A stretch of 64,000 bases of DNA from Campylobacter bilis. Its GTDB lineage: Bacteria; Campylobacterota; Campylobacteria; Campylobacterales; Campylobacteraceae. The notes beneath the pieces were generated by a model that did not search any database, was not told the origin of the DNA, and saw nothing but the letters and a program-made list of their open reading frames with translations. Within the stretch, counting starts at the first letter, position 1, and the number at the start of each line of letters is the position of its first letter. Of the stretch, positions 1-64,000 are shown piece by piece. The translations under genes were made by a program, and so were the position numbers. The DNA is taken from NCBI RefSeq assembly GCF_016806695.1, contig NZ_WUED01000002.1, positions 1 through 64,000 of the forward strand, given 5' to 3'.

Positions 1-298
1 TAACTTTTTTTATTCTTTCTTTGGGAGTTTTTTCATCAAGTATGGTGTAGAAATTTCCACTTAAAGCCACTCCAAAAAAAGAAATCAAACAATCAATACT
101 TTTAGGTAAAATAATTAAAATAGGAAGTTGTGTGGTATGTTCGCAAGCTAATTGCCTTAAGATTTCGCTGGCAAGTTTTTCACTCATAGAATGGAATTTT
201 TTATAGCTAATATATTTTCCATTAAATTCAACAAATAATTTTTTATTTGGATATTTATCCACGCTTTTTTGTAAAAAATCATAAATGTGGGTTATCAT
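1..298 (-). CDS. N-terminal part of an ANL-superfamily (AMP-binding) adenylating enzyme, cut by window edge
   Basis: The first 99 residues of a protein are read on the minus strand from an ATG at 298; the frame is still open at base 1. The segment SGNFYTILDEKTPKERIKKV matches the 'aYvplDp..P.eRi' core region of adenylation enzymes, and the beginning (MITHIYDFLQKSVDKYPNKK) is typical of the family's N-terminus. The family activates an acid as an acyl-adenylate and loads it on CoA or a carrier protein. In C. jejuni the equivalent gene at the flagellin-glycosylation locus (Cj1307) is annotated as an amino-acid-activating enzyme beside an acyl carrier protein. The substrate cannot be told from this fragment. 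It is transcribed away from the acetyltransferase remnant at 363. Confidence 0.75.
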   Translation of the reverse strand, partial: MITHIYDFLQKSVDKYPNKKLFVEFNGKYISYKKFHSMSEKLASEILRQLACEHTTQLPILIILPKSIDCLISFFGVALSGNFYTILDEKTPKERIKKV

Positions 299-313
299 TA
301 GGACTAAGACCCT

Positions 314-336
314 TATAATTACTTCTATTATACAAT
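314..336. promoter_or_regulatory. Divergent, overlapping -10 boxes
   Basis: The 64-bp gap between the adenylating enzyme and the acetyltransferase remnant contains TATAAT on the minus strand (327-332), well placed for the gene starting at 298, and TACAAT on the plus strand (331-336), placed for the remnant starting at 363. A further plus-strand TATAAT lies at 314-319. These match the Campylobacter sigma-70 -10 motif; no -35 is expected in this genus. Not tested experimentally. Confidence 0.45.
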
Positions 337-362
337 TATAAAAAAATATATTTTAAGGTTTA

Positions 363-1117
363 ATGAAAATGTTGAAAAAATTTTTAAATGTTTTGGAAAT
401 ATTTGAAGATGATTTTATATTGTTTACAGGAAATTTAATACATTTATTGCAAAAAGAAAGAAAAGCACAAAAACAAATTTTAGAACAGTTATTAGATTTA
501 TTCGTAGAAAGATGTGCTAAAAAAGACACTTTGGCTATACATACTTTTAATTGGGATTTTTGCAAAGGATTGACATGTGATATTTTAAATTCTAAATCTC
601 AAACTGGAGTTTTAGGTAATATAGCTCTTAAAAGAAATGATTTTAGAAGGACAAAGCACCCTATTTATTCATTTGCTGTTGTTGGTAAGCTACAAAGTCA
701 ATTAATTGCACTTGAAAATAAGGGAGCATTTGATAATAATTCTCCTTTTGCTTTAATGCATAAGAATAATGCAAAAATGATTATTGTGGATTTGCCTTTA
801 CAAGACTCTTTTACTTTTGTACACTATGTTGAAGAATGTTTGAAAGTTGATTATTGTTTTAATAAGAGTTTTAAAGCATTATATCATTGATGAAATGAGG
901 CATATGCAAATGAAAACTTATGATATGTTTGTACGTAAAGATGGGGTTTTAACTGATATTAATGGCTTAGAAAATCTTTTCATAGAAGAAGATGTTATGG
1001 AATTAAGAAAATTTGAAAATCTTTATATTAAAAAAAATTGATCTATCAAAAGCATATAAGGTAATTGCTAGGGATATTAAAGAAAACAATGCTCAAAATT
1101 TAATGAGTTATGTTTAA
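363..1117 (+). pseudogene. Frameshifted aminoglycoside N3'-acetyltransferase-like gene (flagellin glycosylation locus)
   Basis: The coding signal runs through all three forward frames. The first frame (363-890) encodes 175 residues beginning MKMLKKFLNVLEIFEDDFIL, with the TGNL segment and the family's overall pattern. It stops just after SFKALYH. The match continues in a second frame as IDE..YDMFVRKDGVLTDINGLENLF until 1041, then in the third frame as KKIDLSKAYKVIARDIKEN to a stop at 1115-1117. The second shift falls on a run of eight A (1030-1037), a slippage-prone tract; the first lies near 880. C. jejuni has genes of this family here (Cj1296-Cj1298), thought to modify flagellar sugars rather than drugs. 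Most likely a decayed gene; the A-run shift could be an error or reversible, but two shifts make a working protein unlikely. The end overlaps the convergent neighbour by 18 bp. Confidence 0.75.
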
Positions 1118-2416
1118 AAGATTATATTCTAAAGTTTTTTCCAATAGTTCTTTTAACTCATAAGCTTGTATATTTAAAATATTGGCTATGTCTATAATAT
1201 CATTTTTACCATCGCAATAAGCTAGGAAATTGCAAGCTAAAGGAATATCATTAGCTGTGCTAAGAGTATGGTAGAGTCCTCTTTTACCAAGATTAGGTTC
1301 ACCAATAATAGTATTTTTATAAATAGCATTAATTTCTAGGTTTAAAATTATTTCTTGCATGGCTTTAAGTCCACCCATTAAACCTTTGGGGCAAACTAAA
1401 TTTAAATCATCTTTAGAAGTATGATATTCTTTGTAGGTATGGTACTTAGTACGACATATGCCTACAACACCCAAATTAGCAAGAGGGGCATTGTATTGCC
1501 TTTCATCGCTTCCACGATACAAAAAGCTGAAATTTTTGAAATTTTCCTTGTTCTTAAGTGTGTGTAAAGCTACCTTATCGCTTAAAGTGTTTTCTTGTGG
1601 GGTTTGGATGAGTGAATAAGCTTTATCATCACCTAAACACGAAAGCACAAAACCGGCTTTGACATGTTTTTGTAGGTGCGTTAAGTGTTTACTAAGATAA
1701 ATTATAGATCCTATAGTTTCAGGGATAATGACGAAACGGTAGTTATATTTTCTTTCTTTTAGAGTTAAAAGCCATTTAGCTAGAAAAATTGCTACAACTG
1801 GTCCGCTAAGTTCGTTATTTGCCATAGAGGGATGGCAAAGATAAGTAGAGATTAAAATTTCATCTTTTGTTTTTTGTGTACTTGGGATAATGAAGTCTGC
1901 ATAGTTTAAAACCCCTTTTTTATCATGTTTAGCATCGATAAAAACCTTATATTTTCCTTCTTTGAGTTTTTTTCTTTCATTATGTGTAATGCAAAATCCC
2001 CAACGCCTTTTATAATAACTTGTAACATAAGGTATGGCATCAGGCATTTCTTCTATAGAGTAAAGGTGTTTTTGAAGTTCTTTAAGGTTAATTTCTTTAT
2101 TGACAGCTTTGCTATAATTTAAGATATGTAAGTTATGCTTTTTAAAGTCACAAATTTTCTTTCCATTAGGAGTGATAATAAAAGCATCATTTATATGCCA
2201 CTCATCAGGGACCACCCAGTCAAAAATTTTGGTACCACTTTTAATTGAATGCATTTGGATTATATTGTTTCCAAGTGTTTCGCTTAAAATTTCTAAACTG
2301 TCTTTAAAGCCTTTTCCTGTGATGCTTCTAGAAATAGGAAAAAGCTTTTTAACAAGCTCATACATAGTCTTGCTTGTTTTTTTAAAATCCTTACTTTGAA
2401 AATCTAATTTATCCAC
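1100..2416 (-). CDS. Peptidase-like flagellin-glycan modification protein (Cj1295-like, DUF4910/M28-type fold)
   Basis: About 438 residues. The motif DWVVPDEW (reading 'DW.vP.eW') and the segment STYLCHPSMANNELSGPV are typical of the DUF2172/DUF4910 aminopeptidase-like family, whose zinc-site residues sit in HPSMANNELSG. In C. jejuni NCTC 11168 the orthologue Cj1295 is reported to be needed for a di-O-methylglyceryl modification of pseudaminic acid on flagellin and is phase variable through a poly-G tract; here I see no such tract, so the gene appears constitutively in frame. The open frame extends to a TTG at 2440, but I prefer the GTG at 2416, which has AAGAG five bases upstream and overlaps the last codons of pseC (GTGGATAA), suggesting coupling. 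Confidence 0.72.
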   Translation of the reverse strand: MDKLDFQSKDFKKTSKTMYELVKKLFPISRSITGKGFKDSLEILSETLGNNIIQMHSIKSGTKIFDWVVPDEWHINDAFIITPNGKKICDFKKHNLHILNYSKAVNKEINLKELQKHLYSIEEMPDAIPYVTSYYKRRWGFCITHNERKKLKEGKYKVFIDAKHDKKGVLNYADFIIPSTQKTKDEILISTYLCHPSMANNELSGPVVAIFLAKWLLTLKERKYNYRFVIIPETIGSIIYLSKHLTHLQKHVKAGFVLSCLGDDKAYSLIQTPQENTLSDKVALHTLKNKENFKNFSFLYRGSDERQYNAPLANLGVVGICRTKYHTYKEYHTSKDDLNLVCPKGLMGGLKAMQEIILNLEINAIYKNTIIGEPNLGKRGLYHTLSTANDIPLACNFLAYCDGKNDIIDIANILNIQAYELKELLEKTLEYNLLNITH

Positions 2417-3538
2417 AATAACTCTTTTTAAGTTTTTCAAGTGTACTTAATAAAGTGTCTTTTACAAATTGGGCATCTTTTAAATGCATTTGTTGATGAC
2501 AAGGTATGCTAAGTTCAGCCTTGTAAAAATTATCCGCATTTTCAAGTCTTATATTGCCTAAAAGTTTTTTATAAAAACTAAACTCATAAATAGGCTTATA
2601 ATGCACTTGCACACCTATGCCTTTATCAATGAGGCTTTGAAAAAGTTCTTCTTTTTGGCAATAAAATTCATGAAATAATAAAATAGGATATAAGTGCCTT
2701 GAACTTTTTTTATAATCTTTGATTTTTATAGTGGAAAAATAAGGATTTTTTTCAAATTCTTTATCATAAAACTGAGCTATTTCTTCGCGTTTGGCAAGAT
2801 TTTTATCTAGTTTTTTAAGTTGATTGATTCCTAAAGCACAGCTAACATCACTTAAGCGATAGTTATAACCAAGTTCTACCATGTCGCTATTCCAAAGTCT
2901 TTTTTTGACTATACCATGACTTCTTAAAAGTTTTGCTTTGGCTATAAGTTCTTCATTATCGCTTATAATAGCTCCGCCTTCAAAGGTCGTAATAGGCTTT
3001 ACAGGATGGAAAGAAAAGATTGAAAGATCTGCTTTTTTGCCTACTTTTTCACCTTTATATTCTGAACCTAAAGCATGACTTGCATCATCAATTAAAGGAA
3101 TATTATAACTTTTAGCAAGACTTGAAATTTCATCCATTTCAACGCTATTTCCTCCAAAATCCACCACACTAATAGCTCCTATATTAGAATTGTCTTTTTG
3201 CAGTCTTTGCATTAGTTTTTTTTCATCGATATTGCCATCGTGTTTGATATCAATGAATTCGATTTTAGCTCCTGCGATTAAAGCTGCATTAGCTGTAGCT
3301 GCAAAGGTTAAAGGGGTGGTTAATATGGTTTTTTCTTTTACATTTAAAATAGTATAAGCAAGATGAAGGGCTGCAGTTGCTGAGTTTAATACACAAGCGT
3401 ATTTTACCCCTATATATTTGCAAAGTTCTTGTTCAAATTCATCGACTTTTTTACCCCCTGTTAAAATGTCTTCTTTTAGGGCTTTTACAAGTGTATCAAT
3501 GTCACTTTGATCGATATTTTGATGAGAATAACTAAGCA

Positions 3539-3539
<1 letters not shown>
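2409..3539 (-). CDS. pseC: UDP-4-amino-4,6-dideoxy-N-acetyl-beta-L-altrosamine transaminase
   Basis: PLP-dependent aminotransferase of the DegT/DnrJ/EryC1 family, second step of CMP-pseudaminic acid synthesis: it aminates the 4-keto sugar made by PseB. The 376-residue protein begins MLSYSHQNIDQSDIDTL; SFHPVKPITTFEGG carries the Schiff-base lysine at about K181, and LIDDASHALGS gives the PLP ring-stacking/aspartate region. The frame is open further upstream, but the ATG at 3539 shares its A with the TAA stop of pseB (TAATG), a clear coupling signal, and matches the start of known PseC proteins. The sugar decorates flagellin and is needed for filament assembly in Campylobacter and Helicobacter. 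Confidence 0.93.
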
Positions 3540-4597
<1,058 letters not shown>

Positions 4598-5158
4598 CTA
4601 CTTTAAAATCCTTGGTAAGGTAATACCTGTTTGAGCTTGATATTTGCCTTTTTTATCTTTATAGGTTGTATCGCATTTTTCATCACCTTGGAAAAACAGC
4701 ACTTGTGCTATGCCTTCATTGGCGTAAATTTTTGCAGGTAAAGGTGTAGTATTTGAAATTTCTATGGTAATATGTCCTTCAAAACCAGGTTCAAAAGGGG
4801 TTATATTTACTATAATTCCACATCTTGCATAGGTACTTTTGCCAAGACAAATAGCTAAAACATCATCAGGCATTTTAAAATATTCTATAGTTCTAGCTAA
4901 AGCAAAAGAATTCGCAGGCACTATACAAACATCTCCCTCAAAATCCACTACATTTTCTTCCACAAAATTTTTAGGATCTATGACTGTAGAATTGACATTG
5001 GTAAAAATTTTAAACTCACGCCCTACGCGTATATCATAGCCATAGCTTGAAAGCCCATAGCTTACAACACCTTTGCCTATATTGGCTTCACAAAATGGTT
5101 TTATCATTTCGTGTTCTAAAGCCATTTTTCTTATCCAATTATCTGCTTTTAAACCCAT
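4598..5158 (-). CDS. dcd: dCTP deaminase
   Basis: Converts dCTP to dUTP, supplying dUMP for thymidylate synthesis. The 186-residue length fits the trimeric Dcd family. Family signatures include [13 protein letters not shown] near 33-45, [11 protein letters not shown] and the active-site core [30 protein letters not shown] (given here only as its landmarks STYAR and FEPGFEG), and a C-terminal [12 protein letters not shown] that closes over the nucleotide. It is read on the minus strand, ends 54 bp before the pseB start and shares that gene's direction. No nearby nucleotide gene explains its position; it is in the same place in C. jejuni (Cj1292). Confidence 0.95.
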
Positions 5159-5265
5159 TTTTAACCTTAATATTTTAGGAATGATTTTATTTTTGAATTA
5201 TAACCTAAAATTCTATATTGTTTGTGATTTTTTGATTTTTTAAACTTAAATTCCAAGTTTTTTTA

Positions 5266-5271
5266 TATAAT
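5266..5271 (+). promoter_or_regulatory. -10 box of the accB-accC operon
   Basis: TATAAT lies 36 bp upstream of the accB start codon, preceded by the T-rich stretch usual for Campylobacter sigma-70 promoters. A GTAGGAGAA ribosome site follows at the right distance from ATG 5308. The dcd start lies on the other side, so the gap 5159-5307 is a divergent promoter region. Confidence 0.6.
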
Positions 5272-5307
5272 ACAAGATTAAGTTCTTAAATTTTGTAGGA
5301 GAATTTT

Positions 5308-5757
5308 ATGACAAAAGAAGAAATTAAAGAGTTGGTAAATCTTTTTGCTGAAGCAAATATCAGTAAAATCAAAATCAAAGAACAAGATGGTTTTGAAATA
5401 GAACTTGAAAGGGATATGTGTTGTGATGTTTCAGCGCCCGTTTGTCCTCCAGCACCACAGCCTATTAATGTAAGCGTAGTTAATGAAGCTCAACCTAGTC
5501 AAAATACAAAAGCTAATAAACCGTGTATAAACAGCCCTATGGTTGGAACTTTTTATCAAGCGCCAAGTCCAGGAGCAACTCCTTTTGTAAAAGTAGGTAG
5601 CACTGTGAAAAAAGGAGATGTTATTGCAATTATTGAAGCGATGAAGATTATGAATGAAATTGAAGCAGAATTTGATTGTAGGATCGCTGAAGTTTTAGTA
5701 GCTGATGGTCAACCTGTGGAATTTGGAATGCCTTTATTTTCTGTGGAGAAATTATAA
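5308..5757 (+). CDS. accB: Acetyl-CoA carboxylase biotin carboxyl carrier protein
   Basis: Small 149-residue carrier that bears biotin for acetyl-CoA carboxylase, the first step of fatty acid synthesis. The biotin attachment motif EAMKIMNE places the biotinyl lysine at K113; the C-terminal 80 residues (from NSPMVGTFYQAPSPGATPF) form the barrel-sandwich biotinyl domain, with a variable, proline-rich linker before it (APVCPPAPQP). It stops one base before the accC start, so the two are co-transcribed from the promoter at 5266. The carboxyltransferase genes (accA, accD) are not in this window. Confidence 0.96.
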   Translation: MTKEEIKELVNLFAEANISKIKIKEQDGFEIELERDMCCDVSAPVCPPAPQPINVSVVNEAQPSQNTKANKPCINSPMVGTFYQAPSPGATPFVKVGSTVKKGDVIAIIEAMKIMNEIEAEFDCRIAEVLVADGQPVEFGMPLFSVEKL

Positions 5758-5758
5758 A

Positions 5759-7090
5759 ATGAAACTTAAAAGCATATTGATTGCTAATCGTGGAGAAATT
5801 GCACTTCGTGCCCTAAGAACCATCAAAGAAATGGGTAAAAAAGCGATTTGTGTGTATTCTGAAGCGGATAAAGATGCGCTTTATCTTAAATATGCTGATG
5901 CGAGTATTTGTATAGGCAAGGCAAGAAGTTCTGAAAGCTATTTAAATATCCCAGCCATTATTACTGCAGCTGAAATTGCAGAAGCGGATGCTATTTTTCC
6001 AGGTTATGGCTTTTTAAGCGAAAATCAAAATTTCGTTGAAATTTGTGCAAAACATAATATTAAATTTATTGGCCCTTGTGTTGAAGCTATGAATTTAATG
6101 AGTGATAAATCCAAAGCCAAACAGGTTATGCAAAGAGCAGGTGTACCTGTGATTCCAGGAAGTGATGGGGCCTTAGCAGGGGCTGAAGCGGCAAAGAAAT
6201 TAGCCAAAGAAATCGGCTATCCTGTGATTTTAAAGGCTGCTGCAGGTGGTGGAGGTCGTGGTATGCGCGTGGTAGAAAGTGAAAAAGACCTTGACAAAGC
6301 GTATTGGTCTGCTGAAAGTGAGGCTATGACAGCTTTTGGTGATGGGACCATATACATGGAAAAATATATCCAAAATCCACGTCATATTGAAGTGCAAATT
6401 ATAGGCGATAGTTTTGGTAATGTGATTCATGTAGGTGAAAGAGATTGTTCTATGCAAAGGCGTCATCAAAAACTTATTGAAGAATCTCCTGCAATTTTAC
6501 TTGATGAAAAAACCCGCACAAGGCTTCATGAAACAGCTATTAAGGCTGCTAAGGCTATAGGTTATGAGGGTGCGGGAACTTTTGAGTTTTTGGTGGATAG
6601 GAATTTAGATTTTTATTTTATCGAAATGAATACACGCTTACAAGTTGAACACTGTGTGAGTGAAATGGTAAGTGGTATTGATATTATAGAAGAAATGATA
6701 AAAGTTGCAGAAGGTGGTGCTTTACCTCCTCAAGAGAGTATCAAACTTCATGGGCATTCTATAGAATGTAGGATTACAGCTGAAGATCCTAAAACCTTTT
6801 TGCCAAGCCCAGGTAAAATTACTAAATACATCCCTCCAGCAGGACGTAATGTCAGAATGGAAAGCCATTGTTATCAAGATTATAGTGTGCCGCCTTATTA
6901 TGATTCTATGATAGGAAAGCTTGTGGTTTGGGCGCAAGATCGCGATAAAGCCATTGCTAAAATGAAAGTGGCTTTGGATGAGTTGATTGTAAGTGGGATT
7001 AAAACTACTAAAGAATTTCATCTTTCCATGATGGAAAACCCTGATTTTATCAATAATAATTACGATACTAATTATCTTGCAAGACATTAA
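5759..7090 (+). CDS. accC: Biotin carboxylase subunit of acetyl-CoA carboxylase
   Basis: ATP-grasp enzyme that carboxylates the biotin on AccB. The 443-residue protein begins MKLKSILIANRGEIALRALR, the family's standard N-terminus; the glycine-rich ATP loop AAAGGGGRGMR is at about 160-170, and ENPRHIE-type (QNPRHIEVQ), MNTRLQVEH and the C-terminal biotin carboxylase domain are present. The start at 5759, one base after the accB stop and preceded by GGAGA, is preferred over the in-frame ATG at 5705 inside accB. The operon ends at a strong hairpin at 7091. Confidence 0.96.
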   Translation: MKLKSILIANRGEIALRALRTIKEMGKKAICVYSEADKDALYLKYADASICIGKARSSESYLNIPAIITAAEIAEADAIFPGYGFLSENQNFVEICAKHNIKFIGPCVEAMNLMSDKSKAKQVMQRAGVPVIPGSDGALAGAEAAKKLAKEIGYPVILKAAAGGGGRGMRVVESEKDLDKAYWSAESEAMTAFGDGTIYMEKYIQNPRHIEVQIIGDSFGNVIHVGERDCSMQRRHQKLIEESPAILLDEKTRTRLHETAIKAAKAIGYEGAGTFEFLVDRNLDFYFIEMNTRLQVEHCVSEMVSGIDIIEEMIKVAEGGALPPQESIKLHGHSIECRITAEDPKTFLPSPGKITKYIPPAGRNVRMESHCYQDYSVPPYYDSMIGKLVVWAQDRDKAIAKMKVALDELIVSGIKTTKEFHLSMMENPDFINNNYDTNYLARH

Positions 7091-7110
7091 TTTCCCTTTT
7101 TAAAGGGAAA
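7091..7110. terminator. Bidirectional hairpin terminator
   Basis: A perfect 9-bp stem, TTTCCCTTT paired with AAAGGGAAA around a TT centre, sits immediately after the accC stop and five bases before the end of the convergent chaperone gene. T-rich bases follow on the plus strand (TACTTTTATC), and the T-tail of the stem serves the minus strand. It can stop transcription from both sides. Confidence 0.7.
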
Positions 7111-7115
7111 TACTT

Positions 7116-7931
7116 TTATCTTAAATATTCTATGTTGATTTTGGAACGAAGTTTGTCAAAATAATCTTGTATAAAATTTTGTCTTTGTTCATTAATGTAG
7201 GCATTTAAAACTTCATTTTTGATCTGTTCAAAATCAGGAATTTGCCCCCCATTTTTATTTTGAACTTCATAGAGTTCATAGCCTTTTTTTGCATTTAAAA
7301 CAGGAGAAAAATCCCCATTAGGAATTTGGGATAAAAGTCCTAAGAGTCTTGGATCGGTATTATTGATATTTAAAGAAGCTTTTTGTGCTTTGATCAATGT
7401 TTTTTTTGTATTTTTGATATTTTCTAAGGTTTGTGCATTATTAGCCTTATAAATGCTAACATCAATTTGTGTGTAAAAAGTGAATTTATCTTTGTTTTGT
7501 TCGAAAAATTTTTTTGATCCATCATCACTAAAATCAGTTTTAAACATGTTTGCGATTTTATCATAAAGCTTTCTTTTTTCTAAATCTTTTTTGAAATTTG
7601 CACGAAATTGTTCATAACTTTTGTTTTTAGATTTTAAATCGTTTTTAAAAGCGTTTAAAGTGGTTTTATTTTGCATTAACATTTTATTAATAGCTTCATC
7701 AAGTTCTAAATCATTTACAACAACGCCTAATTGTTTCATTTGAGAACTTTCCATTTTTTCATCAATAAGTATCTTTAAGGCTTTATTTTTATCAACTTGG
7801 AGTGTTTTCATGGTTTGTTGTATATCATAAGTCGTGATAGGTTCTTTATCTACAACTACAGCTATAGCATTGATAGTATTTGCACTGGCTAAACTTGCAA
7901 AAAATGCAAAACTCAATAAAATTTTTTTCAT
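7116..7931 (-). CDS. Periplasmic SurA-like chaperone / parvulin-type peptidyl-prolyl isomerase
   Basis: 271 residues with a clear signal peptide (MKKILLSFAFFASLASA, then NTINAIAVVV). The N-terminal half resembles the SurA N-domain (IAVVVDKEPITTYDIQ..., LIDEKMESSQM); the second half is a short parvulin-like domain ending with a helix (DYFDKLRSKINIEYLR). The C. jejuni orthologue Cj1289 has a solved structure described as a SurA-like chaperone that assists outer membrane protein folding together with PEB4. Canonical parvulin active-site residues are not evident, so it may act mainly as a chaperone. Its promoter lies in the 64-bp gap shared with the divergent gltX. Confidence 0.85.
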   Translation of the reverse strand: MKKILLSFAFFASLASANTINAIAVVVDKEPITTYDIQQTMKTLQVDKNKALKILIDEKMESSQMKQLGVVVNDLELDEAINKMLMQNKTTLNAFKNDLKSKNKSYEQFRANFKKDLEKRKLYDKIANMFKTDFSDDGSKKFFEQNKDKFTFYTQIDVSIYKANNAQTLENIKNTKKTLIKAQKASLNINNTDPRLLGLLSQIPNGDFSPVLNAKKGYELYEVQNKNGGQIPDFEQIKNEVLNAYINEQRQNFIQDYFDKLRSKINIEYLR

Positions 7932-7995
7932 TTCAAACCTTTATTTAAGTATAAATATCGCATTATATCAATAAAAATTTAAGAAAAGGCAAAAA

Positions 7996-9387
7996 ATGCA
8001 CGAAAAACTTATAACGCGTTTTGCTCCAAGTCCGACGGGGTACTTGCATATAGGGGGACTTAGAACAGCTTTTTATAATTATTTATATGCGAGAAAAAAT
8101 AGGGGTGATTTTTTGCTTCGTATTGAAGATACAGATTTACAAAGGAATTCTAAAGAAGCCACCGAAGCTATCATAGAAGCTTTTAAATGGTGTGGTTTAG
8201 AATATGATGGAGAAGTCACTTACCAATCTGAACGTTTTGATATTTATAGACAATATATAAAAAAACTTTTGGATGAAGGCAAGGCTTATTATTGCTATAT
8301 GAGTAAAGAAGAACTTGATCAAATGCGTGCGCAACAAGAAGCATTAAAACAGCGTCCAAGGTATGATGGCAGATATAGGGATTTTAAGGGTGTTATACCT
8401 CAAAATATAAAGCCTGTTGTGCGTATTAAAGCCCCTCAAAAAGGTGAAATTGCTTTTACAGATGGGGTAAAGGGTGAGGTAAAATTTAAAGTTGAAGATA
8501 TTTTAGATGATTTTATCATAGCTAGAAGTGATGGCACTCCTACTTATAATTTTACTGTTGTGGTTGATGATGCTTTAATGCAAGTAAGCCATATCATTAG
8601 AGGGGATGATCATCTTTCTAATACTCCTAAGCAAATCGTACTTTATGAGGCATTGGGTTTTAAAATTCCTCATTTTTTTCATGTGGCTATGATACATGGC
8701 GAAGATGGCAAAAAGCTTTCAAAAAGACATGGAGCTACTGATGTTATGGAATATAAACAAATGGGAATTTTGCCTCAGGCTTTATTGAATTTTCTTGTGC
8801 GTTTGGGTTGGAGTCATGGTGATGATGAAATTTTTTCTTTAGAAGAGCTTAAAAGGCTTTTTGAACCTTATCATATCAATAAAAGTGCTTCTTGCTATAA
8901 TTTTAAAAAACTTCAATGGCTTAATGCACATTATATTAAAACTTTGCCTTTTGAAGAAATTAATCGCCAGCTTAAAGCGTTAGGTTTTGATTTGTCTGTT
9001 TATGAAAAAGCAGGTTTTTTACTAGATTTATTAAGAGAACGTGCTAAGACTTTGCATGATATTATAGAGGGTGCAAAAAATATAATAAATGCACCAAAAA
9101 ATTATGATGAAAATGCGGTTAAAAAATTCATCAATGAAGATAATCTAGAATTACTTTGTGTTTTTGCCAATACTCTTGAAAATCAAAAAACAAGTAAAGA
9201 TTTTGAAGAGTTTACCAATGAATTTTTAGATAAAAGACAAGCAAAATTAAAAGATTTAGCACAAGCTATGCGTATAGCTTTAACAGGTAATAGCGTTAGT
9301 CCTAGTATTTTTGAAGTATTAGAGTTTTTAGGTGTGCAAGAATGTAAAAACAGGATAGAGAATTTTTTAAATTGTAGGAGAAAATAA
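7996..9387 (+). CDS. gltX: Glutamyl-tRNA synthetase (second GltX type)
   Basis: Class I aminoacyl-tRNA synthetase of 463 residues. The HIGH-type motif is in FAPSPTGYLHIGGLRTA (about 10-24) and the KMSKS-type motif is KLSKR at about 240-244. Campylobacter and Helicobacter carry two GluRS genes because they make Gln-tRNA indirectly: one charges tRNA-Glu, the other misacylates tRNA-Gln for the GatCAB amidotransferase. By position this corresponds to C. jejuni gltX2 (Cj1288c); which tRNA this copy prefers cannot be read off the sequence. The malic enzyme gene starts one base after the stop, so the two probably share a transcript. Confidence 0.93.
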   Translation: MHEKLITRFAPSPTGYLHIGGLRTAFYNYLYARKNRGDFLLRIEDTDLQRNSKEATEAIIEAFKWCGLEYDGEVTYQSERFDIYRQYIKKLLDEGKAYYCYMSKEELDQMRAQQEALKQRPRYDGRYRDFKGVIPQNIKPVVRIKAPQKGEIAFTDGVKGEVKFKVEDILDDFIIARSDGTPTYNFTVVVDDALMQVSHIIRGDDHLSNTPKQIVLYEALGFKIPHFFHVAMIHGEDGKKLSKRHGATDVMEYKQMGILPQALLNFLVRLGWSHGDDEIFSLEELKRLFEPYHINKSASCYNFKKLQWLNAHYIKTLPFEEINRQLKALGFDLSVYEKAGFLLDLLRERAKTLHDIIEGAKNIINAPKNYDENAVKKFINEDNLELLCVFANTLENQKTSKDFEEFTNEFLDKRQAKLKDLAQAMRIALTGNSVSPSIFEVLEFLGVQECKNRIENFLNCRRK

Positions 9388-9388
9388 A

Positions 9389-10624
9389 ATGGATTGGAAA
9401 GAAGAAGCTTTAAAATATCATTTGGGTGGAAAGATTGATGTTATACCAAGTAAGGCAATGAATACAAGTCATGATTTATCATTAGCTTATAGTCCTGGGG
9501 TTGCACAGCCATGTCTTGAAATTGTTAAAGATGAAGATTTAGCTTATACTTATACTAATAAAGCCAATTTAGTGGCTGTTGTAAGCGATGGTTCGGCGGT
9601 TTTAGGGCTTGGAAATATAGGTGCACAAGCGTCAAAACCTGTTATGGAAGGTAAAGCTTGTTTGTTTAAAAAATTCGCTAATGTAAATGCTTATGATATA
9701 GAAATAAATGTCCATAGTGTGGAGGAGATTGTAGCTTTTTGCAGGGCTTTAGCACCAACTGTGGGTGGGATAAATTTAGAAGATATTGCAGCACCTAAAT
9801 GTTTTGATATTGAAGCAGCTTTGCAAGATCTTGGGATTCCTGTGATGCATGATGATCAGCATGGAACGGCTATAATTTCAACTGCAGGACTTATTAATGC
9901 TATGGAAATTAGTGGTAAAAAATTTAAAAACATTAAAGTGGTTGTAAGTGGTGCTGGTGCTGCGGGTATTGCAAGTGCAAAGATGTATAGAAATTTAGGC
10001 GTAGAAAATATTATTTTAGTTGATAGTAAGGGTGTGGTTTCTAAACAAAGACAAGATTTAACCTCTCAAAAGCTTGAATTTGCTGTAGATTCTAAAGAAA
10101 AAACTTTAAAAGAAGCTCTTAGGGGTGCTGATGTTTTTTTAGGGCTTAGTGCGCCTAAAATTTTTGATGATGAAATGATTTTAAGTATGGCAAAAAATCC
10201 TGTAATCTTTGCTTTAGCAAATCCAATTCCTGAAGTGATGCCTGAGGAAGTAAATAGTCTTAGAAAAGATGCTATTGTAGGAACAGGAAGAAGTGATTAT
10301 CCAAATCAAATTAATAATGTTTTAGGTTTTCCTTTTATTTTTCGTGGGGCTTTGGATGTAAGAGCAAGCAAAATTACTGAAAATATGAAAATAGCTGCTG
10401 CTGAAGCTTTGGCGGCTTTGGCTAAATTGCCTGTTAGTGATGGGGTTAAAAAAGCTTATAATTTAAGCACTTTAGAATTTGGAAAAGAATATGTCATACC
10501 AAAGCCTTTTGATGAAAGGGTAAAAGCAGTTGTAAGCACAGCTGTAGCAGCAGCTGCTGTAAAAGACAAGGTTGCCAAGATTAAGAATTTTGATAAACAG
10601 GCTTATTTTGAAAGTTTAAAATGA
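9389..10624 (+). CDS. NAD(P)-dependent malic enzyme (malate oxidoreductase, decarboxylating)
   Basis: Converts malate to pyruvate and CO2, linking the citric acid cycle to pyruvate in an organism that relies on amino and organic acids. At 411 residues it is the short form lacking the C-terminal phosphotransacetylase-like domain of MaeB. Visible landmarks: [26 protein letters not shown], the metal-binding NVNAYDIEI region, MHDDQHGT, and the Rossmann motif [14 protein letters not shown]. It starts one base after gltX with a GTAGGAGAA ribosome site. A 34-bp perfect inverted repeat begins one base before its stop codon. Confidence 0.93.
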
Positions 10625-10654
10625 AAAATAATTTTTATAAAAATTATTTTTCAT
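10621..10654. repeat. 34-bp perfect inverted repeat over the malic enzyme stop codon
   Basis: The bases from ATGAAAAATAATTTTTA to its exact complement TAAAAATTATTTTTCAT form a perfect palindrome with no loop, 17 bp in each arm. It contains only two G/C pairs per... arm ends excepted, so as RNA the hairpin would be long but weak. It may serve as a terminator for the gltX-malic enzyme transcript; it may also mark a rearrangement, because C. jejuni has upp between these two genes and this genome does not. Confidence 0.6.
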
Positions 10655-10757
10655 AGATAAGATAAATAAACAAAGCTTTTTGGTGTTTAAAAGCTAATAG
10701 TTTTATTTATGTTAAAATTTAAATATTTAAGGAAGGTATTACTACTTTTTAATAGCT

Positions 10758-11429
10758 ATGATTTTTGGAAAAATTGATTATATTAATCTTTTGCCTTTGC
10801 ATATTTACCTTAAAAAATACCCCTTGCCTAATGGTTATAAAGCAAGTATGGAGTATAAAAAGGGAGTTCCTAGTAAATTAAATAAGGATTTGTTTTATAA
10901 AAGGATCGATGCTGCTATCATTTCAAGTATAGAAAGTGCTAGAAAAAAATATAAAAATTTAGATTTAGGTATTTGTGCTAATAAAAGGGTTTTTAGTGTT
11001 TTAGTAGAAAAAAACACCTTAACTTCTCAAGATCCAAGTTCTGCAACTTCAAATGCTTTAGCTAAGATTTTAAAACAAGAAGGCAGGGTGATTATAGGCG
11101 ATAAGGCTTTAAAGCTTTATTTAAAATACCCTTTAAATTATGTAGATTTGTGTGCAAAATGGCATGAAAAAACAGCTTTGCCTTTTGTTTTTGCGAGATT
11201 TTCTTGTGCACAAAAGAAAATTTTATATGAAAAAATGTTTAAGAATTTTCTTAAAATAAAGATTAAAATCCCTCATTATATACTTCAAAATTATGCTAAA
11301 ACAAGAAATCTAAATATAAAAGATATAAAATATTATTTAGATGAGGTGATTTACTATAAGATTTCTACTAAGGAAAAACTAGCTTTAAAACGTTTTATCA
11401 AAGCTTGCAAGGCTTTAAATCTTGTTTGA
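10758..11429 (+). CDS. mqnA: MqnA-type chorismate dehydratase (futalosine menaquinone pathway)
   Basis: 223 residues, a periplasmic-binding-protein-like fold. Family hallmarks: GKIDYINLLPLH at the N-terminus, PSKLNKDL, RIDAAIISSIESA and VDLCAKWHEKTALPFVFA. In epsilonproteobacteria menaquinone is made by the futalosine route, starting from chorismate with MqnA; the C. jejuni equivalent is Cj1285c. MqnD is a related family, but the SSIES and WHE..LPFVFA motifs fit MqnA better. The ATG at 10758 is oddly served: the only good ribosome site (AAGGAAGG, about 10730-10737) is some 20 bases away, which may follow from loss of the gene that precedes it in C. jejuni. A TAAAAT -10 is at 10713-10718. Confidence 0.82.
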   Translation: MIFGKIDYINLLPLHIYLKKYPLPNGYKASMEYKKGVPSKLNKDLFYKRIDAAIISSIESARKKYKNLDLGICANKRVFSVLVEKNTLTSQDPSSATSNALAKILKQEGRVIIGDKALKLYLKYPLNYVDLCAKWHEKTALPFVFARFSCAQKKILYEKMFKNFLKIKIKIPHYILQNYAKTRNLNIKDIKYYLDEVIYYKISTKEKLALKRFIKACKALNLV

Positions 11430-12080
11430 TTAATGTTCAAATTCTTTAAGCTCTTTAACTGTTCCAAGCAATATGACAACATCCCCGCTATATACTGTTG
11501 TAGTTTCTAGATCAGGAAGTATTTCCCAGTCACTGTTTAATTTTTTATATGAAATGACTTTCATATTTTGTGCTACGTGTTTTAAAGAATTTCCGGCTAA
11601 TTTTTCATCTATATTGATTTTAATAGCACGTATGGTGTTTGCTGAAAGATCAAAGACTTCATAATCAGCATCTTTGGTTAAAAATTCTTTTACAAGTCTT
11701 TTAGCACTTTCTTTTTCAGGATAAATGACTTTTGTAGCACCTAATTTAGAAAGAATTTGTCCATGGATATTTGAAGTTGCTTTAGCAATGATATTTTTAA
11801 CCCCTATGTCTTTAAGCGCCATGAGAGTGAGGATGGATTTTTCGACATTTTCTCCTATGCTGACAATGACTACTTCAACATCATGAAACCCTGCTTCTTT
11901 TAAGGCTAAAATATTTGTAGAATCTAAGATATAAGCATAACTGGGTGGATTTTGTATATTTTTTAAGGTTTCTTCATCTTTATCTGCTACTATGACAGTG
12001 TGTCCTCCAGCAATGAGTTCATCAGCTACAACCGAACCAAATTTCCCAAGTCCTATGATTCCGTAATTTAAATTTTTCAT
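11430..12080 (-). CDS. ktrA: KtrA/TrkA regulatory subunit of potassium uptake
   Basis: Cytoplasmic RCK protein of 216 residues that gates a Ktr-type K+ channel. The Rossmann motif GLGKFGSVVADEL (about 10-22) with an acidic end of strand 2 (VADKDEE) fits NAD(H)/ATP binding by the RCK-N domain; the C-terminal half from about 135 is the RCK-C (TrkA-C) domain. It starts 15 bp after the ktrB stop with AAGGT upstream, so ktrB-ktrA is one operon. Its stop abuts the end of the convergent mqnA-like gene exactly (11429/11430). Confidence 0.9.
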   Translation of the reverse strand: MKNLNYGIIGLGKFGSVVADELIAGGHTVIVADKDEETLKNIQNPPSYAYILDSTNILALKEAGFHDVEVVIVSIGENVEKSILTLMALKDIGVKNIIAKATSNIHGQILSKLGATKVIYPEKESAKRLVKEFLTKDADYEVFDLSANTIRAIKINIDEKLAGNSLKHVAQNMKVISYKKLNSDWEILPDLETTTVYSGDVVILLGTVKELKEFEH

Positions 12081-12095
12081 GATTTTTACCTTCTT

Positions 12096-13439
12096 TTATA
12101 AATTGACTTTTCCTTCAGGGAATTTAAGGTGCATTGCTTTATCTTGTTTAAATACCGAGAGTAAAAAGGCAAAAACACCTATTCTTCCGCTTAACATCAT
12201 AATGATAATAATAATTTTACTAGGTTCGCTAAATAAAGCACACAAAGACAAAGACTCACCATTTCCTACTGAAATTCCTACAGTTGCAAAAGCTGAAGAG
12301 GTTTCAAAGAGTAAGGCTATAAAATCAAATTTTGATTCTAATAAAGAAAGCAAGATCACAGCTATAACTATATAAACTGCTGATCCAACAGCTATAATGA
12401 AAGCTTTTGATATGGTTTCTCTTGAAATTTCATATCCAAAAATTCTCACCCTTCCATCGCGTATACTCCAATAAGCATAGAGTAATAAAACCATTACTGT
12501 TGTTATCTTCATGCCTCCAGCTGTTCCTCCAGGTGCACCTCCAATTACCATAAATAAAGATCCAAAAAACAAGCTTGCATCATGTAAATATCCTATATCT
12601 AGGGTATTAAACCCTGCAGTACGGTAATTAATGGCTGTAAAATAGGAGCTTAAAATTTTATCAAAAAATGAAAAAAGCCCTATGGTTTTGGGATTAGAAT
12701 ATTCAAAAACAAAAATAATAAGTGTTGAAGAAATGATAAGGAAAATATTTGCTACGATGACTATTTTGGTGTGTATGCTTAAATTTTGTAATTTTTTTCT
12801 TTGGAAAAAATACAATTCTACTAAAACAAAATAACCAAGTCCTCCAATAATAATCAAAGAAGTAATGATTAAATTGATCGCAATATCGTGTTTATATCCT
12901 GCAAATCCATGTTCGAAAATGGTAAATCCTGAATTATTAAAAGCACTAATAGAATGAAAAATCCCAAACCATAAGGCTTTTTCAAAATTCATTTCTAAAG
13001 CAAAGCGCATAGTAAGTAATATAGCACCTATTAATTCTATAATGAAAATAAAAAGCAAGACTTTTTTAAAAAACTTAAATAAGCCATCCATAGAGGGATA
13101 AAGCAGGGATTCTTTGAGTAAATTTCTTGCGTTAAAGCCTACTTTTTTGCGTATGAGTATGTAAACAAAAAGCCCTATGCCCATGTATCCTAATCCGCCA
13201 ATTTGTACTAAAGCTAAAATGATGATTTGTCCGGCTAAAGTAAAATCAAGAGCAGTGTTTTTTACAATAAGGCCTGTCATGCTTACAGCAGAAGTACTTG
13301 TGAAAAATGCGTCTAAAAAACTTATAGGGCTTGTGTGTGCCCAGTTTGAATATAATAATAAAGAACCAAATAAAGCAATTATAATATAACCAGTAAGTAA
13401 AATTTTAAAAGTACGTCTATCTAGTCCAAATTGTTTCAA
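12096..13439 (-). CDS. ktrB: KtrB potassium transporter, membrane subunit
   Basis: 447 residues with about ten hydrophobic helices, of the TrkH/KtrB family with four K+-channel-like repeats; pore-loop glycine motifs appear as STSAVSMTGLIV, SAFNNSGFTIF, NYRTAGFNT and SSAFATVGISVG. It brings K+ in, probably with Na+, under control of KtrA. The start used is a TTG at 13439. An ATG at 13450-13448 upstream is out of frame by one base across a run of seven T on the coding strand, so a one-base change in that run would fuse it to the gene. No strong ribosome site is seen for either start. Confidence 0.9.
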   Translation of the reverse strand: MKQFGLDRRTFKILLTGYIIIALFGSLLLYSNWAHTSPISFLDAFFTSTSAVSMTGLIVKNTALDFTLAGQIIILALVQIGGLGYMGIGLFVYILIRKKVGFNARNLLKESLLYPSMDGLFKFFKKVLLFIFIIELIGAILLTMRFALEMNFEKALWFGIFHSISAFNNSGFTIFEHGFAGYKHDIAINLIITSLIIIGGLGYFVLVELYFFQRKKLQNLSIHTKIVIVANIFLIISSTLIIFVFEYSNPKTIGLFSFFDKILSSYFTAINYRTAGFNTLDIGYLHDASLFFGSLFMVIGGAPGGTAGGMKITTVMVLLLYAYWSIRDGRVRIFGYEISRETISKAFIIAVGSAVYIVIAVILLSLLESKFDFIALLFETSSAFATVGISVGNGESLSLCALFSEPSKIIIIIMMLSGRIGVFAFLLSVFKQDKAMHLKFPEGKVNL

Positions 13440-13544
13440 AAAAATCCCATTTGTATTGATCTAAAAGGGTATTCTATCTTATTAAAACTTTAAGGGAAAT
13501 AAAATTTTATTCTTATATTTAAACTTAAATTAAAGAAAAAAAGA

Positions 13545-13550
13545 TACAAT
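13545..13550 (+). promoter_or_regulatory. -10 box of tRNA-Phe
   Basis: GATACAAT ends 23 bp before the mature tRNA-Phe. The same octamer stands before the convergent CAT tRNA gene, supporting both as promoters. Confidence 0.5.
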
Positions 13551-13573
13551 TATATTTTTACTTTTTAAATGCT

Positions 13574-13649
13574 GGTTGGATAGCTCAGTCGGTAGAGCAG
13601 CAGACTGAAAATCTGCGTGTCGGCAGTTCGATTCTGCCTCTAACCACCA
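13574..13649 (+). tRNA. tRNA-Phe (anticodon GAA)
   Basis: A 76-base cloverleaf: acceptor arm GGTTGGA pairs with TCTAACC (one G-T pair), D arm TAGCTCAGTCGG, anticodon stem with loop CTGAAAA giving GAA, and T arm GCAGTTCGATTCTGC. The discriminator A and CCA are encoded. Confidence 0.95.
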
Positions 13650-13793
13650 TTTAATTTTTTATCTTTCTTATTCTTTTTAATGAGTTAATTTTTTGCTTCC
13701 CAAACAAAGTATCTTGAAGATAATCCATTTTGCTAGTTTTAAAAGCACTCTATTATGAAAACACTGTGAAATTTTATCAAGTTTGAAAAAAGA

Positions 13794-13870
13794 TGGTGGA
13801 TTTAGCAGGACTCGAACCTGCGACCAACCGGTTATGAGCCGGTTGCTCTAACCAACTGAGCTATAAATCC
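13794..13870 (-). tRNA. tRNA with CAT anticodon (elongator Met or Ile2)
   Basis: A 77-base cloverleaf on the minus strand: acceptor GGATTTA with TAAATCC, D arm TAGCTCAGTTGGTTAGAGC, anticodon stem ACCGG/CCGGT around CTCATAA, T arm GCAGGTTCGAGTCCTGC, encoded CCA. Initiator features (mismatched first pair, three G-C pairs in the anticodon stem next to the loop) are not seen. Whether the CAT is read as Met or modified to lysidine for Ile AUA cannot be settled by eye. It faces tRNA-Phe, 144 bp away. Confidence 0.9.
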
Positions 13871-13892
13871 TCTCATTAAGTTAAAAGATAAA

Positions 13893-13898
13893 ATTGTA
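13893..13898 (-). promoter_or_regulatory. -10 box of the CAT-anticodon tRNA
   Basis: GATACAAT on the minus strand ends 22 bases before the tRNA, the same octamer and spacing as before tRNA-Phe. Confidence 0.5.
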
Positions 13899-13921
13899 TC
13901 TTATTAATACTTAAAAATATT

Positions 13922-15022
13922 TTATTTAGCCTTAATATCTTTCCAAAAATATCTAAAAGTGATTAAATGCTGTAAAATTCCAAAAAAAATCATAAAAATA
14001 GTAAAAGAACTTCCTCCATAGCTAAAAAATGGTAAGGGAATGCCAACTACAGGTGCAAAGCCTATAGTCATAGAAATATTAACAGCAGTATAAATGAAAA
14101 TAAACAAAGCAACACAATTGATAGCAACTCTAGCAAAATAATCGTCTTTAAGTTTATAATTTAAACTAAGCAGATGAAAAATCAGCAGAATATAAAATAT
14201 AATTAAAGTCAAGCCCCCAATAAATCCAAATCTTTCTATCATGTAAGCAAAAATAAAGTCACTAGTTGAAATGGGTAAGAATTTAAAATGGGTTTGAGTC
14301 GCTTCATCTTGAGATTTGCCGGTTAAACCCCCATTGCCTATAGCTATCATAGATTGTGCTACTTGATAGCTTGGTTTTTCAGAAATAAAATCATGAATTC
14401 TTTGTTTTTGATAAGGTTTTAAAAGATGGGCATAAACTATAGGAGAGCTAACGCTTATAGCAATAATAATGCTTAGCCAAATTTTATAATGAACCCCCAT
14501 GATAAAAAGAACCCCAAAACCTACTAATAATAAAACCATAGCACTTCCTAAGTCAGGTTCTTTTGCAATTAGTAAAAAAGGTAAGATGATATAAAAGCTA
14601 AGTTTTATGAATTGTTTGAGTTTATATCCATTTTTTGGAGGAGGGTTTTGGTAGATAAGATAAGCAAGCATTAAAATAAAGCTAGGTTTAAAAATTTCAG
14701 AAGGTTGCATTGTAAAATGCGTAAAAGGAATTTCAAGCCATCTTTTAGCCCCTAGTTTTTCAACCCCAAAAATATCAACGCTTAAAAGCAAAAATATATT
14801 AATCCAATAAGCCACAGGAATAATCCAAATGAATTTCCTTATAGGAAAAAAGAAAAAAATCATGAAAGCAAACATCCCTACACATGTGTAAACAAGCTGT
14901 TTTTCTGCTAAAAATGGATTTGCTTCAAAGATTAGAAAAAACGAAGCAAGAATGATGGGTAAAAATAAAATGGGTTGCATGTAATCAAAATGGGTTAAAA
15001 TTCTTCTATCTAATGTAAACAA
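13922..15022 (-). CDS. mrdB: RodA/MrdB, SEDS peptidoglycan polymerase of the elongasome
   Basis: 366-residue polytopic membrane protein of the FtsW/RodA/SpoVE family. It begins MFTLDRRILTHFDYMQPILF as RodA proteins do and carries LGAKRWLEIP, FTMQPSEIFKPSFIL (SEDS signature) and the C-terminal VGIPLPFFSYGGSS. It makes glycan strands with PBP2 for cell elongation, relevant to helical shape. The start codon is TTG at 15022 with AAGGC a few bases upstream; a TATATT -10 is at 15041-15046 on the minus strand, back to back with the promoter of the next gene. Confidence 0.93.
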   Translation of the reverse strand: MFTLDRRILTHFDYMQPILFLPIILASFFLIFEANPFLAEKQLVYTCVGMFAFMIFFFFPIRKFIWIIPVAYWINIFLLLSVDIFGVEKLGAKRWLEIPFTHFTMQPSEIFKPSFILMLAYLIYQNPPPKNGYKLKQFIKLSFYIILPFLLIAKEPDLGSAMVLLLVGFGVLFIMGVHYKIWLSIIIAISVSSPIVYAHLLKPYQKQRIHDFISEKPSYQVAQSMIAIGNGGLTGKSQDEATQTHFKFLPISTSDFIFAYMIERFGFIGGLTLIIFYILLIFHLLSLNYKLKDDYFARVAINCVALFIFIYTAVNISMTIGFAPVVGIPLPFFSYGGSSFTIFMIFFGILQHLITFRYFWKDIKAK

Positions 15023-15050
15023 AATTTGCCTTCAATTGGTAATATAAAGC

Positions 15051-15056
15051 TATAAT
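15051..15056 (+). promoter_or_regulatory. -10 box for the pseudouridine synthase-flpA run
   Basis: TATAAT 45 bp upstream of ATG 15101, with AGTAAGGAAAAA as ribosome site before the start. It likely drives the forward run that continues through flpA and trmB. Confidence 0.55.
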
Positions 15057-15100
15057 TATAAACTAAAATTTTAAATTTTTAAAACCTTAGTAAGGAAAAA

Positions 15101-16069
15101 ATGCAAACTTTTTTAGCAGATGAAAATTCAAGACTTGATGTGTATTTGGCTAAGAAATTAAATCAAAGTCGTAATCAAATTGCTTTACTGATTAAAAAAG
15201 ATTGTGTGCAAATTAATGGCACAATTGAAAATAAAAATTCATTTAAACTTAAAAATGGTGATGAGATTGTTATTAGAGTTTTAGCATTGTGTGAGGATGC
15301 AAAGCCTTGTTTTGAGGTTGATTTTGAGATTGATGTTTTGTATGAAGATGAAGATTTACTTGTTTTAAATAAACCTTCAAATTTAGTGGTTCATGGTGCA
15401 AGCAGTGTTAAAAATGCGACTTTGGTAGATTGGCTGATAGGGAAAAAATACACTTTATCTGATTTAGGAGGGCAAACAAGAGCGGGTCTTGTGCATAGAT
15501 TGGATAAAGATACAAGCGGGGCCATACTTATAGCCAAAAATAATTTTACCCATCAAAGGCTTAGTGAACAGCTTGTAGATAAAAGTATGGGAAGAATTTA
15601 TCTTGCGTTAATTGATTTGCCACTAAAAGAAGATAAAATTATAGTGGAGAAATTTTTAATGCGTTCTTCTTCTAATGCGCTTAAAAAAATAGCTATAGAT
15701 AAAGAAAATAAATTTTGTAAAAGTGCAAAGTCTGCCTTTATCAATATAGCAAAAACTGAAGCTTTAGCTTTAATAGCAGCTAAGCTTTTTACAGGAAGAA
15801 CGCATCAAATCAGAGCACATTTAGCGAGTTTAAATAGGCATATTTTGGGTGATGCTTTATATGGATATAAAGGCAAGTATGATTGTAGGATAATGTTGCA
15901 TGCTTATTTTTTGTATTTTATCCATCCTATAACAAAAGAACAACTTTTTATTAAAGCGCCTTTAATGCAAGATTTTAAAAATATCATGTTAAATCAAATC
16001 AATTTAGGAGAAAATGATGAAAAAATTTCACTTAAGTATTTGCTTGAGTTTTTTAACTCTTTTGTTTAG
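15101..16069 (+). CDS. RluD-type 23S rRNA pseudouridine synthase
   Basis: 322 residues. An S4 RNA-binding domain occupies about 8-62 (RLDVYLAKKLNQSRNQIALLI). The RluA-family catalytic domain follows, with GLVHRLDKDTSG at about 129-140; D135 is the catalytic aspartate. It converts uridine to pseudouridine in rRNA; the exact position is not predictable here (C. jejuni Cj1280c is annotated as ribosomal pseudouridine synthase). The last 18 residues overlap the signal peptide of flpA by 56 bp in another frame, an unusually long overlap, and may be a lineage-specific C-terminal extension. Confidence 0.88.
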   Translation: MQTFLADENSRLDVYLAKKLNQSRNQIALLIKKDCVQINGTIENKNSFKLKNGDEIVIRVLALCEDAKPCFEVDFEIDVLYEDEDLLVLNKPSNLVVHGASSVKNATLVDWLIGKKYTLSDLGGQTRAGLVHRLDKDTSGAILIAKNNFTHQRLSEQLVDKSMGRIYLALIDLPLKEDKIIVEKFLMRSSSNALKKIAIDKENKFCKSAKSAFINIAKTEALALIAAKLFTGRTHQIRAHLASLNRHILGDALYGYKGKYDCRIMLHAYFLYFIHPITKEQLFIKAPLMQDFKNIMLNQINLGENDEKISLKYLLEFFNSFV

Positions 16070-17249
16070 TGCTTGTAGTGTATCACAAATGAATTCTTCG
16101 GGTTTAAATGAAAAGTTTGCAGTCAATGAAAGTTTGCCAAAGATTGAAAATTTAAAAACCCTTAGTGATATGAGCAATATTGCTTTTGAATGGGATCCTT
16201 TATATCATGAAAATGTTAAGGGGTTTTATTTATACCGTTTAAGTGATGAAAATCCTGATTTTAAACTTGTTGGTGTGATTAAAGATAAATACCAAACCCA
16301 TTATGTGGATACAAAATTACAGCCTGCTACTAAATACCACTATATGATGAAAAGTTTCAATGATCAAGGTCAAATTTCTGAGGATGGTAAGATTATAGAA
16401 GCAAGTACTACTTCAAGACTTGAAGCTATTCCTTTTATCCAAGCGATCACTAATTTACCCAATCGTATTAAATTGATTTGGCGTCCGCATCCTGATTTAA
16501 GAGTTGATTCTTATATTATAGAAAGATCAAAAGGCAATGATAGAGAATTTAAAAAAATTGCAGAAGTGAAAAATCGCTTAAATGCTGAATATATAGATAG
16601 TGATTTAAAATATGATGAAAATTCTAGCTATAGGATTATTGCTGTAAGTTTTGATGGGGTAAAAAGCGAACCTAGTCAAGTAGTAAGTTCTAAAAGCAAA
16701 GCCTTGCCTCCTCAAATCGTACATTTAAATGCCAGTGCAGATGGTTTTAATAAAATTGTTTTAACTTGGGATGCTCCTGAGTATAAAGACTTTGCTTATT
16801 ATAAGGTTTATTCTACTAGTTCGAGTTTTCTTCCTTATAGCGTTTTAGCAAAGACGGATAAAAATACTTATGAAGATATAGTAGAAGGTACTGGTAAAAG
16901 CAAATATTATAAAGTGACTATGGTAGATAAAGATGGTCTTGAAAGTCCTATGCCAAAAGAAGGGGTAGAAGGTAAGACTTTGGATAATCCTTTATCTCCT
17001 AGTATTGTTTTAGCACAAATTACAAACGAGGGGATTAATTTAGAATGGAGTGATAACGATACTAGAGCAGTAGAGTATGAAATCAGGCGTTATGGTGGAA
17101 AAGAAAATATAGTTTTTAAAGGCATTAAAGAAAAACAATTAAAAGATATAAAAGCTTTGCCTGGGGTAGAATATAGCTATGAGGTTATTGCTATTGATGC
17201 AGTTGGACTTCGTTCTAAGCCTTCAAGTAAAGTTAAGGCAGCCCAATAG
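16014..17249 (+). CDS. flpA: Fibronectin type III domain lipoprotein, FlpA-like adhesin
   Basis: 411 residues. A lipoprotein signal peptide (MMKKFHLSICLSFLTLLFSAC) puts the lipidated cysteine at 21, so it is membrane anchored and, as known for C. jejuni FlpA (Cj1279c), surface exposed, where it binds host fibronectin. The rest holds repeated Fn3 domains, with recurring patterns such as IAFEWDPLYHENVKGFYLYR, IKLIWRPHPDLRVDSYIIER, IVLTWDAPEYKDFAYYKVY and INLEWSDNDTRAVEYEIRR, i.e. four modules. ATG 16014 has AGGAGAAA upstream, inside the previous gene. The next gene starts at a GTG that overlaps the stop (TAGTG). Confidence 0.92.
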   Translation: MMKKFHLSICLSFLTLLFSACSVSQMNSSGLNEKFAVNESLPKIENLKTLSDMSNIAFEWDPLYHENVKGFYLYRLSDENPDFKLVGVIKDKYQTHYVDTKLQPATKYHYMMKSFNDQGQISEDGKIIEASTTSRLEAIPFIQAITNLPNRIKLIWRPHPDLRVDSYIIERSKGNDREFKKIAEVKNRLNAEYIDSDLKYDENSSYRIIAVSFDGVKSEPSQVVSSKSKALPPQIVHLNASADGFNKIVLTWDAPEYKDFAYYKVYSTSSSFLPYSVLAKTDKNTYEDIVEGTGKSKYYKVTMVDKDGLESPMPKEGVEGKTLDNPLSPSIVLAQITNEGINLEWSDNDTRAVEYEIRRYGGKENIVFKGIKEKQLKDIKALPGVEYSYEVIAIDAVGLRSKPSSKVKAAQ

Positions 17250-18430
17250 TGCCAAATTTTAAAACTCAAAAGATCAAAGAATTAACTTTGCCTTATTATC
17301 AAGATGGATTAGGTTTTCTTTGGTCTGCTCAAAATAACAATGTGAGTCTTGTTTATACAAAGATTGAAGAAGAAAGCTTTTTTTTACAGATTAAAAGAGT
17401 GGCACATGGTTTTATCATTAAGGGTGATAAACATGCAAAGCCTTGTAAAATAGACTATTTGCAAAAAGCTTTAAAAATTTTTAAAGAAAATTTTTGTGAA
17501 GGCATTATCAATGAAGCTTTTAAATTTCAAAATAATGCTTTGGTTGAAAAAACGCCTTTTATTGTTAATGATTTTGATGAACTTTTATCTAGACTTCATG
17601 GTAAAATTTATATAGAAATAGGTTTTGGATCAGGGAGACATTTGCTTTATCAAGCAAAGGAAAATCCTGATATTTTGATTTTGGGTGTTGAGATTTATAA
17701 TCCTGCTTTAACTCAGGTTGCTAAGCTTCTTAAGGTGCATAATATCAACAATGTTTTATTAATGCAAAGTGATGTTAGGTTGTTATTAAGCGTTTTAAAA
17801 TCAAAATCAGTAGAAAGGATTTTTTTGCATTTTCCTGTCCCTTGGGAGAAAAAACCCCACAGACGGGTTATAAGTAAGGAATTTTGCAAAGAGTGTGCTA
17901 GGGTTTTAACCCATACGGGTCGTTTTGAGCTTAGAACAGATAGTTTGGAATATTTTCATTTTGCTTTAAATGAGTTTTTAACTTTCCCTTCTCCAAAATT
18001 AAGTCTTAAAAAAAATCAAAATTTAGAGATTTCAAGCAAATATGAGGATAGATGGAAAAGACAAGAAAAAAATATATACGATCTTTGGGTATGGGATATT
18101 GATGAAGAAAATAAGGTTTATCAACCAGAAGAATGGGGTTTTTCATCTATTGAACTTTCTAAAAAGGATTTAAATTTAATAGAACAAAATTTCTATAATA
18201 AAACTATAAAAAAAGAAGACTTTTTTTTACACTTTCAAAACCTATATAAACAAGGTGAGAATTTGCTTTTAAAACTTGCATTTGGAGCCTTTAATAAACC
18301 TGAACATTGTTATTTGCATTTAAGCAATACCATAAATTTTGTGTTTAAAGAACCGTTTAAAATTCAAGAAAATATTAAAGCAATAAATGAGTTAAAAGAA
18401 ATTATAAAAGTTTGCTTTCATAATGCATAA
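17249..18430 (+). CDS. trmB: tRNA (guanine-N7)-methyltransferase
   Basis: 393 residues, much longer than the 230-240 residue E. coli enzyme because of extra N- and C-terminal regions typical of Campylobacter and Helicobacter. The SAM-binding segment YIEIGFGSGRHLLYQAKENP is near 124-143, and FLHFPVPWEKKPHRRV is the TrmB catalytic signature (usual form 'fPDPWpK..H.krR'; here P replaces the usual D in the PDPW position). It methylates G46 in tRNA variable loops. GTG start coupled to flpA by TAGTG. Confidence 0.9.
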   Translation: MPNFKTQKIKELTLPYYQDGLGFLWSAQNNNVSLVYTKIEEESFFLQIKRVAHGFIIKGDKHAKPCKIDYLQKALKIFKENFCEGIINEAFKFQNNALVEKTPFIVNDFDELLSRLHGKIYIEIGFGSGRHLLYQAKENPDILILGVEIYNPALTQVAKLLKVHNINNVLLMQSDVRLLLSVLKSKSVERIFLHFPVPWEKKPHRRVISKEFCKECARVLTHTGRFELRTDSLEYFHFALNEFLTFPSPKLSLKKNQNLEISSKYEDRWKRQEKNIYDLWVWDIDEENKVYQPEEWGFSSIELSKKDLNLIEQNFYNKTIKKEDFFLHFQNLYKQGENLLLKLAFGAFNKPEHCYLHLSNTINFVFKEPFKIQENIKAINELKEIIKVCFHNA

Positions 18431-18497
18431 TTTTCTTAAAAATTAAGTAAAAATAAAGCATAATTTAAAAATAAAAAAGGAAACTTAAGGAAACAGA

Positions 18498-19163
18498 ATG
18501 CCTAATTTAATCCAAGCAACTAAACTTGCTTTAGGTTATGATGAATTAGTTATTAAAGGAGCAAGTTTTGCTTTTAAAGATGATGATTTTGTGTTTATTA
18601 CAGGTAAAAGTGGAAGCGGTAAAAGCACACTTTTGAAGTCTTTTTACGGGGATTTAGCACCTCTTTCTGGTAAGCTTGAGGTGTGCGGATCTTCTTTGAA
18701 AAAAATTGGAAATTTAGAGCTTTTAAAATTACGTCAAAAAATCGGGATTATTTTTCAAGATTATAAGCTTGTGCAAGAATATAATGTAGAAAAAAATGTC
18801 ATGCTTCCTTTGATGATAAAAGGCTATAGTAAAAAGGTGTGTCGTAATCAGGCTGCTAAGCTTTTAAAGCATGTAAATTTGACTTTTAAAGCTGATAAGT
18901 TGCCTAATCAACTTAGCGGTGGAGAACAACAACGTGTTGCTATGGCAAGAGCTTTAGCACATAATCCTAAGCTTTTGCTTTGTGATGAACCAACAGGAAA
19001 TTTAGATGAATATTCTTCTGATATTATTTGGACTCTTTTAAAATCTGCTAGAGAATTATTAGGAACATGTGTTGTAGTGGTTACTCATAGAATTCCTAGC
19101 AATTTAAGAGTTGATTATCGTCGTTTTAATATAGAAAATGGAACAATGAATGAAATTTTTTAA
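18498..19163 (+). CDS. ftsE: Cell division ATP-binding protein FtsE
   Basis: ABC ATPase of 221 residues. Walker A is GKSGSGKS at 36-43, the signature is LSGGEQQR, and Walker B is LLLCDEPTGNLD. With FtsX it forms a mechanotransmitting complex that activates periplasmic cell wall hydrolysis at division rather than transporting a substrate. Its end overlaps ftsX by 14 bp, and ftsX overlaps the EnvC-like gene by 4, so the three are one operon. Confidence 0.94.
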   Translation: MPNLIQATKLALGYDELVIKGASFAFKDDDFVFITGKSGSGKSTLLKSFYGDLAPLSGKLEVCGSSLKKIGNLELLKLRQKIGIIFQDYKLVQEYNVEKNVMLPLMIKGYSKKVCRNQAAKLLKHVNLTFKADKLPNQLSGGEQQRVAMARALAHNPKLLLCDEPTGNLDEYSSDIIWTLLKSARELLGTCVVVVTHRIPSNLRVDYRRFNIENGTMNEIF

Positions 19164-19956
19164 GACACATTTATCTTTGATTTTACCTTTGCTTTTTATG
19201 ATGTTTGCTTTTGAGTTTATTTTGATTACTAATGCGACATTAAAGCATTATGAAGAGCTTGCAAATAAGGATTATAATATTATAATTGTGAGTAAAATAG
19301 AACTTGATCAAAATATTTTAAAAAGCAAAATACCTTTTTTTTCCAAGCTTGAATCTTTAGATCCTAAAAATTTAATTGAACGTCTAAAAAATGATATTTC
19401 TGAAAAAAATTTAAAAGTTTTAAAGGATTCTTTGCCAAAATTTTATAGTTTAAAGCTGCAGACTTTACCCAATCAAAATGAATTAAATTCTATAAAAAGT
19501 CATTTGCTTAATATCGTAGGTATTACTAAGGTTGAAACCTTTTCTAAAACCCATGAGAAAATATATTCTTTGCTTATTTTGGTGAAATTGATCTTTTGGT
19601 TATTTTTATGCATTATTATTTTGCTTGCTTTTATTTTATTCTTAAAACAAATGAGAATTTGGCTTTATGAGCATACTGAACGTATTGAAATTATGTGTTT
19701 GTTTGGAGCGCCATTTTGGTTTAGATCTTTTATGCTTTATAAAATAGTCGTTGTGGATTGTTTTATTGCTTTTGTTATTTTGCTTGCTTTTTTTACTCAA
19801 ATTTTTGATCTTTATATTATTGAAGAAAATTTTAAAATTTTAGATATAGTTCTTCCACCTATTAATTTTGTATTGCATTTAAGTTTGATTTTTCTAGTGA
19901 CTTTATTGATTTGTCTATTATGTGTTAATTCAGTTATGTTTAGGGTGAAAAAATGA
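19150..19956 (+). CDS. ftsX: Cell division membrane protein FtsX
   Basis: 268 residues with four membrane segments: one near the N-terminus (LILPLLFMMFAFEFILI), a large periplasmic loop of about 115 residues, then three more (LLILVKLIFWLFLCIIILL; VDCFIAFVILLAFF; LHLSLIFLVTLLICLL). This is the FtsX topology, in which the big loop docks an EnvC-like activator. Sequence similarity to E. coli FtsX is low, so the call rests on topology, on FtsE directly upstream and on the EnvC-like gene directly downstream. Confidence 0.88.
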   Translation: MKFFKTHLSLILPLLFMMFAFEFILITNATLKHYEELANKDYNIIIVSKIELDQNILKSKIPFFSKLESLDPKNLIERLKNDISEKNLKVLKDSLPKFYSLKLQTLPNQNELNSIKSHLLNIVGITKVETFSKTHEKIYSLLILVKLIFWLFLCIIILLAFILFLKQMRIWLYEHTERIEIMCLFGAPFWFRSFMLYKIVVVDCFIAFVILLAFFTQIFDLYIIEENFKILDIVLPPINFVLHLSLIFLVTLLICLLCVNSVMFRVKK

Positions 19957-21146
19957 GAAAAATCGTTCTTATTTTTTCTTATTTTTTTTTATTTATACAC
20001 CAAAGTCTAGCCGATGCTATAAATGAAAAAACCAAAAGTTTAGAAGAAAATAAACGCATACAAGAACAGTTAAATAAGAAGCTTGAAGATCTAGCTAATG
20101 ATATATTAAGTGGTGAAAAAAGTTTGAAGGATTTAAGTTTGCAAATTGAAAATTTGAATTTTCAAACTTCAAAACTCGAATCTAGTGTTAAAGCTCAAAA
20201 TCAAGAACTAAATACCCTTGCTAGTCAAAATAAAGATTTATTAAAGAGTAAATCAAATATGGAAGGAAAGCTTGTAGCATTAATGGCTAAAGATTTTGTT
20301 TATGATTTACCTATTCCTCAAGGTTATATTGAAAGTGAGGAAAGCTTTATGGCTTTTGAAATTTTAGAGAATTTAAATAAGGTTTTAAATGAGGAAATTT
20401 TTAAGATTTCTAAGGATTATGAAGGGGTAAGTAGGCTTATTGATGATAAGCAAGTTCAAATTAAAAAAATTAATGATAGTCTTAAAAACTATAATACACA
20501 ATTGGCTAAACTTCAAATGTTAAAGCAAAAACAACTCAATGAAATTAATAAACAAAAAACCGACCGTGCTATATATATGAAAAAACTTGATAATTTGCAA
20601 GCTCAACAAGAAGAGTTAAGACAAACTTTAAATCAACTTAAAATTATCAGAGATGAAAAAAATAAAAATTTGGATAAAAAGGATGTTAAAATCACAAAAA
20701 ACAATCAACCAATCAGACAATTAGGTTCAAGTTATCAAGAAAGTTCGGTGAAACGTTATACAGGAAAAAAGACTATAGCACCTTTGGATTCTTTTATCGT
20801 AAAGCAAAAATTTGGAAATTATATTGATCCTATTTATAATATTAAAATTTTTAATGAAAATGTGGTTTTAAGAAGCAACAAAAGTGATGCAATTGTGAAA
20901 AATGTATTGGATGGAAAAATAGTTTTTGCTAAAGATACTAGCATGCTAGATCGCGTTGTTATTGTAGAGCATGATAATGGTATACATACTATATATGCAC
21001 ATTTAAATAAGATTGCACCTAATATTAAAGTTGGAAAAAATATCAAAAAAGGTGCTGTAGTGGGCAGAATAAAAAATGATCTTACTTTTGAAGTCACTCA
21101 AAAAAATTTTCATATTAATCCTTTAGAGCTTATCAGTTTAAATTAG
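19953..21146 (+). CDS. EnvC-like coiled-coil protein with degenerate LytM (M23) domain
   Basis: 397 residues. A signal peptide (IVLIFSYFFLFIHQSLA) is followed by a long coiled coil at about 25-230, rich in E, K, Q and L, then a LytM/M23-type domain from about 265. In active M23 enzymes zinc is bound by HxxxD and HxH motifs. Here the first is absent (KQKFGNYIDPIYN) and the second is replaced (NDLTFEV where HLHFE is expected). The domain therefore looks catalytically dead, as in E. coli EnvC, which activates amidases. It overlaps ftsX by 4 bp. A likely effector is the AmiA-type amidase at 26641. C. jejuni annotates the orthologue Cj1275c as a peptidase. Confidence 0.8.
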   Translation: MRKIVLIFSYFFLFIHQSLADAINEKTKSLEENKRIQEQLNKKLEDLANDILSGEKSLKDLSLQIENLNFQTSKLESSVKAQNQELNTLASQNKDLLKSKSNMEGKLVALMAKDFVYDLPIPQGYIESEESFMAFEILENLNKVLNEEIFKISKDYEGVSRLIDDKQVQIKKINDSLKNYNTQLAKLQMLKQKQLNEINKQKTDRAIYMKKLDNLQAQQEELRQTLNQLKIIRDEKNKNLDKKDVKITKNNQPIRQLGSSYQESSVKRYTGKKTIAPLDSFIVKQKFGNYIDPIYNIKIFNENVVLRSNKSDAIVKNVLDGKIVFAKDTSMLDRVVIVEHDNGIHTIYAHLNKIAPNIKVGKNIKKGAVVGRIKNDLTFEVTQKNFHINPLELISLN

Positions 21147-21168
21147 CTAAATTTAATGCAATTTAAAA

Positions 21169-21174
21169 TATAAT
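21169..21174 (+). promoter_or_regulatory. -10 box upstream of pyrH
   Basis: TATAAT 23 bp before the pyrH ATG with AAGGAGAAAG as ribosome site between them. It would give a new transcript for pyrH-rpoZ-spoT within the long forward run. Confidence 0.5.
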
Positions 21175-21188
21175 TTGAAGTTAAATAA

Positions 21189-21917
<729 letters not shown>

Positions 21918-21926
21918 GGAGAAAAC

Positions 21927-22151
21927 ATGGATAAAAGAATAGAAGAAATAGCCGCAAAAGCTTTAGAAAGAATGGATAATGACAGATATCGTCTTGCCTT
22001 AGTCGTGGCAAAAAGATCAGAGCAGTTAGCAAATGGGGCTACACCTTTAGTTGATTTTGACAAAAACAAAAACAAACTCGCAGATATAGCTTTATATGAA
22101 ATTGCAGAAAATAAAATTACTTTAGAGGGCTTAGTTGAAAACAGTCGATGA
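21927..22151 (+). CDS. rpoZ: RNA polymerase omega subunit
   Basis: 74 residues. It starts [34 protein letters not shown], the omega signature (RY.L.l..akRa.qL), and helps assemble beta prime in RNA polymerase. The spoT gene starts within its last 17 bases, the classic rpoZ-spoT pairing also found in E. coli; omega in turn contributes to a ppGpp binding site in many bacteria. Confidence 0.95.
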
Positions 22152-24330
22152 AGAATTATTGCTTGAACAATTAATCGATAATGTAAAAAATTGCAAAGAT
22201 TTAGAGCTTGCTAAAGATTTGCTTTTTGAAATTTGTGGCCGTGATGCTGCCCTTGAAAAAGCTGTAGATTGCTGTATATTGTATCATGAGGGTCAATTTA
22301 GAAAAAGCGGAGAGCCTTATGCTGTGCATCCTATTTTAGTAGCAACCCTTGTTGGGTTTTTAAGTGAAAATAAAAGCATTATTTTAGCCGCTTTGTTGCA
22401 TGATGTGATTGAGGATACAGATTGTACTGAAGAAGAACTTAAAGAACAGTTTGGATTTGAGGTTTTAAAACTCGTTTTAGGGCTTACTAAAATTATAGAA
22501 ATTAGAGAAGATAATTTAGTTTCATCAAAGTCTACAAAGGGTTTAGCCAAATCAGCATTAACTTTTAGAAATATGCTTTTAGCCAGTATTGAAGATGTGG
22601 GTGTTTTGATTGTTAAATTATGCGATAGATTGCATAATATGCTTACTCTTGATATCTTAAGAGAAGATAAGCAAAAAAGAATCAGCGAAGAAACCTTGGT
22701 TGTATATGCTCCCATTGCCCATAGGCTTGGTATTTCAAGTATAAAAAATTATCTAGAAGATTTGAGTTTTAAATACCTTATGCCAGAAGAATATAAACTT
22801 ATAGATAATTATATTAATTCTAATAACCAAGAAATGCAATTAGGCTTAAATGAATTTATTTCTAAAATAGAGCTTTTATTTTTAAGCAATGGTTTTAGAC
22901 AAGGCAGTTTTGAAATCCAAAAACGTATTAAACATAGTTATTCTATTTATCTTAAAATGCAAAGAAAAGGCATAGGTATTGAAGAGGTGCTTGATTTACT
23001 TGGGGTGAGAATTCTAGTTGAAAAGATAAGTGATTGTTATTTAGCTTTAGGGATTTTACATACGAATTTTAATCCTTTAGTTTCGCGTTTTAAAGACTAT
23101 ATAGCCTTGCCAAAACAAAATGGTTATCAAACTATCCATACTACTCTTTTTGATGCTAAAAGTATTATAGAAGCACAAATTAGAACTTTTGATATGCATA
23201 AAATTGCTGAATTTGGTATAGCAGCACATTGGAAATATAAAGAAGATGGCAGTGTTGTCGCACCTCGTCTTGATTGGCTGACAGATATTTCTATGCAAAG
23301 TGTTAATAATCTTGAAAATGCTGAAGATTATAATGCTATTGAGCTTTACGAGTATGCTAAGGACAGCCTTTATGTTGAAGATATTGCTGTTTATTCTCCT
23401 AAAGGAGAAATTTTTACCTTGCCAAGAGGAGCTACGGTTCTTGATTTTGCTTATGAGGTGCATACTAAAGTCGGACTTCATGCTAAAAGTGCTTATGTAA
23501 ATCGTATTAAAGTACCTCTTTTAACTGAGCTTAAGAATGGTGATATAGTGCGTGTAGTCACTTCTCATGATAAATTTTATCGTTGTTCTTGGGTTGATAG
23601 TGTTAAAACAGGAAAAGCTAAGGCAAGTATAAGAGAATTTTGCAAACAAAAAATCAGAGAAATTAATTTAGCAAGTGCTATTAATATATTGAGTTTTATT
23701 TTTGGTGTGGATAAGGAAAAAATTGAAAATTGGATAGAAAAAGAAAATTTAGGCAGACGCATTAGGCAGGTAGCAACTGATAGTGCGTATTTAAAAGATA
23801 TAGTCAATGGGCTTAAAAAATATGCTAAAAAATCGTATTGGTTTGATAAATATGAGATTAAAGAACAAAAAATAGGAAATTTTACTTTATATTCTAATCA
23901 TAAAATTGCTAATGTAGATTTTGATTTTTGTTGTCATCCAAAAAGAGGAGATGCTATGTTAGCCTTTGTTAAAGGGGGTAATGTTGTAGTCCATCATAAG
24001 CTTTGTGATAGAGCAGATAAAATGATAGATAATAATCAGAATATGGTTTTTATCAAATGGAATTCTAATATTCCTAAATCTTATAAATTGATTTTTTCCT
24101 TAGAAAATAAAAAAGGCGTTTTAGCGGAATTTTTAGCATTTTTAGTTAAAATGCAAATAAATTTATTAACTATTAATTTATCAAGCGATTTAAATTCAGT
24201 GCTAGATTATTTTGAAATAACAATGGAAATTCCAGATAATATCAACCCAGACAGCGTTAAAGATAGATTAAAATCGCGTTGTAAGATTTTAGATTTTACA
24301 TCTTTAAATGATGCTTATAAAGAGGCTTAA
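22135..24330 (+). CDS. spoT: Bifunctional (p)ppGpp synthetase/hydrolase, RelA/SpoT homologue
   Basis: 731 residues and the sole long RSH enzyme expected in Campylobacter. The HD hydrolase domain is intact ([12 protein letters not shown] at about 84-95), the synthetase domain includes [19 protein letters not shown] near 320, and TGS (from about 420, [16 protein letters not shown]) and a C-terminal ACT domain follow. It makes and degrades the alarmone in the stringent response. The start is TTG at 22135, overlapping rpoZ by 17 bp; no in-frame ATG lies close by, so coupling to rpoZ translation is likely. Confidence 0.94.
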
Positions 24331-24347
24331 ATAAAAAGGTTTAAAAT

Positions 24348-25553
24348 ATGGATATAGAAAAAATATTAGCAGAGATAAAACGTGGTTGTGCAGAGATTAT
24401 CGATGAAGAAAGAATAAAAGCATTGATTAAAAATTATTATGAAAAAGGTGAGAATTTTTTTGTAAAAGCAGGTTTTGATCCTACAGCACCTGATTTGCAT
24501 TTAGGTCATAGTGTGGTTTTAACAAAGATGGCTTTTTTGCAAAAAAATGGGGCTATTGTACAGTTTTTAATCGGTGATTTTACAGGGCAAATAGGCGATC
24601 CTAGTGGAAAAAATGCAACGCGTAAAAAGCTTGATAAAGATCAGGTTTTAATCAATGCAAAAACCTATCAAACCCAAGTTTTTAAAGTTTTAGATGAAGA
24701 AAAAACCCAAATTAAATTAAACTCAACATGGCTTAATGAACTTGGAGCAGCAGGTATAGTAGAGCTTACTTCGACTTTTAGTGTAGCTAGAATGCTTGAA
24801 CGCGATGATTTTGCCAAAAGATTTAAAGAGCAAAATCCCATTTCTATTTGCGAGTTTTTATATCCTTTGCTTCAAGGCTATGATAGTGTAGTTTTAAAAA
24901 GCGATATTGAAATGGGTGGAACGGATCAAAAATTCAATCTTTTAATGGGAAGACAACTTCAAAGAGTTTATAATACAGGCAAAGAACAAGCTGTGATTAT
25001 GATGCCTTTACTTGAAGGTTTAGATGGTGTACATAAAATGAGTAAAAGTTTAAATAATTATATCGGTGTTACAGAAAAAGCTAATGATATGTATGCTAAA
25101 ATCTTGAGTATTAGTGATGAGTTGATGTTTAGGTATTATGAGCTTTTAAGTCAAAAAAGCTTAGAAGAAATTTCTAAGATGAAAGAAGACATTAAGCAAG
25201 GTGTTTTGCATCCTAAAAAGGCTAAAGAAAATTTGGCTTTAGAAATCATAGAGCGTTTTCATTCTAAAGAAGAGGCAAGCAGTGCACAAGCTGAATTTGA
25301 CAGGGTGCATTCTCAAAATGCTTTACCAAGCGAAGTGTTGGAATTTCAAGTGCAAGGGAAAATTTGGCTTGCTAAGGCTTTGGTTGAATGTGGTTTAGAG
25401 AATTCTACTTCAGCTGCAAGAAGAAGTATCAATGCTAATGCAGTGAGTGTTGATTCTAAAAAGATTTGTGATGATCAAATGCATTTAGAATTAGGCGAAT
25501 ATATCTTGCAAGTAGGCAAAAGAAAATTTGCAAAATTAAAGGTAAAAGCATGA
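24348..25553 (+). CDS. tyrS: Tyrosyl-tRNA synthetase
   Basis: 401 residues, class I enzyme of the TyrS type 2 (TyrZ-like) group. HIGH-type motif in DPTAPDLHLGHSVVL (about 43-57), KMSKS exact in VHKMSKSLNNY, and a C-terminal S4 RNA-binding domain (WLAKALVECGLENSTSAARRSI). Its stop overlaps the next start by 4 bp (ATGA). It follows spoT by 17 bp. Confidence 0.96.
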   Translation: MDIEKILAEIKRGCAEIIDEERIKALIKNYYEKGENFFVKAGFDPTAPDLHLGHSVVLTKMAFLQKNGAIVQFLIGDFTGQIGDPSGKNATRKKLDKDQVLINAKTYQTQVFKVLDEEKTQIKLNSTWLNELGAAGIVELTSTFSVARMLERDDFAKRFKEQNPISICEFLYPLLQGYDSVVLKSDIEMGGTDQKFNLLMGRQLQRVYNTGKEQAVIMMPLLEGLDGVHKMSKSLNNYIGVTEKANDMYAKILSISDELMFRYYELLSQKSLEEISKMKEDIKQGVLHPKKAKENLALEIIERFHSKEEASSAQAEFDRVHSQNALPSEVLEFQVQGKIWLAKALVECGLENSTSAARRSINANAVSVDSKKICDDQMHLELGEYILQVGKRKFAKLKVKA

Positions 25554-26641
25554 ATTTAAAACCCATAAAAATAGGAAAACATACTATAAAATATCCCATT
25601 TTTCAAGGAGGAATGGGGTTGGGCATAAGTTGGCATAAACTTGCTTCTGCTGTTTCTTTAAATGGAGGACTTGGAATCATTTCTTCTGTAGGGACAGGAT
25701 ATTATGAAGAGAGAAAGTATGCGAATAAAGAATTAAATGCTAAGCCTTATGGAAGTGAAAATTTTTATTCTCGCAAAGGTTTGCAAGCTTTAATTGATAA
25801 TGCAAGAGTGCTTTGTAGTGATAGGCCTTTAGGATGCAATATTTTATGTGCTAGTAATGATTATGCAAGGATTGCACGTGATGCTTGCGAAGTAGGTTTT
25901 AATGTCATTGTTTCAGGTGCAGGACTTCCTACTAATTTGCCTGAATTTACAGCTGATTTTCCTGATGTGGCTTTAGTACCTATTATTTCTTCACCAAAGG
26001 CTTTAAAAATCATTTGTAAAAGATGGCAAAGTCGTTATAATCGTTTGCCTGATGCAGTAGTCTTAGAAGGGCCAAAAAGTGGAGGTCATCAAGGCTTTAC
26101 TTATGAACAATGTCTAGATCCAAATTATCAGCTTGAAAATTTAATTGTACCTGTGGTTGAAGAAGTGAAAAATTGGGGTGCTTTCCCTGTGATTGCTGCA
26201 GGCGGAATTTGGGATAAAAATGATATTGAAAAAGTATTATCTTTAGGTGCTAGTGGTGTGCAAATGGGGACACGTTTTATAGGTACTTTTGAATGCGATG
26301 CAAGTGAAGAATTTAAAAATGTTTTACTTGCGTGCAAAGAAGAAGATATTGAGCTTATAAAATCACCTGTAGGTTATCCTGCAAGAGGAGTAAGAACTAA
26401 TCTTTTAAATTTAGTTGATAAAAGAATAGGGCCAAAGATTAATTGTATAAGCAATTGTGTAGCGCCTTGTGGACGCGGAAAAGAAGCCACTAAAGTAGGA
26501 TATTGTATAGCAGATAGGCTTTTTGATGCATGGTCGGGTAAAAAAGAAACAGGTCTTTTTTTTACAGGTGCAAATGGCTATCGTTTGGATAAACTTATTA
26601 GCGTTAAAGAACTCATGGATAAATTAGTTAATGGCGAATAA
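25550..26641 (+). CDS. NAD(P)H-dependent flavin oxidoreductase, nitronate monooxygenase-like
   Basis: 363-residue FMN-dependent TIM barrel of the 2-nitropropane dioxygenase/FabK family. Seen: YPIFQGGMGLGISWHKLASAVSLNGGLGII at the N-terminus (quoted motif QGGMGLGISWHKLAS), SGAGLPTNLP, GPKSGGHQG and the phosphate-binding AAGGIWDKNDIEKVLSLGA. The physiological role is not established; it could detoxify nitronates or be an enoyl reductase-like enzyme, though Campylobacter has FabI elsewhere. A cysteine-rich stretch near 302-310 (CISNCVAPCGRG) is seen in the longer members. Overlaps both neighbours, so co-translated with tyrS and the amidase. Confidence 0.8.
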   Translation: MNLKPIKIGKHTIKYPIFQGGMGLGISWHKLASAVSLNGGLGIISSVGTGYYEERKYANKELNAKPYGSENFYSRKGLQALIDNARVLCSDRPLGCNILCASNDYARIARDACEVGFNVIVSGAGLPTNLPEFTADFPDVALVPIISSPKALKIICKRWQSRYNRLPDAVVLEGPKSGGHQGFTYEQCLDPNYQLENLIVPVVEEVKNWGAFPVIAAGGIWDKNDIEKVLSLGASGVQMGTRFIGTFECDASEEFKNVLLACKEEDIELIKSPVGYPARGVRTNLLNLVDKRIGPKINCISNCVAPCGRGKEATKVGYCIADRLFDAWSGKKETGLFFTGANGYRLDKLISVKELMDKLVNGE

Positions 26642-28548
26642 TGGCTAAAATTTTTACATTTTTAGTATTTTTTTTCACCTTTTTATTAGGAGCTTATGAA
26701 AGTGAGCTTGCTAATTTTGATAAAAATTTTATAGTTTCTAAAAGCGAATCACAGCTTCAATTTCATCGTCAGCTTAAAATTCTTTACATACAAAGTGTTA
26801 TCAATGAAGATGAAAAAGCTAAAATTGAAATTTTAAAAAGATTGATTATTAGTTCTAAATCCTTAAATTTAGATGATAAATCTTATGCTAGTGAACTTAA
26901 AGAAAGTGGTATTAGTGAGGCTAGCATTGATGCTTTAAGAAAAGTTGTTCTTAAAGATGTTAAAGCACAAAATACTCAAAAATCAAATCTTCAAACTTCA
27001 AATACAGTGCAAACAAGCCAAAAAAAAGAAAATAATAAAACAAATCAAAAAGATAATATTTTTGAAGATAATACTCTAATTTATGTTTTAAAATCTAAGA
27101 AAATCCATCAAGGCATTGAATTAGAGCTTAACAGGAATTTAGATAAAGATAAATTAAAAAGTTTTGCTTTAAATCAAAAAGGAAATTATCGTTTTATCAG
27201 CGATTTTGATGGAATTTTAAAAGGAAGCAAGCAAGAATTTCAATTTGAGGATTGTCGTTTGGTGATCTCTCAATTTAATCCTAAAACCATACGCATAGTG
27301 TTTTATGCTAAAGAAAAAATTCCTATTAATATAACTTTTAAAGAAGAAAAATTAATTTTTTCAAAAGAATCAATCATAGAACAAGCTAGTAAAGAAAATA
27401 AGAGTATTTTAAATAAAAAACAAGTTGAAAAAACAGAGTCTAAAGCTAAGGTTTTACCAACGCAAAAGCAAGTAAAAAAAGATAATCAAAAATCCTTGTA
27501 TGTTTTAAGCGTAGACAAAATTTCAAATGCTGTAAGGTTAAATTTAAGCAATGATTTAGATGAAAAAGATATCACGGTATTAAATATTAAAGAAAAGAAT
27601 TTTTTTAGATATGCTATTAGCTTTAAAGCGGTATTAAAAGGCAATAAGCAAAGCTTTGTTTTTGGGCAAAATGCAATTACCATTGCACAATATAATCCTA
27701 ATACAGTCCGAGTGGTTTTAAGTGCACCTAAAGAATTTAAATTTTTAAAAAATCAAGATAGTAAAAGCCTTGTTTTGGGCTTTGATACGCAAATAAATAA
27801 TAAAAAAACACACCAAAGTCTTAATAAAAATTCAAATAAAAGCTTAAATACAAATTATAAATCAGGGAAAATTGTGGTGATTGATGCGGGTCATGGAGGT
27901 AAAGATAGTGGAGCTTTAAGCGATAAAAAAGGAGATTTAAAAGAAAAGGATATAGTTTTAAGCGTAGCTTTAAAGCTTGGTTTAGAGCTTCAAAAGCGTG
28001 GCTATAAACCACTTTATACCAGAAGTTTAGATAAATTTATTAATTTACGTGATAGAACAAAATATGCTAATGATAAAAGGGCTGATTTATTTATTTCTAT
28101 CCATGCTAATGCAGCACCTAATGCTAAAAAAATAAAAAGTAGCGAAGGTGTTGAAACTTTCTTTTTAAGTCCTGCAAGAAGTGAAAGAAGTAAAAAGGCC
28201 GCCGAAAAAGAAAATCAAGGAGATTTTGAAGAAATTAATTATTTTTCAAAACAAAGTATTTTAAATTTTTTAAACCGTGAAAAGATTGTTGCTTCTAACA
28301 AGCTTGCTATTGATGTGCAAAAAAATATACTCACTCAAACGCGTAAAAAATATAAAATTGTTGATGGTGGGGTACGAGAAGCACCATTTTGGGTTTTAGT
28401 GGGTGCACAAATGCCTGCGATTTTAATTGAAATAGGCTATATTACGCATCCTAATGAGGGAAAAAGAATTGCTAGTAAAGCTTTTCAAGATTTATTAGTT
28501 AAGGGCATTGCTGATGGAGTGGAAAGCTATTTTTATAATAACCGATGA
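26641..28548 (+). CDS. amiA: N-acetylmuramoyl-L-alanine amidase, AmiA type, with duplicated AMIN-like region
   Basis: 635 residues. A hydrophobic signal ([18 protein letters not shown]) leads to a helical region, then two similar segments at about 146-230 and 286-368 that share YVL.., the LKG.KQ.F motif and QFNPKTIR / QYNPNTVR. These look like two AMIN-type septal targeting domains. The Amidase_3 domain starts near 410 ([16 protein letters not shown]) and contains SIHANA and the catalytic glutamate in [11 protein letters not shown]. It cleaves peptide stems from glycan during daughter cell separation. By analogy it is the likely effector of the FtsEX/EnvC-like complex encoded 5 kb upstream. 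Overlaps mnmC by 4 bp. Confidence 0.9.
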
Positions 28549-30386
28549 AAAAAGCAAATATAATTTTTAAGGATAACACCCCTTTTTCTTTAGATTTTGA
28601 TGATTTTTACTTTAATTCTAAAGAGGGTTTAAATGAAAGTAAATTTGTTTATACTCATGCTTTTAAATGGAAAGATGAAGAGAATTTTGTCATTGCTGAG
28701 AGTGGTTTTGGTATAGGTTTGAATTTTTTTCTCACTTTGAAGCGTTTTTTAGAAAGTGAAGTTAGTCAGCGTCCTAAAAAGCTTTTTTATATTAGTATAG
28801 AGGCTTTTTATATTGATCAAAAAAAGCTTAGAGAAATTTACAAAAGATTGGGATTTTATGAAGAATTTAAAGAATTTTTAGAGCCCTTTTTAGAATTTTA
28901 TCCTAAGGCTAAAAAAGGAATTTATCGTTTTTATTTTAAAGATTGTTTTTTAGATCTTGTTTTTGATGATATTAGTATTTTAAAAGAATTGGATTTTAAA
29001 GCTGATGTATGGTATTTAGATGGTTTCTCGCCAAGTAAAAATCCGCAAATGTTTGATGAAAATTTAATTTTTGAATTAGCCAGACTTTCTAAAAAGAATA
29101 CTCAAATTCGTACCTTTTCTTCGGCAAGCTTCTTGCAAAAAAATTTAAAAAAATATGGTTTTAGAGTTGAAAAAATCAAAGGTTTTAAGAAAAGAGAAAT
29201 GATTGAAGCTTTTTTGGAAAAAGAAATCAAATTAGAAGATAAAGAGGCTTATTTTTCAAGAATTCCTTCGGTTTTAAAAACTAAAAAAATAGCTATTATT
29301 GGTGCAGGTATTGCGGCTGCTACTTTGGCTTATGAGCTTAGTTTACGAGGATTTGAGATTGATGTTTTTGAGAAAAATTTAGCATTGGGTCAAGGGGCTA
29401 GTGGTAATAAAAGTGGGATTTTGAGTTCTTTGATTTTAAAACCTAAGGTGGTTTTAGGGGAATTTTCAGAACTTTCTTTTATCGAGGCAAGTCGTTTTTA
29501 TAGACAAATTTTGGATTTAAAATTAAAGGGTGTGATTGAGTTTGCACACAATGCTTTGATGCAAGAAAGATTTAATGCACAAAAAGAAAATGTTTTATTT
29601 AAAATTTCAGCTAATGAGGCTTTTTTAGAAGATGGTGGAGCTATTTTTCCCTATGCATTGGTTGAAAAACTTTTTGAAAAAAGTAATGTAAAAATATATT
29701 TTGGATATGAGTTTGAAGCTTATGATTTTAAAGAGGAGCTTTTTACTTTGAAATTTAAAAATCATAGCGTAAAAAATCATTATGCTGCTTTAGTTTATGC
29801 TATGGGTGCGGATGCAAAAGATTTTATTTTTTATGATGGAATGAAATTAAGCAAAATAAGAGGTCAAGTCACGCATCTTAAGCCTTTTTTAGATACTGAA
29901 GTTCCTTTATCTTCAAAGGCTTATATTTGTCCTAGAAAAGGCGATTTGCAAGTTATTGGAGCTAGTTATGATAGGTTTGATCAAAGTTGGGATGCTAAAG
30001 ATGAGGATGATAGAAAAAATATTGAAAATATATTTGAATTTATAGGAAAAGATTGTAATTTAAAAATCATAGGTTCTAAAGTGGGTTTTAGATCTTATTC
30101 AAGCGATCGTTTTGTTATAGCAGGCAATGCTTATGATGAGGCATTTTATAAAAAAGAATATAAAGCTTTATTGTGGACAAAAGGCAAAGTTCAAAAACAA
30201 GCAAAGGCTTTGCCGAATTTATATTTTAATTTTGCTCATGGATCAAGAGGATTTAGCACTAGTGTCTTAACAGCAAGATATTTATGTGCTTTGATTAATA
30301 ATGAGCCTTTATTTTTACAGAAAAAATACATTCATGCCATCCATCCTGCAAGATTTTTAATACGTAAGCTTAAAAAAGGCTTATAA
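28545..30386 (+). CDS. mnmC: Bifunctional tRNA 5-methylaminomethyl-2-thiouridine synthesis protein MnmC
   Basis: 613 residues in two parts. The N-terminal methyltransferase domain (about 1-240) has [19 protein letters not shown] and [17 protein letters not shown], as in MnmC2. The C-terminal FAD oxidoreductase domain begins with [21 protein letters not shown] near 250 and ends with [16 protein letters not shown], as in MnmC1. Together they turn cmnm5U into mnm5U at the wobble position of certain tRNAs. It closes the overlapping tyrS-oxidoreductase-amiA-mnmC run. Confidence 0.93.
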
Positions 30387-30504
30387 TTAAGATTAATTTA
30401 AAGATATTGCTAATATTTATTTATAAAAGTAGATTTTTAACTTTATTTTAACTTGCTTTGTTTTATCATTAAAGAATAAAATTTCATATCATAAAGGAAA
30501 TATA
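30387..30504 (+). promoter_or_regulatory. Upstream region of the hydrogenase operon
   Basis: This 118-bp gap is extremely AT-rich. TAAAGGAAA before ATG 30505 is a good ribosome site. T-rich steps and TATCAT near 30462-30467 could form a Campylobacter promoter, but no -10 close to consensus stands out. No hairpin terminator for mnmC is visible. Confidence 0.3.
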
Positions 30505-31644
30505 ATGATTGATTATGGTCAAATAGAGCTTCGTTTATCGGAGCTTGAGAAGCTTCCTTCTTTAAAAGACAATGGTAGCATTGCTAATGCATTAGAAAAG
30601 TCGGGTTTTTCAAGAAGGGATTTTATGAAATGGGCAGGAGCCATGACAGCATTTTTGGCCTTACCTGCAAGTTTGACTCCTATGGTGGTAAAAGCAGCTG
30701 AGCTTGCAGACAGACTTCCTGTAATATGGCTTCATATGGCTGAATGTACAGGTTGTAGTGAGAGTTTGTTAAGAACTGATACTCCTACTATTGATAGTTT
30801 GATTTTTGATTATATTTCTTTAGAATATCATGAAACAGTTATGGCTGCAGCAGGTTGGCAAGCTGAAGAAAATTTACAAAGTGCTATTGAAAAATATAAA
30901 AATAAATATGTTTTAATGGTTGAAGGCGGTATCCCTATGGGCGATACAGAGAATTTTCTAACCATAGGACCGCATGGAACAACAGGTTATGAGCTTTCAA
31001 AAATGGCGAGTGAGAATGCTTTGGCAATTTTTGCTATAGGAACTTGTTCGAGTTTTGGCGGGATCCAAGCTGCAAGACCTAATCCAAGCAATGCACAGCC
31101 TTTAAGCAAAGTAACAAGCAAAACTGTTATTAATGTGCCAGGTTGTCCTCCAAGTGAGAAAAATATAGTAGGCAATGTGCTTCATTATTTATTATTTGGT
31201 CAATTACCTGCACTTGATGTTTATAATAGACCTAAATGGGCTTATGGCTTAAGAATCCACGATCTTTGTGAAAGAAGAGGGCATTTTGATGCGGGTGAAT
31301 TTGTCCATGCTTTTGGTGATGAGGGTGCAAAACAAGGTTTTTGTCTTTATAAGGTTGGTTGTAAAGGACCTTATACTTTTAATAATTGTTCTAGAGAAAG
31401 ATTTAATCAGCACACTTCTTGGCCTATTCAAGCAGGACATGGTTGTATAGGTTGTTCTGAACCTAATTTTTGGGATACCATGGGGCCTTTTGAAGAGCCT
31501 ATGGCAAGCCGTAAATTTGATACTGTTTTTGGGCTAGGTGCAGACAGTGTCTCAGATAAAATCGGCATAGGAGTACTGACCCTTACAGGGGTTGCTATTG
31601 CAGCACACGCAGTTATATCTTCGATGCAAAAAGATAAGGAATAA
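30505..31644 (+). CDS. hydA: [NiFe]-hydrogenase small subunit, Tat exported
   Basis: 379 residues. A twin-arginine signal, SRRDFMKWAGAMTAFLALP (RR at 37-38), exports the folded heterodimer to the periplasm. Iron-sulphur ligands are visible: C81 and C84 in AECTGCSES, GTCSSFGG, GCPPSEKN, and the CERRGHFD, GCKGPYTFNNC and GCIGCSEPNFWD clusters. A C-terminal hydrophobic anchor (IGIGVLTLTGVAIAAHAVI) ties it to the membrane. It is an uptake hydrogenase of the Wolinella/Helicobacter/Campylobacter group, feeding H2 electrons into menaquinone. Followed one base later by hydB. Confidence 0.96.
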   Translation: MIDYGQIELRLSELEKLPSLKDNGSIANALEKSGFSRRDFMKWAGAMTAFLALPASLTPMVVKAAELADRLPVIWLHMAECTGCSESLLRTDTPTIDSLIFDYISLEYHETVMAAAGWQAEENLQSAIEKYKNKYVLMVEGGIPMGDTENFLTIGPHGTTGYELSKMASENALAIFAIGTCSSFGGIQAARPNPSNAQPLSKVTSKTVINVPGCPPSEKNIVGNVLHYLLFGQLPALDVYNRPKWAYGLRIHDLCERRGHFDAGEFVHAFGDEGAKQGFCLYKVGCKGPYTFNNCSRERFNQHTSWPIQAGHGCIGCSEPNFWDTMGPFEEPMASRKFDTVFGLGADSVSDKIGIGVLTLTGVAIAAHAVISSMQKDKE

Positions 31645-31645
31645 A

Positions 31646-33361
31646 ATGAGTCAAAAAATTATCGTAGATCCCATTACAAGAATTGAGGGACATTTAAGGG
31701 TTGAAGTAGTTGTTGATGATAATAATGTAGTTAAAGAAGCTTATGCGGGTTCTACTTTGTGGCGTGGTATTGAGACTATCGTTAAAGGACGCGATCCAAG
31801 AGATGCTGGTTTTATGACGCAAAGAATTTGTGGAGTTTGTACTTTTTCACATTATAAAGCAGGTATAGTTGCAGTTGAAAACGCTTTGGGCATTACCCCT
31901 CCTCTTAATGCACTTTTAACTAGAACTTTGATGAATGCAGCACTTTTTTTACACGATCATATAGTACATTTTTATCAGCTTCATGGACTTGATTGGGCGG
32001 ATGTTGTAAGTGCTTTAAGTGCAGATGTTAAAAAAGCAAGCGATGAGGCTTTTAAATACATTGCTAATCCTTATGCAACAGGTGCAGATAAATTGCTTGA
32101 AGTGCAACAAAGACTTAAAATTTTTGTTGATAAGGGTAATTTGGGACCTTTTGCAAATGCTTATTATGGGCATCCAACTTATTGTTTTACTCCAGAACAA
32201 AATTTAATTATTCTTTCGCATTATCTTGAGTGTTTAAGAATTCAAAGAATTATTGCTCAATGTATGGCAATTTTTGGTGCTAAAAACCCTCATCCTCAGA
32301 GTTTGACTGTGGGCGGGGTAACTTGTGTTATGGATTTGCTTGATCCTGCAAGAATGGGTGAGTATATGGTGAAATTTCAAGAAGTGCAAGACTTTGTTAA
32401 CCGTGCTTATTACCCTGATCTTGTAATGGCAGGTAGAGCCTATGCTCAAGAAGCAAGTGTTTTAAATGATATTGGAGTAAATAATCTTTATACTTTTAAA
32501 GAATTCCAATTAGGAAGAGATGAATGGCTTTTTGAAAGCGGTATTATTAAAAATGGAGATTTAAGTAAAGTTCATGAGGTACAAGAAGATAAGATTACTG
32601 AGGAAGCAACGCATTCTTGGTATGCTGATAATGAACCTCTTCATCCTTATGATGGTAAAACAAATCCAAATTATACAGGACTTATAGAGGGTGATAGCAT
32701 AGATCATCATGGAAATACAGTGCATTCTAAGGTTTTTGATACCAAAGGCAAATATAGTTGGATTAAAGCTCCACGTTATGAGGGAAATCCTATGCAAGTA
32801 GGACCTTTGGCTAATATTGTTGTAAATTATGCTAAAAATAATAAAAATGTTGTGCCTGTAGTAGAGGAGTTTTTAAGTCAAACCCAACTTCCTTTAAATG
32901 CTATTTTTAGTACACTTGGAAGAACAGCTGCACGCTGTATAGAAGCTAAAATCGTAGCTAATAATACTTTAAGAGCTTTTCATAATCTGGTAGAAAATTT
33001 AAAAATAGATCAGAGTACTTGTGCACCTTATGTGATTGATAATTCTAAAGAATATAAAGGTCGTTATATGGGACATGTCCCACGCGGAACGCTTAGTCAT
33101 TGGTGTAGGATTAAAGATGGAGTGATTAAAAACTGGCAGGCTGTTGTGCCTTCTACTTGGAATGCTAGTCCAAAAGACGCTAAAGGGATAGGCGGAAGCT
33201 ATGAGCAATGTTTGATAGGTCTTAAAATCTTTGATGTCAAACAGCCTCTTGAAATCATTAGAAAAATTCACTCTTATGATCCTTGTATTGCTTGTGCGGT
33301 GCATGTAATGGATACAAGGGGTAATAATCTAAGTGAATATAAAGTAAATGTCAATTTATAA
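31646..33361 (+). CDS. hydB: [NiFe]-hydrogenase large subunit
   Basis: 571 residues beginning MSQKIIVDPITRIEGHLRVE. The nickel site is formed by RICGVC near 60-66 and DPCIACAVH near the C-terminus. The 18 residues after that histidine (VMDTRGNNLSEYKVNVNL) are the peptide removed by the maturation protease, here HydD. The start at 31646 matches family N-termini; the in-frame ATG at 31592 lies inside hydA and is not used. The stop overlaps the AGGAGG site of hydC. Confidence 0.97.
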   Translation: MSQKIIVDPITRIEGHLRVEVVVDDNNVVKEAYAGSTLWRGIETIVKGRDPRDAGFMTQRICGVCTFSHYKAGIVAVENALGITPPLNALLTRTLMNAALFLHDHIVHFYQLHGLDWADVVSALSADVKKASDEAFKYIANPYATGADKLLEVQQRLKIFVDKGNLGPFANAYYGHPTYCFTPEQNLIILSHYLECLRIQRIIAQCMAIFGAKNPHPQSLTVGGVTCVMDLLDPARMGEYMVKFQEVQDFVNRAYYPDLVMAGRAYAQEASVLNDIGVNNLYTFKEFQLGRDEWLFESGIIKNGDLSKVHEVQEDKITEEATHSWYADNEPLHPYDGKTNPNYTGLIEGDSIDHHGNTVHSKVFDTKGKYSWIKAPRYEGNPMQVGPLANIVVNYAKNNKNVVPVVEEFLSQTQLPLNAIFSTLGRTAARCIEAKIVANNTLRAFHNLVENLKIDQSTCAPYVIDNSKEYKGRYMGHVPRGTLSHWCRIKDGVIKNWQAVVPSTWNASPKDAKGIGGSYEQCLIGLKIFDVKQPLEIIRKIHSYDPCIACAVHVMDTRGNNLSEYKVNVNL

Positions 33362-33371
33362 GGAGGCTTTC

Positions 33372-34064
33372 ATGCAAAATGAGGAAAAAAAATTGCAAAG
33401 AAAAGCTGAGTATGAATTTAGCATAGGTTTGCGCTTGACACATTGGATAAGAGCTGTTGCTATAGTGATTTTAATCGGGACAGGATATTATCTTTCTTAT
33501 GTGTTTCAAAGCCCTATTAGCAATGGTGAACCTGTTAATTTCATGCAAGCAAAATACCGTTTGGTGCATCAGGCGGTGGGATTTGTTTTAATAGCTTGTA
33601 TTGTTTTTAAAATTTATTTGTTTTTTTGCGACAAAGTGAGTGTAAAAGAACGTAGAAGCGTATGGGATATTTTTAATATTTCATTATGGATAAAACAAAT
33701 CAAATTTTATATGTTTTTAGGAAAGCATCCGCATTTAAAAGGGGTTTATAATCCTTTGCAATTTATGACTTATTTTTTCTTTTATCTTGTAATGTTGGGT
33801 ATTATTTTAACAGGACTTATTCTTTATACTCATACTTACCATGAGGGTTTGGGTGGACTTTTATACTCTGTTTTAAGACCCCTTGAGGTAGCTATGGGTG
33901 GTTTGGCTGATGTGAGGACTTATCATAGAATTTTAATGTGGGTGGTGATGATTTTTGTGCCAGTACATATTTATATGGCAATTTTTAATGCTGTTAAAGG
34001 CAAAGATGGTGCTATGGATGCTATCATTAGCGGATATAAATTTGTCAAAGAAGAAAAACATTGA
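33372..34064 (+). CDS. hydC: [NiFe]-hydrogenase cytochrome b subunit
   Basis: 230 residues with four membrane helices. Haem-ligand histidines are in RLTHWIRAVAIVILIGTGYY (H near 26), LVHQAVGF, YTHTYHEG and RTYHRILMWVVMIFVPVHIYMA. It carries electrons from the periplasmic HydAB dimer to menaquinone. I chose ATG 33372 because a perfect AGGAGG (33361-33366) lies just upstream; the ATG at 33348 would sit within hydB. Its TGA stop overlaps the TTG start of hydD. Confidence 0.94.
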   Translation: MQNEEKKLQRKAEYEFSIGLRLTHWIRAVAIVILIGTGYYLSYVFQSPISNGEPVNFMQAKYRLVHQAVGFVLIACIVFKIYLFFCDKVSVKERRSVWDIFNISLWIKQIKFYMFLGKHPHLKGVYNPLQFMTYFFFYLVMLGIILTGLILYTHTYHEGLGGLLYSVLRPLEVAMGGLADVRTYHRILMWVVMIFVPVHIYMAIFNAVKGKDGAMDAIISGYKFVKEEKH

Positions 34065-34597
34065 AATTTTTAATCCTTGGAATAGGTAATATCATGTTTG
34101 CAGATGAAGGCTTAGGTGTTCATCTTTGCAAACAAATTCAACAAAATTATAAATTCACACATGCTAGTTTTACTCTAGATTTTGTCGATGGAGGTACTTT
34201 AGCTTTACAGCTTAGCTATATCATTGCTAAATATGATAGACTTGTAGTTTTAGATTGTATTGATGCATATGATGCAAATATAGGAGATGTTTTTTTCTTT
34301 CCTTATGATGCTATGCCTAATAAAATCACTTGGAGTGGGAGTGCTCATGAAATAGAAATGCTTCAAACTTTGCAATACATGGAACTTGCCGGAGATTTAC
34401 CAAAAACACATATTTTAGCCTGTGTGCCAAAACGCATTGAAGCAATGAGTTTTAAGCTTTCAGATGAGATTATAAAGGGTGCTGCTTTGATGGAAAAAAC
34501 TTTGCTTGATTTTTTGGGTAAGCAGGGTTTTTCTTATGAAAGAATAGCTCATTTTTCTTTGCAAGAATTAGCAGATATTTCGTATAAAAATAATTAA
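34061..34597 (+). CDS. hydD: Hydrogenase maturation endopeptidase
   Basis: 178 residues, HybD/HyaD-type protease that trims the HydB C-terminus once nickel is in place. Seen: [21 protein letters not shown], where the glutamate after AD binds nickel, the central LDCIDA aspartate, and a histidine in [10 protein letters not shown]. The start is TTG overlapping the hydC stop (TTGA), so expression depends on hydC translation. Its 3' end overlaps convergent recR by 4 bp. The hyp genes for metal centre assembly are not in the window. Confidence 0.9.
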
Positions 34598-35169
34598 ATT
34601 TTAGTTCTAAAATTCATAGCTTTATTTAAAGAAATTAAATCTACATTTTCTAAGTTTACTCCACTAGGGATTCCTTGTGCGATTTTGCTAAATGATAAAT
34701 TCAAATCTTTAAAACGATCTTCTATAAAAAATATAGTCGCATCAGAATTAATACTGTGTGTTAGTGCGAAAATGAGTTCTGCTATCTGTAATTTAAGTAT
34801 GATTTGCTTTAATTTTTCAAGTTTTTCTTCTTTAAGTTCATCTAGGACAAAATAAAGTCCATTGTAGCTTTTGCTTTCTTCAAGTGTTAGTATGTCTTTA
34901 GGGCTTTCAACTATGCATAAGATATTTTTATTTCTTTGATCATCGCTACAAATTTCACAAAGTTCATTCTCACTTAAAGCACCGCATTGATCACAAAGTT
35001 TTGTAAAGCGTAGGGCATTTTCTATATTATGTGCGAGTTTCATGCCATGGCTTGGGTTATTAATACAAAGGTGATAGGCAAGTCTTATCGCAGTTTTCTT
35101 ACCTATAGTAGGTAAATTTGCAAAGCTTTCAACCAGTTCATTAAATTTTTCTAATCCTTTGCCTAGCAT
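34594..35169 (-). CDS. recR: Recombination protein RecR
   Basis: 191 residues. Helix-hairpin-helix region at the N-terminus ([22 protein letters not shown]), four-cysteine zinc finger [16 protein letters not shown] at about 58-73, and a Toprim domain ([17 protein letters not shown]). It acts in RecFOR-type gap repair. ATG 35169 shares its A with the racS stop (TAATG), so it is the last gene of the racR-racS-recR string. Confidence 0.94.
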
Positions 35170-36401
35170 TATTTTTCTTTATCTCCAAAAAAAATTTTAA
35201 AACAATGTTTGCCTTCATCGTAAAAATAAATTAAATCAAAATTATGCAATTTGCACACTTCTGAAACTATATAAAGCCCCAATCCCATACCCTTTACTTG
35301 AGTGTGTTTTTCTCGTGTGAATGCTTCAAGATAATATTCTATAGGTTGTTCTAGGGGTTCTCCTGGATTTTTTACTGTAAAGCACTCTTTGCAGCAAAAA
35401 AGTTCACAAGTGCCATTGTTTGAGTATTTTAATGCATTATCGATCAAATTTTTTAAAATGACAGAGAAAATTTCCATATCAACATTGATCAATGCATCAT
35501 ATTTTAAATCAACTTTTACTATTTTGTTTAAATCATCTCTCATAAGGTGTTCTTTGGCCTCTTGAAGTATAGCACTAAAACGACTGGGTTTAAAGTTTAG
35601 ATTATAATTTTTTGAGAATAAATTTTCAATTTTAGCGATTTCATTGATTAAAGAATCCATACGTAAAAATATATTAATCAAGCGTTCTTTTTGCTTGTCT
35701 CCTTTTACCATTTCAGAGATGATTCTTCCTTTGCCTATGGGCGTTTTAAGCTCATGCATAATGGTACGCAAAAAAAGCTGTCTTGATTCTATTAATTCTT
35801 GATTTTTTTTGAAGGCTTTTTGAAATTCAAAAGCGATTTTGCCTATTTCATCTTCTTGATAGTCTAAAAAGTCGATTTGTTTGCCGTTTTCAACTTCTGT
35901 GACTTGTTTTTTTAGTTTTTTTAGTAATTCTAGAGATTTTAATATAGAAAAATACATAAATATAACTAGTAAAGAAAAGGAAAAAAAACCAATCAACAAA
36001 AGATTGTAAAATTGATTGCTAGCATTTTTTTTATATAGGGCGTTAAAGTTTTGACATTGAATATCAAGATAAAGATTACTGTGATATTTTAAAGAAGAGA
36101 AAATACATGATTTTTTCTCTTCTTTAAAGAGTAATTGCCCATTATTCCTTATGATTTGTATGAAATTAGGATTTTGCAAGATATCAAAGTCATTATCATT
36201 AAGATAAGTTTCCATTTGGGTAGAGATATTATTTTCATAGGATAAAGACAAGGCTTTTATGAGACTTTCTTGTTTTAATCTTTCTTCTTCATTGTAAGTG
36301 TTCCCTTCTATTTTCAAAAGCACGATAAAAAGTACACAAACTAAGAAGATAATGATAAGTAGAATGACTAATTTAGTATAAATAGAATAATTTTTTGTCA
36401 T
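35169..36401 (-). CDS. racS: Sensor histidine kinase of the RacRS two-component system
   Basis: 410 residues. Two membrane helices (about 11-33 and 134-156) flank a roughly 100-residue periplasmic sensor region; a HAMP-like segment follows, then the dimerisation box [14 protein letters not shown] with the phosphorylated histidine, the N box [13 protein letters not shown], and the G box [11 protein letters not shown]. In C. jejuni RacRS responds to temperature and low-oxygen growth and affects colonisation. racS overlaps the racR stop (ATGA). Confidence 0.9.
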
Positions 36402-37069
36402 CCTATGAGTTTATAACCTATACCTCGAACAGAAAAGATATGTTTTGGAGATTTTGAACTGTCGCCAATTTTAACTCTTAAACGTCCAATGATAACATCA
36501 AGGCTTTTAGAATCTTTATCTTTTAAATTTTTACAGCGACTTACTAATTGCTCTCTTGAAACACTATATCCGTGCTGTTGGATGAGGTATTCTAGAATTT
36601 CATACTCAGCAGGAGTGAGTGTTAAGACTTTATCTTGATAAGTGATTTCATGTCTTCTTTCATCGATCTTAAAAGCAGAATTAATATTTTCATTACTAGA
36701 ATGTTCGATTCTTTTGGTACGACGAATAAGACTCATAATTCTTGCATACATTTCTTTTGGATCATAAGGTTTTGGCAAATAATCATCAGCGCCGATTTGA
36801 AGTCCTACGACTTTATCACTTAAATCACCTCTAGCTGATGAGATAATAATAGGAATATTACTTTTTTGTCTGATTTCTCTACAAACTTCAAGACCGTCAA
36901 TTCCTGGTAAAGTTAAATCTAGTATTAAACACCCATAGCCTTGTACGCCTACATTTAGGGCAGTTTTAGGATCTTCAAAATTTGTAATTTTAATATTAAA
37001 TTGAGCTAAATACTCAGACAATAATTGCGCAAAATCAGGATTATCTTCTATCATCAACACGTTAATCAT
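36398..37069 (-). CDS. racR: Response regulator RacR
   Basis: 223 residues, OmpR/PhoB type. The receiver domain has the acidic pair in IEDNPD, the phosphorylation site in GCLILDLTLPGIDG (D near 51), and the conserved lysine in DYLPKPYDPKE. The winged helix DNA-binding domain is the C-terminal half, from about 130, with LTPAEYEILEYL. It leads the racR-racS-recR operon and is divergent from the dnaJ-type gene, which in C. jejuni is also its neighbour. Confidence 0.93.
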   Translation of the reverse strand: MINVLMIEDNPDFAQLLSEYLAQFNIKITNFEDPKTALNVGVQGYGCLILDLTLPGIDGLEVCREIRQKSNIPIIISSARGDLSDKVVGLQIGADDYLPKPYDPKEMYARIMSLIRRTKRIEHSSNENINSAFKIDERRHEITYQDKVLTLTPAEYEILEYLIQQHGYSVSREQLVSRCKNLKDKDSKSLDVIIGRLRVKIGDSSKSPKHIFSVRGIGYKLIG

Positions 37070-37154
37070 TTTGCTATCCTTATAAAATTAGGTAATTTTA
37101 TAATCTTTACATAATTTTATTTAAAATTTGATAAATTATTGGTTATATTTTTGC

Positions 37155-37160
37155 TAAAAT
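37155..37160 (+). promoter_or_regulatory. -10 box upstream of the dnaJ-type gene
   Basis: TAAAAT preceded by TTTTTGC, a usual Campylobacter extended form, 65 bp before the GTG start. The racR promoter lies on the other strand in the same 155-bp gap (TATAAA on the minus strand, 37097-37102). AT-rich repeats fill the rest. Confidence 0.4.
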
Positions 37161-37224
37161 TAGGTTTTTGAATTTTTAAAATTAAAATTCTAATGTGAAA
37201 TTTTTAAATTTTTAAAGGAATAAT

Positions 37225-38349
37225 GTGGAAATAAGTTATTATGAAATTTTAGAAATCACACAAAGTGCTGATAAAGAAACCATAAAAAAAGCTTATAGAA
37301 AAATGGCTTTAAAATACCATCCTGATAGAAATCAAGGCAATAAAGAAGCTGAAAATAAATTTAAACTTATCAATGAAGCTTATGAGGTTTTAAGTGATGA
37401 TGAAAAGCGTGCTATTTATGATAGATATGGCAAGGATGCTTTAAAAGGCGGTGGATTTGGATCTCATCACTCAAGCTTTGATGGTTTTGAAGATCTAGGA
37501 GATTTATTTTCTAGCTTTTTTGGTGATGGTTTTGGTTCATCATCGCGTCGCAAAAGAAAATCAAATGATGAAAAAATCCCTTCAGACTTTATAATAAATT
37601 TAAAATTGAGTTTTAAAGAAGCAATTTTTGGCTGTAAAAAAAATGTAGAGTTTAGTTATAAGTGTTCTTGTAAAGCTTGTAATGGAACAGGTGCTAAAGA
37701 TGCAAAAATGCAAACTTGTCCAAAATGTAAAGGTAGAGGTCAAATTGGCGTTTCTCAAGGTTTTATTACCTTTGCACAAACTTGTCCTGATTGTCAAGGA
37801 AGCGGAGAAAGTGCGAGTGAAAAATGCGATGTTTGCAAAGGTTTAGGTTATAATGAAAATAAAGATAGCATAGAGCTTAATATCCCTGAAGGTGTGGATA
37901 CAGGCATGAAGCTTCGTGTGAATAATAAAGGCAATATTTTAAAAAATGCAAGTAGGGGTGATATGTATGTTAAAATCATTGCTGGAGAAGATGATACTTT
38001 TATAAGAGATAATGATGATATTTATATAGAATTTCCAGTTTTCTTTACCCAAGCCATTTTAGGACAAAGTATTAAAGTCCCTACTATAAGAGGAGAGGCG
38101 ACTTTAAATTTACCTAAAGGAGTAAAAGACGGACAAAGATTTGTGCTTGAAAAAGAAGGAGTTAAAGACATACATAATTCTCGCATAGGAAATCAGATTG
38201 TTCAAATTGCTATCAAATTCCCTAATTCTTTAAATGAAGAGCAAAAAGATCTTTTGGAAAAACTTAGTGAAAGTTTTGGTATAAAAGACGGCATGCATCA
38301 AGAACAAAAAGGCCTTTTTGAAAAGATTGCTAATTGGTTTAAGTCTTAA
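37225..38349 (+). CDS. dnaJ: DnaJ-family co-chaperone (annotated dnaJ/cbpA in Campylobacter)
   Basis: 374 residues, full DnaJ layout: J domain with ALKYHPDRN (HPD near 33), a G/F-rich linker with GGGFGSHH, and four zinc repeats [27 protein letters not shown] and CDVCKGLGY, then C-terminal substrate-binding domains. It recruits DnaK to unfolded proteins. The start is GTG (37225), reading [11 protein letters not shown]; an out-of-frame ATG overlaps it at 37223. The gene ends before a strong terminator shared with porA. Confidence 0.93.
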
Positions 38350-38379
38350 TTTGATTATAATTTATATGGTATAAAAAGT

Positions 38380-38403
38380 AAAGCGGGATATTTATCCCGC
38401 TTT
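38380..38403 (-). terminator. Strong hairpin terminator of porA, probably bidirectional
   Basis: An 11-bp perfect stem, AAAGCGGGATA with TATCCCGCTTT, lies between the convergent dnaJ-type gene and porA. On the minus strand it is followed by ACTTTTTAT, so it ends porA transcripts well. GC-rich stems are rare in this window. Confidence 0.8.
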
Positions 38404-38418
38404 GAAGTTAAATAACTC

Positions 38419-39717
38419 TTAGAATTTGTAAAGAGCTTGAAGTCTTACAGCATCTTTATGAGTATCTTGAGGATCCATATCGATATTTACATAAGAATAA
38501 AATGCTGAGAAGTTTAGTTTTGGAGAATATTTATAATCAATTCTTGCAACTGCTTCTAATTTTGTACCACCACTATTATCAGTAGTTTTTGTTCCACCGT
38601 ATACAAAATCAGCACCTACACGAACAGTTTCATCAAAAGTATAGCCAGCTGTTACATAACCAAAAATATTTCTACCAAGATCACCGTTTAAATTAGATCC
38701 TTGAGTATAGAAGATTTCTTCACCTGCTAATAAAGAACCAAGATTACCTTGATCTTCTATTGTGGTTATGGTACCTTTATCTTTATCACCATAGTATAAA
38801 CCCCCAAGACTTGCATCCCAGCCATTTATTTCAATAGTGCCACGCAAAGCAAAGAAGTTACCATTTGCTGCTTCATTGTTTTGGAATTTTTTAAGTTTAT
38901 TATCTAAAGAGTTTCCTAAATAAGCACCTTCAAGAGTCCAGTTAATTCCATCAAAAATAGTTGTATTATAGGCTAGATCTAAAGCATATAAAAAAGCATT
39001 ATCATTCATATAGGCTAACCATAATTGTGAATTAAATTGTCCACCTAAGAAATCATAAGAAGCAATAGCTGCACCACCGTAAATGTTTTTATCCCAATTT
39101 AAAACAGGACTGATATCGCTATCACCATTTACATTTCCTTTACTGATATTAAATGTACCGCCTGATGATGCACTATCTTTTTTAATTGTAATTGTATCTG
39201 GTATTTGTTCATTGAAGCTGTCTATTGCAAAAGCCGTTAAAGTTAAACCATCAATACTATTATTTATTACTTTAACGCCAGTTCCTACTAAACCGCTAAC
39301 ACCATTGTCAGTCCAAATGGTATTGAGTTGTTGTTTACCTGCGATTAATTGTGTAGCCACATCTTCATTGGTATAAGTTAAATATAATTGACGAACTTGT
39401 AAAGTATCGCTTGTATTACTAATGCTATCTTCACCATACCCACCATCTTGCGAGCTGTAGTCAAATTGAATAAAAGCTTTGAAGTTATCAGCTATAGCAG
39501 CATTGAAGTTTACTTGTGCTTTGTATTTATGATCTTGTTTTCCAGATATACCAGAACCATAGTTTTCCTTGCTCCAGGCGTTACTTGTATCATATCTGTA
39601 TCTTAATACTCCTGATACATCAATATCTTTGATTATTTCTTCAAGTGGAGTAGCATTTACTACTGAAAAAGTACTTGCAGCAAGAGCTGCTACTAAACTA
39701 AGTTTAACTAGTTTCAT
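38419..39717 (-). CDS. porA: Major outer membrane protein (porin)
   Basis: 432 residues. Signal peptide [22 protein letters not shown], cleaved before [14 protein letters not shown], the known mature N-terminus of Campylobacter MOMP. The remainder alternates beta strands with variable loops, and ends in ALYKF with a terminal aromatic residue, the outer membrane insertion signal. It forms trimeric cation-selective pores and is the most abundant surface protein and an adhesin. A long AAGGAGAAT ribosome site and a TACAAT -10 precede it; a strong terminator follows. Confidence 0.96.
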
Positions 39718-39754
39718 GAGAATTCTCCTTGTTAAAAATTAATAAAACATCGTA

Positions 39755-39760
39755 ATTGTA
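39755..39760 (-). promoter_or_regulatory. -10 box of porA
   Basis: TACAAT on the minus strand, 37 bp before the start codon, in a suitable AT-rich setting. C. jejuni porA is known to have more than one promoter, so others may exist upstream. Confidence 0.5.
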
Positions 39761-39839
39761 GCACATAAATTCAGAGTTTTTTCTTAAGAGGTACTTAAAA
39801 TGATAAAAATTTTAAATCTTAAACAATGTTTAAATAAAA

Positions 39840-39864
39840 CCTAGCTAAAGGGATTAAAGCTAGG
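39840..39864. other. Hairpin in the porA upstream gap
   Basis: CCTAGCT pairs with AGCTAGG across an 11-base loop; TATAAT follows at 39866-39871. The whole gap 39718-39967 holds the porA promoter, this hairpin and a possible short reading frame at 39889. In C. jejuni a larger set of genes lies further along this side of the phosphatase gene. Confidence 0.4.
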
Positions 39865-39888
39865 CTATAATTTTAAGGAGTTTTTCTT

Positions 39889-39936
39889 ATGAATGTTTTA
39901 TTTTGGTTCATGAAGAAGTATAAGCTTAAAAAGTAA
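39889..39936 (+). CDS. Candidate 15-residue peptide
   Basis: ATG at 39889 is preceded by AAGGAG at a good distance (39875-39880) and reads MNVLFWFMKKYKLKK to a TAA. It is hydrophobic at the start and basic at the end. A TATAAT lies immediately upstream, so close that its transcript would start within the ribosome site, which argues against that promoter. It might be a leader peptide, a remnant of a lost gene, or chance. Confidence 0.2.
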   Translation: MNVLFWFMKKYKLKK

Positions 39937-39967
39937 ACAAGAAGTAATTGAAAAGTCTAGCTTGAAT

Positions 39968-40423
39968 TTATTTTTGTAAAAAAGCTAGCAAGTTTTTGCA
40001 AGCTAAAGATAAAATTTCATAAGTTTCATCGAAATTTCCACTATACCAAGGATCAGGTACTTCATTGTAAGCTAAATCAGGGGTAAAATCAGTGATTTTT
40101 AAGAGTTTGTTTTGAGTGTTATTGAAATTTGTTTGAACATTTTTAAAATTAGAATTATCCATAGTGATTAAAAAATCACTTTCATCACAAAGTTTTTGAG
40201 TGAGTTTTTTGCTTATAAAACCTTGATGATCGATATTAAAAGCTAGGAGTTTGTTTTTAGTGCCAGGATGCATGCTTTCTCCGTCGTGTTCGCCTGAGGT
40301 TCCCGCACTTGTTATAAAAAATTCTTTTTGTAAATTGGCTTTTTTTATGAGATCTTTCATGATAAATTCTGCCATGGGTGAGCGGCATATGTTTCCTAAG
40401 CATATGAAGCTTATTTTTTTCAT
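39968..40423 (-). CDS. Low molecular weight protein tyrosine phosphatase
   Basis: 151 residues. The phosphate loop ICLGNICRSP carries nucleophile C8 and R14 (CX5R), and the general acid is in NEVPDPWYSG (about 120-125). C. jejuni Cj1258 is the equivalent, and is reported to be active. Such enzymes often regulate capsule or are secreted, but no partner kinase is nearby. ATG 40423 has AAGGATAA upstream, and a GATAAT -10 is at 40464-40469 on the minus strand. Confidence 0.92.
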   Translation of the reverse strand: MKKISFICLGNICRSPMAEFIMKDLIKKANLQKEFFITSAGTSGEHDGESMHPGTKNKLLAFNIDHQGFISKKLTQKLCDESDFLITMDNSNFKNVQTNFNNTQNKLLKITDFTPDLAYNEVPDPWYSGNFDETYEILSLACKNLLAFLQK

Positions 40424-40548
40424 TGTTTATCCTTAAAGAAAATTGTGCTTTTAAAATTGTAAAATTATCATACAATAAAATGTGTAAAAAATTGCAATAA
40501 AATTTCTTTGCATGGTTTATTTTAGCTTTTAAAAATTTTAGAATGTTT

Positions 40549-41043
40549 TTAGTATTTTTCTAAAGAGTCTTTGAGTGTTTTGTAGCTTTGTAAAAGTTTT
40601 TCAAAAGAAAAATTTAAATTTGCAGGCGAAGTTGAAGGAAGGGGAGTGGCTTTTAAATTAGGATGGAATTTTTGAAAAAATTTATAGGCACTTTGCCCTG
40701 TGGTAAAGATGGATTTGATTTTTGCTTGATCAAAGATGAGGTTTAAGTCATTAGCTTTTGCATAGCTTATTGTTTTGTCGTTAGATTTTTTAATTTTACA
40801 GCTTGCAAGCACATCCCAAAGAGCAATATTTTTTTCTTTAAGAAAAGATTGTTGTTTAAAAATATTGTCTAATTTTACATCAAAGAGAATTTCTAATAAA
40901 GGCCAAAAGCGGTTTCTTGGATGCTGGTAGTAAAAGCCATCTTGTCGTGATTTAACAGAAGGAAATGATCCTAAAATTAAAATTTTAGAATCTTTATCGA
41001 AAAAAGGTTTAAAAGGATGGGTTAAAAAATCACTCACTCGCAT
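40549..41043 (-). CDS. DNA-deoxyinosine (hypoxanthine) DNA glycosylase, UDG superfamily
   Basis: 164 residues. [20 protein letters not shown] is the GSFPS..S..gfYY.hP pattern of the family-6 UDG-like hypoxanthine DNA glycosylases, followed by NRFWPLL; the second active-site segment is [12 protein letters not shown] near 137-148. It likely excises deaminated adenine. The start overlaps the pnp end by 10 bp, so it is co-transcribed with pnp. Confidence 0.82.
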
Positions 41044-43184
41044 AAATCCACAGAAATTTTACCATTTTTAATTTCACTAATTTTGACTTTTAAGATTTGA
41101 TTCTCATTTAGGTTGAGATTTTTTGTTTTTGAATGATGTAATAAACCATCAATGCCATTTTTAAGTTCTACAAAGCTTCCAAAAGAAGTGATTTTTTTAA
41201 TCGCACCTTCGTATTCTTGTCCGAGTTCAAAATCGGATAAGTCTTTTTCTTTGGAATTCTTTTTATTGTTTTTGTAAGAATTTGTAATGCTTAGAATGTA
41301 GTTTTTTGCTGCTTTTATTTGTTCAGTTTCATTGCTTGTGATTTTTACTTCGCCTTTTTCGCGATCTAAATCTATGCAAACTCCGAATTTTTCTATGATT
41401 TCTTTTATAGTTTTTCCTGCTTGACCTATGATATCAACGATTTTTGAAGGATCTACATTAAAAAGTTCAAGTTTTGGTAATATTTCTTTATTGACAATGA
41501 TTTCTTGTGCAGCTTTTTCCATGATATTAAGGATATGAATTCTTGCTTCTTTAGCTTGATATAAGGCTTGTTTAAGTGTTTCTTGATCGATTCCGCCTAA
41601 TTTTATATCCATTTGTAAAGCAGTCACGCCATCTTTACTTCCAGCAACCTTAAAATCCATATCTCCATCATGATCTTCAAGGCCTATGATATCAGTTAAA
41701 ATAGCGTGTTTATCGTCTTCAAATACCAAGCCCATAGCCACACCTGCTATGAGTTTTAAGCTTGTAATTCCTGCAGCTCTTAAAGCCAGTGATCCACCGC
41801 AAACAGTTGCCATAGAACTTGATCCATTGCTTTCTAAAATTTCGCTTACTAAACGGATAACATAAGGGCAGTTTTCATCTATACTTGGATAGAGTGCTCT
41901 TTTGGCTAAATTCCCATGGCCTAATTCCCTTCTCCCAGGTGCTTTAATAGGACTTGCCTCTCCTACTGAAAAACTAGGGAAATTGTAATTTACCATGAAG
42001 CGTTCGCTAATAGGGTTTTTTTCTGTGAGTAAATCTATCATTTGCGCATCATTGTCTGTGCCTAGAGTGGCTACGACTAGGGCCTGGGTTTGTCCGCGAG
42101 TAAAAAGACAAGATCCATGGGCATTTGGCAAGATGTTTGTTTCTATGCTGATAGGACGCACTTGGTTTAATGATCTGCCATCAGCTCTTTTTTGTTCATT
42201 AAGAATTTGGGCACGAATGATATTACGCTTGATTTTGTTTAAAATATTTAAGACATTTTCTTCGTTCCATTCTTTGGCAATTTCAAGTTTTAAAATGTCT
42301 TTAGCGATTTTATTAAGCTCGCTAGCTCTTTCGCTTTTTGCCATTTGGTTAATAGCATTTTTGATTTGCTTATGAAAATTATTTTGTATGAAGGCTAAAA
42401 TTTCAGGATATTCTTCTTCATTTTTAAGTTCAATTTGAGAATTTTTTCTGTGATCTTTAAAGGTTTTTTCATAAATATTTGATCCATTTAATATAGCTTT
42501 TTGGGCTAAATTTAAGGCTTGTAAAATTTCTTCTTCATCAAGTTCGTTCATGTTTTGTAAATTGATTTGATTTTCATAAGGGTTTTGGATGGTTAAATTA
42601 TCTTTTTTTTGATCAGGTAAAGATCTCATTTCTATCATTAAAAGTTCATCTTTAATACCCGCTACATAGAGATCTAATGTGCTTTTTTTAAATTCTTCAT
42701 TGTTTGGATTAAGGATTAAATTGCCATCTATTTTTCCTATGCGAACGGCACATACTGGTGCTTTTATAAGAATATCGCTAAGATAGAGTGCAATGCTTGC
42801 AGCATTTAGGCTCATCACTTGCAAATCTACTTTAGGATCAGCAGAAAGGATTAAAACAACAATTTGTGTGGGATAAGCATAGCCTTTTGGAAAAAGAGGG
42901 CGTAAACTTCTATCTATAATGCGTGCTGTTAGGGTTTCCATCTCGCTAGGCTTGGTTTCTCTTTTGACATAGCCTCCAGGGATTTTTCCTGCAGCATAGG
43001 TTTTTTCAATGTATTGTACTGTTAGGGGTAAAAAGTCTTCTTCTACTTGTTTTTCTTCTCTTGCAACTGTGGCTAAGACAACGCTTTTGCCTTGTTTCAT
43101 TAAAACAGCACCTGAGGCTTGTTTTGCAACCTTATCTATGTCAAATATTTCTAAATTGCGATTGATTTCTATGCTATATTGCAT
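41034..43184 (-). CDS. pnp: Polynucleotide phosphorylase
   Basis: 716 residues; phosphorolytic 3'-5' exoribonuclease. Two RNase PH domains (first near 1-220, second from about 300, with [16 protein letters not shown]), a KH domain ([20 protein letters not shown]) and a C-terminal S1 domain ([20 protein letters not shown]). The start at 43184 reads [15 protein letters not shown] with AAAAAAGGAAAAA upstream; an in-frame ATG further up at 43241 has no family support. In C. jejuni PNPase aids cold survival and virulence traits. Confidence 0.96.
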
Positions 43185-43255
43185 CGTTTTTCCTTTTTTT
43201 CCAGATAATAGATTTGTAAAATTTTTTAAAATATTTATCAACTTCCATCCTTAAT

Positions 43256-45293
43256 TTAAATTTTGTTTTCATTTTCTGTTAAAGAGAAATCATATTTTAC
43301 CCCTCCTAAAGGATAGAAGTTGAAAATAAAATAAACTCCGCTTTGGTTTTTAGCTGTGATACCTCCACTTGTAAGTTGTGGATCTATTCTTTCTCTATAC
43401 ATTAAAGAATAATTCCAGCATTTTCTTTGGTAAGTATAGCCTAATTCCCACATATTTGCATGAGCTCTTTGAGTATCAAACCAAATGCCACCAAATAAAT
43501 GGTAATTAGGTGTGGCGATATAATTTGCACGTGTACCAATGAAGCTGTATTTTCCATAGGTATCGTTTTGATAAGCGTGGGAAAATATCCAGTTGAATTT
43601 GGAATTAAGATTTGCTTCTATTTGGCTGATGACATTAGTAAAACGCCCTTGTTCATAAGAATAAAGTACTTCGCTATTAAAATTAATATTTTCATTAAGA
43701 TAATAGGTTAAAAGATTTTCAAATTTATAAAATTTATTTTGTTTATTTAGATAATCAAGAGAAATTCGGTGTTTGATCTTTTTTTGTCCTTCATTATTAT
43801 AAAAATACTGCACAGCGTAAAGATCAGTGTGTTCGTTTTCTTTTTCGTATTGTTCAAGATAATCTTGGGTGATTTGACCTGATTTTGCACCAGGTAAGAC
43901 ATAATTTATCCCTAGATTTAGAGTATGAAAAAAATTATCATAAGCTTTGGAAAGATTAGTATAAATATTAAAATCATGGATATTTCTAAAATAATGTTCA
44001 TGATTTTTCTCAGGATCATGAGTATAATTTACAAAAGAAGTGTAAAACCTCTCTGTAAAGGTAAAATGCAAAAAACCGCCCAAAAAAGCATTATGATAAG
44101 ATATGGGCAAATCTAAATTAAGTTCATTTGCGTAAGCTCCACTTGATCGGTAAAAATTATGAAATGAAGCATCAAAAGAATATCTTAAACGCTCATCAAA
44201 AAGATTATTTAAAAATCTATGGTATTGAAAGCTAGGGTATTCTTGTAAGGTGGATTTATTGCTTAATTTAGAGGTGTCAATATAATATCTTGCATAAGCT
44301 CCATAAAAATTATTTTCATCAGCTAAGAAATAATTGATTTTAGAACTTACAAGCGAGTTAAGATCGCGATAATCTCTATTGCCAAGATTTAAGTAATCAA
44401 CATCATTAAGATAGCTTGCATCTATCCATAAGCCTTCTTGAAAATTATCACTTAGCAAGGATTTGATTAAATTGTCTCTTGAGTATTTTAACTCTATGCC
44501 ATAATGGGTTTGATTTTTTAAATTTTCATCGCGATAATAAGAGGTGTTTTCCCTAAAAGTACCAAAATTCAATTCCCCCGTGGAATAAGGAGAATCAAGG
44601 AATCTTAAAGTTGAATAAAGCCCAAAGCCACGATTGGTTCTAATTTGAGGGTTAAGTTCTAGATCCCAATTTTCATTAGTGGTTATGTAAATGGGCTGTT
44701 CATAGTATAAACCTTCGCTGCTTTTTAAAACAATTTTTGGGATTAAAAGACCGCTTCGCCTATGAGTATCAGCACTAAAACCAAAATAAGGAAGATAAAA
44801 AACGGGGACATTTTTTACATATAATTTTGCATTGTATAAATGCACAAAATTAGTTTCTCTATTAAGCCAGCCTTCTGAAAAACGAATTTCCCAGTCAGGA
44901 TCTTCTACATTGCAGCTTGAAACTGCTGAAATTTTACTTTTAAAGATTTTGTCGTTTAAATGGCTTTTTTTGCTTTGGAACCATACTTCAAGATTGTTAT
45001 TAGAAAAAAAGAAATTTTTAAAATAAGCTTGGTTGGAATTTAAATTAATTTTAGCATAATCAGAATGGGATCTTTCATTTTGTCCTCTTAAAATATTTAC
45101 ATCACCAAACAGCTCAATATCACCTGTTTTTTCATTATAGATCGCTTTATTAGCAGTAATGAAATAAAAATCAGAAAAAATAACAACATCATTGTTTGCT
45201 TTAAGAATATCACCTTCTTTTTTCGCATCTAGTGCATAAATATCAACTTGTGCGGCATTTAAGAATATGCTAGAACCTAAGAGTAAAGAAAAT

Positions 45294-45307
<14 letters not shown>
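43256..45307 (-). CDS. lptD: LPS-assembly protein LptD (OstA/Imp)
   Basis: 683 residues. Signal peptide (KFSLLLGSSIFLNAAQ), an N-terminal OstA/LptA-like beta-jellyroll (about 20-130: VDIYALDAKKEGDILKANNDVVIFS, only landmarks quoted: ALDAKKEGDILKAN), and a large beta-barrel with characteristic PVFYLPYFGFSADTHRRSGL. It inserts lipooligosaccharide in the outer leaflet with LptE. The two start methionines make the exact start uncertain by one codon. Its start overlaps the RDD gene by 14 bp. Confidence 0.93.
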
Positions 45308-46993
<1,686 letters not shown>

Positions 46994-47009
46994 TTACATC
47001 TCCTTTGTA

Positions 47010-47190
47010 AACCCAAACAGCCGTTTATAAAGATCGACTCCAAAAAGTCAAAGAAAACCCCTAGGCGATTTTTAAAGGCTGCAACTTCTCGCTTTTTTCA
47101 AAGCTCAAACGATGCCACAGAACACAGTAAATCGCACGATCGCGGTTAATAAAAATGTGTTGAATCACTTTAATTACAAACTGTTTAGGC
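47010..47190 (-). ncRNA. ssrS: Probable 6S RNA
   Basis: A 181-base non-coding stretch on the minus strand, richer in G/C than its surroundings. Its ends pair: CCTAAACAG near the 5' end with CTGTTTGGG near the 3' end gives nine pairs with one G-U, the closing stem expected of 6S RNA. Inner pieces such as AACCGCGATCGTGCG, TCTGTGGCATCG and AAAAAAGCGAGAAGTTGC can fold further into a long rod. A TATAAT -10 lies seven bases upstream, and purD follows within 20 bases. 6S RNA mimics an open promoter and binds the sigma-70 polymerase in stationary phase. I rely on position and stem, not on a family-model search. Confidence 0.72.
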
Positions 47191-47196
47191 CTTTAA

Positions 47197-47202
47197 ATTA
47201 TA
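47197..47202 (-). promoter_or_regulatory. -10 box of the 6S RNA/purD transcript
   Basis: TATAAT on the minus strand (TTATAATTTAAAGGCC) puts a start site near 47190, at the edge of the closing stem of the proposed 6S RNA. Confidence 0.6.
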
Positions 47203-47229
47203 ACTTAATTTAGCTTAAATTTCTATGTC

Positions 47230-48690
47230 TTAAATCAGTTTAAATTTGGTTTTTCCTGATTTATCAAAATGCTTTCCTTGCAAAATAATATCTGCTACAT
47301 TTTCCCAAACATGTTTTTCATCAATATAAACCATATCGAAGGTATTATCGCGCATTAAGGATTGATAGTTGACTTTTTTAGGTGCGTATTTTACAAGATA
47401 GTAAGGGTTTTGGGTAAAGTTTTCAATTTTTAATTTACAAAGTAAATTAAGATCTGAAGTTACAACTAGAAATTTTTTTCTTTGTTCTTTTGTGATTTTT
47501 TGGATATATACTAAAAGTTTTTGATCAAAAGGATTTAAAGAGGATTTATTTAAGCGACTTAAATAATGTTCTGCAAAAGAAATAGAACAAAAGGAATTTT
47601 CTATATTACTCATAGTAAAATAAGAATTTTTCACGCCTGAAGATTTTAAAGATAAATGCCAAATTTTCACATCCATTATTGTTGCGCATAAATTCAAACC
47701 TGTAACAATTTTTTTAAAGAGTTTTTCGCGTGAAAGCTTAAAAGCATTTTCAAAAATATTGTAATTTTTTTTATAAAAGTCTTCCCGTATAGCACTAAGT
47801 CTTTTAAGACTTGTTTTATAATATTGGGCTTCTTTTTGCAATTTGGCTAGTTTTTCTTGGCGTGCTTTGAGTTTTTCAGGATCGGTGTTGCTTGCATTGC
47901 TTTTAAGATTGATTTCAGATTGTAAGGTTTTCATTTGTGCTTCAAGCGAAGCTAGACGGTTATTGCGAGTGTCTATAGTAGCTACTAAGGCTTGATAATG
48001 GCATTGTAAGGATAAAAAGGTTTCATGGAAAATTTTCGTGATATTAGGCTTTCTGTCAGCTGTCATTTGTTTGTAGGAATTTTCTAAATGCATCATAATG
48101 CTTTTTAGAACATTAAATTGGGTTTGATCTATACTATTATCCATAAAAATCAAAGTATCATAAGCTTTAAATAAAAATCTTTTTAGTATTAAATAATCAA
48201 GTATGCAAGGAATTTCTTTTTCATCTTGAAGATTAGCTTGTAGTGTTTCTACAGACAAAATTTCATGGGCAAAATATTTTTGTATGGCTTGAGGTATGGT
48301 AAAAGAAAGGGGAATTTTTTCTATAGTATCAAAGTCTGTGCTTCGATAAAGTTCTGTTATATAAGCACTTCTTCTTGAGTTTTGTAAGTCTTCTAATTCA
48401 TCATCATTATCAGTCTTCCAAAAATCATGTTCTGTGATAAAATCCCCTTCTTTAAATTCTTGAAATTTTGAAGGCTTTATGCTTGTAATGGTTTTGCTTG
48501 TTTGATTGGCTTTGCCATCTTCTGATTTATTCTCGCTTAGAAGAGTTCTAAATTCTACAAGCATACCTACACTAGGCATACTTTTTTTATCATTCCAAAT
48601 TTGACGATTGAAATCAAAAAAAGTATTAGCAGAGTTTGCGACAGTTCCACGTCCTGTAGAATCCATATAAATAGCTATTTTTCCATGCAT
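47230..48690 (-). CDS. Conserved hypothetical with cold-shock-like N-terminus and coiled coil
   Basis: 486 residues; I recognise it only as the protein found here in C. jejuni (Cj1249). The first 50 residues, MHGKIAIYMDSTGRGTVANS onwards to VGMLVEFR, have the spacing of a cold-shock/OB nucleic-acid-binding domain. A helical middle contains a coiled coil at about 243-300 (RLASLEAQMKTLQSEINLK, then KLKARQEKLAKLQKEAQYYK). The end (KKFLVVTSDLNLLCKLKIEN ... FDMVYIDEK) has the alternation of a receiver-like domain but without a clear phosphorylation site. No signal peptide or membrane helix. Its transcript ends just before or runs into the 6S region. Confidence 0.6.
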   Translation of the reverse strand: MHGKIAIYMDSTGRGTVANSANTFFDFNRQIWNDKKSMPSVGMLVEFRTLLSENKSEDGKANQTSKTITSIKPSKFQEFKEGDFITEHDFWKTDNDDELEDLQNSRRSAYITELYRSTDFDTIEKIPLSFTIPQAIQKYFAHEILSVETLQANLQDEKEIPCILDYLILKRFLFKAYDTLIFMDNSIDQTQFNVLKSIMMHLENSYKQMTADRKPNITKIFHETFLSLQCHYQALVATIDTRNNRLASLEAQMKTLQSEINLKSNASNTDPEKLKARQEKLAKLQKEAQYYKTSLKRLSAIREDFYKKNYNIFENAFKLSREKLFKKIVTGLNLCATIMDVKIWHLSLKSSGVKNSYFTMSNIENSFCSISFAEHYLSRLNKSSLNPFDQKLLVYIQKITKEQRKKFLVVTSDLNLLCKLKIENFTQNPYYLVKYAPKKVNYQSLMRDNTFDMVYIDEKHVWENVADIILQGKHFDKSGKTKFKLI

Positions 48691-48748
48691 ATTTCTTCCT
48701 TGAACTTTCTTTTAAATCAATTCTAAGCTTTTATAAAAAAATCATACA

Positions 48749-50284
48749 TTATTCCCATTCTATAGTTGCAGGCGGTTTGCTTGAGATATCATAAACAACG
48801 CGATTAATCCCTGCTACTTCATTGATGATTCTACGCGAAATATTTTCTAAAACTTCATAAGGAAGGTGAGAAAAAGTCGCTGTCATTCCATCACTTGCAT
48901 CTACAACGCGTATGCAAATTGCATTATCATAGGTACGGTTATCTCCCATTACACCTACGCTTTTGACATTTAAAAGTACGCAAAAGGCTTGCCAAGTTTT
49001 ATCATACCAACCTGTGCTTCTAAGCTCTTCAAGTAAGATCGTATCGGCTTTTCGCAAGAGATCTAAATTAGTAGAGTTAACTTCACCCATAATGCGTATA
49101 GCAAGTCCTGGTCCAGGGAAAGGATGGCGGTATACAACTTCTTTATTAAGCCCTAATTCTAGTCCTAAAGTTCGTACTTCATCTTTGAAAATTTCTTTTA
49201 AAGGTTCTATTAATTTAAGATTCATTTTTTCAGGTAAACCGCCTACATTATGATGGCTTTTAATGGTTTTGCTAGCTCCTATGACAGAACTTTCTATGAT
49301 ATCTGTATAAAGTGTACCTTGAGCTAGATATTTGACATCTTTGTGTTTTTTTGCTTCTTCTTCAAAAACTTCTATAAAAGTATTGCCTATGATCTTTCTT
49401 TTTTGTTCAGGATCAGTGACATTAGCAAGACGGTTTAAAAAAATTTCACTTGCATCTATACTGATAAGATCGATGCCTAAGGTATTTTTAAACATGAACT
49501 GCACTTGTTCTTTTTCTCCACTTCTTAAAAGGCCATTGTCTACAAAAACAACAATAACTTGATCTTTTATAGCACTTGCTAAAAGTGCAGCAACTACGCT
49601 ACTATCTACCCCACCGCTTACTGCACAAAGGACTTTATCATTTTTCACTTCTTCGCGAATTTTTTCTGCTTGGGTTTTTGCAAAAGAGCCCATATTCCAA
49701 ACACTTTCGCAATTACAAGCATATTTGGCGAAATTTTTTAAGATATTTTTGCCAAATTCGCTGTGTTGTACCTCAGGATGAAATTGTAGGGCAAAGAATT
49801 TTTTTTCTTCGTTGCCAAAAACACAAAAAGGGCTATTTTCACTTGTGGCTAAAACTTCAAAGCCTTGAGGTAAATTTTCAACCTTGTCTGAATGGCTCAT
49901 CCAAACGGTTTGTTTTTTAGGAAGATTTTTAAACAAATCGCTATCTTTTTTTATTTGTATGCTTGCTTTGCCGTATTCTTTATGTCCTGCAGGTGCTACT
50001 GTGGCTTTATAATAGTGTGCCATAAGCTGCATGCCATAACAAATTCCAAGAATAGGCAAGTCTAAATCAAACACCCCTTTATCACAAAAATAAGCATCTG
50101 TGGCATAAACACTTGCAGGTCCCCCGCTTAAAATAATGCCCTTGGGTTCTTTTGCCCTAATATCTGTTAAACTGACATTAAAAGGTAAAATTTCAGCATA
50201 AACGCCTTGCTCTCTTAAACGCCTTGCAATGAGTTGAGTGTATTGAGATCCAAAATCTAAAACTAAAATATCTGCTTTTTTCAT
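48749..50284 (-). CDS. guaA: GMP synthase (glutamine-hydrolysing)
   Basis: 511 residues. Class I glutamine amidotransferase domain with catalytic C82 in LGICYGMQL and the [10 protein letters not shown] histidine/glutamate; ATP pyrophosphatase domain with P-loop [10 protein letters not shown] near 222; C-terminal dimerisation domain ending PPATIEWE. Converts XMP to GMP. The start at 50284 ([17 protein letters not shown]) is the family start and comes right after the stop of the small lipoprotein gene, separated by two bases. Confidence 0.97.
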
Positions 50285-50286
50285 TT

Positions 50287-50418
50287 TTACCACCTGTGCA
50301 ATTGTTCGTATTTTTTAATGCTTTTTATAGAACCATTTTGTTCGTAGTTTGTATATTGAGGATTGCCTTTATAGCCGCAAGCACACAAGAAAATTAAGAA
50401 AAGAAATGTTAAAATCAT
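50287..50418 (-). CDS. Small lipoprotein, LptM-like
   Basis: 43 residues: [20 protein letters not shown] then [19 protein letters not shown]. The lipobox LCAC puts the lipidated cysteine at 14, and CGYKG resembles the CGxKGPL start of LptM (YifL), a tiny lipoprotein that helps LptD oxidative maturation in E. coli. It stops two bases before the guaA start. ATG 50418 is chosen because it gives a clean lipoprotein signal; an in-frame ATG at 50496 would put it within the divergent gene. No good ribosome site is visible. The start lies three bases from a divergent ATG at 50422, in a region that is duplicated. Confidence 0.55.
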
Positions 50419-50421
50419 TTT

Positions 50422-50577
50422 ATGAAAAGTATGAATAACATTAAGATGATTAAAAACACTAATGCTGTGATTAATGAATTGATGAATAAATCTCATTATA
50501 AGCCTTTAAAAACCATTTTGTTCGTAGTTTGTATATTGAGGATTGCCTTTATAGCCGCAAGCACACAAGAAAATTAA
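50422..50577 (+). pseudogene. Truncated duplicate 5' end of the DciA-like gene
   Basis: The first 31 codons equal those of the gene at 50602. At the duplication junction the frame enters the second copy and reads a foreign tail, [20 protein letters not shown], to a stop at 50575-50577. It could still yield a 51-residue peptide with a hydrophobic end, but it has no original C-terminus. Confidence 0.7.
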
Positions 50578-50598
50578 GAAAAGAAATGTTAAAATCAT
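50506..50598 (-). pseudogene. Truncated duplicate of the small lipoprotein gene
   Basis: In the second copy the lipoprotein frame is intact for the signal peptide, the LCAC lipobox and the [15 protein letters not shown] segment. It then crosses the junction and ends after one more residue (F). The 30-residue product could still be lipidated, so loss of function is not certain. Confidence 0.65.
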
Positions 50599-50601
50599 TT
50601 T

Positions 50602-51105
50602 ATGAAAAGTATGAATAACATTAAGATGATTAAAAACACTAATGCTGTGATTAATGAATTGATGAATAAATCTCATTATAAGCCTTTAAAAACCTTATTT
50701 TTTTGTAAAGATTTTTTAAGTTCTTTTCCGCTTGCTAAGCAAAAATTAATTGCTCGCATCTATGTAAAAAACCATATTTTAAACATCATAGCTTTACATT
50801 CAGCAGCTTATCAAGAATTAAATCATGATGATAGCAAAATTTATATTAAATTTCTCATAAAAGCATACGGACAAAAATATCCTTTAAGCGGATTTTCTAA
50901 TATTAAAGAGGTGAAAATTTTTTCTCAAAAATATACTAGTGCAATGCATAAAAATACTCAAAATGCAAAAATGTTGCAAGAAGCTTATTTAGAACTTTCT
51001 AATGGTAATTTTAAAAATGCTTTTAAAAAGACTCATTTAGCACAAAAATTTGAAGAATTAAGACAGATTATAAAAAAGGCTGAATTTTGCTTAAAAATAC
51101 TTTAG
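50602..51105 (+). CDS. DUF721/DciA-like protein
   Basis: 167 residues, basic, no signal peptide. The middle (ARIYVKNHILNIIALHSAAYQELNH, landmarks HILNIIALHSAAYQEL, then IKEVKIF) has the pattern of the DUF721 domain, in which a short strand, a hydrophobic-S/H-A-aromatic-x-EL segment and a final strand recur. DciA proteins load the replicative helicase in bacteria lacking DnaC. This is a pattern match by eye only. Internal ATGs at 50611 and 50626 are alternative starts; none has a good ribosome site. It overlaps uvrC by 19 bp. In C. jejuni the gene here is Cj1247c, of unknown role. Confidence 0.5.
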   Translation: MKSMNNIKMIKNTNAVINELMNKSHYKPLKTLFFCKDFLSSFPLAKQKLIARIYVKNHILNIIALHSAAYQELNHDDSKIYIKFLIKAYGQKYPLSGFSNIKEVKIFSQKYTSAMHKNTQNAKMLQEAYLELSNGNFKNAFKKTHLAQKFEELRQIIKKAEFCLKIL

Positions 51106-52889
51106 AAAATGAATTAAAAACTCTTCCTAATAGTGCAGGCGTGTATCAGTATTTTGATAAAGAAGGAAAGCTTTTATACATAGGTAAGGCTAAAAATCTT
51201 AAAAATCGCGTAAGATCTTATTTTTCTTTTACTCCTCATTTGCATGCTAATACAAGAAATTCTTTAAGAATACAAAAAATGATAGAAGAAACTGTGCATT
51301 TGGAATTTATCAGCACGAATTCAGAAGCAGATGCTTTGATTTTAGAAAATTCTTTTATAAAACAATTGCATCCTAAATATAATATTTTATTAAGAGATGA
51401 TAAAACTTATCCTTATATTTATGTGGATTTTGATGAGGAATTTCCGCGTTTTGAAATTACTAGGAAATTAGTAAAAAAAAGTAAAATTAAATATTTTGGT
51501 CCTTTTTTTAAAGGTGCTAGAGAACTTTTGGATGCGCTTTATTTATATTATCCTTTAAAGCAAAAGTCAAGCTGTAAGAGTCCTTGTACTTTTTATCAGA
51601 TTTCACGCTGTCTTGCACCTTGTAATAAAGGTGTAAGCAAAGAAAAATATCATGAGATTTTAACTCAAGCCATACACGCACTTTTAAATCCTAATATTTT
51701 AGTGAAAAATCTAGAAAAACAAATGCTTTTTTTAGCTCAGAATGAAAATTATGAAGAAGCAGCTAAGTTAAGGGATCAAATTGCTACGATTAAGGATTTA
51801 GAAGTTAAAATAGAAATAGATATTGCAAAATTGGAGGATTTTGAAGTTTTTGCCTTAGCTTTTGAAAAATCCATGCTTTCTACCCTGCGTTTTGTAGTAC
51901 AAAATGGAAAAATTATTAGCGTAAATTCTAAAATCCTTCCCGTTAAAAACAATATAGAAGGGGATAAAAATGAAATTTATAAACAACTTATTTTAGAAAA
52001 TTTTAGCATAGATATCCCTTGGATAAGCTCTAAGATTTATGTGTATGAAGCGTTTGAAGACAGAATGCTTTTAGAAGAAATTTTAAGCCAAAGGTTTGAT
52101 AAAAAAATCAGCATTAAAATACCAAAAATAGGAGAGAAAAGGAAAATTTGTGATTTAGCTTTTCAAAATGCACTTTTAAATATAGAAAAAGAACATAAAA
52201 ATAGTGATTTTAATATACAAGAAGAATTAAAATCTTATTTTGAACTTGAAAATTTACCAAATTATATAGAAATTTTTGATAATTCTCATTTACAAGGTGT
52301 AGCAAATGTGGGAGCTATGGTCGCTTATAAAAGAGGTGTTTGTGATAAGTCAAAATACCGTAAATTTCATTTAAAATATAAAAACGATTATGAGCAAATG
52401 CGCGAAGTTTTAACGCGTAGGGCTTTAGATTTTGATAAAATGTCGCCTCCTGATTTATGGCTTATAGATGGGGGAAAGGCTTTGCTTGATTTGGCAAAGG
52501 AAATTTTAGCAAGTAGTGGAGCAAATGTTGATGTTTTAGCTATTTCTAAAGAAAAAGTTGATGCAAAAGCCCATAGAGCTAAAGGGGGAGCTAAGGATAA
52601 AATTCATTCTATAAAAGGAGAATTTATTTTAAATATTAACGATAAGAAATTACAATTTTTACAAAAGCTAAGAGATGAAGCGCACCGTTTTGCTATCACT
52701 TTTCATCAAAATACTAAGAAAAAACAAGATTTATCAAGTTCTAAGCTAATGAATTTAGGGCTTAATGCAGGAACTATACAAAAACTTTTAGCTTATTATG
52801 GAAATTTTGAAACCATATATAAAGCCGATTTTGATGAACTTGTAATGCTTGTGGGCAAAAAAGCAACACAGAAAATAAAGGAAAATTGA
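51087..52889 (+). CDS. uvrC: Excinuclease ABC subunit C
   Basis: 600 residues; makes both incisions in nucleotide excision repair. The GIY-YIG nuclease domain is at the N-terminus (GVYQYFDKEGKLLYIGKAKN), a cysteine cluster follows (SSCKSPC...RCLAPC), the UVR motif is YEEAAKLRDQI near 215, and the C-terminal endonuclease (IEIFDNSHLQG; WLIDGGKALL) and helix-hairpin-helix region are present. The start is TTG at 51087 within the preceding gene. Confidence 0.95.
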   Translation: MLKNTLENELKTLPNSAGVYQYFDKEGKLLYIGKAKNLKNRVRSYFSFTPHLHANTRNSLRIQKMIEETVHLEFISTNSEADALILENSFIKQLHPKYNILLRDDKTYPYIYVDFDEEFPRFEITRKLVKKSKIKYFGPFFKGARELLDALYLYYPLKQKSSCKSPCTFYQISRCLAPCNKGVSKEKYHEILTQAIHALLNPNILVKNLEKQMLFLAQNENYEEAAKLRDQIATIKDLEVKIEIDIAKLEDFEVFALAFEKSMLSTLRFVVQNGKIISVNSKILPVKNNIEGDKNEIYKQLILENFSIDIPWISSKIYVYEAFEDRMLLEEILSQRFDKKISIKIPKIGEKRKICDLAFQNALLNIEKEHKNSDFNIQEELKSYFELENLPNYIEIFDNSHLQGVANVGAMVAYKRGVCDKSKYRKFHLKYKNDYEQMREVLTRRALDFDKMSPPDLWLIDGGKALLDLAKEILASSGANVDVLAISKEKVDAKAHRAKGGAKDKIHSIKGEFILNINDKKLQFLQKLRDEAHRFAITFHQNTKKKQDLSSSKLMNLGLNAGTIQKLLAYYGNFETIYKADFDELVMLVGKKATQKIKEN

Positions 52890-54077
52890 TTGTTATTAGC
52901 AGGAATGATTTTTATTTTTAATATAATTTTAGCGTATTTAAGCATTGATTTTTCAAGACTTGATGATAGCATGGAGCAATTTAAAATAGTTATGTTTGCT
53001 AGTGTTTTTATTATATCTTTAAGCCTTTTTATCTTAGCTTTTGTACAAAAAAGACAAAGAGAAAAAATACACCAAAAAATTTTTTTTATGCAAAATTCTT
53101 TTTTAGATTTTGAAAAAAAATTAAATGTACAAGATACCCTTGATTTGTTAAAAGAAAAATTTGACAATACCATACAAGTTTTAGCAAAGATTTCTGATGA
53201 AAAAGAAAGTTATTTGCATTTATTAGAAGAAAATTTATACCAGTTTAAAAATATATTCCATGCCATGCTTTGTTTGGATGAAAATTATGATAAAAAAATC
53301 AATACTTTAATTTTAAATGTTTTAAATTTCCAAAGTGAGCAAATTGCTTTAGCACTGCATCAAATGCCTAAATATGCTAAAAGTATGAATCATGATAAGA
53401 TTTTTCAATTTCAAGCGAGTGTGGCTATAGTTAATGATGATGAGCTTGAGGCTTTTTTGCTTGCTAATGCGCTTTCTTATTTTGGGATTGAAAGTGTATA
53501 TTTTAAGGATTTGAGCTTTAATGTTAATGATTTTCATTTGGTTTTTATTAAGGATAAGATTTTAAATGAGAATGTAAAGAAAAATTATAATTTTGTAATT
53601 ATGAGTCGTTGTAACAATGCTTCTTATGAGGATTTTTTAAGTTTGCCTTTTGAAAGAAAAGATCTTGAAAATATTTTACAAAATAAACTTGATAAAACTT
53701 GTATTTTAGAATTTAAAACGCTTTATGAAAACAATGTATTGCTTTTTAAACAAAAGGATTTTGATACAACTTTGTTTTTTAATATCATACAAAAACAATG
53801 TGATAAAAATATATGTATTAATTCTTTTGTTCAGCTAAAGCAAGAATTAAGCAAAAAGGCTTATCGTTTGATTTTATTAGATTATGATTTAGTCCAATTA
53901 GATTATCAAAGAATGAAAAATTTTCTTCATGCTTATAAAAAGCAGTATCCACAAAGCCATATTGTCTTTTTTGCTAAAGAAGATGTGAAAGATTTTGATT
54001 GTGCGAGTGAGGTTTTAAGTGATGTGAGTAAAAAAGACTTTGTTCATTTGCTTAAGAAATATTTGCCAAAAGTTTAA
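52890..54077 (+). CDS. Membrane protein with two degenerate receiver-like domains
   Basis: 395 residues; unknown function (C. jejuni Cj1245c by position). Two membrane helices at the N-terminus (about 4-20 and 32-50), a helical linker with coiled-coil character, then two segments with response-regulator rhythm. The first begins VAIVNDDELEAFLLANALSYFG and lacks a normal phosphoacceptor; the second has RLILLDYDLVQLDYQRM with an aspartate at the right place, HIVFFAKED, and SKKDFVHLLKKYL. It starts at a TTG directly after the uvrC TGA, so it is co-transcribed. It could be a signalling scaffold. Confidence 0.6.
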   Translation: MLLAGMIFIFNIILAYLSIDFSRLDDSMEQFKIVMFASVFIISLSLFILAFVQKRQREKIHQKIFFMQNSFLDFEKKLNVQDTLDLLKEKFDNTIQVLAKISDEKESYLHLLEENLYQFKNIFHAMLCLDENYDKKINTLILNVLNFQSEQIALALHQMPKYAKSMNHDKIFQFQASVAIVNDDELEAFLLANALSYFGIESVYFKDLSFNVNDFHLVFIKDKILNENVKKNYNFVIMSRCNNASYEDFLSLPFERKDLENILQNKLDKTCILEFKTLYENNVLLFKQKDFDTTLFFNIIQKQCDKNICINSFVQLKQELSKKAYRLILLDYDLVQLDYQRMKNFLHAYKKQYPQSHIVFFAKEDVKDFDCASEVLSDVSKKDFVHLLKKYLPKV

Positions 54078-54976
54078 GCTTTATAAAATTGAACCCCTGC
54101 TAAATCAAGGATTTTTACTTTTTTTTCTTTGATAAGTTGATTTAATAGATTTTTAGAAGCTTGATCAAAAGTCATTTGTACATCCATGTGGCTTTGAGGG
54201 CGTAAATGAAGGGTTTTTAGTAATTCTTCTTTGTTAAAGTTTAGTTTTTTGTTTTCATAATGTCTTTGAGTTAAAAATACGGGCGTAGAGTCTATAAGCT
54301 TAGAAAGCTTTAATAGTTTTTCTTCATTTATTTTTTTTACTGCATAGGCTGGAGGTCTGTCTATGGTGCTTAAATCCACTCTTAAAGGGGCGATTTTTTT
54401 TAAGGCTTGATTGAGTGCTTTAAATTCTTCTTCATTATCATTAAGATCTTTAACTACAAGAATTTCCATGATTAAATCGCCTTGAAATTCAGCTCTAAAT
54501 TCTGCCATTTTTTCTATCATTTCTTCTAAATTAATATTTTTCAAAGCTTTATCAATTCGGTAAAATGTCTTAGCAATAGCACTGTCTAGGCTGAATTTGA
54601 CTACATCTAATTTTAGTAAAGTTTGGAATTTGTTTTGATCTAATACAGCTGTGCCATTGCTTAAGATAAGGAATTTTTTGTCCTTTATAACTTGGCGTAA
54701 AGATAGTATTAACTCATCTAAATGTGGATAAAGGCTAGGTTCGCCATTGGCTGTAAAGGTTAGAAAGTCAAATTCTATGTTTTTTTTCAGCATGGTTTGC
54801 ACTTCTAAAAGGATTTGTTTTGTATCTATGATTTGATCTTGTGTTGCTTGTGGTTTTTGAGCTTCAAGCTCGCAGTATACACAATCAAAATTGCATTGTT
54901 TTTTACTAGGGCTTAAATCTATACCTAAAGATCTTCCAAAGCGTCTAGAATTTACAGGGCCAAAAAGAATTTTCAT
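54074..54976 (-). CDS. Radical SAM protein of unknown specificity
   Basis: 300 residues. The iron-sulphur motif CNFDCVYCE (CX3CX2C, about 28-36) follows [18 protein letters not shown], a start shared with the COG0731 Fe-S oxidoreductase family; [18 protein letters not shown] is the second conserved segment. The C-terminal 80 residues look like a wing ([12 protein letters not shown]). Substrate unknown. It overlaps hemE by 4 bp (ATGA) and converges on the preceding gene by 4 bp; coupling with haem synthesis is suggestive only. Confidence 0.82.
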
Positions 54977-55995
54977 TTTAATGAACTTTGTTTTACAAGT
55001 TTGATAAAATATTTTGCATTTTCAACAGGAATATCTGGTAAAATCCCATGGCCTAGATTGAAAATATGCGCTTTGTTTTGCATAGTTTTTACAATATTTT
55101 TCACGCTTTCTTCTATGGCTTGTTTGCTATAAAGTCTACAAGGTTCCATATTACCCTGAAGGGCGTATTTGTGTGATAGTTTATCACGTGCTAAATCAAG
55201 AGGAGTGCTCCAATCAACACCAAAAACATCAAAATTACCATCTATTTTGTCTAAATATCCGCTAATGCCTTTAGGGAATAAAATCACAGGTATATAAGGA
55301 TATTTGGTTTTGATGAAATGAGAAATTTCAAGCATATAATCAAAAGAAAATTCAAAAAATTTATCATATTCTAAAGCATTTGCCCAACTGTCAAAAATTT
55401 GGATTGCATTTGCACCCGCTTTGATTTGTTCTTGAAGATAAAGTTTTAAAACTTGGGTGAGTTTATTTAGGATTTGGTGTAAAAATTCTGGGTTTTGATA
55501 AAGCATTTTTTTGCATTTTGCATAATTTTTACTACCTTTTCCTTCTATTATATAAGTAGCTATGGTCCAAGGACTGCCGCAAAAACCTATTAAAGCTTTA
55601 TCTTGAGGCAATTTTTCTCGTGTAAGTTTTAAAGCATCATAGACATAAGATAATTTTTTGTGAGCGTTTTGATCTTCAAGCCTTTCTAAGTCTTGTAAGG
55701 TTGAAATGGCTTTGGTAAAAACGGGCCCTTCTCCTTTTTCAAAACGCAAATCCATACCCATTTCAAGCGGAACTACTAAAATATCTGAAAAGATAATTGC
55801 TGCATCAACGTCTAAAATATCAACAGGTTGTAAGGAAACTTCTGAAGCTTTTTTATAATCTTTGCATAAAGAAAGAAAATCTCCTGCTTCTTGTCTTACT
55901 TGCATGTATTGTGCTAAGTATCTTCCTGCTTGTCGCATCATCCAAACAGGGGTATAAGGCGTAGGTTTTTTAAAGCAAGCATCAATAAAAATCAT
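54973..55995 (-). CDS. hemE: Uroporphyrinogen decarboxylase
   Basis: 340 residues. Converts uroporphyrinogen III to coproporphyrinogen III in haem synthesis. Seen: [15 protein letters not shown] with the catalytic arginine pair, [14 protein letters not shown] with the key aspartate, [21 protein letters not shown] and [11 protein letters not shown]. Length is standard. A TATAAT -10 lies 24 bp before ATG 55995, preceding an AAAGGAAAA site. Confidence 0.96.
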
Positions 55996-56018
55996 TAATT
56001 TTCCTTTGTTTTTGGGAA

Positions 56019-56024
56019 ATTATA
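56019..56024 (-). promoter_or_regulatory. -10 box of hemE
   Basis: TATAAT on the minus strand, preceded by a run of T and followed by hemE. The rest of the gap 56025-56129 has a short ATCCC/GGGAT hairpin (56054-56070) after pdxA without a proper U-tail, so a weak terminator at best. Confidence 0.55.
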
Positions 56025-56129
56025 ACAGAAAAAAAATAAATAGCTATTTTTTTATCCCATAAATAGGGATGGTTGTGAAAGTTTATAATTTTACGATATT
56101 TGATTTTATAGTGTTTAGAAATTTTTATT

Positions 56130-59011
<2,882 letters not shown>

Positions 59012-59022
<11 letters not shown>

Positions 59023-59968
59023 TTTTTTGAAATTCAAAAAAGTGGAATTTTTCATCGAAATTAAAAAATAAAATTTTACTTTGCAAGAGGAAATTTTCAT
59101 AACTTTTTTGATTTTTATCCTTACATTCTTTAAGCAGCGTTTCAAAACCAAAATCAATTAAAGCAAGGCTTTGTTTTTTAAATTCTAAAAGTTTAAAATT
59201 TAATTCTTTTATGAGTTTTTGAAGGTGATTGAAATTAACATTATAAGTAAGATCGCTTTTGCCAAAGAAATCTTTTAAATTGCATTCTAAAGGGTTAAAG
59301 ACTTCGTGTTGGCGATAAATTCTTATACTAAAGCGTGTATTATCATAGCTACCATAATCAAAACCCGCGAAAATAAACTGTTCGCAAGCCTCGTTTAAAT
59401 CTTTAAAAAAATCTTCTAATTGGGTGTTGTATTCTCCTTTTTGGAGATTTAAGGCTAGGCATTTTCTTTTTAAATCTTTATGCATAGGTTTAAAAATGAG
59501 TTTAAAGTCTTCAACAAAGGCCATTTTATCATCATTTATTAATTCGCAAGTAAAACTATCAAAAAGTTCGTTACAAAAGAAAAAAGCATTTTTAAAATGG
59601 CATTCTTTAAGACTGCTTTTGTGAGTGAAATCGACTGCATGTAGAGTTTTTCTTTGTAAGATTCTTAATTTTTCATGTGGTTCTATGATAAAAAAAGAAA
59701 GTTCTGGGAAAATTTGTGGTCTTAAATCGAGTAAGGCAGATAGAAAATCACGACTTAAATATCCTTCATTAGCTCCTATTTCAACAAGTTCTAAAGGCGT
59801 TTTTAGAATTTTTTGATCGATTAAGTATAAAAAGTGTTTTGCCAAAAGTGTGCCAAAGAGATTTCCCACGCTAACAGCAGTGAAAAAATCTCCATTTTTG
59901 CCTATATTTACTCCATTTTTATAGTAGTTTTCATGCAGCCAAATATGAAAAAAGTCACTAAATTTCAT
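59012..59968 (-). CDS. MidA/NDUFAF7-like SAM-dependent methyltransferase
   Basis: 318 residues. DFFTAVSVGNLFGTLLAKHF, LVEIGANEGYLSRDFL (SAM site) and FFCNELFDSFTCELI mark the DUF185/NDUFAF7 family; the mitochondrial relative methylates an arginine of complex I subunit NDUFS2. The bacterial role is not known; complex I is encoded elsewhere in Campylobacter. Its start overlaps the M23 peptidase stop by 4 bp, so it is in the glyS operon. Confidence 0.75.
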
Positions 59969-60786
59969 TGAAATAATGCATTAAATTTGGAAATGAAATC
60001 TAAAGGATCAACTTGTTTGCCTCCAGCAAGGATTCCAAAGTGCAAATGTGGTCCACTTACTCTACCTGTAGCTCCACTAAGCCCTAGAAGTTCACCTTTT
60101 TTGACTTTTTGTCCTTCTTTAACAATGATTTTAGAAAGATGATAGTATTGAGAATAAATTCCCAAGCCATGATCAATTACTACTGAATTTCCTGCAAAAT
60201 AGCGATTTTTAGCGATTTTTACTATGCCTGAGTTAGTCGCGTAAATAGGAGTGTTTATAGAAGCTTTAAAATCTGTCCCGCTATGATAGCTTGCTACTTT
60301 TTCATTAAAAGTTCTTGCTTTTCCAAAATCGCTTGTAATAGCAGAATTTAAAGGCATATTAAAAGTGCTGTCAAACAATGCTTTTGGAGTATAAGAATTG
60401 TAAATGACATTAGCTTGTTGGAATTCTTTAGCAATGCGTTTTTGTTCGGTTTTAGGAGGAAAAATCTTTTTATTTTCGACATTTAATTTTTCGCTTTTAT
60501 AGTGTCCTTGTAGGGTTTTTATCAGGATTTCTTCTTTTTTGTTTTTGTAAAATGCTATGAGTTTTGTATTTAAAGGTGGATTTTTATAAGATAAAGCAAA
60601 TATAGCTAGAATTTTTTCTTGATTTTTAGGATGTGTAAAAGTGGGGATATTTTGATCATTTTTTTTTAAAGCAATAAAATCTTTTTTATTAAAATCTAAA
60701 ATGAGAGTTTGGCCTTTAATAAGTTCTAGGTTTTGTGAACCAAAAAGCCAAAGGCTAAAGCTTAAAAAAACCAAAAAAAATTTCAT
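59965..60786 (-). CDS. Periplasmic M23 (LytM) metallopeptidase
   Basis: 273 residues. Signal peptide FFLVFLSFSLWLFGSQ, a beta-rich N-terminal region, then an intact LytM domain with VASYHSGTDFKA (zinc ligands H and D), YYHLSKI and GPHLHFGI. It should cut D,D-crosslinks or peptide bridges in peptidoglycan, contributing to helical shape as M23 enzymes do in Helicobacter and Campylobacter. Unlike the EnvC-like protein at 19953 all metal ligands are present. Confidence 0.9.
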   Translation of the reverse strand: MKFFLVFLSFSLWLFGSQNLELIKGQTLILDFNKKDFIALKKNDQNIPTFTHPKNQEKILAIFALSYKNPPLNTKLIAFYKNKKEEILIKTLQGHYKSEKLNVENKKIFPPKTEQKRIAKEFQQANVIYNSYTPKALFDSTFNMPLNSAITSDFGKARTFNEKVASYHSGTDFKASINTPIYATNSGIVKIAKNRYFAGNSVVIDHGLGIYSQYYHLSKIIVKEGQKVKKGELLGLSGATGRVSGPHLHFGILAGGKQVDPLDFISKFNALFQ

Positions 60787-62777
60787 AGACTCAACTCTTT
60801 AAGATCAGCAATCTTTAAAAACTCTTGGTAAATTCTATAAACTAGAGCTTGACGGTTGTTTTTGAGTTTTTCATTTTGATCATTGATCATGACTTTGTCA
60901 AAAAATTCATCAATAAAAGGCTTGAGTGCGAAGAGATTTTCAAGTTTTTCTTCTAAAGAATGGGTTTGAAGTTTTTCTTTAAAAGCTTCATAAAGTTTAT
61001 TTTCTGCTTCTTCTACAAAAAGTGTTTCATCGATTTGGCATAAGGAGGTTTGTGCAATATTGGCCAATCTTTTAAAAGTAGCAAAATTTTCGTTAAAATT
61101 AGCTTTTTTACTAAGTTTGATAAGGGCATTAACACTTTGGTTAATATGGATAAGATCGGTATTTTTTGAGCTAAGAACTGCTTTAATAAAAGAAGTGTTA
61201 ACTTCATAAAAGGTATAAAGCCTTTCAAAAATAAAATCTTTTAAAATTTGTATGTCAAATTTTTTATATTGGTTTGCGAGTTTTTCTAGTAAAATTTGCA
61301 GATCTAATTCTTTGTTTAAATTTAAAATGATTTTAATGATCCCATTAGCAGCACGTCTTAAGGCATAAGGATCTTTTGTTCCATTAGGAATTTTGCTTAT
61401 ACTAAAAAGTCCCATAAGATTATCAAGCTTGTTTGCAAGGGCAACTATGCTTGAAAATTCAGTACTTGGAAGAGGGGCTTGTTCTGAATCTGGAAGATAT
61501 TGTTCTTTAATGGCTAGACAAATTTCATAATCTAAGCCCATTTTTCGTGCATAATAACTTCCCATAATGCCTTGTAAATTAGTAAATTCATAAACCATTT
61601 GTGTAGTTAAATCTGCTTTGGAGTATTTGATTGCTGTAGTGATATTTGAGATTTTATCATTTTTTAGCATTTGGCATAAAATTTCAGCGATCTTTATCTC
61701 TCTTAAGCTTTTATCTTGCATGGTTCCTAAGCCTTCAAGATAGGTTATTGTGGCAAGTTTTTCGGGATTTAGGCCATCTTGTATGTCATTTTGATAAAAA
61801 AACATAGCATCGCTAAGTCTTGCACGTAAAACCCTTTCGTTTCCATGGATGATTTTTGAGTAGTCTTTGCATACTGCATTGCTAACTACGATGAAATGAT
61901 TGCTTAAACTTGTTTCATTAAATACTGCAAAATAGCGTTGATTTTCTCTCATAGAAGTGATAATGGCTTCATGAGGAATTTGAAGGTATTGTTCTTCAAA
62001 GCTACCCAAAAGTGCGTTTGGATACTCTGTAATAGCAACAACTTCGGCTAAAAGTTCTTCATCTTCACAGATTTGAATGTTTTTTTGACTTTCTAAGAGT
62101 CTAAATTGTTCGAGTATTCTTTCTTTTCTTTTAAGAGGATCTAAGATGATGAAATTTTTTTCTAAGAGTTTAAAATATTCTTTTGCGGTGTTAAATTCTT
62201 GTAAATCATAGCTTATGCTTCTGTGTACGAAGGTTTTTTTAGTGCTTTTAACGCCATAGCTTTGAAAATTAACCAATTTATCATCAAGTATGCAGACTAT
62301 AGAACGGATAGCACGAATGAATTCAAAAGTATTAGCCCCCCAACGCATGCTTTTTCCAAAATTCAAGTTTTTAAGAAAACTTTCTATTATCTGAGCTAAG
62401 ATTTCTTCACTTTGCAAGCCTTTGATGGTTTTTTGATGATATAAGACTTCTTTGCCTTTGATTTGCTTAAATTCGAGTTCTTTTTCACTTATACCTGTTT
62501 TTTGTAAAAAGCTTTCGCCTGCAGGTGTTAAAATACCATCTTTATACGCAAGATTTCTAGGTGCACCTATAAATTCAGCAAGAGTGTCTTCTTGTTTATT
62601 TGGGAAATTTTCATGAAAAAATACCAAGCGACGCGGGGTGTAATAAAATTTAAAATCACTTATTAAGCGATATTCTTCTAAAAGCTTTTTCCATTTTGTT
62701 TCTATATGTTTTAATTCTTTTAATAAAGGAAAAGCAGGTAATTCTTCTGTGCCTATTTCTATTAATAATTCACTCAT
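60783..62777 (-). CDS. glyS: Glycyl-tRNA synthetase beta subunit
   Basis: 664 residues; the tRNA-binding half of the alpha2beta2 enzyme. N-terminal LLIEIGTEELPAF is diagnostic, with YYTPRRLVFF, ITSMRENQRYFAVF and the C-terminal anticodon-binding DALR-like region (FVEEAENKLYEAF). glyQ, the alpha subunit, is not in the window. First gene of the run glyS-M23 peptidase-methyltransferase, each overlapping by ATGA. Confidence 0.95.
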   Translation of the reverse strand: MSELLIEIGTEELPAFPLLKELKHIETKWKKLLEEYRLISDFKFYYTPRRLVFFHENFPNKQEDTLAEFIGAPRNLAYKDGILTPAGESFLQKTGISEKELEFKQIKGKEVLYHQKTIKGLQSEEILAQIIESFLKNLNFGKSMRWGANTFEFIRAIRSIVCILDDKLVNFQSYGVKSTKKTFVHRSISYDLQEFNTAKEYFKLLEKNFIILDPLKRKERILEQFRLLESQKNIQICEDEELLAEVVAITEYPNALLGSFEEQYLQIPHEAIITSMRENQRYFAVFNETSLSNHFIVVSNAVCKDYSKIIHGNERVLRARLSDAMFFYQNDIQDGLNPEKLATITYLEGLGTMQDKSLREIKIAEILCQMLKNDKISNITTAIKYSKADLTTQMVYEFTNLQGIMGSYYARKMGLDYEICLAIKEQYLPDSEQAPLPSTEFSSIVALANKLDNLMGLFSISKIPNGTKDPYALRRAANGIIKIILNLNKELDLQILLEKLANQYKKFDIQILKDFIFERLYTFYEVNTSFIKAVLSSKNTDLIHINQSVNALIKLSKKANFNENFATFKRLANIAQTSLCQIDETLFVEEAENKLYEAFKEKLQTHSLEEKLENLFALKPFIDEFFDKVMINDQNEKLKNNRQALVYRIYQEFLKIADLKELSL

Positions 62778-62829
62778 GATCTACTCTTTTAAAAATTTGT
62801 TTTATTTTAACTTAATTTCATTAAAAAAC

Positions 62830-63450
62830 TTATAAATACTTTTGCAAAAGGCTTTTAAGTTCATCAACATTGCTAAATTCATTTTCTTTTAAATCCTTTT
62901 GATACCATTTAGCATGCAAATAAGGTAAATTAGCATTCCTTGCACATTCTTGATCTTTTTGGCTATCACCTATAAAAAGACTTGTTTTATAAACAGCTTC
63001 ATTTTTTAAAAGTTCTAGCATCATAGGATGAGGTTTTGGTTTTATATCAAAACTTACGCCTAAAATTTTATCAAAATAAGGAATGATGCCATGTTTTTTT
63101 AATATATTAGCAAGCGAGCTTTGAGGAGCATTTGTAGCAATGGCTAAAAAGCAATTTTTATTTTTTAAAAATTGTAATAATTCTTTAATGCCATCATATA
63201 ACACCACGCTTTGTTCATAGTGTTTTATAAAATATTTTTCATAGCCTTCTTTAAAGCTTGAATGATGGAAATTGTCTATATTATAAAGTTCTTTTGCCCA
63301 GTTGATATTAGGTGTATTGATTGTTTGCATAATGGTTTGTCTTGAAAGTGCGTTGAGGTTCAAATCCTTGCGTATTTCATTAATAGCGCAAGTAATAGCA
63401 TTAGCACTGTCAATTAAAGTTCCATCCATGTCAAAAAATACATTGATCAT
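62830..63450 (-). CDS. HAD-superfamily phosphatase (phosphoglycolate phosphatase-like)
   Basis: 206 residues. DxDxT nucleophile motif in VFFDMDGTLIDS, a helical cap, motif II in LAIATNAPQSS, and motifs III/IV in FDIKPKPHPMML and LFIGDSQKDQECA. Closest in layout to Gph, but substrate is not predictable. It overlaps the upstream small gene by 4 bp. Confidence 0.85.
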   Translation of the reverse strand: MINVFFDMDGTLIDSANAITCAINEIRKDLNLNALSRQTIMQTINTPNINWAKELYNIDNFHHSSFKEGYEKYFIKHYEQSVVLYDGIKELLQFLKNKNCFLAIATNAPQSSLANILKKHGIIPYFDKILGVSFDIKPKPHPMMLELLKNEAVYKTSLFIGDSQKDQECARNANLPYLHAKWYQKDLKENEFSNVDELKSLLQKYL

Positions 63451-63812
63451 TCATAGTCCTTTAAATAGTTTTTGTGTTTTTCTTTTCTTTGGCTTTGTTT
63501 TTTTTCCTTGTCTAAAGCATTAGCAAGGTTTAAAAGTTCATTTTTTTCTTTGGAAAAATCTAAGCAAGCATTTACAAAAAATTCAAGATTTTTTGCATAA
63601 TTTGAATTAAGGTTTACAGCACAGCTTTTTTCGAAAAATTTCGCATTTTTTAGCATTCTTTCTTGAAATTTAATTTTATCAAAATTTTCTTTTTTTAATG
63701 CACAAATAGCACCTTTAAAAAATTTTTCAAGATTCCTTAGATATTTCACACGCAAGGCTTTTTCTTCATTTTTTTTAAAATTCTTCCTTAGGTATTTTTG
63801 TGGATTCTGCAT
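63447..63812 (-). CDS. Small basic helical hypothetical protein
   Basis: 121 residues, very rich in lysine and glutamate and predicted all-helical (KKNEEKALRVKYLRNLEKFF; EKKQSQRKEKHKNYLKDYE). No motif recognised; corresponds in place to C. jejuni Cj1232. Overlaps the upstream gene by 25 bp and the HAD gene by 4, so it is part of one transcript. Confidence 0.65.
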   Translation of the reverse strand: MQNPQKYLRKNFKKNEEKALRVKYLRNLEKFFKGAICALKKENFDKIKFQERMLKNAKFFEKSCAVNLNSNYAKNLEFFVNACLDFSKEKNELLNLANALDKEKKQSQRKEKHKNYLKDYE

Positions 63813-64000
63813 TCTAGTGCTTCTTGGACTAAATTTCTAGCTATGACTTTTTCTGAACGGATAATGTGTATATTTTCATCTATACTAGAAAAAAGCATCT
63901 TTTTTAAAGTACCATTAACATGGATTATCATATCTATAGGTTTTGGATAATTGGCTAAAACTTGGCAAAGAATTTCTAATTTGGCTTCATTGCTTACTGT
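63788..64000 (-). CDS. C-terminal end of a larger protein, probably KefB-like K+/H+ antiporter
   Basis: Open from the right edge to a stop at 63788-63790, about 70 residues: TVSNEAKLEILCQVLANYPK to ECRIHKNT. The stretch IDMIIHVNGTLKKMLFSSID and IIRSEKVIARNLVQEAL fits the tail of a TrkA-N/RCK-type nucleotide-binding domain, and C. jejuni has kefB (Cj1231) at this place. The evidence from this piece alone is weak. Confidence 0.5.
   Translation of the reverse strand, partial: TVSNEAKLEILCQVLANYPKPIDMIIHVNGTLKKMLFSSIDENIHIIRSEKVIARNLVQEALECRIHKNT

Follow-up and report, generated by a model that had tools for sequence, protein, structure and literature searches.

A 6S RNA gene directly upstream of purD in Campylobacter bilis and its relation to the Rfam purD RNA motif

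In the window, which is the whole 64,000-nucleotide stretch of Campylobacter bilis DNA analysed here, guaA is followed by the gene for a 486-aa protein, a 6S RNA gene, purD, and the genes for an RDD-family protein and a 683-aa protein. Read on the minus strand from 47202 to 46982, the locus consists of a TATAAT box, then GGCCTAAACAG...CGGCTGTTTGGGT, then TTACAAAGGAGATGTAA, and then the ATG of purD at 46993, with a Shine-Dalgarno sequence (AAAGGAG) within 47006-46998. The features are collected in Table 1. The 5' end of the RNA is predicted at 47191-47190 and the 3' end near 47011; by analogy with the 185-nt RNA of C. jejuni, the latter may lie up to a few bases further on. The 486-aa protein between guaA and the RNA gene (window 47230-48690, minus strand) has no Pfam family above the cut-off, and a GrpE-like stretch that scores below it is perhaps a coiled coil. 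The 683-aa protein beyond the RDD-family protein is also without a Pfam match.

Table 1. Positions of the 6S RNA gene, its parts and the adjoining purD gene in the window.
Feature	Position	Strand	Basis or remark
6S RNA gene (ssrS), ~181 nt	47011..47191	-	Rfam match, promoter box, covariation, homology; C. jejuni orthologue (PMC3847290)
TATAAT -10 box of the 6S promoter	47197..47202	-	Sequence; TANAAT in orthologous loci
Closing stem, 5' arm (GCCTAAACAG), begins at 47190, one bulged base	47177..47190	-	Alignment A1, columns 2-15
Conserved 5'-side block of the central bubble (TTCAACACATTTTTATTAACC); likely template of the pRNA	47144..47164	-	Conserved in A1 and A2; aligned to the RF00013 bubble strand through L094
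RF01069 (purD RNA motif) match	47011..47137	-	Rfam search; part of the 6S RNA modelled by RF01069
Small 3'-side hairpin of the central bubble (A2 helix 6)	47034..47052	-	Alignment A2
Closing stem, 3' arm (CGGCTGTTTGGGT)	47011..47023	-	Alignment A1, columns 213-225
purD (phosphoribosylamine-glycine ligase)	45743..46993	-	Pfam GARS domains; 17 nt 3' of the 6S 3' arm

6S RNA is a promoter-mimicking RNA that binds RNA polymerase, and a pRNA templated on the 6S RNA releases the polymerase. The original prediction assigned this identity to a 181-base stretch because of its pairing ends, a TATAAT box and local GC enrichment, and the minus strand carries all of these features. The pairing of the 5' and 3' ends has an energy of -16.2 kcal/mol, which is equalled by only 3 of 18,234 sampled 181-nt stretches from both strands of the window. 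The GC content is 39%, against 31% for the whole window, and about 4% of 181-nt stretches reach this value. Folding of the 181-nt stretch as a single sequence gives a z of only -1.45, which is weak and not decisive alone. The convincing evidence for the element is covariation and homology rather than the single-sequence fold.

The only Rfam family that matches the element is RF01069, the "purD RNA motif" (111.2 bits, E 4.3e-21, gathering score 41). There is one copy in this genome, and the motif is near-universal in the phylum: of 153 family genomes 146 have it, as do 376 of the 397 phylum genomes sampled. Matches in three genomes (G158, G225 and G157; L098-L100) had E values above 1; they appeared to be due to chance and were excluded. 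In C. bilis the match leaves the first 54 nt of the predicted 6S RNA uncovered. Taken by its name and its filing in Rfam as Cis-reg, the motif would make the element a cis-acting, riboswitch-like leader of purD. A shorter version of the C. jejuni RNA had indeed been read earlier as a purine riboswitch (PMC3847290), and of the 93 orthologous loci 87 have purD downstream.

The structure found 5' of the motif argues against such a leader. At the 93 orthologous loci, an arm complementary to the 3' end of RF01069 was found upstream of the motif. The mean energy of the arm duplex is -17.4 kcal/mol, compared with -8.4 kcal/mol after shuffling of the upstream region, and in 90 of the loci a TANAAT box stands 0-13 nt before the 5' arm. 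In an alignment of 61 phylum representatives (A1), 96.8% of the cells of the closing stem are paired, and sliding the partner lowers this to 30-48%. Eight of its 13 pairs have changed on both sides, with 119 double-change cells compared with 40 in shuffles. The stem is outside the base-paired part of RF01069, yet it is conserved in the 61 sequences. Conserved structure therefore continues past the 5' edge of the motif and is closed by covarying pairs of its own, and the RNA has the closing stem, joining the two ends and maintained by compensatory change, by which a 6S RNA is recognized. The full fold in an alignment of 22 family members (A2) has six helices, made up of the closing stem, an apical stem divided into several parts and, at the 3' side of the bubble, a small hairpin; it is 94.6% paired, and 25 pairs have double changes. 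The consensus structure and pair counts also give a large central bubble followed by an apical stem, as expected of 6S RNA. The block conserved at the 5' side of this bubble is a likely template of the pRNA.

The original prediction had named the Rfam 6S model, RF00013, as a means of verification. Searched against this genome, the model gives no match, even at E 10. At an orthologous locus of a distant member of the Campylobacterota (L094), RF00013 matches over the full length (45.2 bits, E 3.4e-8). This match takes in both arms of the closing stem and all that lies between them, including the RF01069 match. Two other loci, L072 (genome G283) and L066 (genome G172), have RF00013 matches at the position of RF01069 with E values of 3e-4 to 5e-4. 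The two models coincide at 1436-1613 of L094, 1437-1639 of L072 and 1596-1797 of L066. In two more genomes of the family of L094, RF00013 matches were found somewhere in the genome (G351, E 3.4e-8; G415, E 6.9e-6). No RF00013 match in the tested Campylobacterota reaches the gathering score of 46.4 bits, the closest being 45.5 and 45.2. The formal test is thus narrowly missed in the relatives, but position, length and structure coincide. A match to this model is in any case a means of detection and not a biological property of 6S RNA. That both models match the same locus in L094, L072 and L066 shows the purD motif to be a 6S RNA truncated at its 5' end and filed as a cis-regulator. It lacks the 5' part of the RNA, including the 5' arm of the closing stem.

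A full-length RF00013 match at the same locus in relatives is a further argument against a purD leader. So is the retention of the RNA in 6 of the 93 loci where no purD is found just downstream (L037, L046, L081, L093, L094 and L095). In three loci from other genera of the same family (L048, L049 and L050), strong intrinsic terminators lie between the 6S 3' arm and purD. The C. jejuni counterpart, a 185-nt RNA upstream of purD (cj1250), was confirmed by Northern blot and has a 6S-like fold (PMC3847290). Among ncRNAs only rRNA and tRNA exceed it in abundance, and it has a 13-nt antisense pRNA (PMC3847290), neither of which favors a leader. We rejected the purine riboswitch or cis-regulator of purD, since the structure is separate and self-closing and is present without an adjacent purD in those six loci. 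We regard the leader reading as extremely improbable.

We conclude with high confidence that this Campylobacter species, a close relative of C. jejuni, has here its only 6S RNA gene, with a predicted sigma-70 promoter of its own, and that the product would be an RNA polymerase-binding promoter mimic with probable run-on into purD. The sequence, the promoter motif, the covarying structure, the synteny and the RF00013 matches of orthologues are observed, and the 185-nt RNA and the 13-nt pRNA are published for C. jejuni. The identification from sequence alone was correct. The promoter box and the length fit a discrete RNA of ~160-200 nt expressed from its own sigma-70 promoter, and the RNA itself has been shown in C. 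jejuni (PMC3847290). The original prediction had staked the identity on a covariance match or a discrete RNA, and on a closing stem conserved in related strains. It stands in spite of the negative RF00013 search of this genome, because the RNA exists in C. jejuni and the stem is conserved.

The 6S RNA would be transcribed from its own sigma-70 promoter and would adopt a long hairpin in which the closing stem leads to an open central bubble and this to an apical stem. It may then act as 6S RNAs are known to do, mimicking an open promoter and binding sigma-70 RNA polymerase, and it would template a short pRNA that frees the polymerase. Since the 6S RNA has no terminator of its own and purD follows 17 nt on, transcripts most likely continue past the 6S RNA into purD, and we infer that the 3' end is formed by processing or factor-dependent termination.

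The original prediction also held that purD begins less than 20 bases from the RNA and that the 6S 3' end and purD expression are coupled. The first point agrees with the 17-nt gap. For the second, the anatomy is as proposed and read-through is probable. No intrinsic terminator was found in the 17-nt gap, and none was found between the 6S RNA and purD in any of 32 loci of the genus, where the gap between the 3' arm and purD is 14-26 nt in 31 loci and 165 nt in one. A promoter scan gave a weak promoter-like pair at 47011-46983, but it is implausible as a purD promoter because the second hexamer overlaps the purD start. Since the gap has neither a terminator nor a plausible purD promoter, read-through is the simplest route to purD transcription. 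A promoter inside the 6S gene is a possible alternative source.

The same anatomy, with its tight spacing kept across the genus, could make the 6S RNA and purD one regulated unit, with transcription of the 6S gene imposing growth-phase control on purine synthesis. This would add to the 6S identity and not replace it. Some regulation is conceivable, as one C. jejuni study reports CjNC130, which it calls the 6S homologue, to be lower in vivo (PMC5447181). However, the Northern blot of C. jejuni 6S RNA gave no significant change over exponential growth phases or acid exposure (PMC3847290), so that the growth-phase tie to purine synthesis put forward at the outset finds no backing there. Coupling is also not conserved elsewhere in the phylum. 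Outside the genus the gaps are longer (median 34 nt) and terminator-like hairpins occur in 5 loci, of which L048-L050 have the clearest. Because of these gaps and terminators, and because purD is not adjacent in six loci, tight coupling is not a phylum-wide feature of the RNA. In those six loci the linkage appears to have been lost or never formed. Overall, we consider the regulated unit improbable. It is likewise doubtful that the 6S promoter is the main purD promoter in the genus Campylobacter. If it were, one promoter together with cutting at the 6S 3' end would set both the abundance of the RNA and an early step of purine synthesis.

Our analysis confirms that the Rfam purD motif and the 6S RNA of Campylobacterota are one thing. 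RF01069 is the 6S RNA minus its 5' part, and therefore automatic annotation labels 6S RNA as a purD cis-regulator in Campylobacterota. This is the only point worth carrying forward from what is otherwise an ordinary copy. A 6S RNA at purD is already known from the same place in C. jejuni and H. pylori, since the C. jejuni counterpart locus gives a Northern-confirmed 6S RNA with a pRNA.

Among known systems, RF01069 resembles the element in matching its 3' two thirds and differs in spanning only that part. The C. jejuni 6S RNA shares with the window copy the locus before purD, the promoter, the fold type and about 90% identity. In one C. jejuni genome, strain 414, the same region is 90.2% identical and PurD is 92% identical. 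The two differ in sequence only, the window copy being known here from its sequence. H. pylori also has a 6S RNA upstream of purD, from an earlier study cited in PMC3847290, and is alike in this position and in architecture; by the account given there, it differs by significant sequence divergence and another upstream gene. The RF00013 6S / SsrS RNA, of the E. coli ssrS-ygfA type, shares the arrangement of a closing stem, then a bubble, then an apical stem. Orthologous loci of relatives match its model over the full length, whereas the copy in this genome is too diverged for it, and the downstream gene is ygfA in E. coli and purD here.
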